Both the position numbers and the translations under genes were made by a program. Below the pieces are notes generated by a model. It ran no database searches, was not told where the DNA came from, and was given only the letters and a program-made list of their open reading frames with translations. Shown piece by piece: positions 1-64,000 of a DNA stretch of 64,000 nt. Each line of letters begins with the position of its first letter. The stretch's first letter is position 1. Origin of the DNA: Oscillospiraceae bacterium (GTDB taxonomy: Bacteria > Bacillota > Clostridia > Oscillospirales > Oscillospiraceae). The stretch covers positions 1 to 64,000 of the forward strand of contig SVLI01000005.1 in NCBI GenBank assembly GCA_015068035.1. Direction: 5' to 3'.

Positions 1-366
1 AATGCGGAGGATTTGCATTGGCTCACGCAGATTATCCATGCCGAAAGCGGCAACCAGCCGCTCGAGGGTATGATCGGCGTCGGCAACGTGGTGCTCAACC
101 GCGTGAAGGACCCGACCTGTCCGAATACGGTCTATGACGTGATTTTTGACTGCCGCTACGGCGTGCAGTTCTCCCCGACGGAAACGGGCTCGATCTATGC
201 CGAGCCGAACGAGATGAGCATCGTGGCGGCCAAGCTGTGCCTGGAGGGGTATAACACCGTCGGCAACAGCCTGTATTTCGTCAATCCCATGATCGGCATC
301 AGCGATTGGTTCAGCCAGACGCGCGTTTACATCACCACCATCGGCGAGCACGCTTTCTTTGCGTGA
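1..366 (+). CDS. Cell wall hydrolase, SleB/CwlJ family (5' truncated)
   Basis: The reading frame is open from base 1 (N-A-E-D-L-H-W-L...), so the N-terminus lies outside the window and only the last 121 residues are visible. They match the Hydrolase_2 domain of SleB/CwlJ: HAESGNQP near the start, with the Glu expected to be catalytic, then GVGNVVLNRV and NSLYFVNP. Family members cleave spore-cortex or vegetative peptidoglycan. SleB and CwlJ cannot be told apart because any peptidoglycan-binding N-terminal domain is missing. A strong terminator follows at 423-450. Confident on family, not on the exact role. Confidence 0.85.
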   Translation, partial: NAEDLHWLTQIIHAESGNQPLEGMIGVGNVVLNRVKDPTCPNTVYDVIFDCRYGVQFSPTETGSIYAEPNEMSIVAAKLCLEGYNTVGNSLYFVNPMIGISDWFSQTRVYITTIGEHAFFA

Positions 367-422
367 TGTCCGCCGCGAATTGAATCTGTCCCCCGCGCAG
401 CATGCGCGAGCAGGGGAGAGGC

Positions 423-450
423 AAAGGGCGAGCAGCGGCTCGCCCTTTTT
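423..450 (+). terminator. Rho-independent terminator after cell wall hydrolase
   Basis: Stem AAAGGGCGAG / CTCGCCCTTT with a short loop, followed by TTTCTTT. It lies about 57 bases after the hydrolase stop codon. Confidence 0.85.
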
Positions 451-506
451 CTTTGCTCGTCCCCCAAGCCCGCACCGCACCCGCGCCTCCCACCGCACCC
501 CCAAAA

Positions 507-656
507 GCCTCCCCTGTGTAAGGGGAGGTGCCCAGTGCGCACACTGGGCGGAGGGGTTGTGCTTGTTGCCCGTCGCAGCCACGCCGTTAATGCGCACCGT
601 CAACCCCTCCGGCTTCGCCTTACGGCTCAGCCACCTCCCCTTACACAGGGGAGGCT
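507..656. repeat. Family A inverted pair (MITE-like)
   Basis: Two copies of the double-hairpin repeat face each other. The plus copy is 507-559 (hairpin CCTCCCCT-GTGTA-AGGGGAGG, second hairpin GCCCAGTG/CACTGGGC, then GAGGGGTTG). The minus copy is 600-656. About 41 bases separate them, and this core (TGCTTGTTGCCCGTCGCAG...) recurs in the pair at 15896-16040. No coding sequence is supported here. Confidence 0.8.
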
Positions 657-660
657 TTAA

Positions 661-938
661 GACTGCGGCAAAAACTTCTCGCCCGTCCTTCCGCACCAGC
701 GGCGGCCACGAAGTCCGCCGCGGCACTTTCGCGCGTCAGCGCGCGCACCCTACAAACAGCGCGAAGCGCGCTTTTTAATCCCGCGCCCGCAGGCGCGTTT
801 TCTCTTTTCCCTATTTCTCTTTTTCAAAAAGAGAAATAGGGCCGCCGGAGGCAGGCTGCCTCCACCGCCGAGCCGTCGGCTCTGCAAAACACACCCCGCC
901 GGAGGCAGGCTGCCTCTACCTGCCGCAGTTGCGGTGGA
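661..938 (-). repeat. Family B mosaic repeat, copy 1
   Basis: Read on the minus strand it runs: a GAGGCA/TGCCTC hairpin, a perfect hairpin around CTCTTTTT/AAAAAGAG (about 808-842), GCGCCTGCGGGCGC, a block containing GCGCGCTTCGCGC and GACTTCGTGGCCGCCGCT, then GGGC(A/G)AGAAGTTTTTGCCGC. The same order is seen at 3121, 5975, 15671, 26186 and 53925. Short open frames inside it recur only because the repeat recurs. Confidence 0.75.
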
Positions 939-947
939 AGACGTCAA

Positions 948-1027
948 CCAACTTCCCTCCTCGCGGCATAGCCGCTGCGGTCGGTAGCTAAAAATGTGCC
1001 ACCGGCACATTTTCTTAACGCACCGAC
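948..1027 (-). repeat. Family C repeat, copy 1
   Basis: An 80-bp unit bounded by GTCGGTGCG and by GGAGGGAAGTTGG, with the central hairpin AAAATGTGCC/GGCACATTTT and a second stem GCCG...CGGC. It is nearly identical to copies at 4979, 17805, 17962, 39949 and 51275. Confidence 0.8.
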
Positions 1028-1227
1028 CTTTGTCATTTCCGCCAATCCTGCCTTGTAGCATCCTACAATGCGCCTGTGGCGCAGAAATCCGCCCTCCGGC
1101 GGCGAAAAACGCCGCTTTCCGCGCCGCTTTTGGGAAAAGCGCGGGAAGCTGTGCAGAATCCACAAAAGATGCCGAAAAAATTTTTTTGAATATGTGGAAG
1201 TGCCAACTGTCCTTTTTGAAAAAACTG

Positions 1228-1256
1228 TTGTATACTACACAGTAGTTATATACAAT
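1228..1256 (+). promoter_or_regulatory. Candidate promoter of folD-like gene with overlapping inverted repeat
   Basis: TTGTAT (1228-1233), a 17-base spacer, then TACAAT (1251-1256), about 79 bases before the start codon. ACTAC-ACA-GTAGT (1234-1246) sits between the two boxes and could be an operator. A small GC hairpin (1263-1285) follows without a T-run. The -35 match is weak. Confidence 0.4.
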
Positions 1257-1334
1257 AATTTATGCTCGCCGTATTGCGGGGAGCGAAAAAAGCAGTCAAT
1301 AAACCGTATTATAAATTAAGGAGGAAACTACAAA

Positions 1335-2195
1335 ATGGCGAAACAGTTACTGGGCAAAGAAGTCACTGCCGCTCTGAACGAGCGCATGACCGCTAAGGTT
1401 GCCGAGCTGAAGACCAAGGGTGTCGAGCCCACCCTGTGCATCATCCGTCTGGGTGAGCGTCCGGACGATCTGACCTACGAAAAGGGCGCCACCAAGCGTG
1501 CCGAGGCCGTCGGCGTCGCCGTGAAGAAGATCGTTCTGAGCGAGGACATCAGCAAGGAAGAGCTGATTGCCACCATCGAGCAGGTCAACGCGGATGACAG
1601 CATCCACGGCGTTCTGATGTTCCGTCCTCTGCCCGTGCATCTGCGCGATGACGAGGTCGAGATCTGCAACCGCCTCGATCCCCGCAAGGACGTGGATGGC
1701 ATCACCGACCTGTCCAGCGCCGGTATGTACATGAACAAGCCCCTCGGCTTCCCGCCCTGCACCCCCTCCGCCGTTGTCGAGATCCTCGATCATTACGGCA
1801 TTGATGTCACGGGTAAGGACATCTGCATCATCGGCATGAGCCGCGTCGTGGGCATGCCCGCCGCTGTGCTGCTGATGAACCGCAACGCCACCGTCAACGT
1901 CTGCCACATCCTGTCCCATGACGTGCAGGAGAAGGCCGCCCGCGCCGAGATCATCGTCTCTGCCGCCGGCAAGCTGGGCCTTGTTGGCGCCGGCCATGTC
2001 AGCCCCGGCCAGATCGTCATCGACGTGGGCATGAACTGGGATCCCGCCAAGAACGGCATGTCCGGTGACGTGGCTTACGCGGATGTCGAGCCGATCGTGG
2101 ACATGATCACGCCGGTTCCCGGCGGTGTCGGCACCGTCACTTCCTGCATCCTCATCTCCCATGTCGTCACCGCGGCTGAGAGAACCCTGCAGTAA
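1335..2195 (+). CDS. folD: FolD-like methylene-H4folate dehydrogenase (variant active site)
   Basis: The 286-residue length and whole fold match FolD, the NAD(P)-dependent 5,10-methylene-H4folate dehydrogenase/methenyl-H4folate cyclohydrolase of one-carbon metabolism. Visible motifs are DPRKDVDG (residues 115-122), GMSRVVGMPAAVLLM for nucleotide binding and PGGVGTVT near the end. Two catalytic positions differ from the classical enzyme. The Tyr-x-x-x-Lys motif reads YEKGA (48-52), so Lys is Ala52, and the VQLPLP motif reads MFRPLP (95-100), so Gln is Phe96. In studied FolD enzymes these residues serve the cyclohydrolase step, so this protein may be mainly a dehydrogenase. AAGGAGG at 1319-1325 fixes the start. 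It is co-directional with a corrinoid methyltransferase 42 bases downstream, which points to methyl-group metabolism. Confidence 0.88.
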   Translation: MAKQLLGKEVTAALNERMTAKVAELKTKGVEPTLCIIRLGERPDDLTYEKGATKRAEAVGVAVKKIVLSEDISKEELIATIEQVNADDSIHGVLMFRPLPVHLRDDEVEICNRLDPRKDVDGITDLSSAGMYMNKPLGFPPCTPSAVVEILDHYGIDVTGKDICIIGMSRVVGMPAAVLLMNRNATVNVCHILSHDVQEKAARAEIIVSAAGKLGLVGAGHVSPGQIVIDVGMNWDPAKNGMSGDVAYADVEPIVDMITPVPGGVGTVTSCILISHVVTAAERTLQ

Positions 2196-2237
2196 GCACA
2201 ATTCCTTTATAAAATATAAACAGGAGGATATTCCGAT

Positions 2238-3038
2238 ATGATTATCATTGGCGAAAAGATCAACGGCTCCATCCCTTCCATGGCCAAGGCCATTGCCGCG
2301 CGCGATGAAGATTGGATCAAGAAGGTTGCCAAGCAGCAGGCTGACGCCGGCGCTGATTTCATCGATTGCTGCGCGAGCGTCGATGTGGACGAGGTTGAAA
2401 CCCTGCATTGGATGATCGACCTGATCCAGAGCGTGACCGATACCCCCATCTCCGTGGACAGCCCCGATGCGCGCGTCTGCGTTGAGGCGATGAAGTATTG
2501 CAACAAGCCCGGCCTGATCAACTCCGTCTCCGGCGAGGGCGACAAGATTGACGTCGTGTTCCCCGTGATCGCGGACACCAAGTGGGACGTTATGGCTCTG
2601 CTGTGCGACGATACCGGCATCCCGAAGAGCGCTGCCGACCGTATCCGCGTGCTGAACAACATCATGGCCAAGGCCAAGGAATACGGCATTGCTGAGAGCC
2701 GCATCCACATTGACCCCCTGGTCGAGATGCTCTGCACCGCCGAGGACGGCATCTCCATGGTCGTCGAGGTCATGAACTACATCAAGGAGAACTACCCGAA
2801 GGCTCATATCTCCGGCGCGATCTCCAACATCAGCTTCAACCTGCCCTACCGCAAGATCATCAACATCGCCTTTGCGGTGCTGGCGATGAACGCCGGTATG
2901 GACAGTGCGGTCATGGATCCGCTCAACCGCGACCTGCGCGGCGCGATCTATGCCACCGAGGCGATGCTGGGCGAGGACTTCATGTGCATGGAGTACATCG
3001 GCGCCTACCGCGAGGATATCTTCGGACCCGCGAAGTAA
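2238..3038 (+). CDS. Methyltetrahydrofolate:corrinoid methyltransferase (AcsE/MtgA type)
   Basis: A 266-residue pterin-binding TIM barrel of the MeTr family, close in length to AcsE and MtgA. It starts MIIIGEKINGSIP, followed by ADFIDCCASVD, then ISVDSPD and a C-terminal DSAVMDPLNRDL segment containing the conserved Asn/Asp of the pterin site. Family members move a methyl group between N5 of H4folate and a corrinoid protein, either in the acetyl-CoA pathway or in demethylation of methylated amines or betaines. No corrinoid protein or acs gene is visible, so direction and partner are unknown. AGGAGG at 2222-2227 sets the start. It is cotranscribed with the folD-like gene and ends at the terminator 3088-3118. 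Confidence 0.87.
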   Translation: MIIIGEKINGSIPSMAKAIAARDEDWIKKVAKQQADAGADFIDCCASVDVDEVETLHWMIDLIQSVTDTPISVDSPDARVCVEAMKYCNKPGLINSVSGEGDKIDVVFPVIADTKWDVMALLCDDTGIPKSAADRIRVLNNIMAKAKEYGIAESRIHIDPLVEMLCTAEDGISMVVEVMNYIKENYPKAHISGAISNISFNLPYRKIINIAFAVLAMNAGMDSAVMDPLNRDLRGAIYATEAMLGEDFMCMEYIGAYREDIFGPAK

Positions 3039-3087
3039 GCAAAGCTTATCTTGTAGCAAAGTGCATAACGCATAAAGCGCATACCAA

Positions 3088-3118
3088 AAACGCACGGCTT
3101 CCCGCCGTGCGTTTTTTT
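3088..3118 (+). terminator. Terminator of the folD-methyltransferase operon
   Basis: A perfect stem AACGCACGGC / GCCGTGCGTT with a TTCC loop, followed by a T-run. Confidence 0.9.
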
Positions 3119-3120
3119 AT

Positions 3121-3403
3121 TTTTGCACCGCAACCGCGGCAGATGGAGGCACCGTGCCTCCGGCGGCCCCATTTCTCTTTTTGAAAAAGAGAAACAGGGG
3201 AAAGAGAAAACGCGCCTGCGGGCGCAGGATTAAAAAGCGCGCTTCGCGCTGTATGTAGGGTGCGCGCGCTGACGCGCGAAAGTGTCGCGGCGGACTTCGT
3301 AGCCGCCGCTGGTGCGCTGCGACGGGCAAGAAGTTTTTGCCGCACCCTCCCCAAAAAGCCTCCCCTGTGTAAGGGGAGGTGCCCCGCAGGGGCGGAGGGG
3401 TTG
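3121..3403 (+). repeat. Family B copy 2 followed by a family A unit
   Basis: 3121-3350 is a family B mosaic in plus orientation (CTCTTTTT/AAAAAGAG hairpin near 3174-3191). 3358-3403 is a family A unit whose second hairpin is GCCCCGCAGGGGC, followed by GGAGGGGTTG. From 3404 to about 3590 nothing recognisable is seen. Confidence 0.75.
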
Positions 3404-3596
3404 ACAGCCTCGCAGAGTTCGCGTCCGCAGACGCGAAAAAAGTCATGGCGTTTTCTCCGGTGGCGTGTACGGCGGAGAAAACTCTGCTCGCCGCGCAAAC
3501 GTGCGAGCTGCCCTTTGGCAGCGAGTGCGCTGCAGCGCGGTGCTTAGCCCCTTGGGAATGAAAGGCTCTGCCTTTCATCCCAGTCAAATTTCCCTA

Positions 3597-3625
3597 TTGC
3601 GCTTGCCGCGCCCTTGGTTTATAAT
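3597..3625 (+). promoter_or_regulatory. Candidate promoter of buk
   Basis: TTGCGC (3597-3602), a 17-base spacer, then the consensus TATAAT (3620-3625), 56 bases before the buk start. Confidence 0.6.
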
Positions 3626-3680
3626 TACTCTGTTAAGGAATGTAATTTTATCGGGATTACTATTTTAGGGGACTTGAAAT

Positions 3681-4796
3681 ATGAAAAAAGAATGGAACAT
3701 TTTTGTCATCAACCTGGGCTCGACCTCCTCGAAGGTGGCCTATTGCCGCAACGACAAGATCGTGGCCCAGCTCGAAAGAAACCACGAGATGCGTGAGCTG
3801 CGCGAGCTGAAAACCACCGAGCAGATCATCGGCTTTTACCGGCAGGTGATTGAGGAATTCCTCGCCACGCTCGATATCGGCATGGCGGATATGGACGGCA
3901 TCGCCGTGCGCGGCAGCGGCAAAAACGGGGCTTACCGCCACGGTGCCTACCTGCTCACGCCCGATATGGTTAACCGCGACGTGAATGCCGACGGCGTCGG
4001 CCACCGCGGCCTCTTCGCCTCCACCGTGATCGGCAGCGATCTGTCCGAGGAATACGGCGTGCCCGCCTATCTTTACGACGTCGTGCCCGTGGACGAGCTG
4101 CCCCTCATCGCCACGATCACCGGCGCTGCCAATCACCGCCGCAAGGGCGCTTCGCATACGCTCAACTGCCGCGCCGTGGCCTATAAGGTCGCCAAGGATC
4201 TCGGCCGTGACCCGCTGGATGTCACCTTCATCATCTCCCATATGGGCGGCGGCTTCACGACCCTGCTGTATAAGGACGGGTTTATTATCGACACCTGCTC
4301 CGCCGAGGAAGGCACCTTCACGCCCGAGCGCATCGGCCGCATCAATATGGGCTTTATGAACGACCTCTATAGCCGCAATCCCGATAAGGAGGAGCTGGAT
4401 CGCGTCCTGCGCCGGGATGTCGGCATCTACGGCCACCTCGGCACCAGCGATTGCCGCGAGGTCGAGCGGAGAATCGCCGCGGGCGATAAGAAAGCCAAGG
4501 CGGTCTACGAGGCCATGGCCTACCTCAACAGTAAGGACATCTGCGCCCTCGCCGCGCCCGTCGCGGGCAAGATTGACGCCATTATCCTCACCGGCGGCAT
4601 CGCCCAGTCGAAGAAATATACCGGGATGCTGCAGGAACGTGTCGGCTTCCTCGCCCCCGTCATCATCGTGCCCGGCGCGATGGAAATTGAGGCGCTCGCC
4701 GGCGGCGTCACGCGCGTTTTGAATGGGGAAGAGCAGGTCAACGATTACTCCCTCGTCCGCCCGCTGCGCCCCTTTGAGGAGCTGGAGGAAGAATAA
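3681..4796 (+). CDS. buk: Butyrate kinase
   Basis: The 371-residue protein belongs to the acetokinase superfamily and fits butyrate/branched-chain-fatty-acid kinase, which makes ATP from butyryl phosphate. Visible are the N-terminal phosphate-1 loop NLGSTSSKVAYC (residues 10-21), SHMGGGFTTLLYKDG in the middle, GRINMGF and the adenosine-site TGGIAQSK. The start follows AGGGGA at 3667-3672. The usual partner, phosphotransbutyrylase, is not adjacent. Instead a PduL-type phosphotransacylase lies 456 bases downstream. A weak stem ATGCCG/CGGCAT (4853-4871) may end the transcript. Substrate could also be isobutyrate, valerate or propionate. Confidence 0.9.
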   Translation: MKKEWNIFVINLGSTSSKVAYCRNDKIVAQLERNHEMRELRELKTTEQIIGFYRQVIEEFLATLDIGMADMDGIAVRGSGKNGAYRHGAYLLTPDMVNRDVNADGVGHRGLFASTVIGSDLSEEYGVPAYLYDVVPVDELPLIATITGAANHRRKGASHTLNCRAVAYKVAKDLGRDPLDVTFIISHMGGGFTTLLYKDGFIIDTCSAEEGTFTPERIGRINMGFMNDLYSRNPDKEELDRVLRRDVGIYGHLGTSDCREVERRIAAGDKKAKAVYEAMAYLNSKDICALAAPVAGKIDAIILTGGIAQSKKYTGMLQERVGFLAPVIIVPGAMEIEALAGGVTRVLNGEEQVNDYSLVRPLRPFEELEEE

Positions 4797-4978
4797 GGTT
4801 TCCCGTTTCGGAAACGCGGATTTCCGAACAATTTGGCATATAAAAACGCATCATGCCGCATAAAACGGCATAATTTCCAAACTTTACAGCGCGGATGCAT
4901 TTTGCGCCCCAAAACGCCGAAATCACCCGCCGCAGCCCCGCACCGCATGCACACCGCAACCCAAAAGGCTCCCTTGTG

Positions 4979-5110
4979 TCGGCGCGTAAAGAAAATGTGC
5001 CGGTGGCACATTTTTAGCAGCCGACCGCAGCGGCTACGCCGCGAGGAGGGAAGTTGGTAGCATCTTCCGCAGTTCAAGCCCCCTCTGACGAGGAAGCTGA
5101 CTGAGAGGGC
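4979..5110 (+). repeat. Family C copy 2 next to a family A-like fragment
   Basis: 4979-5060 is a family C unit that begins exactly where a family A hairpin arm (GGCTCCCTTGTG, 4967-4978) breaks off. 5077-5110 is a degenerate A-like fragment ending in GACTGAGAGGGC. The rest of the buk-pduL gap shows no gene. Confidence 0.7.
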
Positions 5111-5252
5111 TTCCGCCCCTCTCACCCCGCAGCCCCCATCAACACACAAAATTCCCGGACACCCCGGCGGCGAATCCCGCCCCGCACCGTCCGGCAGCGC
5201 AGCCCGGAACCGGGAGAGAAAACAGCCGGTCCGGAATAAGGAGGAAATAAAA

Positions 5253-5858
5253 ATGGCATATCAGAAAGTGGAAATCGGCGTCTCCGCGCGCCATCTGCAT
5301 TTGACGCAGGAGGCCGTGGATGTGCTCTTCGGCAAGGGGCACAAAATCGAGCCCGCCGTCCCGACGGAGGGGCAGTTCCTGTCCACCACGCGCGCGACGG
5401 TGATCGGCCCGAAGGGCAAGTTTGAGCGCGTGGCCGTCATGGGTCCCTGCCGCAAATTCAACCAGTTCGAGCTGAGTAAGAGCGACACCTTCACCAGCGG
5501 CATCGCCGCGCCCCTGCGTATGTCGGGCGACATCGAGGGCACGCCCGGCTTCACCGTTGTCGGCACGGTGGGGGAGATCACCTTCGATAAGGGCGCCATC
5601 GTCGCCAAGCGGCATATCCATATGGGCTCGCTCACGGCGGAACGCCTCGGCCTGAAGGATGGGGACAGCGTGCAGATGTGCATCAAAACCGATGGCCGCA
5701 CCCTTGTTTTCGGCGATACCATTATCCGCGCGGAAGGCCCGTTCGACGGGGAAGTCCTCTCGCATATCGACACGGACGAGGGCAACGCCGCCGGCGTGGG
5801 GAAGGGCACCTGCGCTTACATCATCGGCCTGACCTCCGATCTTCCGGATCTGGACTAA
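5253..5858 (+). CDS. pduL: PduL-type phosphate acyltransferase
   Basis: 201 residues matching PduL, which exchanges CoA and phosphate on short acyl groups. The zinc-binding histidines are visible in VSARHLHLT (residues 10-18) and AKRHIHMG (about 118-125), and the paired beta-barrel repeats span the length. No N-terminal encapsulation peptide is apparent and no microcompartment shell gene is nearby, so it is probably the cytosolic housekeeping form. AAGGAGG 8 bases before the ATG fixes the start. Next to buk it may supply acyl phosphate to the kinase in place of phosphotransbutyrylase; that role is inferred. Confidence 0.88.
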   Translation: MAYQKVEIGVSARHLHLTQEAVDVLFGKGHKIEPAVPTEGQFLSTTRATVIGPKGKFERVAVMGPCRKFNQFELSKSDTFTSGIAAPLRMSGDIEGTPGFTVVGTVGEITFDKGAIVAKRHIHMGSLTAERLGLKDGDSVQMCIKTDGRTLVFGDTIIRAEGPFDGEVLSHIDTDEGNAAGVGKGTCAYIIGLTSDLPDLD

Positions 5859-5885
5859 ACGCCTGAATTTCATAGCTTTTGCATC

Positions 5886-5926
5886 GGCCGGAGTGGAGCT
5901 GCATCAAGCCCCACCCCGGCTTTTTT
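5886..5926 (+). terminator. Terminator after pduL
   Basis: Stem GCCGGAGTGG / CCACCCCGGC with one mismatch, followed by TTTTTTATTTT. Confidence 0.8.
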
Positions 5927-5974
5927 ATTTTCCCGCCCCCGACACCAGGCCTCCCCTGTGTCGGATACGCACCG

Positions 5975-6323
5975 TCTCAAATCTTCTTGCCCGTCGCACC
6001 GCACCAGCGGCAAAAGGAGGCACCCTGCCTCCGGCGGCCATATTTCTCTTTTTGAAAAAGATAAATATGGAAAAGAGAAAACGCGCCTGCGGGCGCGGGG
6101 TTAAAAAGCGCGCTTCGCGCTGTTTGTAGGGTGCGCGCGCTGACGCGCGAAAGTGCCGCGGCGGACTTCGTGGCCGCCGCTACATTGGGAAGGACGGGCA
6201 ACAAGTTTTTGCCGCAGACCGACTTTGCACCCCGGCGCTTTGCCTCCCTTGTGTCGGGAGTGCTCCGCACCCCTTGCCTCCCTTGTGTAAAGGGAGGTGT
6301 CAGCGAAGCTGACGGAGGGATTG
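5975..6323 (+). repeat. Family B copy 3 plus a family A unit
   Basis: 5975-6228 is family B in plus orientation, with an imperfect CTCTTTTT/AAAAAGA hairpin. 6276-6323 is family A with second hairpin GTCAGCGAAGCTGAC followed by GGAGGGATTG. Just before it, TGCCTCCCTTGTG-TCGGG (6241-6257) is a broken A arm. From 6324 to 6620 the DNA becomes A/T-richer and holds nothing recognised. Confidence 0.7.
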
Positions 6324-6628
6324 TCGGGGAAGAGGGTTTGTGCAACTTCACCATTTGCGCGGCCCGGCGAAGCATACCCGCCCGCCTCCGGCAATATAGT
6401 GAATCAGCCCCCTCTGCGCGCGGGGAACGACCCGCCCGGAAGAGAATTCCCCCTACGGGGGAATTTTCATCGGCAATCCAAACAAAAAAATCGCCGGATT
6501 TTTGACAAAAAGATGCAACTGCTATTTCTTGCGTTTTTCATTGGTCACTTTCCACAAAAAACGAAAAGATCTTTGACAACATCACCAAAAACAGGAACGC
6601 AGAAAAACAATTTATTTGGCAAGAACAC

Positions 6629-6657
6629 TTGAAATTCGTTTTCAGTTGTGTTATTCT
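6629..6657 (+). promoter_or_regulatory. Promoter of the first binding-protein gene
   Basis: TTGAAA (6629-6634), a 17-base spacer, then TATTCT (6652-6657), preceded by AACAC. The same arrangement (AACACTTGAAA, 17 bases, TATGCT) precedes the paralogous binding-protein gene at 13720-13748. Confidence 0.65.
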
Positions 6658-6667
6658 CTTTGCACCA

Positions 6668-6718
6668 GTATTCCAAAGCGGGAGTGTGTAAGGGGTTCAC
6701 CTTCCCGCTCTGGAATAC
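6668..6718 (+). promoter_or_regulatory. Large stem-loop in the leader of the ABC operon
   Basis: GTATTCCAAAGCGGGA (6668-6683) pairs with TCCCGCTCTGGAATAC (6703-6718), 15 of 16 positions, around a 19-base loop. It lies just after the predicted transcription start and has no T-run, so it is more likely a stabilising or regulatory structure than a terminator. Confidence 0.6.
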
Positions 6719-6788
6719 AAACGGAAATAATTTTAGAAATCCAAATACTTCACTGGTGAAAATCTTTGAAGAATCTAAGGAGGACGAA

Positions 6789-8399
6789 ATGAAGAAAATC
6801 ATCAAAGCACTTTCCCTGGTGTTGGCGCTTGTCATGGTGCTCGGCTTTGCTGCCTGCGGCGGCACGGAAGAGCCGGCTCCTGATCAGTCCAACCCCACCC
6901 TCGATGTGAACACCGACATCAATGAACAAGGTGGCGTCGAGGTCGACGATCCCGAGACGAACGAGGAAACCGTTTATGCGGATGAGCTCGTTCTCGCCGT
7001 CGGCGATTTCTCCACCGCGAACCCCCTGAACCCCGCATTCGTTGCAAGCCAGATCTCCAACATCCTGCCCATGGTGTATGATGGCCTCGTTGCCCGTCAT
7101 CCCAGCGGCGAGTACACCTATAAGCTCGCCAAGGAGATCACCACTGAGGATTACAAGACCTGGCATGTTGTCCTCCGCGACGATGCTTACTTCCACAACG
7201 GTGAGAAGTTCACCGCGCAGGACGTCGTGGACACCATCGCGATCACGATGGAGAACCACGCGGTTGCGTCCTCCAAGTGGATGGTCGTCGATCATATCGA
7301 CATCATCAACGACTATGAAATGGACATCGTGCTCACCAATGTCATGATCGACTTCATGGCGAACCTGGGCGATCCGCTCTGCGCCATCTTCAACAAGAAG
7401 GCTCTGGAAGAGGATCCCGAGAACGGCATGATGATCGGCACCGGCCCCTGGGTCTTTGAAGAGGCCATTCCGCAGAACTATGTCACCCTCGTGAAGAACG
7501 AGAACTACTGGGGCGAGCCCGCCAAGGCTGAGAAGTTCACCATGAAGGTCGTCCTCGAGACCACCGTTCAGGTCATGATGCTCATCAACGGCGAGCTTGA
7601 CTTCGCCGGCGTTGATGCCACCATGCTGGCCGACTGCGAAGCCGCTGAGAACGTTGTCGTGGATACCTTCTACGCCAGCAACACCGGCTACCTCGGCTTC
7701 AACCTCAATAACCCCATCACCGGCGACCTCAACTTCCGTAAGGCTGTTGCTTACTGCCTGGATGTCGAGTCTGTTGCTCTGATTGCCTCTGACGGTTACA
7801 TGATCCCCTGGGATACCGGCTCCTACTGGGGCGGCCCCACTGCTTATAAGGCGGACATCCCCGCCCGCGAGCAGGATCTGGAGAAGGCCAAGGAGTACCT
7901 GGCTGCTTCCTCCTACAACGGCGAAGAGGTAGAGATCATGGCCTCCATGGCCCACCTGGTTGCCCAGGCTGAAGTTCTGCAGACCCAGATGGAAGCCATC
8001 GGCATCAATGTCAAGGTCTTCCAGACTGACTTCGCCACCAGCATGGCCACCACCGGCTGGGGCTCCACCGATTGGGACATGATGGTCAACGCCTCCGTGT
8101 GGACGCGTCTTGCTTCCTCCTCCAACCTGTGCCTGAAGTACATGTCCACCGGCAACAAGGCCCAGTGGAACAATGAGCGCGTGCAGGAGCTGCTCGTCCT
8201 TGGTGACGTCACGCCCGACGGCCCCGAGCGCGAGGCCATCTACGTGGAGATCCAGGAGATCATCGCTGAGGAGATCCCCTACATCGGCATCGGTAACGGC
8301 GCCAACTTCCATGGCCGCCAGGCCACCTGCGGCGGCGTCCTCATGTTCGAGGATAACTGCCATAACTATGCTCACGCTTACCGCGTCATCGAAGAGTAA
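6789..8399 (+). CDS. Peptide-type ABC transporter substrate-binding lipoprotein
   Basis: A 536-residue solute-binding protein family 5 member (DppA/OppA type), exported and lipid-anchored. It starts MKKIIKALSLVLALVMVLGF and has a lipobox ending A-A-C (Cys about residue 23), followed by an acidic linker. Later landmarks are LNPAF, ENGMMIGTGPW and NNPITGDLNFRKAVAYC. The start was placed at 6789 rather than the longer upstream frame because AAGGAGG (6778-6784) and the signal peptide fit here. It heads an operon with two permeases and two ATPases. The ligand may be a di- or oligopeptide, or nickel; the sequence does not decide. Confidence 0.92.
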   Translation: MKKIIKALSLVLALVMVLGFAACGGTEEPAPDQSNPTLDVNTDINEQGGVEVDDPETNEETVYADELVLAVGDFSTANPLNPAFVASQISNILPMVYDGLVARHPSGEYTYKLAKEITTEDYKTWHVVLRDDAYFHNGEKFTAQDVVDTIAITMENHAVASSKWMVVDHIDIINDYEMDIVLTNVMIDFMANLGDPLCAIFNKKALEEDPENGMMIGTGPWVFEEAIPQNYVTLVKNENYWGEPAKAEKFTMKVVLETTVQVMMLINGELDFAGVDATMLADCEAAENVVVDTFYASNTGYLGFNLNNPITGDLNFRKAVAYCLDVESVALIASDGYMIPWDTGSYWGGPTAYKADIPAREQDLEKAKEYLAASSYNGEEVEIMASMAHLVAQAEVLQTQMEAIGINVKVFQTDFATSMATTGWGSTDWDMMVNASVWTRLASSSNLCLKYMSTGNKAQWNNERVQELLVLGDVTPDGPEREAIYVEIQEIIAEEIPYIGIGNGANFHGRQATCGGVLMFEDNCHNYAHAYRVIEE

Positions 8400-8462
8400 G
8401 TCAAAAGCATCAGTTCCCGAGCAACTGTTTCCCATGATCCGGCTTCGGATCGTGTAAAGCTT

Positions 8463-8504
8463 GGGCAGCGGGCGATACATATTCTATATGCCGCCTCGCT
8501 GCCC
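8463..8504 (+). promoter_or_regulatory. Intercistronic stem-loop between binding protein and permease
   Basis: GGGCAGCG pairs with CGCTGCCC, with inner GGCG/CGCC pairing and no T-run. Such hairpins after binding-protein genes are known to protect the upstream mRNA and give an excess of binding protein over permease; that role is inferred. Confidence 0.6.
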
Positions 8505-8551
8505 ACATCCAATCACGTGATAAGTTCTATTAAGAAAGGGTAATGCATCCT

Positions 8552-9520
8552 ATGTTACGCTACGCAATTATCCGTATCCTGTGGCTTATCCCGATCCTCA
8601 TCTGCGTTACGTTTATCGTCTTCACGCTGGTTGATTTCGCGCCCGGCACCGTCGTTGACCTGATGATCACGCCTTCGATGACCCCCGAGCAGATCGATGA
8701 GCTGAAAGCAGAATATGATCTGGATAAACCCATGATTTACCGTTACGGTAAGTACATGTATAACCTTGTCACCAAGGGCGACCTTGGTACATCCCAGATG
8801 AGTAAGGAACCCGTCGCATTCGCGTTCTTCAGCCGTATGTGGTATTCGGTGTCCCTCTCCTTCTCGGGCCTCATCTTGGGTGTCATCATCGCAATTCCGC
8901 TTGGCATTCTGGCCGCGAAGGTCGCGGGCACGATCTGGGATAACCTGATCACCGCCTTCACCCTGATCGGCCTGTCCATGCCCGGCTTCTGGCTCAGCCT
9001 GATGCTGCTGCGCTGGTTCACCTTCAAGATCAAGCTCCTGCCTTCCGGCTATGACGGCACATGGAAGTGTTACGTTATCCCCACCATCGCGGCGGGCCTG
9101 ACGCTCAGCTCCATCGTCTGCCGTCAGACCAGATCCGCCATTCTGGAAGTCTCCAAGCAGGACTACCTGCGTACCGCGCGCGCCAAGGGCGTGCCGGAGC
9201 GTCAGGTTACCATCCGTCATAAGCTGCGCAACGCCTGGATCCCGATCATCACCCAGCTGGGTGGTCTGGTCGCCGGTTCTCTGGCCGGTAACGCGGTTAT
9301 CGAGCAGATCTTCACCTGGCCCGGCACCGGCCGTCTTCTGGTCACCGCCATCAACCAGCGTGACGAAATGATGACCTGCGGTCTCGTTATCCTGACCGCC
9401 ACCATGTTCTCCATCGTTCTGCTGATCGTTGACATCGTCTACGCTCTGGTTGACCCGCGCATCAAGTCTGCGTATGTGAGAAACAAGAAGCGCAAGAAGA
9501 AAGGAGCGGCTGCGGCATGA
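8552..9520 (+). CDS. dppB: ABC transporter permease, DppB/OppB type
   Basis: About 322 residues with an N-terminal membrane helix (MLRYAIIRILWLIPILICVT), a large periplasmic loop and a C-terminal five-helix permease domain. The EAA motif region reads TARAKGVPERQVTIRHKLRNA, which contacts the ATPases. Start choice: ATG at 8543 is only 2 bases after GAAAGGG, whereas ATG at 8552 leaves 11 and matches family starts; either is possible. Its stop overlaps the next permease start by 4 bases. Confidence 0.9.
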   Translation: MLRYAIIRILWLIPILICVTFIVFTLVDFAPGTVVDLMITPSMTPEQIDELKAEYDLDKPMIYRYGKYMYNLVTKGDLGTSQMSKEPVAFAFFSRMWYSVSLSFSGLILGVIIAIPLGILAAKVAGTIWDNLITAFTLIGLSMPGFWLSLMLLRWFTFKIKLLPSGYDGTWKCYVIPTIAAGLTLSSIVCRQTRSAILEVSKQDYLRTARAKGVPERQVTIRHKLRNAWIPIITQLGGLVAGSLAGNAVIEQIFTWPGTGRLLVTAINQRDEMMTCGLVILTATMFSIVLLIVDIVYALVDPRIKSAYVRNKKRKKKGAAAA

Positions 9521-10413
9521 GTAAGAAAGCTGCCTTTGCAACTCCGGACGGCCCCATCGTCTATAAGAAGAGAAGCCGTCTCATGGAGACCTGGAACAGC
9601 CTGAAGACCAACCCCGGCGCCGTTTTCGGCCTGATCGTGGTCGCGCTGTACATCCTGATGATGCTCCTCTCCTTCGTGCTCTACACGAGAGAAGACGTCG
9701 TCGCCATCAACGGTAAGGAAATGTTCCTCCGTCCCAGTGCGCAGCACTGGTTCGGTACTGACGAAAAGGGCCGTGACGTGTTCACCCGTATTATGTACGG
9801 TTCCCGTTACTCCCTGGCCGTCGGCTTCGGCGCCGTGGGCATCGGCCTGATCATCGGCGTCATCATCGGTGCCATCTCCGGCTACTTCGGCGGCGGCGTC
9901 GACATTCTCATCATGCGTTTTTGTGACGTTCTCTCCGCCATCCCCGGCACGCTGCTGTGCATGGTGCTTGTCGCCGCGCTCGGCCCCGGCCTGATTAACC
10001 TGCTCGTGTCCATCGGTGTCACGTCAATCGCGGGTTATATACGATTGGCCCGTGCCTCAGTTTTGGCAACGCGCGGTAACGAATATGTTGAAGCCGCGCG
10101 CGCAATCGGTATGTCTGAAGTGCGTATCGCACTGACCCAGGTTCTGCCGAACAGCTTGTCTCCGCTGATCGTTGCCACTTCCGGTAACATCGCCAGCTGC
10201 ATCCTGTCCGCCGCCGGCCTGAGCTTCCTCGGCTTCGGTGTTCCGGTGCCGCTGCCCGAGTGGGGCGCGCTGGTCTCCGGCGGCCGTACCTACATGCTCA
10301 AGGCCCCCTGGATGACGACCTTCCCCGGCGTCTTCATCATGGTCATCACCTTCGCCTGCGCTCTGCTGGGTGACGGTCTGCGTGATGCTCTTGACCCGAG
10401 ACTCAAGAAGTGA
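9517..10413 (+). CDS. dppC: ABC transporter permease, DppC/OppC type
   Basis: 298 residues, the second membrane subunit of the peptide importer. One helix near residues 35-57 is followed by a periplasmic part containing FGTDEKGRDVFTRI, a hallmark of DppC/OppC, and then the BPD permease domain with the EAA-type loop EAARAIGMSEVRIALTQVLPN. The start overlaps the preceding gene (ATGA), indicating translational coupling. Confidence 0.92.
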   Translation: MSKKAAFATPDGPIVYKKRSRLMETWNSLKTNPGAVFGLIVVALYILMMLLSFVLYTREDVVAINGKEMFLRPSAQHWFGTDEKGRDVFTRIMYGSRYSLAVGFGAVGIGLIIGVIIGAISGYFGGGVDILIMRFCDVLSAIPGTLLCMVLVAALGPGLINLLVSIGVTSIAGYIRLARASVLATRGNEYVEAARAIGMSEVRIALTQVLPNSLSPLIVATSGNIASCILSAAGLSFLGFGVPVPLPEWGALVSGGRTYMLKAPWMTTFPGVFIMVITFACALLGDGLRDALDPRLKK

Positions 10414-10424
10414 GGTCAGACACT

Positions 10425-11465
10425 ATGAACGAAACTTTGAAGAACAATACCGCAGCAGCGGAAGTGGACACTCGTGAGACTGTCCTTGAGGTCAAGGACC
10501 TCGTCGTGCAGTATGTCCTGAAAGAAGCCACGGTCGAAGCCGTTAACGACATCAGCTTCTCTCTGAAAGAGGGCGAAGCGATCGGCCTCGTGGGCGAGAC
10601 CGGCGCCGGCAAGACCACCACAGCGCTTGCGATTCTGAACCTGGTTCCGGACCCCCCCGGGGTCATCCAGCAGGGCAGCATCAGCGTCTGCGGCAATGAC
10701 ATGCTGAACCTGGATGTCAAGGAACTGCAGAAGATCCGCGGTAAAGACATCGCCATGATCTTCCAGGATCCCATGACCTCCCTGAACCCCGTGCTCGTCG
10801 TCGGCGAGCAGATCGCAGAGAGCGTGCGTCTGCATGAGGACGTCACCGCTTCTCAGGCCTTTGACCGCGCCATCGAGATGCTCGAGCTCGTCGGCATCCC
10901 CGGCGCCCGTGCGCACGACTATCCGCACCAGTTCTCCGGCGGCATGAAGCAGCGCGTGGTTATCGCCATCGCGCTGGCCTGCAACCCGAAGATCCTGATC
11001 GCGGACGAGCCGACCACCGCTCTGGACGTTACCATTCAGGCTCAGGTTCTGAGCATGATGAACGACCTGAAGGAAAAGTTCAACACCGCGCTCGTCATGA
11101 TCACGCACGACCTGGGCGTCGTTGCGAAGATGTGCGACAAGGTCGCCGTTATGTATGCCGGCCGCATCATCGAGTCCGGCACGCTGGAGGATGTTTACAA
11201 CACCACGCTGCATCCTTACACGGAAGGCCTGTTCAACTCTCTGCCCCGCATCAACAACAAGGGCGCCGAGCTCAAGCCGATCCCCGGCATGATGCCCGAC
11301 CCGACCCGCCTGCCGAAGGGCTGCGCGTTTGCGGAGCGCTGCAAGTACGCCACCGAGCGCTGCTTCGAGGAGCGTCCTGCCAGCCGCTATGTCAACGACA
11401 CGCACACCGTCGCCTGCCTGCGTTACGACGAGCCTGATTTCCACATTGAGGGGGTAGAAATATAA
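10425..11465 (+). CDS. dppD: Peptide ABC transporter ATP-binding protein, DppD/OppD type
   Basis: A 346-residue ATPase that energises the importer from the cytoplasmic face. Walker A is [10 protein letters not shown], the signature is FSGGMKQRV, Walker B is ILIADEP and the switch His is in MITHDLGVV. The C-terminal oligopeptide-transporter extension carries the Cys-rich [15 protein letters not shown], typical of the DppD/OppD group and often binding an Fe-S cluster. ATG at 10425 is preferred over GTG at 10410 because GAGG lies 9 bases before it. Confidence 0.92.
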
Positions 11466-12457
11466 TGGCAGATAATATTATTGAAGTAAAGAACTTAAAG
11501 AAGTACTTTAAGACCCCCCACGGCATCGTTCACGCGGTGGACGATGTCAGCTTCAACATTGAGCGCGGCAAGACCCTTGGCGTCGTCGGCGAGTCCGGCT
11601 GCGGCAAGTCCACTCTGGGCCGTAACATCATCCGCCTGCAGGATCCGACCGCCGGCCAGATCATCTATGACGGCCAGGACATCACGGATCTGAACAACCA
11701 GCAGATGAAGAGAATGCGTCACGACCTGCAGATCATCTTCCAGGACCCGTATTCCTCCCTCAACCCGAGAAAGACGGTTATGGAGATCATCTCTGAGCCC
11801 ATCCTCTTCAACAAGCTGATGAAGGGCTCCAACAAGCAGGACGTTGAAAAGCGCGTCCGCGAGCTGATGGATACCGTCGGTCTGGCGCAGCGCCTGATCA
11901 ACTCCTATCCGCACGAGCTCGACGGTGGCCGCCGTCAGCGTATCGGCATCGCCCGTGCCCTGTCCCTGAATCCGAAGTTCATCGTGTGCGACGAGCCCGT
12001 CTCCGCGCTGGACGTGTCCATTCAGGCGCAGGTATTGAACCTCTTGAAGGATCTGCAGAAGGAAATGGGTCTGACCTACATGTTCATCACGCATGACCTC
12101 TCCGTCGTCAACTACTTCTCTGATGACATTCTGGTTATGTACCTGGGCATGGTCGTTGAGAAGGCTCCGGCCGAGGTTCTGTTCAAGAACCCCATTCACC
12201 CCTACACCAAGGCGCTGCTCAGCGCCATCCTGGTGCCGAAGGTCAATGGCAACCCGGATCACATCTCTCTGCGCGGCGAGGTTACCTCTCCCATCGACCC
12301 GCCGGACGAGTGCCGCTTCACCCGTCGCTGCGACTATATCTGCGACGCCTGCAAGGCCGGCACGCCTCCGCTCATCGAGATCGAGCCGAACCACTTCGTG
12401 GCCTGCCACTGCGTGAAGCCCGAGGGCATCACCCTGCAGCGCACCGTTGGTGTGTAA
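11465..12457 (+). CDS. dppF: Peptide ABC transporter ATP-binding protein, DppF/OppF type
   Basis: The 330-residue partner ATPase of DppD. Walker A is GESGCGKST, Walker B is FIVCDEP, the switch region is [10 protein letters not shown] and the Cys-rich C-terminal tail is [14 protein letters not shown]. The ABC signature reads LDGGRRQRI instead of the usual LSGGQRQRI, so Ser is Asp and Gln is Arg. The start overlaps the previous stop by one base (TAATG). A 13-bp perfect stem at 12475-12516 closes the operon. Confidence 0.91.
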
Positions 12458-12474
12458 GCTGAACAATTAGAACG

Positions 12475-12516
12475 AATTGCCAAGTGCCGCCGCAACAGCG
12501 GTTGCACTTGGCAATT
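12475..12516 (+). terminator. Stem-loop closing the peptide importer operon
   Basis: AATTGCCAAGTGC and GCACTTGGCAATT form a perfect 13-bp stem, 18 bases after dppF. The following tract is only TTTCTAT, so termination may be moderate. Confidence 0.65.
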
Positions 12517-12605
12517 TCTATAAGCGGAGAAGCTGGCATGAAAGGCAGAGCCTTTTGCCATCCCCCCCAAAAAAGCCTCTCCTCTGTCGGTGCGCACCAA
12601 TCCTA

Positions 12606-13104
12606 AGCCTCCCCTGTGTAAGGGGAGGTGCCCAGTGCGCACACTGGGCGGAGGGGTTGACAAAAATCCGATGCACACGGACTTGATGCCACGGAGGGAA
12701 CACCATGCAGCCAAAACACAATAAACAGCTGACTCCGTACGCAAAGCAGCTGCGCAAGGACATGACAAAGGAAGAGCGCCATCTGTGGTATGACTTTCTG
12801 CGAAGCTATCCGGTGCGCTTCTCAAGGCAGAAGGTGCTGGGGCAGTACATCGTCGATTTTTACAGCGCTGAGGCAAAAATCATCATTGAATTGGACGGCT
12901 CACAGCATTACGAGCTGTCCGCACAGCGGGAAGATGCGCATCGCAGCGCATTTTTAGAGGAATACGGACTGACGGTGATCCGAATCCCCAACAGCGAAGT
13001 CAATCGGAATTTTGAAGCTGTGTGCGCACATATTGATACCGCAGTAAGACAATCCCTCAGTCACGGCTAACGCCGCGACAGCTCCCTTTACACAAGGGAG
13101 CCTC
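12606..13104. mobile_element. Candidate element: DUF559 gene bounded by inverted family A repeats
   Basis: The left end (12606-12661) is a family A repeat in plus orientation. The right end (13050-13104) is a family A repeat in minus orientation. They enclose only the DUF559 gene, whose last codons lie inside the right repeat. The same inverted arrangement without a gene occurs at 507-656, 15896-16040 and 25939-26083. Mobility is inferred; no target duplication was defined. Confidence 0.45.
12705..13070 (+). CDS. DUF559 endonuclease-like protein
   Basis: 121 residues of the DUF559 family, related to very-short-patch-repair-type nucleases. Family features seen: an N-terminal basic LTPYAKQLRKDMTKEERHLW, RQKVLGQYIVDFYS, then IIELDGSQHY with the acidic residue of the nuclease core, and YGLTVIRIPNSEV. 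It is about the usual length. The gene sits between two inverted family A repeats, and its C-terminus is encoded in the right one, so it may belong to the repeat element. The upstream GGAGGGAACACC supports the start. Biochemical function in this family is not established. Confidence 0.8.
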   Translation: MQPKHNKQLTPYAKQLRKDMTKEERHLWYDFLRSYPVRFSRQKVLGQYIVDFYSAEAKIIIELDGSQHYELSAQREDAHRSAFLEEYGLTVIRIPNSEVNRNFEAVCAHIDTAVRQSLSHG

Positions 13105-13175
13105 TGCACCCCCACAACACCCCCCCAACTTTCGCATATCCATAAAATATAAGAAAATATAAGGAGGAACCCCCT

Positions 13176-13667
13176 ATGCCCATGAACAACGAAGGCAAAT
13201 ACGGCCACCTGATTATGCAGGAGTGCATCCTGCCCGAGCGTCTTGCCAAGCCCGAGGTCGTCGAGCAGTACGAAAAATTCGGCAAGCGCATCCATTGGGT
13301 CGATAACAACAACATCCCCGGCGCGTTCCAGATGAACACAAGCTGGTACAAAAAGCCCAACCGCGAGTTCTCCGTTCCCGGCAAGGGCGTCATGGCGCCG
13401 CACGCGCACGACTGCGCGGAGATTCTGGGCTTCTACGGCTCTGACCCCGAGCATCCCGAGGAGCTTAACGGCGAAATCGAGTTCCATATCGACGGCGAGA
13501 AGCACATTTTCACCAAGAGCACGATGGTTTTCCTGCCCGCCGGACTGCCGCATTGCCCGCTGGTCATCAACCGCGCCGACCGCCCGATTTTCCATTACAG
13601 CGTCCTCATGGCGGAGACCTATTCCTACCTCGACCCCGTAACCGGCGAGCCCATCGCCAAGGATTGA
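13176..13667 (+). CDS. Cupin-fold protein
   Basis: 163 residues with one cupin barrel. Metal-ligand motif 1 is seen as APHAHDCAEILGFYG (two His and a Glu, about residues 72-86) and motif 2 as LPAGLPHCPL (about 125-134). The N-terminal third is a family-specific extension. AAGGAGG at 13161-13167 sets the start. It stands alone between the DUF559 element and a peptide-binding lipoprotein gene. Cupins cover many enzymes and binding proteins, so no function is proposed. Confidence 0.8.
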   Translation: MPMNNEGKYGHLIMQECILPERLAKPEVVEQYEKFGKRIHWVDNNNIPGAFQMNTSWYKKPNREFSVPGKGVMAPHAHDCAEILGFYGSDPEHPEELNGEIEFHIDGEKHIFTKSTMVFLPAGLPHCPLVINRADRPIFHYSVLMAETYSYLDPVTGEPIAKD

Positions 13668-13719
13668 TGCCGCGCGAAATTAATTTAGTAATAATTTCAT
13701 AATATTTTTTGCAGAACAC

Positions 13720-13757
13720 TTGAAAAGTGAGGAGAGATGTGATATGCTCTCCTCACT
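13720..13757 (+). promoter_or_regulatory. Promoter of second binding-protein gene with overlapping palindrome
   Basis: TTGAAA (13720-13725), a 17-base spacer, then TATGCT (13743-13748). AGTGAGGAGAG (13726-13736) and CTCTCCTCACT (13747-13757) form a perfect inverted repeat covering the spacer and the -10 box, so it could be an operator or a hairpin at the 5' end of the RNA. The 5' flank AACAC matches the promoter at 6629. Confidence 0.6.
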
Positions 13758-13907
13758 GGTATTTTTAACTGAAAAAAGCGGTTTGGGGTAGCCGGATTTC
13801 TTTCAGGTTACATAATACCGGATGTAAGGATTCCCTGAGTTTGCGTATTGCGCAAGTTTATGGGATGCAATCAAAATTGCGCGAAAATGAAAACAAGGAG
13901 AAGAATT

Positions 13908-15530
13908 ATGAAGAAGACTGTCAAAATTCTTAGCATCGTTCTTGCCCTCGTTCTCGTGGTCGGCCTGTTTGCTGCCTGCGGCGGCGAAGACACGCCCGAT
14001 GAGCCCGTCAATGACGAGCCCAAGGTCACCTTGAACACCGAAGATGGCGGCGGCATGGACCTCTCCGGCGGCGAGATCACTGAGGAAACCAAGTTTAAGG
14101 ATGACCTGACCATGGCCATCGGCGACTTCGCGACTGCCAACCCCCTGAACCCCGCGTTCATCCTGGCTGGCTGCAACGGCATCGTCACCATGGTTTGGGA
14201 TAGCCTGCTCCGCCGTGACGCCGATCTCGTGAACCAGCCCTGCCTGGCCACCGAGGTCACCACTGAGGACTACATCACCTGGCATGTCAAGCTGCGTGAA
14301 GGCGTCAAGTGGCACGACGGCGGCGACTTCACCGCTGCTGACGTTGAGTTCACCTTCGATTACATCATGTCCACTCCTGGTGCCGTTGCGCAGCAGAAGT
14401 GGGGCTGCATCGATCACTGCGATATCAAGGACGACTACACCATGGATATCGTCCTGAAGTATCCCAATGTTGACTTCGACACCTACATGGTCGAGCCCCT
14501 CTGCTCCGGCATCTACTCCAAGGCTGCCGTCGAGGCGGATCCCGAGAACGGCATGATGATCGGCACCGGCCCCTGGAAGTTTGTCGAAGCCATCCCCGGC
14601 AACTACCTCAAGCTTGAGGCCAACGAAGAGTACTGGGGCGAGAAGGTCAAGGCCAAGACTCTGACCCAGAAGGTCGTTCTTGAGCAGAGCGTCATCACCA
14701 TGATGTTCCTCAACGGCGAGCTTGACTGGTGCGGCGTCACCGTCGACGAGCTGCCCAACTTCGAGGGCGTCGAGGGCATTGAGATGGTCGACTATGTCAC
14801 CTCCAACACCCTGTACCTCGCTTTCAACCTGTGCAACCCCCTGATGAGCGACATCAACTTCCGTCTGGCTGTTGCCCACGCCATCGATCCTGAGGTCTGC
14901 ACGCAGGTCTGCAGCCAGGGCTACGCTCAAACCCACGACAGTGCTGCTTACTGGGGCGGCCGTACCGATTACAAGAACCCCAACCTCCCCTTCTGGGAGC
15001 AGGATCTTGACAAGGCCAAGGAGTATCTGGCTGCCTCCGCTTACAACGGCGAGACCGTCCAGATCATGGCCTCCATCCCCGGCTTCACCATTCCTGTCGC
15101 CGAAGTGTTCCAGGAGCAGCTCGAGGCCATCGGCATGGTCGTTGAAGTTGACCAGCCCGACAACGCTTCTCTGACTTCCCGCACTCTGCCCGGCGCCACC
15201 GAGTGGCACATGATGATCAACTCCGGCCCGTGGAACAACCTGGCCTCCTCCTGCGAGCTCTTCTTCATGAAGGGCATGTTCGCGAACAAGGCCAACTGGG
15301 AGAACCCGCGCGTCCAGGAGCTGCTCCAGAAGGCTGCCGGCACTCCGAACGGCCCCGAGCGTGAAGCTCTGTACTACGAGGTCCAGGAGATCTGCGCTGA
15401 AGAGATCCCCTTCATCGGCGTCAACAACGGCATGGCCTTCTCGGCTCGCTGGAAAGGCGTCGGCGGCATGATCTACTTCGCTGACGGTTATCCGGATTAC
15501 GCCCACGTCTACAGAATCATCGAGGAGTAA
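13908..15530 (+). CDS. Second peptide-type ABC substrate-binding lipoprotein
   Basis: A 540-residue family 5 binding protein, paralogous to the one at 6789-8399. Both share an acidic linker after the lipid-anchored Cys, LNPAF, ENGMMIGTGPW and a matching AKEYLAAS-YNGE segment. The signal peptide MKKTVKILSIVLALVLVVGL is followed by a lipobox with Cys at about residue 23. AAGGAG at 13895-13900 and the signal sequence place the start here rather than 20 codons upstream. No transporter genes follow, so it probably feeds the importer encoded at 8.5-12.5 kb with another peptide set. It ends at a strong terminator. Confidence 0.92.
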   Translation: MKKTVKILSIVLALVLVVGLFAACGGEDTPDEPVNDEPKVTLNTEDGGGMDLSGGEITEETKFKDDLTMAIGDFATANPLNPAFILAGCNGIVTMVWDSLLRRDADLVNQPCLATEVTTEDYITWHVKLREGVKWHDGGDFTAADVEFTFDYIMSTPGAVAQQKWGCIDHCDIKDDYTMDIVLKYPNVDFDTYMVEPLCSGIYSKAAVEADPENGMMIGTGPWKFVEAIPGNYLKLEANEEYWGEKVKAKTLTQKVVLEQSVITMMFLNGELDWCGVTVDELPNFEGVEGIEMVDYVTSNTLYLAFNLCNPLMSDINFRLAVAHAIDPEVCTQVCSQGYAQTHDSAAYWGGRTDYKNPNLPFWEQDLDKAKEYLAASAYNGETVQIMASIPGFTIPVAEVFQEQLEAIGMVVEVDQPDNASLTSRTLPGATEWHMMINSGPWNNLASSCELFFMKGMFANKANWENPRVQELLQKAAGTPNGPEREALYYEVQEICAEEIPFIGVNNGMAFSARWKGVGGMIYFADGYPDYAHVYRIIEE

Positions 15531-15573
15531 TCCTTTCTGACTCTGCCTGAACGGGCAAAACTAAATCACCCCA

Positions 15574-15606
15574 GGCGGCAAAGGCTTCGGCCTTTGCCGC
15601 TTTTAT
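15574..15606 (+). terminator. Terminator after second binding-protein gene
   Basis: Perfect stem GCGGCAAAGGC / GCCTTTGCCGC with a TTCG loop, followed by TTTTATATTTT. Confidence 0.92.
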
Positions 15607-15621
15607 ATTTTCTCACCGCCC

Positions 15622-16040
15622 CTTGGCTCCCCCTTTGGGGGAGCTGGCGCCGTCAGGCGACTGAGAGGGCAACGCCGCAGCCACGGCAGCGCATCGAGGC
15701 ATTCCATGCCTCCGGCGGCCACATTTCTCTTTTTGAAAAGAGAAATATGGAAAAGAGAAAAGCGCCTGCGGGCGCGGGGTTAAAAAATTATCGCTTCGCT
15801 CTGTGGTGCGCGCGCTGACGCGCGAAAGTGTCGCGGCGGACTTCGTGGCCGCCGCTGGTGCGGTGGGACGGGGAAGAGGTTTTTGCCGCACCAGAGGCTC
15901 CCTTGTGTAAAGGGAGCTGTCACCGAAGGTGACTGAGGGATTGTGCTTGTCGCCCGCCGCAGCCACGCCATAAGACCGAACCGTCAACCCCTCCGTCTTC
16001 GCCAGTCGGCTCAGCCACCTCCCCTTACACAGGGGAGGCT
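15622..16040. repeat. Cluster: A-type unit, family B copy 4 and family A inverted pair
   Basis: 15622-15670 is an A' unit (GGCTCCCCC hairpin, ending GACTGAGAGGGC). 15671-15895 is family B in plus orientation. 15896-15943 (plus) and 15984-16040 (minus) are a family A inverted pair around a 40-base core that resembles the core at 560-599. Nothing here looks coding. Confidence 0.75.
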
Positions 16041-16160
16041 TTTTTTACGCTTCGCCGCGGCTGCGGCAAAAACTTCTCCCCCGTCGCTGCAGCGGGGGAG
16101 AAGTTGCTGTACGCCGCACCCGCGCCTCTGTGTTTCCGTAAAACTTTTTTTCGTAACGTA

Positions 16161-16189
16161 TTGAATCTGCTGTTTATCGGTGCTATAAT
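16161..16189 (+). promoter_or_regulatory. Promoter of MATE exporter gene
   Basis: TTGAAT (16161-16166), a 17-base spacer, then TATAAT (16184-16189) preceded by TGC, an extended -10. Confidence 0.75.
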
Positions 16190-16233
16190 AAGCAGGTTAA
16201 GAAAAGATAACGAGAAAAGAGTGAACGAAGACA

Positions 16234-17682
16234 ATGCAAAAGACGAAAGAGGAGCGGCGCGCAATACTCCTGGACGAGTCGCGCTCGCCGGTCCGCAACA
16301 TCATCTGGCTGGCATGGCCAATTTTCCTGGAGAACGTGCTCTCCACCCTCGTGTCCTATGCGGACACCGCGATGGTCGGCGCCCTGGGCGCTTACGCCAC
16401 CGCATCCGTTTCCATCAGCAACTCGGTTGTGTTCCTGTTCAACGGCACGATTCTGGCGCTCGGCGTCGGCGTCACGGCGCTGATCTCGCAGAGTATCGGC
16501 GCGCAGGATTATGACCTGACGAAAAAATTAGCGCGGCACGCGGTGCTGATTTTGCTCTACCTCGGCCTGCCGATCGCGCTTCTGCTCGGCCTCGGCAGCC
16601 GGCTCATCCCGCTGTGGATGGGCGCGGGCCCGGACATCATCGACTACGCCGCACGGTATAACACCATCGTCGCGTTCGGACGGCCCTTTGCCATCGCCTC
16701 GATGCTGATCTTCTCGGCAATGCGCGGCTGCGGCGACACGAAAACCCCGCTGCGCATCAACATCGGCGTCAACATCGCCAACGTGGTCGGCAACTTCTTC
16801 CTCATCAACCCGACCCGCACGGTGGAGATTCTCGGCATGAACATCAAGATCATCGGCGCGGGCTGGGGCGTCGCCGGTGCGGCTGCCGCAACGGCCTTTT
16901 CCTGGTTCCTCGGCGGCGGCGCGGCGCTGCTCATCCTCTTCCGCAAGAAGAGCCTGCCCATGTGCATCTCGATTAAGGACAGCTTCCGCATGGACTTCAA
17001 GGTCATGGGCCGCATCCTCAAGATCAGCATCCCCGCCATGGTCGAGCGCGTGTGCATGTCGCTTGCCGGCGTTGTCATCGCCCGCAGCATCGCCAGCCTC
17101 GGCACCGTGGCGATTGCCGCAAACTCCGTTTATGTCACGGCTGAGGGCATCGCCTTCATGCCCGGCTTCGCCTTTGCCTCCGCGAGCACAACGCTCGTCG
17201 GCCAGAGCATCGGCGCGAAGAAGATGGATCTTGCCTCGCGCTATATGCGCTCCTGCGTGATCACCGCCGTCATCGTGATGGCCGTGGCCGGCGCTGGGCT
17301 GTTCTTCTTCGGCAAGTATATTGTGCGCGTCTTCACGCCCGACCCGGACGTCATCGCGCTGGCCACCGTCTGCCTGCAGATCGCGGCGCTGCTGCAGCCT
17401 GCGCAGACGGGCGCAATGGTCTTCGCCGGCGGCCTGCGCGGCGCGGGCGATACGCTCTGGCCCATGATCATCACCGCCTCTTGCATGTGGGTGTTCCGCG
17501 CCGGCATCGGCGCCATCCTGTGCATCGGCGTGTTTGGCCTCGGCCTGCCCGCCGCGGTGTGGTGCATGGTGGCGGACAGCTATGTGCGCTTTTTCCTGTT
17601 CTTCCTGCGCACGAAAACCGGAAAGTGGAAAACCGTTTCCCTCAAAAAGCAGGAACTTTCGGAAGCGAAGTCCGAGGGCTGA
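16234..17682 (+). CDS. MATE family multidrug/organic cation exporter
   Basis: 482 residues with about 12 membrane helices and the two-fold MatE repeat typical of multi-antimicrobial extrusion proteins. The first half starts NIIWLAWPIFLENVLSTLVSYADTAMVG (shown in part by residues 21-48), with ALISQSIGAQD next. The second half has AANSVYVTAEGIAFMPGFAF and TLVGQSIGAKK, mirroring the first. Family members exchange drugs or metabolites for Na+ or H+. The substrate cannot be read. The gene is monocistronic with its own promoter and terminator. Confidence 0.9.
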   Translation: MQKTKEERRAILLDESRSPVRNIIWLAWPIFLENVLSTLVSYADTAMVGALGAYATASVSISNSVVFLFNGTILALGVGVTALISQSIGAQDYDLTKKLARHAVLILLYLGLPIALLLGLGSRLIPLWMGAGPDIIDYAARYNTIVAFGRPFAIASMLIFSAMRGCGDTKTPLRINIGVNIANVVGNFFLINPTRTVEILGMNIKIIGAGWGVAGAAAATAFSWFLGGGAALLILFRKKSLPMCISIKDSFRMDFKVMGRILKISIPAMVERVCMSLAGVVIARSIASLGTVAIAANSVYVTAEGIAFMPGFAFASASTTLVGQSIGAKKMDLASRYMRSCVITAVIVMAVAGAGLFFFGKYIVRVFTPDPDVIALATVCLQIAALLQPAQTGAMVFAGGLRGAGDTLWPMIITASCMWVFRAGIGAILCIGVFGLGLPAAVWCMVADSYVRFFLFFLRTKTGKWKTVSLKKQELSEAKSEG

Positions 17683-17720
17683 GTTTAGCCGCGCTCCCGT
17701 GCTGAAAAACAGATAAACCC

Positions 17721-17759
17721 AAAAGGGGCGGACACGAAACCCGTGTCCGCCCCTTTTTC
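17721..17759 (+). terminator. Terminator after MATE gene
   Basis: Perfect stem AAAAGGGGCGGACACG / CGTGTCCGCCCCTTTT followed by TCTGTTTT. Confidence 0.92.
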
Positions 17760-17804
17760 TGTTTTGATGCTTTGCACCCAAGCCTTTATTTGGCGCTCCC
17801 TCTG

Positions 17805-18170
17805 TCGGTGCGTTAAGAAAATGTGCCGGTGGCACATTTTTAGCACCGACCGCAGCGGCTATGCCGCGAGGAGGGAAGTCGGTAGGCGCGTTCCACCGCA
17901 ACTGCGGCAGGTAGAGGCATTCCATGCCTCCGGCGGCCCCATTTCTCTTTTTGAAAAAGAGTCGGCGCGTTAAGAAAATGTGCCGGTGGCACATTTTTAG
18001 CAGCCGACCGCAGCGGCTATGCCGCGAGGAGGGCAGTTGGATGATAGGGCGGGCGCGCTTGCGCGCGAAAGTGTCGCGTCGGACTTCGTGGCCGCCGCTG
18101 GTGCAACAGAACGGGCAAGATGAGCCGCATCGCCGTGCGTGCGCAGCGACGGGTGAGAGGATTTGCCCGC
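17805..18170 (+). repeat. Tandem family C copies 3 and 4 interrupting family B
   Basis: C copy 3 is 17805-17885. The family B block 17886-17961 stops in the middle of its CTCTTTTT/AAAAAGAG hairpin. C copy 4 (17962-18042) starts exactly at that break. The rest of family B (from CGCGCGAAAGTGTCGCG on) resumes at about 18043-18170, with the middle section missing. Confidence 0.75.
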
Positions 18171-18189
18171 ACCCAAGCCTTGTGCCGCA

Positions 18190-18222
18190 CAAAAGCCTCC
18201 CTTGCGAAAGGGAGGCTTTCGT
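18190..18222 (-). terminator. Terminator after aminotransferase-like gene
   Basis: Stem AAAGCCTCCCTT / AAGGGAGGCTTT around GCGA. On the minus strand it is followed by a short T-run. Confidence 0.7.
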
Positions 18223-18237
18223 TGTGATTTTCTATCC

Positions 18238-19197
18238 TCAGCCGATTTCCTTTGTCCAGCCGAAGCTGTCCTCCGCCGTGCCGCGCAGGATGCCGGAAAC
18301 CGCGGCCTGCAAGGCCTTTGCGGTCGCGCCCGCGGCAATGGCGAGGAGCGCCTCGCCAAAGCGCAGCGCCGCGATGGGCAGAATGCCCGTCTCCATGCCG
18401 ACGCTCCACGCCTCCTCAATCTTTCCCGCGCGGGCGGCCTCCAGCAGCTCCTGCGCGGAAATCGCGCGCTTTTCGGCGGCAAAACCCAGCTTTTCCAGCA
18501 GCGCGAGCGCGCTCGCGTGCATCACATCGTCCGTCTCCGGCGTGACGATTCTGCCGTCCATCTTGAACATCAGGTTCATCAGCTCCGGATTGCGGATGCT
18601 TTCGCCCTCTGTCGGCAGCGCGATGCCGCCCTCCGGCAGCGCAGCAAACTTGTTCGCTTCAGCGCCCAAAACCAGCTCGATGGGCTGCTCCGGCGCCGTG
18701 AAATAGCAGGCGGTGGGGGAGCAGATGATGCCGAAGGTGTAGCTCTCGCTCGCGCGAAGCTGCAGCTGCGGGTCGGTTGCGATGACGAAGGGGCGCAGAT
18801 AGAGCGCGGCATCCGGCAGCGCGGGCACCCAGTCTTTGTCGAGGTCCAGCAGCGTCATCACCGCTTCGGTGAAGATGTCCTCCGGAATCTGCGGGATGCT
18901 GAGTGCCGCGCAGCGCGCGTTCATCTGCGCAAGGCAGGCCTCCGCCCGGAAGAGGCGGATTTTGCCGTCCTCTCCGCGCACGGCCTTCAGCCCGCCGAAG
19001 CTCGCCTGCCCGTAGTGAAACACCGCCGCGGCGGGTTCAAGCGTGAGCGTGCCGTAGGGCACGATGCGCGGGGCGAACCAGCCCACGCTCTTGTAATAGA
19101 GCATCGTGAACATATGGTCGGAAAAATGGCTGCCGAAGCGGATGCCCTCCATCACGGGCTTGAGCTGCGGCGCTGTGGAGCGTTCAATCGAAATCAT
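18238..19197 (-). CDS. Branched-chain-aminotransferase-like protein lacking the PLP lysine
   Basis: 319 residues that align with class IV branched-chain aminotransferases over most of the length: AVFHYGQASFGGLKA (residues 58-72), GKIRLFRAE (78-86), LDLDKDWVP, ALYLRPFVIATDP and, near the end, RAISAQELLEAARAGKIEEAW. Between about 172 and 212 it is some 26 residues shorter than the family. The block carrying the Schiff-base lysine (AKxGGNYA) and the following EEVGTMN motif are absent, replaced by EANKFAALPEGGIALP...RNPELMN. The phosphate-binding GTGTAA is also changed. It is therefore probably not an active transaminase. GGAGG 8 bases upstream fixes the start. It may be cotranscribed with the MBL gene 97 bases upstream. 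Confidence 0.8.
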   Translation of the reverse strand: MISIERSTAPQLKPVMEGIRFGSHFSDHMFTMLYYKSVGWFAPRIVPYGTLTLEPAAAVFHYGQASFGGLKAVRGEDGKIRLFRAEACLAQMNARCAALSIPQIPEDIFTEAVMTLLDLDKDWVPALPDAALYLRPFVIATDPQLQLRASESYTFGIICSPTACYFTAPEQPIELVLGAEANKFAALPEGGIALPTEGESIRNPELMNLMFKMDGRIVTPETDDVMHASALALLEKLGFAAEKRAISAQELLEAARAGKIEEAWSVGMETGILPIAALRFGEALLAIAAGATAKALQAAVSGILRGTAEDSFGWTKEIG

Positions 19198-19294
19198 GGA
19201 TGTGTCCTCCGTTATAGTTAGGTTTACATAATATGTATTTTGCGTTTTTCGTGCATAGGATAAAGCCGCACCGGAGCGGGGAAGTGCCGACGCT

Positions 19295-20173
19295 TTACAC
19301 CGCTTTCCAGAGCAGGCGGTTGTTTTCAAACACCGGCTCGATGCGCTTTTCGTCGAGCAGATAGCTGATGTAGGCCTTGAGCGTGCTGCCGCCGAGCGCA
19401 TACTGCGCAAGGTTCAGCGCCAGGCCGTAGTGCGCAAAAATCGCGCCGAGCAGCGCTTCAAAGCCCGTCGGCTCCGCGCAGAGCGATTCAATCAGCGCAA
19501 GAATTTCCAGCATCTTCGCGCGGTTGAGGTCCCGCAGCGGGCCGATGTCCTCCGTTAAATCCGCGTGCGCGGGCAGCACCCACTTCGCCTCCACCGCCGT
19601 CAGACGCGCAAGCGTCTCCAGCGTGCCGCGCAGGTCAAACAGATAATTGAGCGGATATTTTTCCACAACCTCCGCAGAAAACACCGCGTCCGCGCAGTAA
19701 AACACGCCCTCCGGCGTGCGCAGGCCGAACATGGCCGGGCTGTGCCCCGCGAGGGGGATGATTTCCAGCCCCGCCGGGAGCGGCGCGGATAAAACATCCT
19801 CGCACTCCACGCTTTGCGCGCACATCGCCTTGCCGCGCAGCGCCTGCGGCGGACAGCCGCCCCAGAGCAGCGCCGGCTCATACACCGTGTGCTCCACAAA
19901 GGCAAGCTCCGCGTGGGACGCATAGACCTTGCAGCCCGTCCGCTGCGCGATCAGCGCCGCGCCGCCGATGTGGTCGGCGTGCGAGTGCGTGGCCAAAATG
20001 CCCTGAATTTTCCAGCCCATCGCCTCCGCGTGACGGAGTACCTTTTTGCCCGCGTCCTTGTCGCTGCCCGCGTCGATCAGCCAGACCTCCCCGGGGGTGG
20101 AGACGTAGATGCCGACCTTCGTCGGCGAGTTTACATAATAATTATTATCGGTAATCTCAATCAGCTCATACAT
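19295..20173 (-). CDS. MBL-fold metallohydrolase
   Basis: 293 residues. The beta-lactamase-fold metal site is complete: THSHADHIGGA (HxHxDH, about residues 65-75), AGHSPAM, FYCADAVF with the bridging Asp, and LPAHADL. It resembles glyoxalase II-like and MBL hydrolases that act on thioesters or phosphodiesters in the cytoplasm; the substrate is unknown. A C-terminal helical tail (about 230-293) is family-typical. GAAAGGAG precedes the ATG. It is transcribed divergently from argC with its own promoter. Confidence 0.88.
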   Translation of the reverse strand: MYELIEITDNNYYVNSPTKVGIYVSTPGEVWLIDAGSDKDAGKKVLRHAEAMGWKIQGILATHSHADHIGGAALIAQRTGCKVYASHAELAFVEHTVYEPALLWGGCPPQALRGKAMCAQSVECEDVLSAPLPAGLEIIPLAGHSPAMFGLRTPEGVFYCADAVFSAEVVEKYPLNYLFDLRGTLETLARLTAVEAKWVLPAHADLTEDIGPLRDLNRAKMLEILALIESLCAEPTGFEALLGAIFAHYGLALNLAQYALGGSTLKAYISYLLDEKRIEPVFENNRLLWKAV

Positions 20174-20230
20174 CGCTTGAATCTCCTTTCCGCCGCGCGG
20201 GGGAAGCCCACTCGCGCAACAGATGGCTCT

Positions 20231-20259
20231 ATTATACACGCCTTTAGCCGAATGCACAA
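20231..20259 (-). promoter_or_regulatory. Promoter of MBL-fold gene
   Basis: On the minus strand: TTGTGC (20259-20254), a 17-base spacer, then TATAAT (20236-20231). Confidence 0.75.
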
Positions 20260-20312
20260 GAAAAAGACGTCTCCGCGCGGGAGATTCTGCAATATATATA
20301 TACGCCTACGCC

Positions 20313-20379
20313 TTGACATATCGCGCATATGATGTATAATATACAGTATTCTACCAAAATTATTCATAAGCGGTGAATA
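20313..20379 (+). promoter_or_regulatory. argC promoter with downstream palindrome
   Basis: TTGACA (20313-20318), a 16-base spacer, then TATAAT (20335-20340), the best promoter match in the window. TATTCA...TGAATA (20361-20379) is a perfect inverted repeat between the predicted start of transcription and the ATG at 20383. It could be an operator (ArgR is the expected regulator) or a hairpin near the ribosome site. The half-sites resemble those of ARG boxes but point the other way. Confidence 0.7.
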
Positions 20380-20382
20380 TAT

Positions 20383-21339
20383 ATGTATAAAGTATTCATT
20401 CACGGCGGCTCGGGAACAACGGGGCTGCGCCTGCGCAGCCGTCTCGAGGGCCGGGAAGATGTGACACTCATTGAAATTGAAGAGGCTTTCCGCAAGGACC
20501 CGAGCGCCATTCGCGAGAAGATGGCGGAGTCGGACGTGAGCTTTTTCTGCCTGCCGGACGCCGCGGCCATCGAGGCGGCGGAATTGGCGGAGGCTGCGGG
20601 CTGCCGGGTGATTGACTGCTCGACGGCGCACCGCACATCGCCGGACTGGGCTTACGGCTTCCCGGAGCTGAGCGGCGAGCAGCGGGAGAAAATCATCGCC
20701 GCGCCGCGCGTCGCGGGCCCCGGCTGCCACGCCAGCGGCGTTATTTCGCTGGTGTATCCGCTCGTGCGATTGGGGCTGCTCCCGCCGGATTATCCGCTCT
20801 GCTGCACCAGCGTCACCGGCTATTCCGGCGGCGGCAAGAGCATGATCGCGGAATACGAGGCGGACGATAAGCCCGAACTGTACTTTGCGCCGCGGCAATA
20901 CGGCCTCAGCCAGCAGCATAAGCATCTGCCGGAAATCCGCGCCGTGTGCGGCCTTGCCGGAAGCCCGGCCTTCATGCCCATCGTGGACGATTTCTATGCG
21001 GGCATGCACGTGACCATCCCGCTGCACACGCGGCTGCTGCCCGGCAAGCAGACGGCAGAGAGCGTACTCGAAGCGCTCAAGGCGCACTATGCCGGCAGCG
21101 CCATCGTCAAGGTCGCGCCCGAACCGGTGCAGGATGGGATGCTCTCCGCCCTGACGATGACGGGGCGGGACGATATGCGCATCTGCGTCTCCGGCAGCGG
21201 GGATGTCATCTTGCTGCATTCTCTGTTTGACAATCTCGGCAAGGGCGCGTCCGGCGCTGCCCTGCAGTGCTTCAATCTCATGGTGGGCGCGGGCGAAACG
21301 ACGGGGCTCGTGCTCGGAAAGGACAGTGAAAGCGTATGA
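20383..21339 (+). CDS. argC: N-acetyl-gamma-glutamyl-phosphate reductase
   Basis: 318 residues, the shorter type of ArgC. It reduces N-acetylglutamyl phosphate to the semialdehyde with NADPH in ornithine synthesis. The N-terminal nucleotide-binding loop is HGGSGTTGLRL (residues 7-17). The catalytic Cys is in AGPGCHASG (about 110-118). SGGGKSM and the His-rich YGLSQQHKHLPEI follow. It is the first gene of a co-directional arginine cluster. Its stop overlaps argJ by 4 bases. The Shine-Dalgarno is weak (AGCGGTG), within the palindrome. Confidence 0.93.
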   Translation: MYKVFIHGGSGTTGLRLRSRLEGREDVTLIEIEEAFRKDPSAIREKMAESDVSFFCLPDAAAIEAAELAEAAGCRVIDCSTAHRTSPDWAYGFPELSGEQREKIIAAPRVAGPGCHASGVISLVYPLVRLGLLPPDYPLCCTSVTGYSGGGKSMIAEYEADDKPELYFAPRQYGLSQQHKHLPEIRAVCGLAGSPAFMPIVDDFYAGMHVTIPLHTRLLPGKQTAESVLEALKAHYAGSAIVKVAPEPVQDGMLSALTMTGRDDMRICVSGSGDVILLHSLFDNLGKGASGAALQCFNLMVGAGETTGLVLGKDSESV

Positions 21340-22544
21340 AAATGATCTCCGGCGGCGTTTGTGCGCCGATTGGATATAAGGCCGCGGGCGTGTGCTGCGG
21401 CATCCGCAAGAAGAATAAAAAGGACCTCGCGCTGATCGTCAGCGAGAAGAAGGCCGCCGCCGCCTGCGTCTATACGCAAAACCTCGTCAAGGGCGCGCCG
21501 ATCACGGTGACGAAGGCGCATATCGCGGACGGCTACGCGCAGGCTGTGATTTGCAACAGCGGCAACGCCAACACCTGCAACTCCAACGGCATCGAAATCG
21601 CCGAGGGCATGTGCGCGCTCGTCGAGAAAGAAACGGGCATCCCGGCTTGCGACGTGGTCGTGGCCTCCACGGGCGTCATCGGGCAGAAGCTCAGCCTTGA
21701 CCCGATCGAGAGCGGCCTGCCCGCGCTCGTCGCCTCTCTGGGCGATGACAGCGACGGCGCCGCCCAGGCCATCATGACGACGGATACCGTGAAAAAAGAG
21801 ATCGCCTTCTCCTTTGCGCTTGGCGGCAAGGCGTGCCGCATCGGCGGCATCGCCAAGGGCAGCGGCATGATCCATCCGAACATGGCAACCATGCTCGTTT
21901 TCGTCACGAGTGACGTGGCCATCGCGCCCGCGCTGCTGCAAAAGGCGCTTTCTGCCGACGTGAAGGATAGCTTTAACATGATCAGCGTGGATGGGGACAC
22001 CTCCACGAACGATATGGTGAGCGTTTTGTGTAACGGCATGGCGGGTAACCCCGTCATTGACTCGGAAAACGCGGATTACGAGGTCTTCTGCGCCGCGCTG
22101 CGCGCGGTGACGCGTTATCTCTGCCGCTGCATCGCCTCGGACGGCGAGGGCGCCACCAAGCTGCTCGAGTGCTGTGTGACGGGCGCTGCGGACGTCAGCG
22201 CTGCCCGCACGCTCGCCAAGAGCGTCATCTGCTCCAGCCTCGTCAAGGCGGCCATGTTCGGCGCGGACGCCAACTGGGGCCGCGTGCTCTGCGCGCTGGG
22301 CTATGCCGGCGCGCCGCTGGATGTGGATAAGGTCTCGGTGCGCTTCGTGTCGAAAGCCGGCAGCGTCCATGTCTGCGAGAACGGACGCGGGGTGGACTTT
22401 TCGGAGGAAACGGCAAAGGCCGTGCTCAGCGAGAAGGACATCACCATCGCCGTCGGCCTTGGCGACGGAGACGCTTCCGCCACGGCCTGGGGCTGCGATT
22501 TGACCTATGAATATGTGAAAATCAACGGGGACTACCGCACCTGA
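21336..22544 (+). CDS. argJ: Bifunctional ornithine acetyltransferase / N-acetylglutamate synthase
   Basis: 402 residues of the ArgJ family, which recycles the acetyl group from N-acetylornithine to glutamate. The self-cleavage site is visible as KGSGMIHPNMATML. The Thr after Ala in ATML becomes the N-terminal nucleophile of the beta chain. CNSGNANTCN and MISVDGDTSTND are further conserved blocks, and the C-terminus is the usual short polar tail. An acetyl-cycle ArgJ removes the need for a separate argE. Translationally coupled to argC. Confidence 0.94.
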   Translation: MKMISGGVCAPIGYKAAGVCCGIRKKNKKDLALIVSEKKAAAACVYTQNLVKGAPITVTKAHIADGYAQAVICNSGNANTCNSNGIEIAEGMCALVEKETGIPACDVVVASTGVIGQKLSLDPIESGLPALVASLGDDSDGAAQAIMTTDTVKKEIAFSFALGGKACRIGGIAKGSGMIHPNMATMLVFVTSDVAIAPALLQKALSADVKDSFNMISVDGDTSTNDMVSVLCNGMAGNPVIDSENADYEVFCAALRAVTRYLCRCIASDGEGATKLLECCVTGAADVSAARTLAKSVICSSLVKAAMFGADANWGRVLCALGYAGAPLDVDKVSVRFVSKAGSVHVCENGRGVDFSEETAKAVLSEKDITIAVGLGDGDASATAWGCDLTYEYVKINGDYRT

Positions 22545-22609
22545 TGAATCGGCGGGGCGATTTGTGCCCCAAAAGCCGGAAAAGCGGGAACAGGGAGGAG
22601 AACAAGCGC

Positions 22610-23470
22610 ATGCTGCGTGAAATGAACAACGCCGAGCGGGCGAAAATTCTGGTCGAGGCGCTGCCTTATATCCAGCGCTACAATAACCGCATCCTCGTGG
22701 TGAAATATGGCGGCAACGCCATGATCAGCGAGGAGCTCAAGCACGCGGTGATGAAAGACGTGGTGCTGCTGAGTCTGATCGGCGTCAAGGTCGTGCTGGT
22801 GCACGGCGGCGGGCCGGAGATCAGCGACACGCTCAAGGCGCTCGGCAAAAAGAGCGAATTTATCGACGGTCTGCGCGTTACGGACGCGGAGACGGTGGAC
22901 GTTGTGCAGATGGTGCTCGCGGGCAAGATCAACAAAAGCCTCGTCAGCCTCATCGGCAGCCTCGGCGGCAAGGCCATCGGCCTCTCCGGTATGGACGGGC
23001 AGATGCTCATCGCCGAGCAGAAGGACGAAGTGCACGGCTTCGTCGGCGAGATCACAAGCGTGAACACCGCGCCGATTCTCGACGTGCTCGAAAAGGGCTA
23101 CATCCCGGTTATTTCCACGCTCGCCTGTGACGAAGCGGGCAACAGCTATAACGTCAACGCGGACACCGCCGCTGCGCGCATCGCGGGCGCGCTGGGGGCG
23201 GAGAGCTTCATTTCCATGACGGATATTGCGGGCCTTCTGCGGGATAAGGACGATCCCAGCTCCCTCATCAGCAAGGTGTCCGTGTCCGAAGCGCCGCAGC
23301 TCATGCGCGAGGGCATCATCTCCGGCGGCATGATTCCGAAGGTGGAGTGCTGCATCGAGGCCATCCGCCGCGGCGTGCACCGGGTGTTTATTTTGGACGG
23401 CCGCGTCCCGCACGCGATTTTGATTGAGATGCTCACGGACGAGGGCCTCGGCACGATGTTCGTGTCGTAA
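22610..23470 (+). CDS. argB: Acetylglutamate kinase
   Basis: 286 residues, an amino-acid-kinase fold. VVKYGGNAM (about residues 28-36) is the phosphate loop, VLVHGGGPEI (about 64-73) binds acetylglutamate, and ISGGMIPKVE is the C-terminal ATP-site motif. It phosphorylates N-acetylglutamate, usually the arginine-feedback step; an N-terminal helix is present. ATG at 22610 is preferred over 22544 because GGGAGGAG (22593-22600) precedes it and the protein then has normal length. Confidence 0.94.
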   Translation: MLREMNNAERAKILVEALPYIQRYNNRILVVKYGGNAMISEELKHAVMKDVVLLSLIGVKVVLVHGGGPEISDTLKALGKKSEFIDGLRVTDAETVDVVQMVLAGKINKSLVSLIGSLGGKAIGLSGMDGQMLIAEQKDEVHGFVGEITSVNTAPILDVLEKGYIPVISTLACDEAGNSYNVNADTAAARIAGALGAESFISMTDIAGLLRDKDDPSSLISKVSVSEAPQLMREGIISGGMIPKVECCIEAIRRGVHRVFILDGRVPHAILIEMLTDEGLGTMFVS

Positions 23471-23704
23471 ACCGCCCGCGCGCATCAAACGTCGCGCGCC
23501 GCGGCAAACCCCGCGCACATGGGCGAAAAAGCGCCCACCGCCGCATTCAAGCGCGCACAGGGCAGCGCCCCGCGCCACCCGTATCGGTGCGGCGCTGTAA
23601 GCACAAAACAAACCTGCCCGTGCGCCCAAAGCGCCGCGGGCGAACGCGATATTTTTTGGAAACGCTGCCTCCCGAAGCGGGGAGACAGGCAGGAGGGAAA
23701 CACA

Positions 23705-24868
23705 ATGCAAATCCGGGAGATGGACAGCACCTACGTCGCGCACACCTACGGCCGCGCAAGCCTGCTCGCCGAGCAGGGCTCGGGCGCCGTGGTCTATGAC
23801 GAGACGGGCAAGAAATATATTGACCTCGGCAGCGGCATCGGCGTCAACGCCTTCGGCGTGGCCGACAGCGTCTGGACACAGGCGGTTACCGCGCAGCTTA
23901 CGAAGCTGCAGCACCTGAGCAACCTTTACCACACCGCGCCGCAGGCGCAGCTCGCCGCGCTCCTCTGCGAAAAAACCGGCATGAAAAAGGTCTTTTTCGG
24001 CAACAGCGGGGCGGAGGCCAACGAGTGCGTCATCAAGTGCGCGCGCAAATATTCCCACGATAAGTATGGCGAGGGCCGCGCCACCATCGTCACGCTGCGC
24101 AACAGCTTCCACGGCCGCACCATGGCCACGCTCAGCGCCACGGGGCAGGATTCGCTGCATGAGCACTTCGGTCCCTTCCTGCCGGGCTTTGTTTACACCC
24201 CGGCCAATGACTTTGCTGCGATGGAAAAAGCGCTGTCCGACGAGAGCGTCTGCGCTGTGCTGATGGAGCTCGTGCAGGGCGAGGGCGGCGTCATCTCGCT
24301 GGATAAAGATTTCGTGCAGAAAACGGCTGCGCTCTGCGCGGAGAAGGACATTCTCTTCGCCGTGGACGAGGTGCAAACCGGCAACGGCAGAACCGGCAGC
24401 CTCTACGCCTGGATGCAGTACGGCGTCACGCCCGATCTGTTCTCCACGGCCAAGGGCCTCGGCGGCGGCCTGCCCATCGGCGCTTGCCTGATGGGCGAAA
24501 AGTGCGCCGATACGCTGCAGCCCGGCACCCACGGCTCCACCTTCGGCGGCAACCCCGTCTGCTGCGCGGGCGCAATCTCCGTTGTGGAGCGGCTGGATGA
24601 TGCGCTCATGGCGCAGGTGCGCGAGAAGGGCGATTATATCCGCGCCGCGCTCGCGGGCGCGCCCGGCGTGAAGAGCCTGTCCGGCCTCGGCCTCATGATC
24701 GGCATCGAAACGGAAAAGGACGCGGGCGAAATCCTCGCTGCCTGCCTTGAACAGGGCGTCATCGTCCTCAAAGCCCACGAAAAAGTGCGTCTGCTCCCGC
24801 CGCTGAACATCGGCATGGCGGAAATTGACGAGGCGCTTGCCATTCTGAAAGGAGTTCTTGCCAAATGA
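23705..24868 (+). CDS. argD: Acetylornithine aminotransferase
   Basis: 387 residues of the class III PLP aminotransferases, converting N-acetylglutamate semialdehyde to N-acetylornithine. FFGNSGAEANE places the phosphate-binding loop, FAVDEVQTGNGRTG holds the PLP Asp, and STAKGLGGGLPIG holds the Schiff-base Lys. TFGGNPVCCAGA follows. AGGAGGG before 23705 sets the start. The 234-base gap after argB contains a GC-rich hairpin (CTGCCT/AGGCAG, about 23663-23692) ending at the ribosome site. The stop overlaps argF (ATGA). Confidence 0.94.
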   Translation: MQIREMDSTYVAHTYGRASLLAEQGSGAVVYDETGKKYIDLGSGIGVNAFGVADSVWTQAVTAQLTKLQHLSNLYHTAPQAQLAALLCEKTGMKKVFFGNSGAEANECVIKCARKYSHDKYGEGRATIVTLRNSFHGRTMATLSATGQDSLHEHFGPFLPGFVYTPANDFAAMEKALSDESVCAVLMELVQGEGGVISLDKDFVQKTAALCAEKDILFAVDEVQTGNGRTGSLYAWMQYGVTPDLFSTAKGLGGGLPIGACLMGEKCADTLQPGTHGSTFGGNPVCCAGAISVVERLDDALMAQVREKGDYIRAALAGAPGVKSLSGLGLMIGIETEKDAGEILAACLEQGVIVLKAHEKVRLLPPLNIGMAEIDEALAILKGVLAK

Positions 24869-25770
24869 AGCATCTTCTCAAGCTTGCGGACCTCTCCGCG
24901 GACGAAATTCTGGACATTCTGAACCTTGCCGACCAGCTCAAGTATGAGCGCAACAACAACATCGAGCATCACATCCTCAAGGGAAAGACGCTCGGCATGA
25001 TCTTTCAGAAGAGCTCCACGCGCACGCGCGTGAGCTTTGAAACGGGCATGTATCAGCTCGGCGGACAGGCGCTGTTCCTGTCCAACCGCGACCTGCAGAT
25101 CGGCCGCGGCGAGCCGGTGCAGGACACGGCGCGCGTGCTCAGCCGCTATCTGGACGGCATCATGATCCGCACCTTTGAACAGTCTGAGGTCGAGGATTTC
25201 GCCAAATACGGCTCCATCCCGATCATCAACGCCCTCACGGATTATGCCCACCCCTGCCAGGTGCTTGCCGATTTGCAGACCATCCGCGAGCATAAAAAGA
25301 CCCTCGCGGGCCTGAAGATCTGCTACATTGGCGATGGCAACAACATGACCAACTCCATCATCGCCGGCTGCATCAAGATGGGCATGGCGGTTTCCGTCGG
25401 CTGCCCGAAGAACTATCAGCCGGACGCAGCGCTCATGCAGTGGGCCGCTGAAAACGGCGATTTCACCTGCACGGACGATGTTTTCGCCGCGGCGAAGGAC
25501 GCGGATGTGCTCTATACGGACGTTTGGGCCTCCATGGGGCAGGAGGGTGAGTTTGAAGCGCGCAAGGCGGTTTTCGAGGGCGTGTATCAGATCAACGATA
25601 AGCTCATGTCCGTTGCCAGATCGGACGCCATGGTGCTGCATTGCCTGCCCGCCCACCGCGGGGAGGAGATCACCGCCGAGGTGTTTGAAGCGCACGCAGG
25701 CGAGATTTTTGACGAGGCGGAAAACCGCCTCCACGCGCAGAAAGCCGTTATGGTCAGGCTGATGGCCTGA
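24865..25770 (+). CDS. argF: Ornithine carbamoyltransferase
   Basis: 301 residues; joins carbamoyl phosphate and ornithine to give citrulline. The carbamoyl-phosphate loop is KSSTRTRVSFE (about residues 49-59). HPCQVLADLQT is the second substrate motif, and HCLPAHRGEEIT holds the ornithine-side Cys. Length and motifs are those of an anabolic enzyme. It is translationally coupled to argD and last in this run; the terminator at 25811-25850 follows. Confidence 0.95.
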   Translation: MKHLLKLADLSADEILDILNLADQLKYERNNNIEHHILKGKTLGMIFQKSSTRTRVSFETGMYQLGGQALFLSNRDLQIGRGEPVQDTARVLSRYLDGIMIRTFEQSEVEDFAKYGSIPIINALTDYAHPCQVLADLQTIREHKKTLAGLKICYIGDGNNMTNSIIAGCIKMGMAVSVGCPKNYQPDAALMQWAAENGDFTCTDDVFAAAKDADVLYTDVWASMGQEGEFEARKAVFEGVYQINDKLMSVARSDAMVLHCLPAHRGEEITAEVFEAHAGEIFDEAENRLHAQKAVMVRLMA

Positions 25771-25810
25771 GGGAAACCATAGCTCCGGGAAGCGCAGAGA
25801 GAATGTTTTT

Positions 25811-25850
25811 GCGCGCCGGAGGCAGCTTTTTTGCCCCGGCGCGCTGTTTT
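25811..25850 (+). terminator. Terminator of the argCJBDF operon
   Basis: GCGCGCCGG pairs with CCGGCGCGC across a loop that includes TTTTTT, then TGTTTTG follows. Confidence 0.75.
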
Positions 25851-25938
25851 GTATCCGGAGTGAAGAATTGTGCAGTCAGACCAACGTGCCGCACTTTTCA
25901 AAGCCTCCCCTGTGTCGGTGCGTGCAGCGCCCCCCCAA

Positions 25939-26521
25939 GCCTCCCCTGTGTAAGGGGAGGTGCCCAGTGCGCACACTGGGCGGAGGGGTTGACCCGTTCA
26001 CCGACTGAGCCATTACGGGCAACAAGAATCAATCCCTCAGTCAGCCTTACGGCTGCCAGCTCCCTTTACACAAGGGAGCCTCCGGTGCGGCGGAAACCCA
26101 AAGCCTCCCCTGTGTCGGTGCGTGCAGCGCCCCCCAAGCCTCCCCTGTGTAAGGGGAGGTGCCCCGCAGGGGCGGAGGGGTTGCGCTTGTTCCCCGTCCC
26201 GCCGCACCCACGGCGATGCGGCTCATCTTGCCCGTTTCTGCGCAGTAGTGGCGGCTACGAAGTCCGCCACGGAGCTTTCGCGCGAAGCGCGCAGGAAACA
26301 GAGCGAAGCGATAATTTTTTTAACCCTGCGCCCGCAGGCGCGTTTTCTCTTTTCCATATTTCTCTTTTTCAAAAAGAGAAATGTGGCCGCCGGAGGCCGG
26401 GCGCCTCCCTCTGCCGCTGGTGCGGAAGGACGGGCAACAAGTTTTGGTGCAGCCTTAAAACAACGCACCAGTCTCTTGGCTCTCCCTCTGGGAGAGCTGT
26501 CAGCGAAGCTGACTGAGAGGG
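25939..26521. repeat. Repeat cluster between argF and carA
   Basis: Family A inverted pair 25939-25992 (plus) and 26030-26083 (minus). A plus unit at 26138-26183 has second hairpin GCCCCGCAGGGGC. Family B copy 6 (minus) is 26186-26446, and an A' unit is 26476-26521 (GTCAGCGAAGCTGAC). CCTCCCCTGTG-TCGGTGCG at 25905-25923 and 26104-26122 are A arms joined to the terminal 8 bases of family C. No promoter for carA was recognised. Confidence 0.75.
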
Positions 26522-26618
26522 CTGTCGCGCCTTGTACCGCAGTTCCGACAGAATTTGGGCGGCAGCTTCCCACCGGCAGAAAAAGACAGACCTATGGATC
26601 GCAAAGAGGGGATTTACA

Positions 26619-27677
26619 TTGGATAAAGCCTATATCGTTTTGGAAGACGGACAGGTGTTCGAGGGCGAGGCCTTCGGCGCGCGCGGCGAAACCGTGGGTG
26701 AGCTGGTGTTCACCACAAGCGTCGTCGGCTACGTGGAAACGCTCACGGACCCCTGTTATTGCGGGCAGATCGTGCTGCACACCTTCCCCAGCCTCGGCAA
26801 TTACGGCTGGATTGAGGAGGATATGTGCGATAGCGCCAGCGCGCTGCGCGGCGTCGTGCTGCGCGAGGGCTGCGATGCGCCCTCCAACTTCCGCAGCGGC
26901 GAAACGCTCGAGGATTATCTCAAAAGCGCGGGCATCGTGGGCATCAAAAGCGTGGACACCCGCGCCATCACGCAGATCATCCGCGACGCGGGCGTTATGA
27001 ACGCCATGATCACCACCGAAAAGCCGGAGGGCGTGCCCGCGGCACTGCGCACGTACCGCGTGGAAAAGGCCGTCGAGGCCACGAGCGTCAAGGCCATCGA
27101 GTGCCTCGCGCCGGAGGGGGAGGCGCGAAATCATGTGGCGCTGCTCGATTACGGCGCGGGCAAGCCCCTTGCGCAGGCGCTCATCGCGCGCGGCTGCCGC
27201 GTGACCTGCCTGCCCCATAACACCCCGGCGGAAGCTGTGCTCGCCCTCGCGCCGGACGGCATCGCCCTCTCCGGCGGCCCCGGCGACCCGGCGGAAAACA
27301 GCGCCTGCATCGCGGAAATCCGCGCGATGCTCGGCAAAAAACCGATTTTCGCCGTCGGCCTCGGCCATCAGATGCTCGCCCTCGCCGCGGGCGGACGCAC
27401 GGAGAAACTGCCTTACGGCCACCGCGGCGCCAATCAGCCCGTGCGCGATGTGGAAAGCGGGCGCGTGTACATCACGGAGCAGAACCACGGCTACGCCGTC
27501 TGCGCGGAGAACGCAGAGGCCTTCGGCGCGCGACCGCGCTATCAAAACCTAAACGACGGCAGCTGCGAGGGGCTGGATTACCCGGCTTTGCGGGCCTTTT
27601 CCCTGCAGTTTGCGCCGGATTCGCTCCCGAGCGGGAGCTATGACCGCTTTCTCGGCATGATGGGAGGGGAAAACTGA
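26619..27677 (+). CDS. carA: Carbamoyl-phosphate synthase small subunit without glutaminase triad
   Basis: 352 residues from a TTG start (26619) supported by AGAGGGG upstream and the family-typical DKAYIVLEDGQVFEGEAFG. It has the N-terminal CPSase_sm domain and a C-terminal class I glutamine amidotransferase fold (SGGPGDP, GHRGANQPV, ITEQNHGYAV). All three catalytic residues differ from active CarA. The nucleophile position in xLGHQ is Gly247 instead of Cys, and QxHPEAS reads QFAPDS, giving Ala332 for His and Asp334 for Glu. It should not hydrolyse glutamine, so the complex probably takes free ammonia, as vertebrate CPS-I does with its own inactive domain. Its stop overlaps carB by one base. 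Confidence 0.92.
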   Translation: MDKAYIVLEDGQVFEGEAFGARGETVGELVFTTSVVGYVETLTDPCYCGQIVLHTFPSLGNYGWIEEDMCDSASALRGVVLREGCDAPSNFRSGETLEDYLKSAGIVGIKSVDTRAITQIIRDAGVMNAMITTEKPEGVPAALRTYRVEKAVEATSVKAIECLAPEGEARNHVALLDYGAGKPLAQALIARGCRVTCLPHNTPAEAVLALAPDGIALSGGPGDPAENSACIAEIRAMLGKKPIFAVGLGHQMLALAAGGRTEKLPYGHRGANQPVRDVESGRVYITEQNHGYAVCAENAEAFGARPRYQNLNDGSCEGLDYPALRAFSLQFAPDSLPSGSYDRFLGMMGGEN

Positions 27678-30600
27678 TGCCACTGGATACTTCCATTCGT
27701 AAAGTCATGGTCATCGGCAGCGGCCCCATCGTGATCGGGCAGGCGGCTGAATTTGACTATGCCGGCACGCAGGCCTGCCGCGTTCTGAAGGACGCGGGGC
27801 TGGAGGTCGTGCTGGTGAACTCCAACCCCGCCACCATCATGACGGACGCCGCCATGGCGGACGAGGTGTATCTCGAACCGCTGACGGTCGAGAGCGTCAA
27901 GCGCATCATCGAAAAGGAGCGGCCGGACAGTCTGCTCGCCGGCCTCGGCGGACAGACGGGGCTTACGCTGGCCATGCAGCTGAGTAAGGACGGCTTTTTG
28001 GACGCGATGGGCGTGCGCCTGCTCGGCACGAACGCCGAAGCCATCGACAAGGCGGAGGACCGTGAGCTGTTTCGCGACACCATGCTCAAAATCGGGCAGA
28101 AGGTCGTGCCGTCGGACATCGCAAACGACCTGCCCCGCGCGAAGGAGATCGCCGGGGAGATCGGCTATCCCGTCATCATCCGCCCGGCCTTCACGCTCGG
28201 CGGCGCGGGCGGCGGCGTGGCCTACACGGAAGAGGAGCTGCTGCAGATCGCGCAAAACGGCCTGATGCTCTCGCCCATCACGCAGGTGCTGGTGGAGAAG
28301 TTCATCGCCGGCTGGAAAGAGATTGAGTTTGAAGTGATGCGCGACGCCGCCGGCAACGCCATCGCCATCTGCTCGATGGAGAATGTGGACCCCGTCGGCA
28401 TCCATACGGGCGACAGCATCGTCGTCGCCCCGGCGCTCACGCTCTCCAAGCGGGAGTATCAGATGCTGCGGCAGGCGAGTCTGGACATCATTGAGGAGCT
28501 GGGCATCCAGGGCGGCTGCAACTGCCAGTTCGCGCTCGACCCGGAGAGCTTTGACTATGCCGTCATCGAGGTCAACCCCCGCGTGTCGCGCTCCTCCGCG
28601 CTCGCGAGCAAGGCAACGGGCTATCCCATCGCGAAGGTGACGGCGAAAATCGCCCTCGGCTACACGCTCGATGAAATCAAAAACGACGTCACGGGCAAAA
28701 CCTGCGCCTGCTTCGAGCCGGCGGTGGACTATGTTGTCTGCAAGCTGCCGAAGTGGCCCTTTGACAAATTTGTCGGCGCGGAGCGCACGCTCGGCACCCA
28801 GATGAAAGCCACGGGCGAGGTGATGAGCATCGCGCCGAGCTTTGAGATGGCGCTGATGAAAGCCGTGCGCGGCGCGGAAAACGGCATGGACACCCTGCAC
28901 CTGAAAAATCCCGTGGCGGGCGACATTCGCGCGCGGCTGCATGAGGCGGACGACCGGCGCCTCTTCACGGTGTTTGAAGCGCTGTGCATGGGCGTGGACG
29001 TGGAGGAAATCCACGCCATCACGAAGATTGACCGCTTCTTCCTCCATAAGCTGAAAAATCTTGCAGCGCTGGAGGCGGAGCTTGCCGAAAGCGAAACTTT
29101 GAGCGAGGAACTCTACCTCCGCGCGAAAAAGTGCGGCTATCCGGACGCTGCCATCGCGCGCATCTCCGGCAAGGCGCTGCCTTGCTCCGTCGCGCCCGCG
29201 TACAAGATGGTGGACACCTGCGCTGCGGAGTTCGCGGCCGAAACGCCGTATTTCTACTCCACCTATGACCGGCACTGTGAAGCCCTTGCCCTGCCGAAGA
29301 GCGGGAAAAAGCGCATCATCGTGCTCGGCAGCGGCCCCATCCGCATCGGACAGGGCATTGAGTTTGACTATTCCTCCGTCCACTGCGTGTGGACGCTCAA
29401 AAAGCTGGGCTATGAGGTCATCATCATCAACAATAACCCCGAAACCGTCTCCACGGACTTTGACACGGCGGACAGGCTCTATTTCGAGCCGCTCACCAAG
29501 GAGGACGTGCTGCACATCATCGCGCTGGAGCAGCCGGAGGGCGTTGTGGTGGCCTTCGGCGGACAGACCGCCATCAATCTGACGCAAACGCTCACCGCAG
29601 CGGGCGTTGCCATCCTCGGCACGAGCGCGGAGAGCATCGACCTTGCCGAGGACCGCGGGCGCTTTGACGCGCTGCTTGAGCAGTTTTCCATGCGCCGCCC
29701 GCGGGGACTGACTGCCCTTACCGAGCAGGACGCGCTGCGCGCAGCGCAGGAGCTGGGCTATCCCGTCCTGCTGCGCCCGAGCTATGTCATCGGCGGGCAG
29801 AACATGACCATCGCGCATAACGATGCGCAGGTCTCGCGCTATATGGAGCTGATTCTCGCGCAGGGCATCGAAAACCCCGTGCTGGTCGATCAGTATCTGA
29901 TGGGCACGGAGCTGGAGGTGGACGTCATCTCGGACGGGGAGGACGTGCTCATCCCCGGCATCATGCAGCATATCGAGCGCGCGGGCGTGCATTCGGGCGA
30001 CTCGATTGCCGTGTATCCGCCCTTTAGCATCGGCGATAAGATGCTCGGTGAGATTCTGGACGCTGCCAGCAAGCTCACCCTCGCCATGCGCACAAAGGGG
30101 CTTGTGAACATCCAGTTTCTGATCTATGAAGGCGAGCTCTATGTCATCGAGGTCAACCCCCGCGCCAGCCGCACGATTCCGTATATCAGCAAGGTGACGG
30201 GCGTGCCGATGGTCGATCTGGCCACGCGGGTGATGGTCGGCGCGAAGCTTTCTGACCTCGGCTGGGGCACGGGGCTGTATAAGCAGCCGCCCTATGTGGC
30301 GGTCAAGGTGCCGGTGTTCTCGTTTGAGAAGCTGCGCGGCGTGAACGCCACGCTCTCGCCGGAGATGAAATCCACGGGCGAAGTGCTCGGCGTCGGCACG
30401 ACGCTGGCGGAGGCGATGTATAAGGGTCTGCTCTCGGCGGGCTATAAGCTCATGCCGCCCGACCCGCGCGACCCGGCGGGCGTGCTCATCTCGGTCAATA
30501 AGCGCGACCATCTGGAAGTGATGGACATCGCGCGCCGCTTCTACGAGCTGGGCTTTAAGCTCTATGCAACGGACGGCACGGCGGCGGAAATCGCGCGCTT

Positions 30601-31714
30601 TGGCGTGGACGTCGAGATCGTCGGCAAGCTCGGGCGCGATAACCGCGTGTTTGAGCTGCTCGAGCGCGGCAGCATCGACTATATCATCATCACCGGCAGC
30701 ACCGAGCAGGATTATCTGGACGATTTCATCCGCTTGAACCGCCGCGCCTTGCAGCTCGGCATCCCGGCGCTCACGAGTCTGGACACCGCGCGCGCCCTTG
30801 TGGACATTTTGGAGAGCCGTTACAGCCATTGGAACACCGAGCTTGTGAACATCTGCGACCTGCGCACAAGCCGCAAGCGGCTGGAGTTCACCAAAATGCA
30901 GGGCACGGGCAACGACTATATCATCTTTGAGGACTTTGACGGCAGCCTCACTTGCCCCGAGGCGCTGGCCATCCGCTTCTGCCACCGGCACAGCGGCATC
31001 GGCGGGGACGGCCTTGTGCTCATCGAGCGCAGCGAGGTGGCGGACGCGAAAATGCGCATGTTCAACGCCGACGGCTCGGAGGGACGCATGGCGGGCAACG
31101 TCATGCGCAGCGTGGCGAAGTATCTGCATGACCGTGGCATCGTGCCGAAGATGGAAATTTCCATCGAAACGGTCAGCGGCGTGAAACAGGTGCTGCTCTA
31201 TGCCTTCGGCGGTGTCGTGCGCAGCGCGCGCGTGAGTATGGGCGCTGCGCGCCTCGCGCCGAAAGAGATTCCTGTGCTGCTCGACGGCGAGCGCGTCATC
31301 GACCGGCGCGTGCGCATCGCGGACGGGGAATATAACATCAGTTGCGTGAACATGGGTAACCCCCATTGCGTGGTCTTTGTCGACCGCGTGGACGATGTGG
31401 ATGTCGAGCGCATCGGCCCCATGTTTGAAAACGACCCCCTGTTCCCCGAGCGGGTGAACACGGAGTTCGTGCGCGTCGTCAACCGCAACACGCTGAAAAT
31501 GCGCGTCTGGGAGCGCGGCAGCGGCGAGACGATGGCCTGCGGCACCGGCGCCTGCGCGGCGGTGGTCGCCGCGATTGAGCGCGGCCTTTGCGACCGGGAT
31601 GCGGACATCACCGTCAAGGTGCGCGGCGGCGAGCTGATCGTCTCCTGCATCGGGGAGGAGATCTACCTCACCGGCGAAACCGAAACCGTGTACAGCGGCG
31701 TCGTGGAGTATTGA
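27677..31714 (+). CDS. carB: Carbamoyl-phosphate synthase large subunit fused to a DapF-like domain
   Basis: 1345 residues against about 1060-1075 for normal CarB. Residues 1 to about 1065 are a complete large subunit with two ATP-grasp halves (each with GSGPIxIGQ: residues about 15-23 and 552-560), the oligomerisation region and the C-terminal MGS-like allosteric domain (KLYATDGTAAEIA). From about residue 1069 a diaminopimelate epimerase domain follows without a stop: MQGTGNDY (1074-1081), FNADGSEG, NMGNPHCVVFVD, ERGSGETMACGTGACAA with Cys1288. The other catalytic Cys of DapF (in CGNGxRC) is Ala1139 in MAGNVMRS. CarB makes carbamoyl phosphate for arginine and pyrimidines, and DapF makes meso-DAP for peptidoglycan and lysine. 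An internal start at Met1074 would lack the first beta strand. Confidence 0.93.
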   Translation: MPLDTSIRKVMVIGSGPIVIGQAAEFDYAGTQACRVLKDAGLEVVLVNSNPATIMTDAAMADEVYLEPLTVESVKRIIEKERPDSLLAGLGGQTGLTLAMQLSKDGFLDAMGVRLLGTNAEAIDKAEDRELFRDTMLKIGQKVVPSDIANDLPRAKEIAGEIGYPVIIRPAFTLGGAGGGVAYTEEELLQIAQNGLMLSPITQVLVEKFIAGWKEIEFEVMRDAAGNAIAICSMENVDPVGIHTGDSIVVAPALTLSKREYQMLRQASLDIIEELGIQGGCNCQFALDPESFDYAVIEVNPRVSRSSALASKATGYPIAKVTAKIALGYTLDEIKNDVTGKTCACFEPAVDYVVCKLPKWPFDKFVGAERTLGTQMKATGEVMSIAPSFEMALMKAVRGAENGMDTLHLKNPVAGDIRARLHEADDRRLFTVFEALCMGVDVEEIHAITKIDRFFLHKLKNLAALEAELAESETLSEELYLRAKKCGYPDAAIARISGKALPCSVAPAYKMVDTCAAEFAAETPYFYSTYDRHCEALALPKSGKKRIIVLGSGPIRIGQGIEFDYSSVHCVWTLKKLGYEVIIINNNPETVSTDFDTADRLYFEPLTKEDVLHIIALEQPEGVVVAFGGQTAINLTQTLTAAGVAILGTSAESIDLAEDRGRFDALLEQFSMRRPRGLTALTEQDALRAAQELGYPVLLRPSYVIGGQNMTIAHNDAQVSRYMELILAQGIENPVLVDQYLMGTELEVDVISDGEDVLIPGIMQHIERAGVHSGDSIAVYPPFSIGDKMLGEILDAASKLTLAMRTKGLVNIQFLIYEGELYVIEVNPRASRTIPYISKVTGVPMVDLATRVMVGAKLSDLGWGTGLYKQPPYVAVKVPVFSFEKLRGVNATLSPEMKSTGEVLGVGTTLAEAMYKGLLSAGYKLMPPDPRDPAGVLISVNKRDHLEVMDIARRFYELGFKLYATDGTAAEIARFGVDVEIVGKLGRDNRVFELLERGSIDYIIITGSTEQDYLDDFIRLNRRALQLGIPALTSLDTARALVDILESRYSHWNTELVNICDLRTSRKRLEFTKMQGTGNDYIIFEDFDGSLTCPEALAIRFCHRHSGIGGDGLVLIERSEVADAKMRMFNADGSEGRMAGNVMRSVAKYLHDRGIVPKMEISIETVSGVKQVLLYAFGGVVRSARVSMGAARLAPKEIPVLLDGERVIDRRVRIADGEYNISCVNMGNPHCVVFVDRVDDVDVERIGPMFENDPLFPERVNTEFVRVVNRNTLKMRVWERGSGETMACGTGACAAVVAAIERGLCDRDADITVKVRGGELIVSCIGEEIYLTGETETVYSGVVEY

Positions 31715-31756
31715 GGCCCTTGCCCCAACTTGGCTCTCCCCGCTGGGCGAAGCCCC

Positions 31757-31804
31757 TTGGCTCTCCCTATGGGAGAGCTGTCAGCGAAGCTGACTGAGAG
31801 GGCA
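31757..31804 (+). repeat. Family A' unit
   Basis: CTCTCCC/GGGAGAG hairpin, then GTCAGCGAAGCTGAC, then TGAGAGGGCAAC. Confidence 0.75.
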
Positions 31805-31883
31805 ACTCCGCACCCGGATTCCCATCCGTCAGAGGGAGGCAGCGCATCGCCACGGACACGGCGTAAAGCCATCCCCCACAACC

Positions 31884-31920
31884 AAAAAAGGTGCTGCCCG
31901 TTTCGGGCAGCACCTTTTTC
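31884..31920. terminator. Bidirectional terminator between carB-dapF and the DUF1294 gene
   Basis: GGTGCTGCCCG / CGGGCAGCACC with A-run before and T-run after, so it can serve both converging transcripts. Confidence 0.9.
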
Positions 31921-31940
31921 TGTGCAAAATCTGTTCTCTT

Positions 31941-32210
31941 TTACGCTCCGCGGCTGAGCAAAAACCACAAAATCCCCGCGTGCAGCACCAGCATCACCGG
32001 AATGCCGAGGAAAAAGGCCGCGTGGCGCGTCTTGTGCCGAAAAAGCAGCATGCCGAGCAGTCCGCCCGCGCTGCCGCCGATGAGCGAGAGCAGCAAAAGC
32101 GTCGATTCCGGAATGCGCCATTTTCTGCGCTTTGCCTTCGCCTTGTCCGCGCCCATCGCCGCAAAGGCAGCGAGGTTCACCGCCGCAAGGTAGATCAGCA
32201 GACCCTTCAT
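31941..32210 (-). CDS. DUF1294 small membrane protein
   Basis: 89 residues with three hydrophobic segments and the family motif MGADKAKAKRRKWRIPESTL (about residues 18-37), followed by a Gly-rich GGSAGGLLGMLLFRHKTRH. The membrane position is predicted from hydrophobicity. DUF1294 has no assigned function. The start overlaps the stop of the YgiQ gene by 4 bases, so it is the last gene of the minus-strand operon, ending at the shared terminator. Confidence 0.82.
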   Translation of the reverse strand: MKGLLIYLAAVNLAAFAAMGADKAKAKRRKWRIPESTLLLLSLIGGSAGGLLGMLLFRHKTRHAAFFLGIPVMLVLHAGILWFLLSRGA

Positions 32211-34159
32211 CTGCCCTTGCCGTGTTTCGCGCCGGGGCGCGCGTTCTTCTTCGCCTTGGGCTTGGCCCATCCGGCCTTGTAGGCCGGTTTTTTGTTCTTT
32301 TCGGCAGCTTTGGCAGCCTCCGCTTTGGCGGCAGCGCCCTTCGCCGGGGCTTTTTTGCCGGCGGCGTTTCGCTCCGGACGGATGAGACAGTTCTTGCCAA
32401 AGCCGATCAGATCCGTGCGTCCCGCCTCGCGCAGCGCCTCAAGCACAAGGCCGCGCTTGTCCGGCCGCTTCCATTGCAGCAGCGCGCGCTGCAGCGCCTT
32501 TTCCCGCGGCGTGCGCGCAACGTAAACCGGCTGCATCGTGCGCGGGTCAAGCCCGGTGTAGTACATGCAGGTCGAGATCGTGCCCGGCGTGGGATAGAAA
32601 TCCTGCACCTGTTCGGGCTGCCGCCCGTGGGCGTTGAGATATTCCGCCAGCGCGACGGCGTCAGACAGCGTGCTGCCGGGGTGCGAGCTCATCAGATAGG
32701 GCACGACGTATTGCTCCTTGCCGTGCTTTTCGTTGAGCTTTGCGTATTTCTCCAGAAAACGCTCATACACGTCGATGTGCGGCTTGCCCATATAGCCCAG
32801 CACGCTGTTGATGCAGTGCTCGGGCGCAACCTTGAGCTGGCCGGAGATGTGGTATTTCACCAGTTCGGAGAAAAACGCGCCGTCCTTGTCGCAGAGCATG
32901 TAGTCAAAGCGGATGCCGGAGCGCACAAACACCTTTTTCACGCCCGGAATGGCGCGCAGCTTGCGCAGCAGGGCAAGATAATCGCTCTCGTCCGCGTCCA
33001 GATTCGGGCAGGGGGTGGGGGCGAGGCAGCCGCGATGCGCGCACATGCCGCGCTCGCGCTGCGCCGCGCAGGAGGTGTGGCGGAAGTTCGCCGTCGGGCC
33101 GCCGACGTCGGAGACATAGCCCTTCCAGAGCGGATGCTGCGTCATGCGCTCCACCTCGCGCACCACGCTCTCGTGGCTGCGGGAGGTGACCATGCGCCCC
33201 TGATGGAAGGCCAGCGCGCAGAAGTTGCAGCCGCCGAAGCAGCCGCGGTTGTGAATGACGGAAAAGCGCACCTCTTCAATCGCGGGCACGCCGCCGAGCT
33301 CTTCATACATGGGGTGATATTCCCGCGTGTAGGGCAGCGCGGCCGCCGCGTCCAGCTCAGACGTCGATAGCGGCATCGCCGGGGGATTGACCACAAGGCA
33401 GCGCCCCGCGCAGGGCTGCGCCAAAACCTTGCCGCGCACGGGGTCGTGCTGTTCATATTCCATTTGCGTTGCCTCGGCATAAGCGCGCTTATTCTCGCAC
33501 ACCGCCTCGAAGGACGGCAGCAGCAGCGCGCCCTCGGGCGCCTCGCGCGCGATGTAAGCCGTGCCCGGGATGTCCGTCATGGCGGAAACCGGCTCTTTTT
33601 TCTTCAGCCGCTGCGCGATGGCCTTGGTCTGCCGCTCACCCATGCCGTAAACGAGCAGATCCGCCTGCGAGTCAAACAGCACGCTGCGGCGCACCTTGTC
33701 GTCCCAGTAATCGTAATGCGCGAAGCGGCGCAGGCTGGCCTCCAGCCCGCCGACGATGATCGGCATCTCGCGCCCGAAAGCCTCGCGCGCGCGGTTGCAG
33801 TAGACGATCGCCGCGCGGTCCGGCCGCAAGCCGCATTTCTTGCCGGGGGAATAGAAATCCTCGCTGCGCGGGCGCTTTGCCGCCGTGTAATGCGCCACCA
33901 TGCTGTCCAGATTGCCCGCGCCGATCATCACGCCAAGGCGCGGCTTGCCCATCGCCGTGAAAGCGGCGCAGTCATGCCAGTCCGGCTGCGCGAGCACGGC
34001 AACGCGAAAGCCGAGACTCTCCAGCAGGCGGGCGATGACCGCCGCGCCGAAGCTCGGATGATCCACGTAGGCATCGCCGGTGACGACCAGAAAATCGTAC
34101 CACCACCAGCCGCGCGCGTTCATATCCTCTTTTGAAACGGGGAGAAAAGCCTGTTCCAT
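32207..34159 (-). CDS. YgiQ family radical SAM protein
   Basis: 650 residues. An N-terminal UPF0313/YgiQ domain begins MEQAFLPVSKEDMNARGW. The radical SAM cluster motif is NRGCFGGCNFCAL (Cys-x3-Cys-x2-Cys), followed by VGGPTANF and a second Cys cluster around CAAQRERGMCAHRGCLAPTPC. The C-terminal tail of about 60 residues is rich in Lys and Ala and looks disordered. YgiQ proteins are conserved but their reaction is unknown. The start was chosen 2 bases after the upstream stop, with AGGA in front. Confidence 0.9.
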   Translation of the reverse strand: MEQAFLPVSKEDMNARGWWWYDFLVVTGDAYVDHPSFGAAVIARLLESLGFRVAVLAQPDWHDCAAFTAMGKPRLGVMIGAGNLDSMVAHYTAAKRPRSEDFYSPGKKCGLRPDRAAIVYCNRAREAFGREMPIIVGGLEASLRRFAHYDYWDDKVRRSVLFDSQADLLVYGMGERQTKAIAQRLKKKEPVSAMTDIPGTAYIAREAPEGALLLPSFEAVCENKRAYAEATQMEYEQHDPVRGKVLAQPCAGRCLVVNPPAMPLSTSELDAAAALPYTREYHPMYEELGGVPAIEEVRFSVIHNRGCFGGCNFCALAFHQGRMVTSRSHESVVREVERMTQHPLWKGYVSDVGGPTANFRHTSCAAQRERGMCAHRGCLAPTPCPNLDADESDYLALLRKLRAIPGVKKVFVRSGIRFDYMLCDKDGAFFSELVKYHISGQLKVAPEHCINSVLGYMGKPHIDVYERFLEKYAKLNEKHGKEQYVVPYLMSSHPGSTLSDAVALAEYLNAHGRQPEQVQDFYPTPGTISTCMYYTGLDPRTMQPVYVARTPREKALQRALLQWKRPDKRGLVLEALREAGRTDLIGFGKNCLIRPERNAAGKKAPAKGAAAKAEAAKAAEKNKKPAYKAGWAKPKAKKNARPGAKHGKGR

Positions 34160-34161
34160 AA

Positions 34162-35283
34162 TTATTCCTGTTCTTCCTCTTGCAGTTTTCCGAAATACCA
34201 ACCGCTGACGCCATCAAGCTTCGCCAGATAGCCGCGGCTTGTCTTTTCCACAATGCTGAGTGCATCGCCTTTCTTCACGGGCAGAACATAGTCCGTGCAG
34301 TCGTTGCAGCGCACCACTTCCTCCGTGCCGTAAAGATATTTGCTCAGCACGTCGAGCGTATAGCCCGTGCGCTCGTGCCGGACGCGGGAAAATTCCGCCC
34401 CGCGCGCAAGCACGCGCACCAAATTGTCGCCCCAGCGGACGTAAATGCTTTTTTTCGAGCCCTCCTGCGCCTCCCGCGCGTGAAAAACGGGGAAGGGGTC
34501 GTAGGCGATGTGCGAGAAATCCTCGCTCCCGTCATAGGGGATGACGAGGGCGTTGAGCTGCCCGTCGTCCTTGAGCACGTTGCCGCCGTCGATGCTGATG
34601 ATGCGGCTTTCGCGGTCGATGATCGGGTTTGCGCAGGTGATGTCCTCGCGGTAGAGCATCACGGGCCAGTGCCCGACGATCACCCATTTGTCAAAGCGGC
34701 GGCCTTGCTGCATAAACGCGTCGTTTTTCATGCAGCGGTAAGCGTCCCAGTTTTCGCTTTCCCCCTCCGGCAGCCCGCCGTGCACAAAGGTGTAATGCTC
34801 TGTTTCAATCACGTGGGGGAGGGAGGCGAGGAAATCAAGCTCCGGGGCGAAGTGCGTAGCCAACTCCACGCGCAGCGCCTCCATGTCCATGTCGTCCGTG
34901 AGCGGAAAGCCCATCTCCTGACACATCTGCCGCAGCAGCGGCGGCCCCTGGTCGACGCGGTTGCCGTGAAGAATGTAATCCCGCGTGTGGAAATCCAGCT
35001 CTTCGCCGTGACTTCGCAGCAGCGTGTGCCAGCCGTCACAGTTGCCAAGCAGGGGATAGACTTCGCCCTCGGCGGCAAGACGCATGATGTAGCGCAGCGT
35101 CTGAAGACTCTGCGGCCCTTTTTCCAGCATATCGCCGCAGAGGATGATTACATCCTTTCCCGGCAGGTACTGCGCCTTTTCCAGCAGAGCGCGCAGATAG
35201 GAGAGATTGCCGTGTATGTCCGAAATGACCAGAATGCGCCGTCCCTTCGGGAGGCAGCGCCGGTCGATGATAGCGGGCGTCAT
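34162..35283 (-). CDS. Calcineurin-like metallophosphatase with C-terminal SH3-like region
   Basis: 373 residues. The phosphoesterase metal site is visible in order: SDIHGNLSYL (residues 21-30), CGDMLEKGPQSL, LLGNCDGWH, FVHGGLPEG and VGHWPV. This is the PPP-type order of protein phosphatases and Ap4A hydrolases. After the domain (from about residue 290) a tail containing KKGDALSIVEKTSRGYLAKL and SGWYFGKL resembles an SH3b fold. The substrate is not evident. It lies 3 bases from the gene upstream and 2 from the one downstream, so it is cotranscribed. Confidence 0.85.
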   Translation of the reverse strand: MTPAIIDRRCLPKGRRILVISDIHGNLSYLRALLEKAQYLPGKDVIILCGDMLEKGPQSLQTLRYIMRLAAEGEVYPLLGNCDGWHTLLRSHGEELDFHTRDYILHGNRVDQGPPLLRQMCQEMGFPLTDDMDMEALRVELATHFAPELDFLASLPHVIETEHYTFVHGGLPEGESENWDAYRCMKNDAFMQQGRRFDKWVIVGHWPVMLYREDITCANPIIDRESRIISIDGGNVLKDDGQLNALVIPYDGSEDFSHIAYDPFPVFHAREAQEGSKKSIYVRWGDNLVRVLARGAEFSRVRHERTGYTLDVLSKYLYGTEEVVRCNDCTDYVLPVKKGDALSIVEKTSRGYLAKLDGVSGWYFGKLQEEEQE

Positions 35284-35286
35284 AGG

Positions 35287-36426
35287 TTAAATCGGGCGTT
35301 CCATCAGCAGCAGCGGCGCGGAGACGCCCGCGTCGATGCCAACCTGACGGAAGCCGTTGCGTTCATAGAATGCAATGCCTTTTTTGTTCTCGGTGGAGAC
35401 GTGCAGCCGGATGGCGCTGCGCCCCATGCTGCGATAGACGGAAACGGCGTGGCCGAGCAGCTGCACGGCCAGCCCGCGCGAGCGCATTTTTTCCGTCAGA
35501 TACAGCAGCACGATCCAGCCCGTGTTCCCGCCGGAGATGCGCTGCGTGTCCAGCTCCACAACGCCGGCAAGCTCCTCGCCGCGCAGCACCTTCACCAGCG
35601 CGCGCGGATGCGCCTGCGCATGGCGGCAGGCGAGGGCGTAATAGGGCTGCGGCTCGAAGCCTTCCAAATTTCCGTGCGCAAAGCGCCATGCGTCGGCATA
35701 GGCGTCTGTGTAAATCTCCTTCTCCTCCGGCAGAAGCAGCGGCTCGATGCGCATGTTGTTGAGCTCACCGCTGCCCTCGTGCTTCCACCATTCCTGCCGC
35801 GCGAGCGTGCTCAGCTCCGTGGGCACATGGCTTGCGTCGTTGAGCACGGCCGCGTGGATGTTTTCGCCCTCCACCTCCAGAACGGAAACGGAGGTGTTGT
35901 CCCCGTGGCCGGGATTGACCTCCCGCCCCTCACGGCGCAGCGTGTCCAAAAGAATGGCGCGGATGGCCATGCCGTGCGAGCAGAGGGCAATTTCGCCCCC
36001 CTCGTGCTTTGCCGCAAGCTCCAAAATCACCTCGCGCAGACGGGTCGCGAGGGCATCAAAGCTCTCCGAGCCGGGAACGGACCATTTCTCCGGGACGTTA
36101 TTGAAGTAATAAAGCTTTTCCGGCCCCTCGTGCTCGATGTTGCCCCAGGGCTCATCCTCCCAAACGCCGAGATGCACCTCGCGCAGACGCTTGTCCAGCT
36201 TCATTTCCAGCTCGGGATGCGCGCGCAGGATGCCCTGCGCCGTCTGCACGGAGCGGGAGAGGTCGCTGGAATAGACGGCCTGCAGCGGCACATCGCGAAA
36301 GCGCCCGGTCAGCAGCGCGATCTGCTTTTCGCCGAGAGAGGTGATGTGCCCGTCATATTGTCCCTGCGCGCGGCGGAAGAGGTTGCCCTCGGCTTCGCCG
36401 TGCCGGACGAGATATACCCTGGTCAT
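35287..36426 (-). CDS. Histidine phosphatase fused to a GNAT acetyltransferase
   Basis: 379 residues. Residues 1 to about 205 are a phosphoglycerate-mutase-like phosphatase with the catalytic LVRHGEAEGN (residues 6-15), YSSDLSRSVQTA and the second His in ALCSHGMAIRA. Residues about 225-379 form a GNAT acetyltransferase: VLLYLTEKMRSRGLAVQLLGHAV contains the CoA loop (R/Q-x-x-G-x-A/G as RSRGLA) and STENKKGIAFYERNGFRQVG is the typical C-terminal half. The two activities are predicted independently; no shared substrate is known to me. AGGAGG 11 bases upstream supports the start. Confidence 0.85.
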   Translation of the reverse strand: MTRVYLVRHGEAEGNLFRRAQGQYDGHITSLGEKQIALLTGRFRDVPLQAVYSSDLSRSVQTAQGILRAHPELEMKLDKRLREVHLGVWEDEPWGNIEHEGPEKLYYFNNVPEKWSVPGSESFDALATRLREVILELAAKHEGGEIALCSHGMAIRAILLDTLRREGREVNPGHGDNTSVSVLEVEGENIHAAVLNDASHVPTELSTLARQEWWKHEGSGELNNMRIEPLLLPEEKEIYTDAYADAWRFAHGNLEGFEPQPYYALACRHAQAHPRALVKVLRGEELAGVVELDTQRISGGNTGWIVLLYLTEKMRSRGLAVQLLGHAVSVYRSMGRSAIRLHVSTENKKGIAFYERNGFRQVGIDAGVSAPLLLMERPI

Positions 36427-36451
36427 GCCTGATGTTTCCTCCTGTTTGCGC

Positions 36452-36486
36452 CTGTCGCCGCTTCCGGATCTCGGGAGCGGCGACAG
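36452..36486 (-). promoter_or_regulatory. Intercistronic stem-loop
   Basis: CTGTCGCCGCT pairs perfectly with AGCGGCGACAG between the S1 gene and the phosphatase gene. No T-run on the transcribed strand, so processing or partial termination is more likely than full termination. Confidence 0.45.
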
Positions 36487-36511
36487 AAAAGCTTATGCGT
36501 TTATAAAGGAT

Positions 36512-36964
36512 TTATTTGCGCCTGCGATTGTTGCCGCTGCGCTTGTCGGTGTTATACAGGCGGTTGCCGGAATTTTTGCTGTCGCTGTCCGCCATGAACT
36601 GCTTGAGCTTGTCCTCAAAGCTCTGGTTGCCGGATGTGGCCTGTGCCCTCGGGAAAGGCGCACGGGCGCTCTGCTGCCCCGAAGACTGCTGGCGGGGGGC
36701 ATATTCCCGCTTCGGCGGCGCGGGGGGAGGCGGCAGCGCCTTGCGGATGGAGAGGCTGATCTTGCCCTCCTCGCTCACGCTGATGACCTTCACCTTCACC
36801 GTCTGTCCCATCGAGAGGTGCTCGCTCACCTCGTTGACATAGGAATTGGCGATCTCCGAAATGTGGACAAGACCGCTCTTCCCCTCGGGCAATGTGACAA
36901 ACGCACCGAATTTTGTGATGCCGCTGACCTTGCCCTCTAAAATCGTTCCCACTTCAAGCTGCAT
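36512..36964 (-). CDS. yabR: S1 domain RNA-binding protein (YabR/GSP13-like)
   Basis: 150 residues. One S1 OB-fold (about 1-75: VGTILEGKVSGITKFGAFV, GLVHISEIA, VKVKVISV, GKISLSIR) is followed by a Pro/Gln-rich linker and a basic tail NRRRK. Similar proteins associate with ribosomes. In Bacillus yabR follows divIC, as here, which supports the name. GGGAG precedes the ATG. Confidence 0.88.
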   Translation of the reverse strand: MQLEVGTILEGKVSGITKFGAFVTLPEGKSGLVHISEIANSYVNEVSEHLSMGQTVKVKVISVSEEGKISLSIRKALPPPPAPPKREYAPRQQSSGQQSARAPFPRAQATSGNQSFEDKLKQFMADSDSKNSGNRLYNTDKRSGNNRRRK

Positions 36965-37098
36965 AGCTGCGCAGATTCTCCCTCTGTTTTTAATCCGGCC
37001 AACGCGCCGGAAAAGAATACTTTTTTTGTGTGGCCGCCCGCGGCCGGACGCGATTGCAGCGTCCTCACAGGGCGCAGCCGGATGCCCCCCCGGCCGAC

Positions 37099-37377
37099 TC
37101 AGTCGTTGATGTCCACAAAGACCTTTTCGCCCGGCTTGACCAGCCCGAGCTTTTCGCGCGCGATGTCCTCAATCAGCGCCGGATCTTCGCTGTGCTCCAG
37201 CTGATATTCCAGCTCGGCGTTCTCCTGCGTCAGCGCGTCTGCCTGCTGCTGCAGCGCTTCCTTGTCCGCGCGCGCCTGCTCGATCTTCTCGCGCGTCGAG
37301 GACAGAGTCACGCTCGCGAACACGATGAGGATCAGCACGATCGCGATCACGACGATGCTTGCCCGCTTAAATTTCAT
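37099..37377 (-). CDS. divIC: Septum formation initiator DivIC/FtsB family
   Basis: 92 residues: a short cytoplasmic N-terminus, one membrane helix (ASIVVIAIVLILIVFASVTL, about residues 6-25), then an extracellular coiled coil (REKIEQARADKEALQQQADA and on) and the family-typical IAREKLGLVKPGEKVF. It belongs to the divisome complex with FtsL and DivIB. The start overlaps the yabQ stop (ATGA) and has GGGAGG in front. The yabP-yabQ-divIC-yabR order is that of Bacillus. Confidence 0.9.
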   Translation of the reverse strand: MKFKRASIVVIAIVLILIVFASVTLSSTREKIEQARADKEALQQQADALTQENAELEYQLEHSEDPALIEDIAREKLGLVKPGEKVFVDIND

Positions 37378-37865
37378 TGTTGTCCTCCCGGCCCCGCGGC
37401 CGAAACCTTGCCCTGCGCGCGAAGTGCCCTTCGCTGCGCGCGCCTATTCCGTCTTATTGTAAACCATCTTGCCGCGCTTGGAAAGAGCTTTTTGCAAATT
37501 TTTTTCCCGTAAGCGCGCATTTTTTGCGCGGAGGCGGCTTTTTTCGCCGCCTTTCGCAGCAGATCGGAAAGCATCCCGGTGCCCCGCTGCATCAGATGCC
37601 CGACGCTGCGCTCCCAAAGCAGAAATCCCGCCGCCGCGGCAAGGAGCATGAAGATGCGCAGCTCGCCCTCTCCCGGGCCGAGGCCCAGCGTGAAAAGCCC
37701 GAGCAGCGCGCCGAGACAAAACAGAAAATCGCAAAGCACGGTGCATAAACTGCCGCGCAGCAGCGCCCGCGGCAGCCGCAGCAGGTCATAGTAAAGCCCC
37801 AGCAGCGCCCCGGCAAGCACGCTCACCGCCGCCTGCGCGAGCTGCGCGCCCATGGAAAGCTCCAT
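37374..37865 (-). CDS. yabQ: Spore cortex biosynthesis protein YabQ
   Basis: About 163 residues with four or five hydrophobic segments (LAQAAVSVLAGALLGLYYDL, then LCDFLFCLGALLGLFTLGLG) and a basic C-terminal tail. Family members sit in the outer forespore membrane and are needed for the cortex. Identification rests on the Y-Y-D-L-L-R motif after the first helix, on length, and on position between yabP and divIC. ATG at 37853 is an alternative start. Confidence 0.8.
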   Translation of the reverse strand: MELSMGAQLAQAAVSVLAGALLGLYYDLLRLPRALLRGSLCTVLCDFLFCLGALLGLFTLGLGPGEGELRIFMLLAAAAGFLLWERSVGHLMQRGTGMLSDLLRKAAKKAASAQKMRAYGKKICKKLFPSAARWFTIRRNRRAQRRALRAQGKVSAAGPGGQQ

Positions 37866-37878
37866 TTTGCGCCCTTTC

Positions 37879-38160
37879 TCAGCCGAAAATGCGCGACCAG
37901 AGGCTGCCGCCGGGCGCAACCTCGCTGTAATCCAGCGCGCTGATCAGTCCCGTCACGCTCACCTCCCCGAGTTCGAGGTCGAGTTTTTCCACGTGCAGAT
38001 CGCTGCCCGAAATGTGCAGCGCGCCCTGCGATGTCTGCAGCGTAATTTCCGTCTCGTCGAAGTTCATCACGTCCGCAACGCCGGAAACGGAAAGCTTCTC
38101 CCGTCCCGTGAGAATGATGTTGTGGTTTTTCCCCACGCGCGCCTTTTCTTCCATAGCCAT
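37879..38160 (-). CDS. yabP: Spore protein YabP
   Basis: 93 residues with the YabP/YqfC beta-rich fold: NIILTGREKLSVSGVADVMN (about 14-33), FDETEITLQTSQGALHISGS, LDLELGEVSVTGLISALDYS. YabP acts in spore cortex assembly under sigma-E in Bacillus. GGGAGGG 9 bases before the ATG sets the start. The open frame extends 120 codons further upstream but only through tandem repeats, so the long form is not real. Confidence 0.87.
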   Translation of the reverse strand: MAMEEKARVGKNHNIILTGREKLSVSGVADVMNFDETEITLQTSQGALHISGSDLHVEKLDLELGEVSVTGLISALDYSEVAPGGSLWSRIFG

Positions 38161-38320
38161 AGCCGAGCACCCTCCCGAAAGCTTTTGTAACAGCCTATGC
38201 GCCGCCGCGGGGTGGATATGCCATCCCGTCCGCGTTTCGCCCGCGCCCGTCATCCGCAGTCCACCGCACCCGCGCACCTTCTGTCCCCGACACCCGCACC
38301 CCGACGTCCGCGCCCGCTCG

Positions 38321-38430
38321 CATCTGCGCCGATGCCCGCAGCCCCGTTTCCGCGCACCCCCACATCTGCGCCGATGCCCGCAGCCCTGTTTCCACGCACC
38401 CCCACATCTGCGCCGATGCCCGCATCCCCG
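38321..38430. repeat. 42-bp tandem repeat
   Basis: CATCTGCGCCGATGCCCGCA starts at 38321, 38363 and 38405, a constant 42-base period, with two full units and one partial. A looser GC-rich region (38230-38320) precedes it. It lies between yabP and the rplJ promoter on opposite strands. Confidence 0.85.
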
Positions 38431-38515
38431 ACGTCCGCACACGCCCCTGACTCCCGCATCCCGCGTTTCGCGCCCAAATTCCCCAAAAAATTCCCGAAAA
38501 TAAAGGAAAAAAGCC

Positions 38516-38544
38516 TTGACATCCAATGAAAAAGCTGGTACTAT
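38516..38544 (+). promoter_or_regulatory. Promoter of rplJ-rplL
   Basis: TTGACA (38516-38521), a 17-base spacer, then TACTAT (38539-38544). Confidence 0.85.
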
Positions 38545-38551
38545 TTTATGG

Positions 38552-38665
38552 CGCTCCGGAGACAGCAGGCAGCCGAAAGGTGTTAAGTCCTGCCGAGGAA
38601 CAGCACAAAAGCCATGCTTATGCTGCTATTTCCGTCTCTGCCCTGGGGCAGAGGCTTTTCTTTTT
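38552..38665 (+). ncRNA. Ribosomal protein L10 leader
   Basis: The 5' leader of rplJ shows the L10-binding hallmark AGACAGCAGG...CCTGCCGAGG, followed by a hairpin CTCTGCC/GGCAGAG (38636-38653) and a T-rich tract (38654-38665) that looks like a terminator. In other Firmicutes L10(L12)4 binds such a leader to repress its own operon. Assigned from motif memory; a covariance search would settle it. Confidence 0.75.
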
Positions 38666-38696
38666 GGGCGCGAACAATAACCCGGAGGTGAACACA

Positions 38697-39239
38697 TTGC
38701 CGAACGCAAAGGTTCTCAGCGAGAAGCAGGCCATCGTGGCGGCGCTTGTCGAGCGTATGAGCAACGCATCCGCGGGCGTTTTTGTCGACTATAAGGGCAT
38801 CAACGTCGAGCAGGATACCGTGCTGCGCGCAGAGATGCGTCAGAACGAGGTGGAGTACACCGTCGTGAAGAACACCCTGGCTCGTTTCGCAATCAACCAG
38901 CTCGGTATGCAGGAGATCGATCCCATTCTCAATGGCACGACCTCTCTTGCCACCAGCACTGGCGATCCCATCGCTCCCTTCCGCATCGCGAACGACTACT
39001 CCAAGAAGTTGGGCGCGAACTTCAACATCAAGGCCGGCTTCATGGATGGCCGTGTCCTGACGATGGAAGAGATCGCGGGTATCGCTGAACTGCCCAGCAA
39101 GGAAGCCCTGTACGCGAAGGTACTTGGCACCATGCTCGCACCCATCACCAGCCTGGCCGTCGTTCTTGGCCAGATCCTCGAGCAGAAGGGTGGCTCCGTC
39201 GAGGCGCCCGCGGCTGAGGAAGCCCCCGCCGCCGAATAA
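38697..39239 (+). CDS. rplJ: 50S ribosomal protein L10
   Basis: 180 residues; L10 is the base of the ribosomal stalk and carries L7/L12 dimers. Visible: VLSEKQAIVAALVERM at the N-terminus, VDYKGINVEQ, VVKNTLARFA and the C-terminal L12-binding helix ending in an Ala/Glu-rich tail. The start is a TTG at 38697 with GGAGG 8 bases before it; upstream in-frame codons belong to the leader RNA. It is detached from the usual rplK-rplA and rpoBC neighbours. Confidence 0.93.
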   Translation: MPNAKVLSEKQAIVAALVERMSNASAGVFVDYKGINVEQDTVLRAEMRQNEVEYTVVKNTLARFAINQLGMQEIDPILNGTTSLATSTGDPIAPFRIANDYSKKLGANFNIKAGFMDGRVLTMEEIAGIAELPSKEALYAKVLGTMLAPITSLAVVLGQILEQKGGSVEAPAAEEAPAAE

Positions 39240-39310
39240 GGCGCGGGAACACATCGACGCCACAAACGTGCGTCGCAACTAAGATTTGAAATTCAGGAGG
39301 AAAAACGAAA

Positions 39311-39685
39311 ATGGCTAGCGAGAAAGTCACTGCGATGATCGAAGAGATCAAGAACCTGACCGTTCTGGAGCTTGCGGATCTGGTGCACGCTCTGGAGGAG
39401 ACCTTTGGTGTTTCCGCCGCCGCCGTCGCCGCGCCCGCTGCCGGCGCTGCTGCTCCCGCTGCGGAGGAGAAGACCGAGTTTGACGTCATCATGACCGACT
39501 TCGGCGCTGAGAAGATCAAGGTTATCAAGGAAGTCCGCGGCATCACCGGTCTGGGCCTGGTCGAGGCCAAGGCCATGGTCGAGGCTTGCCCCAACGCCAA
39601 GGTCAAGGAAGGCGTCTCCAAGGAAGAAGCCGAAGAGATCAAGAGCAAGCTGGAAGCCGTCGGCGCCAAGGTCGAGCTCAAGTAA
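39311..39685 (+). CDS. rplL: 50S ribosomal protein L7/L12
   Basis: 124 residues: N-terminal dimerisation domain ([20 protein letters not shown]), Ala-rich hinge (about residues 38-55) and C-terminal factor-binding domain ([40 protein letters not shown]). It recruits translation GTPases. AGGAGGAAAAACGAAA precedes the ATG. Second and last gene of the operon. Confidence 0.96.
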
Positions 39686-39735
39686 GTCTCTTTCATACCG
39701 AAAGCGAAACCCCGCCTCTGCGCCGGGCTTCGTAA

Positions 39736-39776
39736 GGAAAAACCCGGTCTGTTTTCACAGACCGGGTTTTTCCTTT
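39736..39776 (+). terminator. Terminator after rplL
   Basis: GAAAAACCCGGTCTGT / ACAGACCGGGTTTTTC, a perfect stem with built-in A and T runs. Confidence 0.93.
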
Positions 39777-39779
39777 TCC

Positions 39780-40027
39780 GGCAAAGCCCCCCCTTACACA
39801 AGGGAGCCTTAGAGGCTGCGGCAAAAACTTCTCTCCCGTCGCTTTGACCTCCGGCGGTGCGGCTCGTCTCACCCGTTTTGTCGCAGTAGTGGCGGTTACG
39901 GAGTCCCGCCACGGAGCTTTCGCGCGAAGCGCGCGCCGCCCTATAATCCGGCTTCCCTCCTCGCGGCACAGCCGCTGCGGTCGGTAGCTAAAAATGTGCC
40001 ACCGGCACATTTTCTTAACGCACCGAC
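39780..40027 (-). repeat. A fragment, family B copy 8 and family C copy 5
   Basis: 39780-39808 is half of a family A hairpin (minus). 39811-39948 is a diverged family B block (minus). 39949-40027 is a complete family C unit (minus), followed at once by CACAAGGGAGGCTT, the other half of an A arm. The C-B junction is at the same B position as at 18043. Confidence 0.7.
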
Positions 40028-40057
40028 ACAAGGGAGGCTTTCTTCTTTTCCTCGCCG

Positions 40058-40100
40058 CAATGCAAAAGCAGCGGTACGCATTTGCGTACCGCTGCTTTTT
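40058..40100. terminator. Terminator of argG
   Basis: AAAAGCAGCGGTACGC / GCGTACCGCTGCTTTT, usable on both strands, 30 bases after the argG stop. Confidence 0.9.
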
Positions 40101-40129
40101 GTGCGTATATCCGCTTCGGGGGGGGCGCC

Positions 40130-41344
40130 TTACAGCAGACCCTGATCGAGCATGGCCTGCACCTGCGTCGGCAGACCCCAGAGGTTGATGAAGCCGGTGG
40201 CGTCGTTCTGATTGTAGTCCGACTCGCCGAAGGTGGCGATCTTCTCGGAATACAGGCTGTAGGGGCTCTTGACGCCGGCGTTGATGATGTTGCCCTTGTA
40301 GAGCTTGAGCTTCACCGTGCCGGTGACGTTCTTCTGCGTCTCGGTGACGAAGGCGGAGAGCGCCTTGCGCAGCGGGGAGAACCACAGGCCGTTGTAGAGC
40401 AGCTCCGCGAAGGTGACGGAAAGCTCCTGCTTTTTGTGCGCGGTCATCTTGTCGAGGCAGATCGTCTCGAGCACCTCGTGCGCCTTGTAGAGGATCGCGC
40501 CGCCGGGCGTCTCATACACGCCGCGGCACTTGATGCCGACGAGGCGGTTTTCCACGATGTCCAGCAGACCGATGCCGTTCTTGCCGCCCAGCTCGTTGAG
40601 CTTCCAGATGATGTCGGTCGCGCTCATCTTCTCGCCGTCCAGCGCGACGGGCACGCCCTGTTCAAAGTCCAGCGTCAGATAAGTCGGCTCGTCCGGCGCC
40701 TGCATGGGCGAAACGCCCATCTCGAGGAAGCCGGGCTCGTCATACTTCGGCTCGTTCCACGGATCTTCCAGATCCAGACCCTCATGGCTGAGATGCCAGA
40801 TGTTCTTGTCCTTGGAATAGTTCGTCTCGCGGTTGATCTTCAGCGGCACATTGTGCGCCTCGGCGTAGTCGATCTCCTCCTCGCGGGACTTGATGTCCCA
40901 CTCACGCCAGGGGGCGATGATCTTCATCGTGGGTGCAAAATGCTTGATCGCCAGCTCAAAACGCACCTGATCGTTGCCCTTGCCGGTGCAGCCGTGGGCG
41001 ATGGCGTCCGCGCCCTCTTTCTTCGCAATCTCGACGAGGGACTTGGCGATGATCGGCCGGGCAAAGGCCGTGCCCATCAGATATTCTTCATATTTGGCGC
41101 CCGCCTGCACGGAGGGGATGATGACGTCGTTAACCATCTCGTCCATCAGATCGACGACGTAGAGCTTGCTCGCGCCGGTCTTGATGGCCTTTTCCTCCAG
41201 ACCGTCCAGCTCATCGACCTGGCCGACGTTGCCGGAAACGGCGATGATCTCGGGGTTGTTGTAGTTCTCCTTCAGCCACGGAATGATGATGGATGTATCC
41301 AGTCCGCCGGAATAGGCGAGCACGACTTTTTTGATTTCAGACAT
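40130..41344 (-). CDS. argG: Argininosuccinate synthase
   Basis: 404 residues; condenses citrulline and aspartate with ATP. The N-terminal pyrophosphatase loop is [12 protein letters not shown] (about residues 7-18), [15 protein letters not shown] lies in the middle, and [20 protein letters not shown]-type sequence follows (here [17 protein letters not shown]). AGGAGG is in front of the ATG at 41344. It is 9 kb from the other arg genes, alone, with its own promoter. argH is not in the window. Confidence 0.96.
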
Positions 41345-41390
41345 TTTGTATTTCCTCCTAAGAAAAGGTTTCTTATTCATTACGGGAGAG

Positions 41391-41419
41391 AGTATACCAT
41401 GCGTGCGCGCAAATTGCAA
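41391..41419 (-). promoter_or_regulatory. Promoter of argG
   Basis: On the minus strand TTGCAA (41419-41414), a 17-base spacer, then TATACT (41396-41391). An A/T-rich tract lies upstream. Confidence 0.7.
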
Positions 41420-41502
41420 TAGTGAAATGCAATAAAAAATACAATAAAAGGCGGTATATATTCAGAAAATTCCCGACAATATGCACATACAGTGTGAATA
41501 AG

Positions 41503-41546
41503 TGAATATTTATTGAGTTGACAGGGCGGGGCAACTGTGCTAAAAT
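41503..41546 (+). promoter_or_regulatory. ybaK-like gene promoter with adjoining ARG-box-like site
   Basis: TTGACA (41518-41523), a 17-base spacer, then TAAAAT (41541-41546). TGAATATTTATTGA (41503-41516), touching the -35 box, differs by one base from the ArgR half-box pair TGAATWWWWATTCA. It lies between divergent argG and the deacylase gene. Confidence 0.6.
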
Positions 41547-41583
41547 GACAGGCAGAAAAAGACAGAAAACGGGAGGAAAAGTC

Positions 41584-42054
41584 ATGTCAATCGAGGAAGG
41601 GCGCGCTTATTTCCGCGCGCTTGGCATAGAGGACCGCGTGATGGAGTTCACCGTCTCGAGCGCGACGGTGGATTTGGCGGCGCAGGCGCTGGGCGTGGAG
41701 GGCGCGCGCATCGCCAAAACGCTCAGCTTCAAGCGCGGCGAGGGCTGCATTCTGATTCTCGCGGCGGGCGACGCGCGCATTGATAACCATAAGTTCAAGG
41801 CGAAATTCGCCATGAAGGCCAAGATGCTCACGCCGGATGAGGTGCTGGAGCTGGTCGGTCATCCCGTGGGCGGCGTGTGCCCCTTCGGCATCAAGGAGGG
41901 CGTCGACGTCTATCTGGACGAGAGCCTCAAGCGCTTTGAAACGGTGTTTCCCGCGGTGGGCAGCCCGTCAAGCGCCATCGAGCTGAATCTGGACGAGCTG
42001 TTCACCTATTCCAAGGCCGTGGAGTGGATCGACGTCTGCAAGCTGCCGGAATAA
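41584..42054 (+). CDS. YbaK/EbsC-family aminoacyl-tRNA deacylase
   Basis: 156 residues of the YbaK/ProX family that removes mischarged amino acids from tRNA, classically Cys-tRNA(Pro). Key Lys is in AKTLSFKRGEG (about residues 44-54). DNHKFKAKFAMKAKML and GHPVGGVCPFGIKEGV are the other conserved blocks, and the latter is strongly diagnostic. GGGAGGAAAAGTC precedes the ATG. It is monocistronic with promoter and terminator. Which tRNA it edits is not evident. Confidence 0.88.
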   Translation: MSIEEGRAYFRALGIEDRVMEFTVSSATVDLAAQALGVEGARIAKTLSFKRGEGCILILAAGDARIDNHKFKAKFAMKAKMLTPDEVLELVGHPVGGVCPFGIKEGVDVYLDESLKRFETVFPAVGSPSSAIELNLDELFTYSKAVEWIDVCKLPE

Positions 42055-42092
42055 GGCAGCGCATCGCAGAAAAAACAGATATGCCCGCACCG

Positions 42093-42129
42093 ACACAGCA
42101 TAGCCCCTCGGCTATGCTGTGTTTTTTTA
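42093..42129 (+). terminator. Terminator after YbaK-like gene
   Basis: ACACAGCATAGCC / GGCTATGCTGTGT around CCTC, followed by TTTTTTAT. Confidence 0.92.
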
Positions 42130-42228
42130 TTTGTTATATTGTTTATGATATGAAATGTTCCGGACATATAGCATGAAGCATATTGGTGCAATGTATTGAA
42201 AAAACGCATGTTCTGCGAATGCGAAGTA

Positions 42229-42257
42229 TTGACGCGGAAATGAAGCTGTGTTAAAAT
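42229..42257 (+). promoter_or_regulatory. Promoter of the V-type ATPase operon
   Basis: TTGACG (42229-42234), a 17-base spacer, then TAAAAT (42252-42257). Confidence 0.75.
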
Positions 42258-42263
42258 ATACAG

Positions 42264-42330
42264 GGTGAATTGTGAATAAATGTAAGAAAGGAACTAGCTG
42301 TCTGCAGAGGTTGTTGGTTCCTTTTTGTTT
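42264..42330 (+). promoter_or_regulatory. Attenuator-like leader of the V-type ATPase operon
   Basis: AAAGGAAC (42287-42294) and GTTCCTTT (42317-42324) form a stem followed by TTGTTTTT, 22 bases after the start of the leader and about 55 before the first gene. A terminator in this position implies conditional read-through. The loop of 22 bases and the preceding 23 bases could hold a ligand-binding fold. Its class is not identified. Confidence 0.55.
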
Positions 42331-42378
42331 TTATGCATAAAAAGTAAGTATATATATTCTGAAAAAGGAGCGATTGTC

Positions 42379-42987
42379 ATGGAAATTCAACTCCAGGAGC
42401 TGATTGAGCAGATCAAGAAGGACGGTGTGACCGCCGCCGAGGCCGAGGCCGAAACCATCGTGGACGCGGCAAAGGCCGAGGCGGAGAAGATTGTTGCGGA
42501 GGCAAAGGCGGAGGCAGAGCGAATTCTGCGCGATGCAAAAGCGGAGACGGAGCGCCTGACAAAATCGAGCGAGGATGCCATCCGGCAGGCCGGGCGCAAC
42601 CTGCTGATCTCTTTCAGAGAGAGCGTGAGCAGGGAGCTGGGCGCCGTCGTGGGCGAAAATGTTTCCGCCGTGTACGCGCCGGATGCGCTCGCGCGGATGA
42701 TTGAAGAGATCGTCGTGCGCTGGGCGAACAAGCCGGATGCCGAGGAGCTGACCGTGATTCTGAACACGGAGGAATGCGACAAGCTGGAGCAGAGCCTGCT
42801 CGCCGCGCTGAAGGAGAAGCTCAGTCAGGGCATCACGCTGCGCGCGAACGACAGTTTTGACGGCGGCTTCCGCATCGCCGTGAGCGGCGGCAGCGCCTAT
42901 TATGACTATTCCGCCGAGGCGGTTGTGGAGATGCTCTCCAACTACCTCAGCCCCAGAGTCACCGCGCTTTTGAAAGAGGCGAACTGA
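42379..42987 (+). CDS. ntpE: V/A-type ATPase subunit E
   Basis: 202 residues, the peripheral-stalk subunit. Residues about 15-75 are a long Ala/Glu/Lys helix (EAETIVDAAKAEAEKIVAEA and on) that would pair with another stalk helix, and the C-terminal globular half contains GGFRIAVSGGSAYYDYS. AAAAAGGAG sets the ATG at 42379 rather than the upstream start. First gene of the operon; no subunit G/H gene is present. Confidence 0.88.
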   Translation: MEIQLQELIEQIKKDGVTAAEAEAETIVDAAKAEAEKIVAEAKAEAERILRDAKAETERLTKSSEDAIRQAGRNLLISFRESVSRELGAVVGENVSAVYAPDALARMIEEIVVRWANKPDAEELTVILNTEECDKLEQSLLAALKEKLSQGITLRANDSFDGGFRIAVSGGSAYYDYSAEAVVEMLSNYLSPRVTALLKEAN

Positions 42988-42988
42988 G

Positions 42989-43546
42989 ATGGCGGAGTAT
43001 TATCTGATTTCGCAGCTTCCGTCGCTGGACGGAATCAGCGAAAATCTGCCGCTGCCGATCACCGAGGAACGCTTTGCCGAGCTGTGCGAGCGTCTGCTGG
43101 GTAAAAAGGCGCGGTCTGCGCTGGAAAAGCTCACGCTCTCGCCGCCGAAGAATCCGGAGCCGACGGGCTTTGCGCTCATCGACGCCTGGAACGAGAGCGA
43201 GCGGAATTTGCGCTTTGCCCTCGGCAAGCTGCGCGCGGAGAAGCTGAAAAAGAGCTTTGACACGGAAAACCGCGATTTCCCCACGGAATATCTCAAGGCG
43301 GCGGCCGCGGCGCTCGAGATGGAAAACCCGATGGAGGCGGAGAAGTATCTGAGCCGCTTCCGCATGGAGATTCTGGAAGCCGGCAGGCCGATGGACGCTT
43401 TTTCCGTGGATTATATTTTCTATTACGGGCTGAAGCTCAAGCTGCTTGCCCGCATCCGGCAGTTTGACCGCGCGGCCGGCGAAAAAGCATACAGAACGAT
43501 TTACAGCTCCATTTTGGATGGAGACAGGCAGGAGGCGAAACAATGA
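42989..43546 (+). CDS. DUF2764 protein of the V/A-type ATPase operon
   Basis: 185 residues, starting MAEYYLISQLPSLDGISENL, the family hallmark of DUF2764. This gene follows subunit E in the ATPase operons of Chlamydia, spirochaetes and Bacteroidetes. It is predicted mostly helical. It sits where a subunit C gene would be expected and may replace it in joining stalk to ring; that is inference. Overlaps ntpA by 4 bases. Confidence 0.82.
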   Translation: MAEYYLISQLPSLDGISENLPLPITEERFAELCERLLGKKARSALEKLTLSPPKNPEPTGFALIDAWNESERNLRFALGKLRAEKLKKSFDTENRDFPTEYLKAAAAALEMENPMEAEKYLSRFRMEILEAGRPMDAFSVDYIFYYGLKLKLLARIRQFDRAAGEKAYRTIYSSILDGDRQEAKQ

Positions 43547-45318
43547 CCGAAAATAAAGGAAAGGTAGTCAGCATAAACGGAAACCTGGTGTCGGTGGAAT
43601 TTGACGGCAATGTTTCCATGAACGAAATCTGCTTTGTCAAGGTTGGAAACACCACGCTCAAAAGCGAAGTGATCCGCATCCGGGGCAATGTTGCGCAGGT
43701 GCAGGTCTATGAAATGACGGACGGCATCAAATGCGGCGACGAAGTGGAATTCACGGGCGATATGCTCTCGGCAGATCTCGGCCCCGGTCTGCTCGGGCAG
43801 ATCTATGACGGATTGCAGAACCCGCTGCCTGTTCTGGCGGAGCAGGCGGGCTGGTTTTTGGAGAGAGGCGTTTATGCCGAGGCGCTTGACGGCGAAAAGA
43901 AATGGGCCTTCACGCCGACCGCGCGCGTGGGCGATGCTGTCCGCGCGGGCGAATATATCGGCACGGTGCCCGAAGGGCCGTTCACGCATAAGATTTTTGT
44001 GCCCTTTTATCTGCTTGGAAACTATACGGTCAAATCCATCGTCGAGGCGGGCGAATATACCGTGAAGGAAACGGTCGCGGTTTTGAGCGACGAGCGCGGC
44101 AGGGAAGTGCCGGTTTCCATGTCCTTCAAGTGGCCCGTCAAGCGCGCGATTAACTGTTACAGCGAGCGCCTCGCGCCCGTGGAGACGATGGAAACCAAGG
44201 TCCGCGTGATCGACTCGTTCTTCCCCGTGGCCAAGGGCGGAACCTATTGCATCCCCGGCCCCTTCGGCGCGGGCAAAACGGTTTTGCAGCACACAACGAG
44301 TAAGTATGCGGATGTGGACATCGTCATCATCGCCGCCTGCGGCGAGCGTGCCGGCGAAGTTGTCGAAACGCTCACGGAGTTCCCCGAGCTGACCGACCCA
44401 AAAACCGGCCGCTCCCTCATGGAGCAGACGGTGATCATCTGCAACACCTCCTCCATGCCGGTTGCCTCCCGTGAAGCCTCGGTTTACACGGCGGTGACGC
44501 TGGCGGAGTATTACCGGCAGATGGGCCTTCACGTGCTCCTGCTGGCGGACTCCACCTCCCGCTGGGCGCAGGCGATGCGCGAGATGTCGGGCAGACTGGA
44601 GGAAATCCCCGGCGAAGAGGCCTTCCCGGCCTATCTGGAATCCTATATCGCGGCGTTTTATGAGCGCGCGGGCTACGTCCGCCTGCCGGACGGCAGCACC
44701 GGCTCCGTCACCATCGGCGGCACGGTGTCTCCCGCGGGCGGCAACTTTGAAGAGCCGGTCACGCAGGCGACGCTGAAGGTCGTCGGCGCGTTCCACGGCC
44801 TTTCCCGTGACCGTTCCGACGCGAGAAAATATCCCGCCATCGACCCGCTGATCTCCTGGTCGAAATATGGCAGCGTCATCGACGCCGACAAGCAGAGCTT
44901 CTGCAAGAGCATTCTGCAGTACGGCGATGAGATCGGCTCGATGATGAAGGTCGTCGGCGAAGAGGGCACCGCCCTTACGGACTATATCACCTATCTGAAG
45001 GCCGAAATGCTCGATGCCGTCTATCTGCAGCAGAACTCCTTTGACCTCGTGGACGCCAACTGCGCCACCGCGCGGCAGCGTTATGTGACGGATAAGCTGG
45101 TCAATATTCTCGGCAGCAATTATGCGCTGGACAGCAAGGATGACGCGCGCGGCTTCTTTAACCGCCTGCGGCAAAAGTTTATCGACTGGAACTATGTCGA
45201 GTTTGAGAGCGAGGCCTTCCGGAAGCTCGAGCGCGAGATCGACGAGATCTATGAAAAGGGCGAGGGCAAGCTTTCCAGCATCGCGGAAAAACTGTTGAAG
45301 GAGGGTGAATGCGCGTGA
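43543..45318 (+). CDS. ntpA: V/A-type ATPase catalytic subunit A
   Basis: 591 residues. Walker A is GPFGAGKT (residues 239-246), preceded by the non-homologous insert that marks A subunits (about 110-200). [41 protein letters not shown] and the catalytic Glu in GERAGE follow. It hydrolyses or makes ATP at the A/B interface. Sequence resembles the Chlamydia/spirochaete form by memory. It overlaps ntpB at its 3' end. Confidence 0.94.
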
Positions 45319-46610
45319 ATAAAGTGTATAACCGCATCGAATCCATCATCGGCAACGTCATCACCGTCCGGGCGAGCGGCGTTGCGTATAAGGAGCTGGC
45401 GCAGATCAGCACGCGCTTCGGCAAATCGCTGGCGCAGGTCAATAAGATTGACGGCGACATCGTGTCGCTGCAGGTTTTTGCCGGCGGACAGGGCATTTCC
45501 ACGGGCGACGAAGTGCGCTTTCTCGGCCACGAGATGCGCGTGTCCTTCAGCGAGGATCTTCTCGGGCGCATCTTCAACGGCTCCGGCGAGCCGAGAGATA
45601 AGGGCCCGGCGCTGACGGAGAACATGAAAGCGATCGGCGGCCCCTCCGTCAACCCGACGCGGCGCATTCTTGCAAACCGCATGATGCGCACGAATATCCC
45701 CATGATTGATGTGTTCAACACCCTGGTTGTTTCGCAGAAGCTGCCCATTTTCTCCATCTCGGGCGAGCCGTATAACCAGCTTCTTGCCCGCATCGCCATG
45801 CAGGCGGAGGCGGACGTGATCGTCCTCGGCGGCATGGGCCTGAAATATGACGATTTTCTGTACTTTAAGGATGCGCTCTCCAAGGGCGGCGCGCTGAGCA
45901 AAACCGTGATGTTCATCCACACGGCAGCCGACCCCACCGTGGAGTGCATGATGATTCCCGATATGGTGCTGGCGGTGGCGGAGCAGTTCGCCCTGCAGAA
46001 TAAGGACGTTTTGGTGCTGCTCACCGACATGACCAACTTTGCCGACGCCATGAAGGAAATCGCCATCACGCAGGAACAGGTGCCCTCCAACCGCGGCTAT
46101 CCGGGCGATCTGTATTCCCAGCTTGCCTCCCGTTACGAAAAGGCGGTTGACTTTGCCGATTCCGGCTCTGTCACTGTTCTGGCGGTCACCACCATGCCGG
46201 GTGACGACGTTACCCACCCGGTGCCCGACAACACCGGCTACATCACCGAGGGGCAGTATTACCTCAAGGGCGGGCGCATCGAGCCCTTCGGCTCGCTCTC
46301 CCGTCTCAAGCAGAACGTCAACAACAAAACGAGAAAAGACCACCGCACGCTCATGGACGCCATGATCCGGCTGTATTCCTCCTATAACGAAACGTTGGAA
46401 AAGAAAAACATGGGCTTTTCCATGAGCCGTTGGGACGAAAAACTGCTCAAATACGGCGCGCTTTTCGAAGATAAGCTCATGAGCCTGTCCGTCAACCTTC
46501 CGCTGGAGGCGGCGCTTGACCTGGGCTGGGAGATTTTGGCGGATTGCTTCGAGAAGGACGAAACCGGCATCAAGTCAGACCTCACGGACGAATTCTGGCC
46601 GAAGAACTAA
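45309..46610 (+). CDS. ntpB: V/A-type ATPase subunit B
   Basis: 433 residues, the non-catalytic ring subunit. [15 protein letters not shown] at the start, [34 protein letters not shown], then [13 protein letters not shown] and [20 protein letters not shown], all diagnostic. The P-loop is replaced, as expected for B. AGGAGG at 45299-45304 serves either ATG 45309 or GTG 45315; the second gives MNKVYNR, the more usual start. Confidence 0.94.
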
Positions 46611-46625
46611 GGGGGGTCTGCAGTT

Positions 46626-47258
46626 TTGGCAAAAATCAAGCTAACCAAAAATGAGTTAAAGGTACAGAAAGATGCGCTGAAAATGTACCAAAGATATTTG
46701 CCTACTCTGACACTGAAAAAGCAGCAGCTCCAAACGGAAATCCGCACGATTGAAGCCAAGGCCAAAGCCGTTCGGAAAGAGCGGGAAGCGCTGGAACTCG
46801 GTTTTCGGGACTGGATTGCCGTGTTCAGCGAGGAGGGCGCCTTCCCCGCGGGCATCATCACGGTAAGCAATATCCGCAAAGGAAGAGGCAATATCGCCGG
46901 CGTGGATATTCCCGTGTTCGAGGGCGCGGATTTTGCCCGGAGCGACTATGATCTGTATGAAACCCCGCTGTGGGTGGATCTCGCCGCGAACCATATGGAA
47001 CAGGCGATGTCGCTCGATCTGCAGGCGGAAGTGTTGGACGAGCAGGTTCGGCTTTTGCAGAAGGAGCTTCTCTCCACCTCGCAAAGAGTCAATCTGTTTG
47101 AGAAGGTAAAAATCCCCGAAACGGAAGAAAATATCCGGAAAATCTCCATTTATATGGCGGACCAGCAGGTCAGCGCCGTGGTTCGCTCCAAAATCTCGAA
47201 ACGCAAGCTGGACCTTCGCAATGCTGCGGCTTCCGAAAAGGAGGTTTATGCATTATGA
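46626..47258 (+). CDS. ntpD: V/A-type ATPase subunit D
   Basis: 210 residues from a TTG start (46626) after GGGGGG. A central-shaft coiled coil: the N-terminal helix KIKLTKNELKVQKDALKMYQ and the C-terminal helix around RVNLFEKVKIPETEENIRKI pair as an antiparallel coil that turns within the A3B3 ring. The last residues overlap the ntpI start. No subunit F gene is present, as in the Chlamydia-type operon. Confidence 0.9.
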   Translation: MAKIKLTKNELKVQKDALKMYQRYLPTLTLKKQQLQTEIRTIEAKAKAVRKEREALELGFRDWIAVFSEEGAFPAGIITVSNIRKGRGNIAGVDIPVFEGADFARSDYDLYETPLWVDLAANHMEQAMSLDLQAEVLDEQVRLLQKELLSTSQRVNLFEKVKIPETEENIRKISIYMADQQVSAVVRSKISKRKLDLRNAAASEKEVYAL

Positions 47259-49168
47259 TTGTGCCGATGAAAAAAGTTTCCCTCATCATCCGGGGGGAGA
47301 AAAAGACCGAAACCCTCAAAACGCTGCGCAAGCTGGGAATCGTCCATGTTGAGATCAGCGAGGGTTCGGGAGAAAAGCTTGCCGCGCTCCGGGAGGAAGT
47401 TGCGCTGCTGGAAAGCGCGGTTTTCCTCATCGGAAAGAAGAAAAAGGCAAAGCAGGAGGCGCTGTCTGTTTCTGAAGCGCAGGCTCTTGCAGAGCGGGTG
47501 CATGCGCTGGACGCGGAGAGAAAGCGGCATATCGCGGAAAAAGCCGCGTTGAACGCCGAGCTTGAGCGCGTGAAAAGCTGGGGCGACTTGGATCCCCGCG
47601 GCATCCTCAATCTGCAGGCAAAGGGGCTGGACCTGTCGCTTTACGAGATGCCCAAGTCCGAATACGATCAGCTTGGCGAGGATGTGAAAACCCTCCGGCT
47701 CGAGGGGAACAAATCCACCGTTAAGTTCATGCTGCTGCTGCCCGCCTCCGCGGAGGGGGACGAAGTGCGCGCCGCGCTGCGCGGCTACCGCCTGAAGCTG
47801 CCGCAGGAATCCACGGCGGAGATGCGCCGGCGCATCGAGGAGCTGGAAGCGCAGCTTGTTTCGGCGGAGGAGGAGATCGCCTCCCACGTCTGCCATATTG
47901 ACAGCCTCAAGGCCGCCGCCGGCGCCATCGAAAAGGAAATCGAGTTTGAAACCTACGCCACGGGTATGGCGGATGAAGATCTGGCGTCCGAGGGTGGGAA
48001 GCCCGTTTCCGTCGCCTGCTTCACAGGCTATATCGCCGCGGAAAATGTGGACAGACTCAAGAAAACGGCCTCCGCGCACGCCTGGGGTCTGCTCGTGGAA
48101 GAGCCGGATGAAGAGGATAACGTGCCCACCGAGCTGCGCAACAACAAGTTCGTCAGCCTCATTTATCCGCTCACCGACTTTTTGGGCACCGTTCCCGGCT
48201 ATTTTGAGTATGACATCTCCGGCTGGTTTCTGGGCTTCATCCTCATCTTCTTCGGCATCATTTTCGGCGACGGAGGCTACGGCCTGCTGATCTGCGCCAT
48301 TGCTTTGGCGCTGATGGGCAAAGCGCGGATGGAAAAGAAAGCCATTTCGCCCGCGTTCCTGCTCGCCGGACTGTTCGGCCTGTCCACAATTTTGTGGGGC
48401 ACGCTCACCTGCACATGGTTCGGCATCCCGGCCGCGCAGCTGCCGAAGTGGCTGCAGAGCCTGTCGATCCCCGTGATCTCCAACGTCTATGCGGACAAAA
48501 TCTGGTATCCGTTCTGGACGAAGGGTGCAGTCGGACTCACCACGGCGCAGAATTTGCAGATTTTCTGCTTCACGCTTGCGCTGGTGCAGCTTGGCGTGGC
48601 GCATATTATGGGCGCGGTGCGCAACAGGCGCTCGGTGAAGCTGCTGGGCGATGTCGGTTCGCTGCTGCAGCTTGTGGGCATCTACTATCTGGTGCTGAGT
48701 CTTGTCGTCAATGCCGAGGTGTTCAGCTTTGGCCTTGTGATCGGCGCCGTGCCCGTTGGGAAGGTGGCAATCGCGCTGATCGCCGTGGGCTTCGTACTCA
48801 GCTTCGTGTTTTCAAACTATGCGGGAAGCATTTTCAAATCCATCCTCGCAAGCGTGAAAAACATCGTGTCCGTCCTGCTTGGCGTGGTCAATGTCTTTTC
48901 CGACATCGTTTCGTACATCCGGCTTTGGGCGGTGGGCCTTGCGGGCGCTGCGATTGCAGCCACCGTCAACGAGCTGGCAGGCCCCTTGTTTGGCAAGTTC
49001 CTGTTTATGATTCTTGCCATCGTGCTTTTGGTGTTTGGCCACGGCCTGAACATGATCCTGAATATCCTTTCGGTGATCGTGCACGGCATCCGCCTGAACA
49101 CGCTGGAGTTCTCCTCGCATCTGGATATGTCGTGGAGCGGCCATAAGTTTAAGCCTTTCAAAGAATAA
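47255..49168 (+). CDS. ntpI: V/A-type ATPase subunit I (a-subunit)
   Basis: 637 residues. The N-terminal cytoplasmic half (about 1-320) is a coiled-coil dumbbell beginning MIVPMKKVSLIIRGEKKTET. The C-terminal half has about eight membrane helices. SDIVSYIRLWAVGLAGAAIA contains the Arg needed for ion passage against the rotor carboxylate, and FGHGLNMILNILSVIVHGIR follows, both diagnostic for the a-subunit. Confidence 0.92.
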   Translation: MIVPMKKVSLIIRGEKKTETLKTLRKLGIVHVEISEGSGEKLAALREEVALLESAVFLIGKKKKAKQEALSVSEAQALAERVHALDAERKRHIAEKAALNAELERVKSWGDLDPRGILNLQAKGLDLSLYEMPKSEYDQLGEDVKTLRLEGNKSTVKFMLLLPASAEGDEVRAALRGYRLKLPQESTAEMRRRIEELEAQLVSAEEEIASHVCHIDSLKAAAGAIEKEIEFETYATGMADEDLASEGGKPVSVACFTGYIAAENVDRLKKTASAHAWGLLVEEPDEEDNVPTELRNNKFVSLIYPLTDFLGTVPGYFEYDISGWFLGFILIFFGIIFGDGGYGLLICAIALALMGKARMEKKAISPAFLLAGLFGLSTILWGTLTCTWFGIPAAQLPKWLQSLSIPVISNVYADKIWYPFWTKGAVGLTTAQNLQIFCFTLALVQLGVAHIMGAVRNRRSVKLLGDVGSLLQLVGIYYLVLSLVVNAEVFSFGLVIGAVPVGKVAIALIAVGFVLSFVFSNYAGSIFKSILASVKNIVSVLLGVVNVFSDIVSYIRLWAVGLAGAAIAATVNELAGPLFGKFLFMILAIVLLVFGHGLNMILNILSVIVHGIRLNTLEFSSHLDMSWSGHKFKPFKE

Positions 49169-49196
49169 ACATTTTGATTATAAAAGGAGAATCATT

Positions 49197-49622
49197 ATGA
49201 ATTTGGGTATGTTAGCAACCGCGTTGGCGATGGGTATCGCCGCAATCGGCTCGGCAATCGGCATCGGTATTGCAGGTCAGGCCGCCATCGGCGCCTGGAA
49301 GAAGTGCTACCTGAGCAATAAAGCCGCCCCCTTCATCCTCAGCGTTTTCGCCGGCGCGCCCCTGACGCAGACCATTTACGGCTTCCTGCTCATGCAGCAG
49401 ATGCGCTCCTCCACCGCCGACCCCGGCTTCCTGCTCGGCCTCGGCCTCGCCTCCAGCCTGGCCATGGCCTTCTCCGCAGTCTTCCAGGGCAAGGCCGGCG
49501 CCGCCGGCGCGGACGCGCTGGCCGAGAGCGGAAAGGGCTTCTCGCAGTACATCACGGTTGTCGGCCTTTGCGAAACCGTCGCGCTGTTCGCGCTCGTTTT
49601 CAGCATGGTGGCGCTGGGCTAA
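49197..49622 (+). CDS. ntpK: V/A-type ATPase rotor subunit K
   Basis: 141 residues with four membrane helices, a doubled hairpin. The ion carboxylate is Glu126 in VVGLCETVALF; the first hairpin has none. Thr57-Gln58 in APLTQTIYGF and Gln97 in FQGKAGAAG correspond to the Na+ ligands Thr64, Gln65 and Gln110 of Enterococcus NtpK, and the Gln97-Glu126 spacing (29) equals Gln110-Glu139. A Na+-translocating ring is therefore likely. AAAGGAG sets the start. Last gene of the operon. Confidence 0.92.
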   Translation: MNLGMLATALAMGIAAIGSAIGIGIAGQAAIGAWKKCYLSNKAAPFILSVFAGAPLTQTIYGFLLMQQMRSSTADPGFLLGLGLASSLAMAFSAVFQGKAGAAGADALAESGKGFSQYITVVGLCETVALFALVFSMVALG

Positions 49623-49637
49623 GTCCCGTAAAAAACA

Positions 49638-49735
49638 AAAAATCCCCGCCTTGCGGGGTATACCTCCGCGCGGGGGCGTGAGTCCCTGCGCGAAAGAGCA
49701 AAAGGGCGGACGCATTTTGCGTCCGCCCTTTTTGC
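49638..49735 (+). terminator. Two terminator hairpins after ntpK
   Basis: ATCCCCGC/GCGGGGTAT (49642-49661) is weak. AAAGGGCGGACGCA/TGCGTCCGCCCTTT (49701-49732) is perfect and followed by TTGC. The second could also end nagZ transcripts coming from the other side. The rest of 49736-49926 holds an A' repeat (49792-49842, second hairpin GTCGGCGTTAGCCGAC). Confidence 0.75.
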
Positions 49736-49926
49736 TGCGCGCTGCAATGGGGGAGAGGTCTTGCGCTGCACCGGAGCCTCGCACCATCTCCCTTGGCTCT
49801 CCCTCTGGGAGAGCTGTCGGCGTTAGCCGACTGAGAGGGCAACTCCGCAGCCGGATTCCCATCCGCAGAGAGAGGCAGCCGGGCGCCTCGCTTTCCCGCA
49901 TGTGCGGAATTTCTGCTTTCGGCGGT

Positions 49927-51117
49927 TTATTCCGCCTCGATCAGTCCGCGCGCGAGCTTCCATTCCAAAATGCGCTTTACGCTCTCGTCGATGCGTGCGG
50001 GGTCGGCGCGCTCTAAAATCAGCGCGGCCGCGGCAGAAGCATTCTCCGGCAGAAGCAGCAGGTCGCAGCCCGCCTCCAGCGCCAGCAGCGCCGCCTCGTC
50101 GCCGTAGGTCTGCGTGATCGCGCCCATGGAGAGCGCATCCGTCACGATCAGCCCCGAAAAGCCGAGTTCCTCGCGCAGCAAGTCCGTCACGACTGCTTCG
50201 GAGAGCGTCGCGGGCCTCTCCGCGTCCAGCGCGGGCAGCGTGATGTGCGCCACCATCACCAGTTCCGCGCCCGCCTCGATGCCCGCGATAAAGGGGAGCA
50301 TTTCGCATTCCATCAGCTCGGGGAGCGTCTTGTAGGCGTAGGCCGCGCCGTTGTGCGAATCCTCCTGCGTGTCGCCGTGGCCGGGGAAGTGCTTGAGCGT
50401 TGCGCTCACGCCGCCAAGATGGAAACCCTCCACCGCCGCGGCGACAAGCTCGGCCGCCTGCTGCGGATCGTCGCTGTAAGCGCGCGCACCGATGACGGTG
50501 TTGGCCGGATTCGTCCATACGTCCGCCACGGGCGCGAAATCAACGTTGAAGCCCAGCGAAGCGAGCCCCTCGGCGAGCGCGCGCGCGTTTTCGCGCGCCC
50601 TGTCCGTGCCCTCGGCGCGGTAATGGAACATGGAGTTTAGCGTCGTCATGCCCAGCGCGGGGCCGACGCGCGCGACCGTGCCGCCCTCCTCGTCCACGGA
50701 AACCAGCAGCGGAATCTCGGAAAGTGCCTGCAGATCCGCGATCAGCGCGAGCGTCTGCGCCTCGCTCTCCAGATTCGTGGAATCGAGAATGATGCCGCCC
50801 GCGGGCAGAATCTCCGCAACGCCCTGAGCGTCCGTGAGGAGCGTTCCCGTTTCGGTCAGCTGGCTGGGGTGCAGGATGAACAGCTGCCATACCTTTTCCT
50901 CCGCCGTCATCCCGGCGAGCAGCTGCTCGGCAGGGGAGGGCGTCGGCGTCGGCTCGGGCGTCGGCATGGGCGTCGGCGTGGGGGAGACAAGCTCCGGTGC
51001 CGGCGTGTCGCCACCCGGCGCCGGGGTCGCGCCGCCGGGATTGCCTCCCGCGCAGGCGCACAGCAGCGCAGCAGTCAGCAGCAGCGCGACTGCTGCCAAA
51101 AGTCGTCTTATTTTCAT
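49927..51117 (-). CDS. nagZ: Glycoside hydrolase family 3 beta-N-acetylhexosaminidase, lipoprotein
   Basis: 396 residues. Signal peptide MKIRRLLAAVALLLTAALLC with lipobox ending L-C-A-C, then a Pro/Thr-rich spacer (about residues 22-65, PTPTPMPTPEPTPTPSP), then a GH3 barrel. VSVDEEGGTVARVG, KHFPGHGDTQEDSH (His of the acid/base loop) and GFSGLIVTDALSMGAI (Asp nucleophile) are complete. It would remove GlcNAc from cell-wall fragments outside the membrane, unlike the cytoplasmic NagZ of Gram-negatives. GGGAGG precedes the ATG. Confidence 0.92.
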   Translation of the reverse strand: MKIRRLLAAVALLLTAALLCACAGGNPGGATPAPGGDTPAPELVSPTPTPMPTPEPTPTPSPAEQLLAGMTAEEKVWQLFILHPSQLTETGTLLTDAQGVAEILPAGGIILDSTNLESEAQTLALIADLQALSEIPLLVSVDEEGGTVARVGPALGMTTLNSMFHYRAEGTDRARENARALAEGLASLGFNVDFAPVADVWTNPANTVIGARAYSDDPQQAAELVAAAVEGFHLGGVSATLKHFPGHGDTQEDSHNGAAYAYKTLPELMECEMLPFIAGIEAGAELVMVAHITLPALDAERPATLSEAVVTDLLREELGFSGLIVTDALSMGAITQTYGDEAALLALEAGCDLLLLPENASAAAALILERADPARIDESVKRILEWKLARGLIEAE

Positions 51118-51230
51118 CGGGATTTTCCTCCCTGTTTTTCGTCTGCGCTTAGTATACCATAAATTTGCATCGAAATCCACACAGCCGATGCAAACGCACG
51201 TATGTACCGCTCGCCGCGACTTTGCTCCCC

Positions 51231-51510
51231 TTGGCTCTCCCTATGGGAGAGCTGTCAGCGAAGCTGACGGAGAGTCGGTGCGTTAAGAAAATGTGCCGGT
51301 GGCACATTTTTAGCAGCCGACCGTAGCGGCTGTGCCGCGAGGAGGGAAGTCGGTAAGTGCCCCCCCGCCGCAAATCCCACAGCCCTCTCAGTCGCCTGGC
51401 GGCGCCACCCTCCGGGCCGGGTCGCAATCATAGATTGCTCCCCGCTTTGGCTACAAACATGCCACCGGCATGTTTGCTTAACGCGTCGCGCCCCCAGAGG
51501 GGGAGCCAAG
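51231..51510. repeat. A' unit with family C copy 6, and a nested variant C
   Basis: 51231-51274 is an A' unit cut off at GGAGAG, where family C copy 6 (51275-51355) begins. At 51380-51510 (minus) the two halves of another A' unit (GGGGGAGCC... and GCCCTCTCAG...) are separated by a C-like unit with hairpin AAACATGCC/GGCATGTTT (51454-51475). No gene is seen from 51118 to 51570. Confidence 0.7.
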
Positions 51511-51574
51511 ATGGAGCTTGATGCGAATCTGCAAAAGGGAAAGCCAAGGGACGCGATAGCAACGTCAGACACGC

Positions 51575-51618
51575 AAAAAAATCCCCGTCCGATCTTCCGA
51601 ACGGACGGGGATTTGCTT
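51575..51618 (-). terminator. Terminator after hppA
   Basis: AAATCCCCGTCCG / CGGACGGGGATTT with A and T runs on the outside. Confidence 0.9.
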
Positions 51619-51643
51619 AAATCACTTTTGGATCAGCCGCAGC

Positions 51644-53656
<2,013 letters not shown>

Positions 53657-53924
53657 TTGCGATTCACTCCTCAATTTTTTTCGATGATATGGAATAACCG
53701 AGCCGCGCCTGCGTGTTTGCGCAAGGCACAGTCCAATAACTAATACTATACTATAAGCTGGAAAAAAGCAAATAGAAAAGCGAAAAAAAGAGAGAATTTT
53801 TCCGAAGAAATGCCGCCGTTTGGGAAAGACTGCACAAAGCGCGCGGGCTTGTTTTCTTGCGCGGACGTATGTTCGCGACCAGCGGACAAATTTCCCGCCC
53901 ACCAAAGCCCTGCCGAAGCACAAA

Positions 53925-54245
53925 AAGCCTCTCGCCCGCCCATCCACGCCCGCGGCGATGCGGCTCATCTTGCCCACTGCTTCGCAGTAGCGGCGGCTAC
54001 GAAGTCCGCCGCGAACCTATCGCGCGAATGCGCGCGCAACCACAGAGCGAAGCGATAATTTTTTAATCCTGCGCCCGCAGGCGCGTTTTCTCTTTCCCCT
54101 GTTTCTCTTTTTCAAAAAGAGAAATGGGGCCGCCGGAGGCACGGTGCCTCCTCCGCCGAGTTGGACGGCTCTGCTGCGGGTGCGAACTCTGCGAGGCTCT
54201 GTGCACCGCCGTGACTGCGCGCGTAGAGGGAGTTTTTGCCGCACC
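53925..54245 (-). repeat. Family B copy 7
   Basis: Minus-strand family B with the CTCTTTTT/AAAAAGAG hairpin at 54097-54128. A/T-rich DNA from 53657 to 53810 probably carries the hppA promoter (TATAGT-type repeats near 53740), which I could not fix precisely. Confidence 0.7.
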
Positions 54246-54356
54246 CCCGCCGCGCAAATCTCTCCCTCTCCCGCGCAGATTCCGGGGCGAACCCCTTTTA
54301 TTTTCCGGCAGCCTATGTTATAATATTGTGATTCTGAACGAATTTGGGAGAGCGCT

Positions 54357-56324
54357 ATGCCGGATTTCAAAGTTGTAAGCGAATACACCCTCTCCGGCGA
54401 CCAGCCGGAGGCCGTCGATGCGCTGGTCACGGGGCTGGAAGCGGGCATCGAGGAGCAGACGCTGCTCGGCGTGACCGGCTCGGGCAAGACCTTCACAATG
54501 GCCAAGGTCATCGAGCGGGTGAACCGCCCGACGCTTGTGCTCGCGCACAACAAAACCCTCGCCGCGCAGCTCTGCGCGGAGTTCCGCGAGTTCTTTCCGG
54601 AAAACGCGGTGGAATACTTCGTCTCCTATTATGATTATTACCAGCCGGAGGCCTACATTCCGCACACGGACACCTTCATCGAGAAGGACGCGAGCATCAA
54701 CGACGAAATCGAGCGCCTGCGCCACAGCGCCACCAGCTCGCTTTTTGAGCGGCGGGATGTGATCGTCGTGGCCTCCGTGAGCTGCATCTACGGCCTCGGC
54801 GACCCCATCGACTATAAAAACATGGTCATCTCCCTGCGCCCGGGGCAGCAGCGGGATCGGGACGAGCTGCTGCGCAAGCTGATTGAAATCCGCTACGAGC
54901 GCAACGACGTTGCCTTTGAGCGCAACAGCTTCCGCGTGCGGGGCGACACGGTGGAGATCTATCCGGTCTATGCCTCCGACCATGCCATCCGCGTGGAGTT
55001 TTTCGGCGATGAGATCGACCGCATCTCCGAAATCAGCGTCGTCACCGGCACGCCCAGCCGCATTCTCCAGCACGCGGCCATCTATCCCGCGAGCCATTAC
55101 GTCACCACCAAGGAGAAGATGGAGCGCGCCATCTCGGAAATCCGCGCCGAGTGCGATGCGCGCGTGAAGTTTCTGGAGGAAAACGGCAAACTGCTCGAAG
55201 CGCAGCGCATCACGCAGCGCACGAATTATGACATTGAAATGATGCAGGAGCTGGGCTATTGCTCCGGCATTGAAAATTACAGCCGCATCATCTCCGGCCG
55301 CGCGCCCGGCTCGCCGCCGATGACGCTGTTGGACTATTTCCCCGAGGACTTTTTGATGTTTATCGACGAGAGCCACGTTACGCTCCCGCAGGTGCGCGCC
55401 ATGTATAACGGCGACCGCGCGCGGAAGGAGACGCTGGTGGAATACGGCTTTCGCCTGCCCTCGGCCTTTGATAACCGCCCGCTGAAGTTTGATGAATTCC
55501 GCTCGCGCATCGGACAGGTGATCTATGTCTCCGCCACGCCGGGCGAATATGAGCAGCAGCGCTCGGGACAGATCGCCGAGCAGATCATCCGGCCGACCGG
55601 CCTGCTTGACCCGCGCGTGGAGGTGCGCCCGATTGAAGGACAGGTGGATGATCTGCTGGCCGAGATCAACAGCCGCGTGCAAAAGCACGAGCGCACGCTC
55701 GTCACGACGCTGACGAAAAAAATGGCGGAGGACTTAACGGCTTACCTCTCCGCCGCCGGCGTGCGCTGCCGCTATATGCACCACGACGTCGGCGCGATTG
55801 AGCGCATGGAGATCATCCGCGACCTGCGCCTCGGCTCCTTTGACGTGCTGGTCGGCATCAACCTTCTGCGCGAAGGACTCGACCTGCCGGAAGTGAGCCT
55901 TGTTGCGATTCTGGACGCGGATAAGGAGGGCTTCCTGCGCAGCGAAACAAGCCTGATTCAGACCATCGGGCGCGCCGCGCGAAACGCGGAGGGGCTTGTC
56001 ATTTTGTATGCGGACACGGTCACGCGCAGCATGCACGCGGCCATCACCGAAACGGAGCGCCGCCGCGAAAAGCAGGCGGCCTATAACGCCGCGCACGGCA
56101 TCACGCCCAAAACCATCGTCAAGAGCGTGCGCGAGCTGATTGAAATTTCCGGCGGCGCGCAGGCGCTCTCTGCCCCGCGCGGCGAGGGCGTGCCCATGAC
56201 GGAGCGGGAAAAGCGCATCGCCATCGAAAAGCTGGAAAAGAAGATGAAAGAAGCGGCCAAAATGCTCGAGTTCGAGTATGCCGCCGAGCTGCGCGATCAG
56301 ATCGTCCGCCTGCGCGGCGGATAA
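54357..56324 (+). CDS. uvrB: Excinuclease ABC subunit B
   Basis: 655 residues, normal for UvrB, the helicase that verifies lesions and holds DNA for UvrC. Walker A is GVTGSGKTF (residues 38-46). The beta-hairpin region [20 protein letters not shown] follows. The DEAD-like box is [27 protein letters not shown] is motif V, and QTIGRAARN is motif VI. A C-terminal UVR domain ([20 protein letters not shown]) contacts UvrC. TATAAT at 54319-54324 is a likely -10; its -35 is poor. uvrA is not next to it here. Confidence 0.96.
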
Positions 56325-56572
56325 GGCGAAACCGCGCATTTTCGCGCCCCCTTACGCAGCGCCCCGCAGTGCCTGTCCGTTTTCCGCACGAAACGGGGAA
56401 ACCCGGACAAGCTGCGCCCTACCGCGCAGCGTCTGTCCGCGCGACTTGCGCCCTGCCCGCGCGCCACGCGCTGAACCTGTAAAAAAAGCTGCGCTTTGCC
56501 GCAGCCTGCTGGCCCTTACCCGCCGCCCCAATTCGGCGCGGCAGGGGGATACTTCCGAAAGGAGAAACGCCC

Positions 56573-59122
56573 ATGAAGCTCCTGGTGATTGACGGAAACT
56601 CCATCATCAACCGCGCCTATTACGGCATCCGTATGCTCACTGCGCCGGACGGCACGCCCACCAACGGCGTCTACGGATTTCTGACGATTCTGCACAGACT
56701 GCTGCAGGACGAGAAGCCCGAGGGACTTTGCGTCTGCTTCGACCTGCGCGCGCCGACCTTCCGCCATCTGCAATATGAGGGCTATAAGGCGCAGCGCAAG
56801 GGCATGCCGGATGAGCTGGCCCAGCAGCTTCCGCTTCTGCGCGAGGTGCTCGACGCCATGGGCGTGAGGCGCTTAGAGCTGGAGGGCTGGGAGGCGGATG
56901 ACCTCATCGGCAGCATCGCGGCAAAATGCGCCGCCGCCGGCTGGGATTGCCGCATCGTCACCGGCGATAAGGATGCGTTTCAGCTCATTGGGGAGAAAAC
57001 CCACGTGCTCCATGTCAAAACCCGCATGGGACAGACGGAGACGATTGAATATGACCTTGCGCGCTTCGAGGCCGAATACGGCTTTGCGCCCGCGCGCATG
57101 ATTGACCTCAAAGCCCTGATGGGCGACGCCAGCGACAATATCCCCGGCGTTGCGGGCGTGGGCGAAAAAACCGCGCTCGACCTGCTGCACCGCTTTGAAA
57201 GCGTGGAGAAGATTTATGCTGCGCTGGATGAGCTGGACATCCGCGAAAGCGTCAGAACGAAGCTGCGCGCAGGGGAGGAGAGCGCGAAGCTGTCCTATGA
57301 CCTTGCCACCATCCGCACGAACGCACCGATTGACTTTTCGCCCGAGGATGCGCGCTTTTCCGGCGTATTCGGCGGCGCGCTTTATGCTGTCTTTCAGCGG
57401 CTGGGCTTTTATTCCCTCAGCGAAAAATGGGGTCTGCAGCCGGATGCGGACGCGCCCGCGCCGGAAGCCGGGCACAAGGCGCTGCCCCGCACGGAGGTGT
57501 ATACGCTCGCCGAGGCGGAGGCGCTGCTCGCGGGCGAGGCGCTTGCCGTCTACGCGCCGGAGGGCCTCGATGAAATCGAAATCTGCAACGGCGAAACGGT
57601 CTGCACGCTGCGCTGGGCAGACCTTGGCGATGACTATAACGCCTTTCTCCGCCGCCTGTTCTCGGCAAATGTGCCCAAGCTTGGCCACCGCGTCAAGGAT
57701 CTGATGGGGCTGCTGCTGGAGGACGGCCTGCCGGCGGAGGGCTTTGTGTTCGACACGGAGATTGCGGCCTATCTGCTCGAGCCGACGGAGAGCCGCTATG
57801 AGCTAAAGCGTCTGTGCGCGCGTTACGCGCAGTTTGAAGCGGAGGGCGCCGAGGCGATCTTCGCGCTGCGCCCCGCGCTGCGCGCGGAACTGGAAAAATT
57901 GGGGCTATCGCAGCTCCATGACGAGATGGAATTGCCGCTTTGCGCGGTGCTCGCCGAGATGGAGCGAACGGGCTTCACCGTCGACCGCGCTGCGCTCTAT
58001 GCCTTCGGCGAGAGTCTCACGGAGACCATCGCCGCCCTGCAGGAGAGAATTTGGGCGCTCGCCGGGGAGGAATTCAACATCAATTCCCCCAAACAGCTCG
58101 GCACGGTGCTCTTTGAAAAGCTCATGCTCCCCGCGGGGAAGAAAACCAAAAGCGGCTGGAGCACGAATGCCGACGTTTTGGAAAAGCTGCGCGGCAAGCA
58201 CGAGATTGTGGACTGCATTTTGGAATACCGCCAGCTCACCAAGCTCAAAAGCACTTATGCCGACGGGCTTTTGAAGGTCATCGGCAGCGACGGGCGCATC
58301 CGCACCAGCTTTCAGATGACCGTCACGGCGACGGGGCGTTTGAGCTCCACGGAGCCGAATTTGCAGAATATCCCCGTGCGCACACCGCTGGGCGCGGAGA
58401 TCCGCAAAATGTTCATCGCCTCGCCCGGCTGCGTGCTGGTCGACGCGGATTACAGCCAGATTGAGCTGCGCCTGCTCGCGCACATCTCGGGCGACGAGAC
58501 CATGCGCGCGGCCTTTTTGAACGGGGAGGATATCCACGCCGTCACCGCCTCGCAGGTGTTCGGTGTGCCGCTGGCGGAGGTCACGCCGCTGCAGCGCTCC
58601 CGCGCCAAGGCGGTCAACTTCGGCATTGTCTACGGCATCAGCGCCTTTTCCCTCGCGCAGGATATCGGCGTGTTCCAGAGCGAGGCGAAGGCCTATATCG
58701 AGGCCTATCTGCAAAAATATCACGGCGTGCGGGCGTATATGGAAAAAGTCGTTGCGCAGGCGAGGGAGGACGGCTTTGTCTCCACGCTTTACGGCCGCCG
58801 CCGCGCGCTGCCGGAGCTTGCCAGCAGCAACCATAATCTCCGCGCCTTTGGCGAGCGCGTCGCGCTCAATATGCCCATTCAGGGCACGGCCGCGGACGTG
58901 ATGAAGCTGGCCATGCTGCGCGCGCACCGGGCGCTGAAGGAATCCGGATTGCAGGCGCGGCTGCTTTTGCAGGTGCACGACGAGCTGATCGCCGAGTGCC
59001 CGGAAGCGGAGGCCGAGCAGGTGAAAGAGCTGCTCACCGAGGCGATGGAGGGCGCGGCCGCCCTCTCCGTGCCGCTCACGGCGGAGGCGCACAGCGGAAG
59101 GAGCTGGCATGCCGCGAAATAA
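56573..59122 (+). CDS. polA: DNA polymerase I
   Basis: 849 residues: a 5' nuclease domain (1 to about 290; DGNSIINRAYYG, GWEADDLIGS, GDASDNIPGVAGVGEKTA), a 3'-5' exonuclease-like domain (about 300-470) in which I do not see the full set of acidic catalytic residues, and the family A polymerase (DYSQIELRLLAHIS motif A, RSRAKAVNFGIVYGIS motif B, LLQVHDELIAE motif C). Proofreading loss is common in Firmicute PolA. AAAGGAG precedes the ATG. The 248-base gap after uvrB holds nothing recognisable. It overlaps the next gene by 14 bases. Confidence 0.96.
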   Translation: MKLLVIDGNSIINRAYYGIRMLTAPDGTPTNGVYGFLTILHRLLQDEKPEGLCVCFDLRAPTFRHLQYEGYKAQRKGMPDELAQQLPLLREVLDAMGVRRLELEGWEADDLIGSIAAKCAAAGWDCRIVTGDKDAFQLIGEKTHVLHVKTRMGQTETIEYDLARFEAEYGFAPARMIDLKALMGDASDNIPGVAGVGEKTALDLLHRFESVEKIYAALDELDIRESVRTKLRAGEESAKLSYDLATIRTNAPIDFSPEDARFSGVFGGALYAVFQRLGFYSLSEKWGLQPDADAPAPEAGHKALPRTEVYTLAEAEALLAGEALAVYAPEGLDEIEICNGETVCTLRWADLGDDYNAFLRRLFSANVPKLGHRVKDLMGLLLEDGLPAEGFVFDTEIAAYLLEPTESRYELKRLCARYAQFEAEGAEAIFALRPALRAELEKLGLSQLHDEMELPLCAVLAEMERTGFTVDRAALYAFGESLTETIAALQERIWALAGEEFNINSPKQLGTVLFEKLMLPAGKKTKSGWSTNADVLEKLRGKHEIVDCILEYRQLTKLKSTYADGLLKVIGSDGRIRTSFQMTVTATGRLSSTEPNLQNIPVRTPLGAEIRKMFIASPGCVLVDADYSQIELRLLAHISGDETMRAAFLNGEDIHAVTASQVFGVPLAEVTPLQRSRAKAVNFGIVYGISAFSLAQDIGVFQSEAKAYIEAYLQKYHGVRAYMEKVVAQAREDGFVSTLYGRRRALPELASSNHNLRAFGERVALNMPIQGTAADVMKLAMLRAHRALKESGLQARLLLQVHDELIAECPEAEAEQVKELLTEAMEGAAALSVPLTAEAHSGRSWHAAK

Positions 59123-59588
59123 GGATTTTCCCGATATTGCCACGGCGGCGGAGCTGCTTTCGCAGGCCTGCGAGCGGCTCCCGGAGGAAATTTTCCGCGA
59201 GCTCAACGGCGGGGTGAACCTCCTGCCGGAGCAGCGGCGCAGCGCCGACGGGCTTGTTACGCTGGGACTCTATCATCACAACAGCATGGGGCGCTATATC
59301 GAGCTGTTTTACGGCTCGTTTCGCGCCGTGTATCCGGATGCGGACGCGCGCGTGCTTGCGCAAAAGCTGGATGAGACGCTGCGGCACGAGCTGACGCACC
59401 ATCTGGAGAGTCTGGCCGGTGACCGCAGCCTTGAGCGCTGGGACGAGCAGCACCGCGCGATGCTTCTGCGCGGCACTTATGATGATGACACGGCCACAAC
59501 GGCCTTTTTGGGCGGGGGCTATACGCGACCGGAAGCTGCCTTGCGGCGGCGCCGCCGTGCGGAGACTTCGCCGGAGGAGGAACTATGA
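59109..59588 (+). CDS. Zincin-like metallopeptidase family protein
   Basis: 159 residues with a HExxH motif in RHELTHHLESLAGDRSLERWD (the core being HELTHH, about residues 96-101), matching the small bacterial metallopeptidase-like family found beside polA/rimI in Clostridia. The rest is an N-terminal FRELNGGVNLLPEQRR segment and a basic, low-complexity C-terminus. AAGGAG inside the polA end drives translation. Whether it is a peptidase is not known. Confidence 0.75.
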   Translation: MPRNKDFPDIATAAELLSQACERLPEEIFRELNGGVNLLPEQRRSADGLVTLGLYHHNSMGRYIELFYGSFRAVYPDADARVLAQKLDETLRHELTHHLESLAGDRSLERWDEQHRAMLLRGTYDDDTATTAFLGGGYTRPEAALRRRRRAETSPEEEL

Positions 59589-60037
59589 CGATTTTGGACG
59601 CAGGCGAGGCGCAGTTTGCGCAGATCGCGCAGATTGAAAATGCCTGCTTTTCCGACCCCTGGCCGGAGGAGATCCTCCGCGCGCACCGCACGGGCGAAAA
59701 CCATGTTTTCCTCGCCGCGGTGGAGGGGGAGGAGACCCTGGGCTACATCAGCCTGACCTATGTGCTGGACGAGGGCTACATCGGCAATGTCGCCGTCAGC
59801 CCGACTGCCCGCCGCCGCGGCGTCGGCCTTGCGCTGGTGGAGGAGATGACTTCGCGCGCAAAGGCGCTCGGCCTCGCGTTTCTGACGCTGGAGGTGCGCG
59901 AGAGCAATCACGCCGCGCGCGCGCTCTACGCCCGCTGCGGCTATCGGGATGTGGGTCTGCGCCGCGGCTATTATGAAAAGCCGCGCGAGGACGCCATTTT
60001 GATGACGCTCGACCTCCCGCCCGCGAGCGCGGGCTGA
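59585..60037 (+). CDS. rimI: Ribosomal protein S18 alanine N-acetyltransferase-like GNAT
   Basis: 150 residues of RimI type: CFSDPWPEEI at the N-terminus, YIGNVAVSPTARRRGVGLAL with the CoA loop, and LEVRESNHAARALYARCGY. RimI acetylates the N-terminus of S18 and often lies next to tsaD, as here. GGAGGAGGAACT precedes the ATG, overlapping the previous stop. Its last codons (PPASAG) fall in the first of three direct repeats. Confidence 0.87.
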   Translation: MTILDAGEAQFAQIAQIENACFSDPWPEEILRAHRTGENHVFLAAVEGEETLGYISLTYVLDEGYIGNVAVSPTARRRGVGLALVEEMTSRAKALGLAFLTLEVRESNHAARALYARCGYRDVGLRRGYYEKPREDAILMTLDLPPASAG

Positions 60038-60542
60038 CACCCGGCGCACTCTTTGCGCCCCAGCCCCAACCCCCGCACCCGCAGGTCACTTTCCGCGCGC
60101 CCGCACCACCACACCCCGTGCGCGGCGCACCTCATCCCTATGCACCGCACCCCATGCGCCACGCCGCGCCATACCCCAACCATTCGCATTATGTAAACCG
60201 TTTACATGCCCCCACCGCACCAACATACCCCGCGAGCGCGGGCTGACATCCGGCGTACCCGACCAACATCCCGCGCACCCGGCCAACATACCCGCTGCCC
60301 GCACCAACACCCTCGCGTGCGCGGCACACCTCATCCCTATGCACCGCACCCCATGCGCACCACGGCGCGCCATACCCCAACCATCCGCATTATGTAAACC
60401 GTTTACATACCCCCACCGCACCAACATACCCCCCGCGAGCGCGGACTGACACCCGGCGCACCATTTGCGCCCCAACCCCCGCACCGCACCGCCACCTCGC
60501 GCTTACCCCCAACTATATTTATTATGTAAACCATTCTTCTGA
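60022..60542. repeat. Three direct repeats of about 205 bp between rimI and tsaD
   Basis: CGCGAGCGCGG starts at 60022, 60231 and 60434. The first two units end in the palindrome ATGTAAAC-C-GTTTACAT (60191-60207 and 60395-60411). The third is shorter and ends in the half-site TATGTAAACC (60533-60542), just before the tsaD ribosome site. Between these are C/A-rich, G-poor tracts (CCGCACC, CCAACAT). No coding sequence. Confidence 0.85.
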
Positions 60543-60558
60543 TTTGTGAGGAAATGCT

Positions 60559-61563
60559 ATGATTATTCTTTCTGTGGAGAGCAGTTGTGACGAAACAGCC
60601 GTCGCCGTCACCGAAAACGGTCGAAAAGTCCTCTCCGATCTGGTCTTTTCCCAGGCGGACATGCACGCCGTCTATGGCGGCGTCGTGCCGGAGATCGCCA
60701 GCCGCAGCCATGTGGAGGTCATCAGCCGTCTGGCGGAGGAGGCCGTCCGCGAGGCCGGCATTGAGAAAAAGGACATTGACGCCGTTGCGGTGAGCTATGC
60801 CCCCGGCCTGATCGGGGCGCTGCTGGTCGGCGTGAGCTTTGCCAAGGCCGCCGCGCTCGCGCTGGGCGTGCCGCTGATCCCGGTGCATCACATCCGCGGG
60901 CACATCGCCGCCAATTACATCGCCTTTCCGGAGCTGGAGCCGCCCTTCCTGTCGCTGGCCATCTCCGGCGGCAATACGCTTTTGGTGGATGTAAGGGACT
61001 ATACGGATATGCGCGTGCTCGGCGCAACGCGGGACGATGCCGCCGGCGAGTGCTTTGACAAGGCCGCCCGCGTGCTGGGGCTGCCCTATCCGGGCGGCAA
61101 GCCGCTGGACGAGCTGAGCCAAACGGGGGATGACAAAAAATATAAGCTGCCGCGCGCTGCCGTTGCGGGGCATCCCTATGATATGAGCTTTTCCGGCCTG
61201 AAAACGGCGGTGGTGAATCTGGCGCATAACGCCGAGCAGAAGGGCGAAGAACTGGACAAGGCCTCGCTTGCGGCCTCGTTCTGCGCCGCGGTGAGCGACA
61301 CGCTCTTGCCCCGCACGATGGGCGCGCTGCGCGAGCTTGGCTACGATCAGCTTGCCATCGCGGGCGGCGTGGCCGCCAACTCCCGCATCCGCCGCGATTT
61401 TGAGCGCGCGGCGCAGGAGGCGGGCGCAAAGCTCTATATGCCGCCGCTGAAGCTCTGCGGCGACAATGCGGCCATGATCGGCTGCCAGGCCTATTACGAA
61501 TATCTCGCCGGAAATGTTGCCGGAAGCGACCTCAACGCCAGCGCCACGATGGATCTGTGCTGA
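60559..61563 (+). CDS. tsaD: tRNA N6-adenosine threonylcarbamoyltransferase
   Basis: 334 residues of the Kae1/TsaD family that completes t6A at position 37 of ANN-decoding tRNAs with TsaB and TsaE. ILSVESSCDETAVAV (residues 3-17), the metal-binding HHIRGH (about 113-118), SLAISGGNTLL, GGKPLDEL and AIAGGVAANSRIR are seen. tsaB and tsaE are not in the window. GTGAGGAAATGCT precedes the ATG. Confidence 0.95.
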   Translation: MIILSVESSCDETAVAVTENGRKVLSDLVFSQADMHAVYGGVVPEIASRSHVEVISRLAEEAVREAGIEKKDIDAVAVSYAPGLIGALLVGVSFAKAAALALGVPLIPVHHIRGHIAANYIAFPELEPPFLSLAISGGNTLLVDVRDYTDMRVLGATRDDAAGECFDKAARVLGLPYPGGKPLDELSQTGDDKKYKLPRAAVAGHPYDMSFSGLKTAVVNLAHNAEQKGEELDKASLAASFCAAVSDTLLPRTMGALRELGYDQLAIAGGVAANSRIRRDFERAAQEAGAKLYMPPLKLCGDNAAMIGCQAYYEYLAGNVAGSDLNASATMDLC

Positions 61564-61585
61564 CGGACGCGGAGGGAGAAGAGAA

Positions 61586-62260
61586 ATGCCCGATATGCAC
61601 GACGGCCATCGCGAAAGGCTGCGCAAGCGCTTTCGCGATTATGGGCTGGACAATTTCAGCGACATCAATGTGCTTGAGCTGCTGCTGTGCTATGTCATTC
61701 CGCGGCGGGATGTAAACCCCGTTGCCCACGAACTGCTGAAAACCTTCGGCAGTCTGCACGGCGTGTTCGACGCGAAAACGGAGGACCTTGCAAAGGTCAG
61801 CGGCGTGGGGGAGAAGGCCGCGCTTTTGCTCAAACTGATTCCGCAGATCAGCCGGCGCTATCAGCTTTCCAGCCAGGAAAAGCCGCGCTTGGTGCTCGAT
61901 TCCGGCGACGCGGGCGAAATTCTTCTGCCGCACTTTCTCCATGAGCGGGAAGAGGTTGTGTTCATGCTGTGCCTGGACGCAGCCCACCGCCTGCTCTGCT
62001 GCCGGGAGGTGAGCCGCGGGGCGCCCAATGCCGCCGAGCTGAGCATCCGCCGTGTGGTGGAGCTTGCGCTGGCGCAAAACAGCGCAAACGTCGTCCTTGC
62101 CCACAACCATCCCAGCGGCTACGCCATCCCCTCGCAGGAGGACATCACAAGCACGCGTCTGATCGCGCACGCGCTGGAGATGGTGAATATCTGCCTGTTT
62201 GACCATCTGGTCGTTTCGGGAAACGACTATGTTTCCATGCGCGATTCCATGCTGATCTGA
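61586..62260 (+). CDS. radC: RadC/MPN domain JAMM protein
   Basis: 224 residues. The N-terminal helix-hairpin-helix UPF0758 part (LELLLCYVIPRRDVNPVAHE, VSGVGEKAALLL) is followed by the JAMM metal site AHNHPSGYAIPSQEDI (about residues 170-185). The family's cellular role is unsettled despite the old name DNA repair protein RadC. GGAGGGAGAAGAGAA places the start at 61586, just after tsaD. Confidence 0.88.
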   Translation: MPDMHDGHRERLRKRFRDYGLDNFSDINVLELLLCYVIPRRDVNPVAHELLKTFGSLHGVFDAKTEDLAKVSGVGEKAALLLKLIPQISRRYQLSSQEKPRLVLDSGDAGEILLPHFLHEREEVVFMLCLDAAHRLLCCREVSRGAPNAAELSIRRVVELALAQNSANVVLAHNHPSGYAIPSQEDITSTRLIAHALEMVNICLFDHLVVSGNDYVSMRDSMLI

Positions 62261-62308
62261 CGCGCGCGGGATCGAAATGAAATTGCCCGCAGCATTTCCT
62301 GCAAATTA

Positions 62309-62346
62309 TGCAAGCCCCTCCTGTTTTGGGCAGGAGGGGCCCCTTT
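62309..62346 (+). terminator. Terminator after radC
   Basis: GCCCCTCCTG / CAGGAGGGGC followed by CCCTTTTATG. Confidence 0.85.
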
Positions 62347-62715
62347 TATGTAAACCATTTTGCTTATGCGAAAAATGCAAAAATTGCGTTACAGCGTTTG
62401 CCAAAAATTACCAAAAACGCCGCAAAGCATTGAAAATAAAGGGAAAAATCGTTGTTGAAAAACCTGTTGGAAGTGTTGATAACTCTTTGAAATGTCGATT
62501 GACGGCGTTTTTTATGTCACTGTATTTTGCGCTGCAAAACGGGGAAAATCCGCGGCAGGATGCCCGAAATTCCGCTCTGTTTCGCTGTCAAGCTGGAATT
62601 TATCACGAAAAAACTGCCGCCTTCCTATACAGAACAGAGAAAAAATTCCAAAGCCGTCGAAGCCTGCGAAAGCCGGTTTTGCAGCAATTCCTGAATGATT
62701 ACTCTTTGTAATTTC
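62347..62715. other. A/T-richer intergenic stretch without a supported gene
   Basis: This part is visibly richer in A/T than the rest, begins with the recurring TATGTAAACC, and has several A-runs. An open frame (62277-62711) crosses the terminator, has no ribosome site and no recognisable motif, so it is not called. Confidence 0.5.
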
Positions 62716-62730
62716 GCGGAAAGACAACAG

Positions 62731-62766
62731 AAAAGCGGCGGGAGCGTTTTGCTCCCGCCGCTTTGT
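62731..62766 (-). terminator. Terminator after ABC permease genes
   Basis: AAAGCGGCGGGAGC / GCTCCCGCCGCTTT around GTTTT, with T-run on the minus strand. Confidence 0.9.
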
Positions 62767-62788
62767 TATGTTTTACGTTTTGTTTGCC

Positions 62789-63787
62789 CTATCGGTCCTC
62801 GCGGAAATAGGCAAGCCCCAGACCCGCGGGCGGCTGATTTTCGCGCTTGTTGCGCATGCTGGAGATAATCAGCACGATGATGGTCACGAGATAGGGGAGC
62901 ATTTTGTAAAGCTCCTTCATGGCAAGACCCGCCGTGCCGGTGGGGATGTAAAGATAAAGGATGTAAAGCCCGCCGAAGAGGATGGAGGCCAACACGCTGA
63001 CGTTGGGGCGCCAGATGGTGAAGATGACCAGCGCGATGGCCAGCCAGCCGCGGTCACCAAACGCGTCGTTGGACCAGATGCCGCAGGCATAGTCCATCAC
63101 GTAGTAAAGGCCGCCGAGGCCGGCGATCATGCAGCCGAGGCAGGTGGCGAGGTACTTATAGCGCGTGATGTTGATGCCGGCAGCGTCCGCCGTTGCGGGG
63201 TTCTCGCCCACGGCGCGCAGCTGCAGCCCCGTGCGCGTGCGGCGCAGGATGTAGGCGCTGACGAAGGCGATGAGAATCGCAAGATAGGCGAGAAAGCCGT
63301 AGCTCAGAAAAATCTTGCCGAACCAGCCGAGCTTGTCCGCGATGGCGAGGTGGCGGCTGAAAAATCCGCTCGTGGCGGAGAGGGCGATGGACGGCACGTC
63401 CAGACCGCTGATCTTGATCAGCGAGCCGCCGAAGAAGTTGCCGAAGCCCACGCCGAAGGTGGTCATCGCAAGACCGGTGACGTTCTGGTTGGCGCGGAGG
63501 GTTACGGTCAGGAAGCAGTAGAGCAGGCCCATCACCAGCGAACCGAGCAGGCAGCACAGCAGCGGGATGGCAAGGGCGAGAAAGCCGTTCATGTTCGCCG
63601 CGCCGCCGCAGGACTGTTCATAGAAGAACGCGCCGATGACGCCGCAGATGCCGCCGACGTACATCACGCCGGGGATTCCGAGGTTCAGGTTGCCGGATTT
63701 TTCCGTGAGCGTTTCGCCGATGCTGCCGAACAGCAGCGGAATGCTCTGCATTACGGCACGGGGGATGAAGGATACGATATCAAACAT
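62789..63787 (-). CDS. ABC transporter permease, nucleoside/BmpA-type importer
   Basis: 332 residues with about nine hydrophobic helices, of the BPD_transp_2 family used by nucleoside (YufQ/NupQ-like) and other importers. PLLFGSIGETLTEKSGNLNL and GIPGVMYVGG near the N-terminus are the family hallmark; LRAVGENPATADAAGINITR is the cytoplasmic coupling loop. AAGGAGG precedes the ATG, within the end of the upstream gene. The substrate is probably a nucleoside or purine, by analogy. Confidence 0.88.
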   Translation of the reverse strand: MFDIVSFIPRAVMQSIPLLFGSIGETLTEKSGNLNLGIPGVMYVGGICGVIGAFFYEQSCGGAANMNGFLALAIPLLCCLLGSLVMGLLYCFLTVTLRANQNVTGLAMTTFGVGFGNFFGGSLIKISGLDVPSIALSATSGFFSRHLAIADKLGWFGKIFLSYGFLAYLAILIAFVSAYILRRTRTGLQLRAVGENPATADAAGINITRYKYLATCLGCMIAGLGGLYYVMDYACGIWSNDAFGDRGWLAIALVIFTIWRPNVSVLASILFGGLYILYLYIPTGTAGLAMKELYKMLPYLVTIIVLIISSMRNKRENQPPAGLGLAYFREDR

Positions 63788-64000
63788 TCTCCTGCACCTC
63801 CTTTTCACGCTTGCGGAAGTTGAGCTTGTAGCTGATGAAGAACTCGCTGCCGATGATGAAGAAGAGGATCACGCCCGTGAGGATGTCACCGAAGGACTGG
63901 TTGAGTCCGAAAATCGTGGTGATCTCCTGCGCGCCGCGGTCAAGGAACACGAGCAGGAAGCTTGCAAAGATCATGAAGATGGGGTTGAATTTGGCCAGCC
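63780..64000 (-). CDS. ABC transporter permease, nucleoside-type importer (5' truncated)
   Basis: Only the C-terminal 73 residues are visible, reading inward from the window end (LAKFNPIFMIFASFLLVFLD...). They show two hydrophobic helices and a basic tail NFRKREKEVQENV. Position directly before the YufQ-like permease, with an 8-base overlap, suggests the YufP-like partner permease, which is usually followed upstream by an ATPase and lipoprotein gene. Confidence 0.7.
   Translation of the reverse strand, partial: LAKFNPIFMIFASFLLVFLDRGAQEITTIFGLNQSFGDILTGVILFFIIGSEFFISYKLNFRKREKEVQENV

Follow-up and report, generated by a model that had tools for sequence, protein, structure and literature searches.

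A DUF559 gene that lies between inverted palindromic repeats, with gene-less copies of those repeats nearby, raises the question of whether gene and repeats form a mobile unit and, if they do, what part the encoded protein plays in it. We analysed this arrangement in a 64-kb stretch of DNA from Oscillospiraceae (here called the window, at its full length), in which the following features were identified.

12605..13104, + strand: whole repeat-nuclease unit, 494 bp from outer stem to outer stem (12608-13101)
12605..12659, + strand: left arm (L flavour), with stem-loop 1 at 12608-12628, stem-loop 2 at 12631-12648 and tail CGGAGGGGTTG
12705..13070, + strand: gene for a single-domain DUF559 (EDxHD/Vsr-like) nuclease of 121 aa, assigned by Pfam, invariant residues and fold
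13049..13104, - strand: right arm (R flavour), with stem-loop 1 at 13081-13101 and stem-loop 2 at about 13060-13079
507..656, no strand assigned: gene-less head-to-head dimer, L-L by arm flavours
15896..16040, no strand assigned: gene-less head-to-head dimer, R-L by arm flavours
25939..26083, no strand assigned: gene-less head-to-head dimer, L-R by arm flavours (arm order as in the nuclease unit)
3357..3410, + strand: single L-type arm
6275..6325, + strand: single arm
26137..26190, + strand: single L-type arm adjoining the third dimer

In a Pfam profile search, the window gene matched PF04480 (DUF559) with an E value of 1e-30 (106 bits, compared to a cut-off of 20.6), and the only Pfam families that it matched were DUF559, MTES_1575, and DUF2726. 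It is the single DUF559 gene above the cut-off in the window's genome, and it lies between head-to-head repeats as the original prediction had said. The left arm consists of AAG-CCTCCCCTGTGTAAGGGGAGG at 12605-12628, the second hairpin, and the tail; on the minus strand, the right arm reads GCTCCCTTGTGTAAAGGGAGC (13101-13081), followed by an imperfect second hairpin and the tail TGAGGGATTGT, and it holds the last codons and the stop codon (13068-13070) of the DUF559 gene. The repeats had been described as terminal inverted repeats of about 55 bases. Inverted repeats do enclose the nuclease gene, but the match between left and right arms is confined to the outer hairpin (21/25 positions), so left and right are related repeats, each with two hairpins but of different flavour, and not long identical terminal repeats.

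In the window we counted 12 copies of the outer stem, 11 of them exact and 1 with one mismatch, compared to 0 in 100 shuffles, and 13 of the 14 stem copies in the window's genome are on the window's contig, 12 of them inside the window. All three of the predicted gene-less head-to-head pairs are present. At another locus (L166), a gene-less dimer still contains both extreme ends of the nuclease reading frame; the retained stretches are short (11 to 13 nt), and on this sequence evidence it is suggestive only that the dimer may be an internal-deletion derivative of a nuclease unit. Other gene-less dimers, at L128 and in G506, have almost no core. The proposal of an autonomous element with non-autonomous derivatives is supported: the two checks suggested for it, described below, both came out in its favour, and gene-less derivatives exist, one of them with gene-end bases, while biochemical autonomy has not been shown. 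We also noted that the arm can be part of larger arrangements: at L186 (4437-4600) it occurs in a tandem array with a 54-bp period, and the DUF559 units of L134, L137, L138, L139, L140, L141, and L173 are nested in a more extensive repeat that they have in common, whose palindromes include AATTTGAATTTGTC and which also has a hairpin, CCGACCTATG...CATAGGTCGG. The G506 gene-less dimer is enclosed by an outer inverted repeat similar to the one around these units.

To ask whether DUF559 genes are flanked by repeats more often than other genes, we used two locus sets, one from a one-genome-per-species sample of the window's family (133/400 genomes DUF559 positive) and one of 80 named loci with proteins close to that of the window, with at least 4 loci common to both. 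The arm score was a local alignment of the 150 bp upstream of a gene with the reverse complement of the 150 bp downstream, counted as positive at 14 or above, a threshold picked on the first set. For a control, we scored the other genes of the same loci; flanks mis-paired between genomes were dropped as a control because the arms are homologous across genomes. Inverted arms were found within 150 bp of 48% of 95 DUF559 genes compared to 0.8% of 380 other open reading frames in the first set, and of 69% of 75 compared to 1.7% of 415 in the second, an enrichment of about 40 to 60 times, so the answer is yes. By the same test, about 31 to 52% of DUF559 genes have no detectable arms; some of these may be decayed, and others, such as ycjD of Escherichia coli, may have another role. 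Among DUF559-like proteins with weak matches, sampled in other families of the window's phylum, 0/24 had arms. A strong match from another of these families (L369) has arms, and a strong match from the window's family (L367) does not. The association also holds at the level of whole genomes: where the exact stem CTCCCTTGTGTAAAGGGAG is present 5 times or more, DUF559 is enriched (odds ratio 7, P = 0.0002), and a reversed-pattern control gave zero. Some genomes with at least 5 repeat copies nonetheless have no DUF559 match (G097, G107, G142, and G145), and most of these are incomplete assemblies. Presence of DUF559 is patchy even within one genus (18/41 genomes), with up to ten matches per genome.

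The unit has defined ends at the outer edges of its arms. In 1372 directed all-against-all comparisons, homology between related copies ended mostly 60 to 90 nt before the DUF559 domain and 20 to 40 nt after the stop codon, and these break points are the outer ends of the arms. The median unit length from outer stem to outer stem is 454 bp, and the termini of the commonest arm class are AAAG...CTTT. Related units occur in unrelated contexts in many gut bacteria, with presence and absence at orthologous sites. Elements were compared pairwise: of 358 pairs with an identity of 80% or more over 400 bp or more, just 22 had any flanking protein in common. A search for target-site duplications found no excess of flanking direct repeats (1.52, compared to 1.40 when shuffled), which leaves very short duplications possible.

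Comparison of sites with and without the unit had also been proposed as a check, and such sites were found at two levels. In the sister species G001, whose genes are 94 to 97% identical to those of the window, the window's unit is missing at the orthologous site: homology of the flanks breaks at 12558 and resumes at 13109, and the site holds other repeats rather than being cleanly empty. The DUF559 gene of G001 carries another arm variant and lies roughly 10 kb from there, at a position where the window has none. In another genus, the gap between truB and ribF measures -2 to 26 bp in G372, G493, G408, and G487, contains a solo hairpin in two species and gene-less dimers elsewhere (for example, in G506), and is occupied by a nuclease unit in G278 and G495 (class D) and in G458 and G471 (class C). 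The genomes are mostly metagenome assemblies, one per species, so gain at the population level was not seen. In G483 (L326), a dimer of the CGTC type, CGTCATTGCGAGCCAGT...GGCAATCCCC, occupies the same gap.

The two arms of one element evolve in concert, and arm class tracks nuclease clade. A pyrimidine-left hairpin is found on both sides in 136/201 loci, and no combination is more frequent than the left/right difference seen in the window, an outer C-G pair against an outer G-C pair (66/132 loci). The mean arm-to-arm match within a locus was 0.74, compared to 0.42 (standard deviation, 0.015) with right arms permuted; without the commonest class, the values were 0.68 and 0.31, respectively. On a tree of 132 nucleases, arm class changed 33 times, compared to 66 in shuffled data (minimum, 60). 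When classes were shuffled within genera only, the 22 observed changes compared to 31.5 (minimum, 26; 0/300 shuffles reached 22). Since arm class follows nuclease clade within genera, this association is not explained by host relatedness. There are many distinct arm variants, each with its own nuclease clade, and G278 alone has four DUF559 genes, each between its own different matched pair of arms, with extra gene-less copies of every arm variant in the 400 kb read. A second hairpin of at least 6 bp is present in 62% of arms, compared to 5% of shuffles, while 192 distinct sequences were counted among 272 arms, which suggests that the structure is kept as the sequence turns over.

The protein's fold is that of an EDxHD/Vsr-type nuclease, its active-site residues are invariant, and it is under purifying selection. 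D51, E62, D64, G65, H68, D77, and R80 are invariant in 40 relatives, and the median dN/dS ratio over 166 pairs was 0.07. A structure model of the window protein (mean pLDDT, 85.8) matched a DUF559 structure from Neisseria (3hrl; Z score, 15.2), the homing endonuclease I-Bth0305I (3r3p; Z score, 12.4, with 96 residues aligned), and Vsr (Z score, 10.4). It thus has both the catalytic fold and the conserved active site (D51, E62, D64, and H68) expected of a homing endonuclease of this type. No Rfam match was obtained, and the only match to a defence system was weak and partial. The invariant residues, the fold, and the dN/dS ratio point to an active, selected nuclease, with the activity itself not shown.

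Our preferred reading, to which we assign a probability of roughly 0.7 in the absence of any cleavage, binding, or movement data, is that of a minimal mobile unit in which two head-to-head two-hairpin repeats surround a small site- or structure-specific nuclease that acts on those repeats, with the gene-less dimers and single arms as its non-autonomous relatives. That nuclease and repeats are cognate partners in something mobile is the component of this reading that we consider highly probable; that the copying is homing-like rather than true transposition is a component on which we find the evidence evenly balanced. Under the proposed mechanism, the nuclease would recognise the arm or dimer cognate to it, which may be extruded in the form of hairpins or a cruciform, and would nick or cut at or near it, after which host recombination, replication, or repair machinery would copy the unit. 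The destination would be either a gene-less dimer already in place (homing between the half-sites TTGT|ACAA) or a new intergenic site. A gene placed between the half-sites of a gene-less dimer would indicate homing, and a whole unit in a repeat-free gap would indicate transposition.

The alternatives differ in what moves and in whether movement matters at all. A free-standing gene of the homing-endonuclease type might instead have invaded gene-less dimers that spread by another route, the arms then being target half-sites and recombination homology rather than transposon ends. We regard this as possible, on tentative grounds: I-Bth0305I and Vsr are the closest folds, dimers with almost no core (L128 and G506) exist and are of the kind that the gene splits at TTGT|ACAA when it inserts, no target duplication was found, and homology breaks at the arm ends are predicted by this model too. 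It leaves unexplained how the dimers themselves spread and why arm class follows nuclease clade within genera, and the L166 dimer resembles a deletion product of a unit, not a precursor. Another explanation, which we consider unlikely, is that repeats and nuclease serve the host, in hairpin repair, in the control of replication or recombination at repeats, or in Vsr-like mismatch repair, with movement being ancient or incidental. The strong purifying selection fits such a role, as does, from the part of the source available, the proposal that the Caulobacter DUF559 protein VsrA is a mismatch-repair nuclease (PMC12907096); the patchy presence across the family and within a genus, the many matches in some genomes, the unrelated contexts of the units, and the reciprocal presence and absence between two sister species do not.

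It is also conceivable that the repeats belong to a REPIN/RAYT system, as ordinary REPs that depend for their movement on a Y1 transposase encoded elsewhere in the genome, with DUF559 as a passenger. The head-to-head dimers do resemble REPINs, and Y1_Tnp genes are present in 16/24 genomes with units and/or repeats. In the other 8 there is no Y1_Tnp match, none of 19 scored Y1 loci has a hairpin of the unit's type (2 have other inverted repeats containing GTAG), and arm class tracks the DUF559 clade; we consider this explanation very improbable and rejected the RAYT/Y1 transposase as an unlikely mobiliser. Two Y1_Tnp genes, of G097 (L350) and G000 (L363), are RAYT-like genes between inverted repeats, GTAGGGGCGGC...GCCGCCCG, which suggests that a REP-RAYT system of the GTAG type coexists with the DUF559 one. 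Finally, intergenic repeats are dense and turn over fast in the window's genus, so that repeat-rich regions could surround small genes at random, as an artefact of chance or annotation. We find this scarcely tenable, since the arrangement is seen at only 0 to 2% of other genes, short ones included, and since the weakly matching DUF559-like proteins of other families are all unarmed, whereas the strong match L369 is armed.

The mobile repeat-nuclease unit that we favour shares features with several known systems. I-Bth0305I, which is from a phage, has the same EDxHD/Vsr catalytic fold and, as a free-standing homing endonuclease, is likewise a single small nuclease gene gained or lost at defined sites; the window-type gene differs in being accompanied by inverted two-hairpin arms of its own and in being found at many unrelated places in chromosomes. 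As in MITEs and their autonomous partners, there are inverted ends and gene-less internal-deletion derivatives (as suggested by L166), but the unit lacks a DDE or other classical transposase, no target duplication was detected, and its ends are hairpin arms. It has the defined ends and the presence/absence at orthologous sites of an insertion sequence or classical transposon but not the DDE, serine, tyrosine, or HUH transposase, DUF559 being its only gene. A further parallel is with REP/REPIN-RAYT systems (REPtrons; GTAG-tagged REPs, PMC3733652, PMC8266576), which share short palindromic repeats that flank a nuclease gene, head-to-head dimers, many gene-less copies, a repeat type that follows enzyme type, intergenic location, and the absence of a detected target duplication. 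In contrast to these, the enzyme is a PD-(D/E)XK/EDxHD-type DUF559 nuclease and not a Y1 HUH tyrosine transposase, each arm has two hairpins, and no consistent GTAG tag was seen in the AAAG...CTTT termini (no dedicated scan was made). The unit thus works like a REP-RAYT system but fails the test of the enzyme that defines one.

What is already established is DUF559 as a family with a Vsr-like fold, one member of which, VsrA of Caulobacter, has been studied as a possible repair nuclease. To the extent that the source was available, VsrA is interpreted as acting in mismatch repair linked to a cytosine methyltransferase; it is, like the window protein, a DUF559 nuclease, one able to harm the host genome, and differs in its proposed repair role and in that no repeats are mentioned in that part of the source (PMC12907096). 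No open-access paper was found that links DUF559 to flanking repeats; subscription journals and bioRxiv were not covered, so novelty is not proven.

The repeat-nuclease pattern recurs, in looser form, in Deinococcus and Alphaproteobacteria. In a small cross-phylum sample (22 records of plasmids, chromosomes, and phages, drawn from misfiled or megaplasmid entries), 11/22 DUF559 genes had inverted arms, compared to 3/81 other genes, and the armed loci include all four Deinococcus genes and one gene of Sinorhizobium meliloti, which lies between very long inverted arms (score, 94). Several of the cross-phylum DUF559 genes are inside operons (sufB|sufC, pnt, paa, and hpa). RIME (rhizobial intergenic mosaic elements) have two palindromes per repeat, a feature shared with the unit, and the S. 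meliloti gene between long inverted arms is a further likeness, without sequence comparison with RIME; no enzyme for RIME is named in the portion of the RIME literature that was available. CGTC-tagged REPs, which have an unpaired CGTC beside an 8- to 9-bp stem and a CCA tail, have been reported without a dedicated transposase (PMC3733652). They resemble the unit's repeats in being orphan palindromic repeats, and some L arms, unlike other arm classes, read CGTC-stem-loop-GCCA on the reverse strand; Caulobacter and Neisseria carry both CGTC REPs and DUF559 genes. No CGTC arms were recognised at DUF559 loci of Neisseria, Azospirillum, and Sinorhizobium, and the one Neisseria locus examined had neither CGTC arms nor inverted flanking arms, so there is no clear support for a link between DUF559 and CGTC REPs, which remains a lead only. 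In the Neisseria gonorrhoeae DUF559 locus (L242), copies of a repeat with CTCTCCCTGTGGGAGAG hairpins surround the gene in the same orientation and are not inverted.

Short palindromic repeats fill the intergenic regions of many bacteria, and several large classes, such as the CGTC REPs (PMC3733652), have no known dedicated enzyme. A broader proposal, whose chances of being right or wrong we judge to be equal, is that intergenic repeats with two hairpins form a very widespread supergroup, spread over several phyla (Oscillospiraceae, Deinococcus, Alphaproteobacteria, and perhaps the RIME and CGTC types), and that DUF559 nucleases are its cognate enzymes. Nucleases and repeats would then make up a second counterpart of REP-RAYT, of independent evolutionary origin, with a Vsr/homing-type nuclease as its driver and autonomous units about 455 bp long. 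If this is true, a protein annotated as being of unknown function is the engine of one of the smallest known mobile elements, bench experiments can address where a class of orphan repeats comes from, and caution is needed before every DUF559 gene is taken for a repair enzyme.

The E. coli gene ycjD, a DUF559 gene at sapF|fabI (L258-L261), was found in 3365/5426 complete genomes. We rejected this locus as a case of clean insertion and empty site, as two genomes without ycjD have an efflux operon beside sapF. One ycjD copy is truncated by a 106-bp deletion between short direct repeats.

The window's genome is compositionally uneven, with the stem repeats clustered on one contig, and among contigs C1 to C17 of this assembly (G000; L003-L020), C3, C9, C12, C14, and C17 diverge strongly in tetranucleotide make-up; the metagenome-assembled genome may be mixed or unusually heterogeneous. 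The window also contains several other long intergenic repeat families, in mosaics with AATGTGCCGGTGGCACATT and TTTCTCTTTTTGAAAAAGAGAAA motifs, at 664-872, 3123-3346, 5994-6217, 15675-15892, 17798-18164, 26193-26446, 39834-40041, and 53924-54160. The content of these mosaic repeats is very unlike between the two sister species despite the 94 to 97% identity of the flanking genes.
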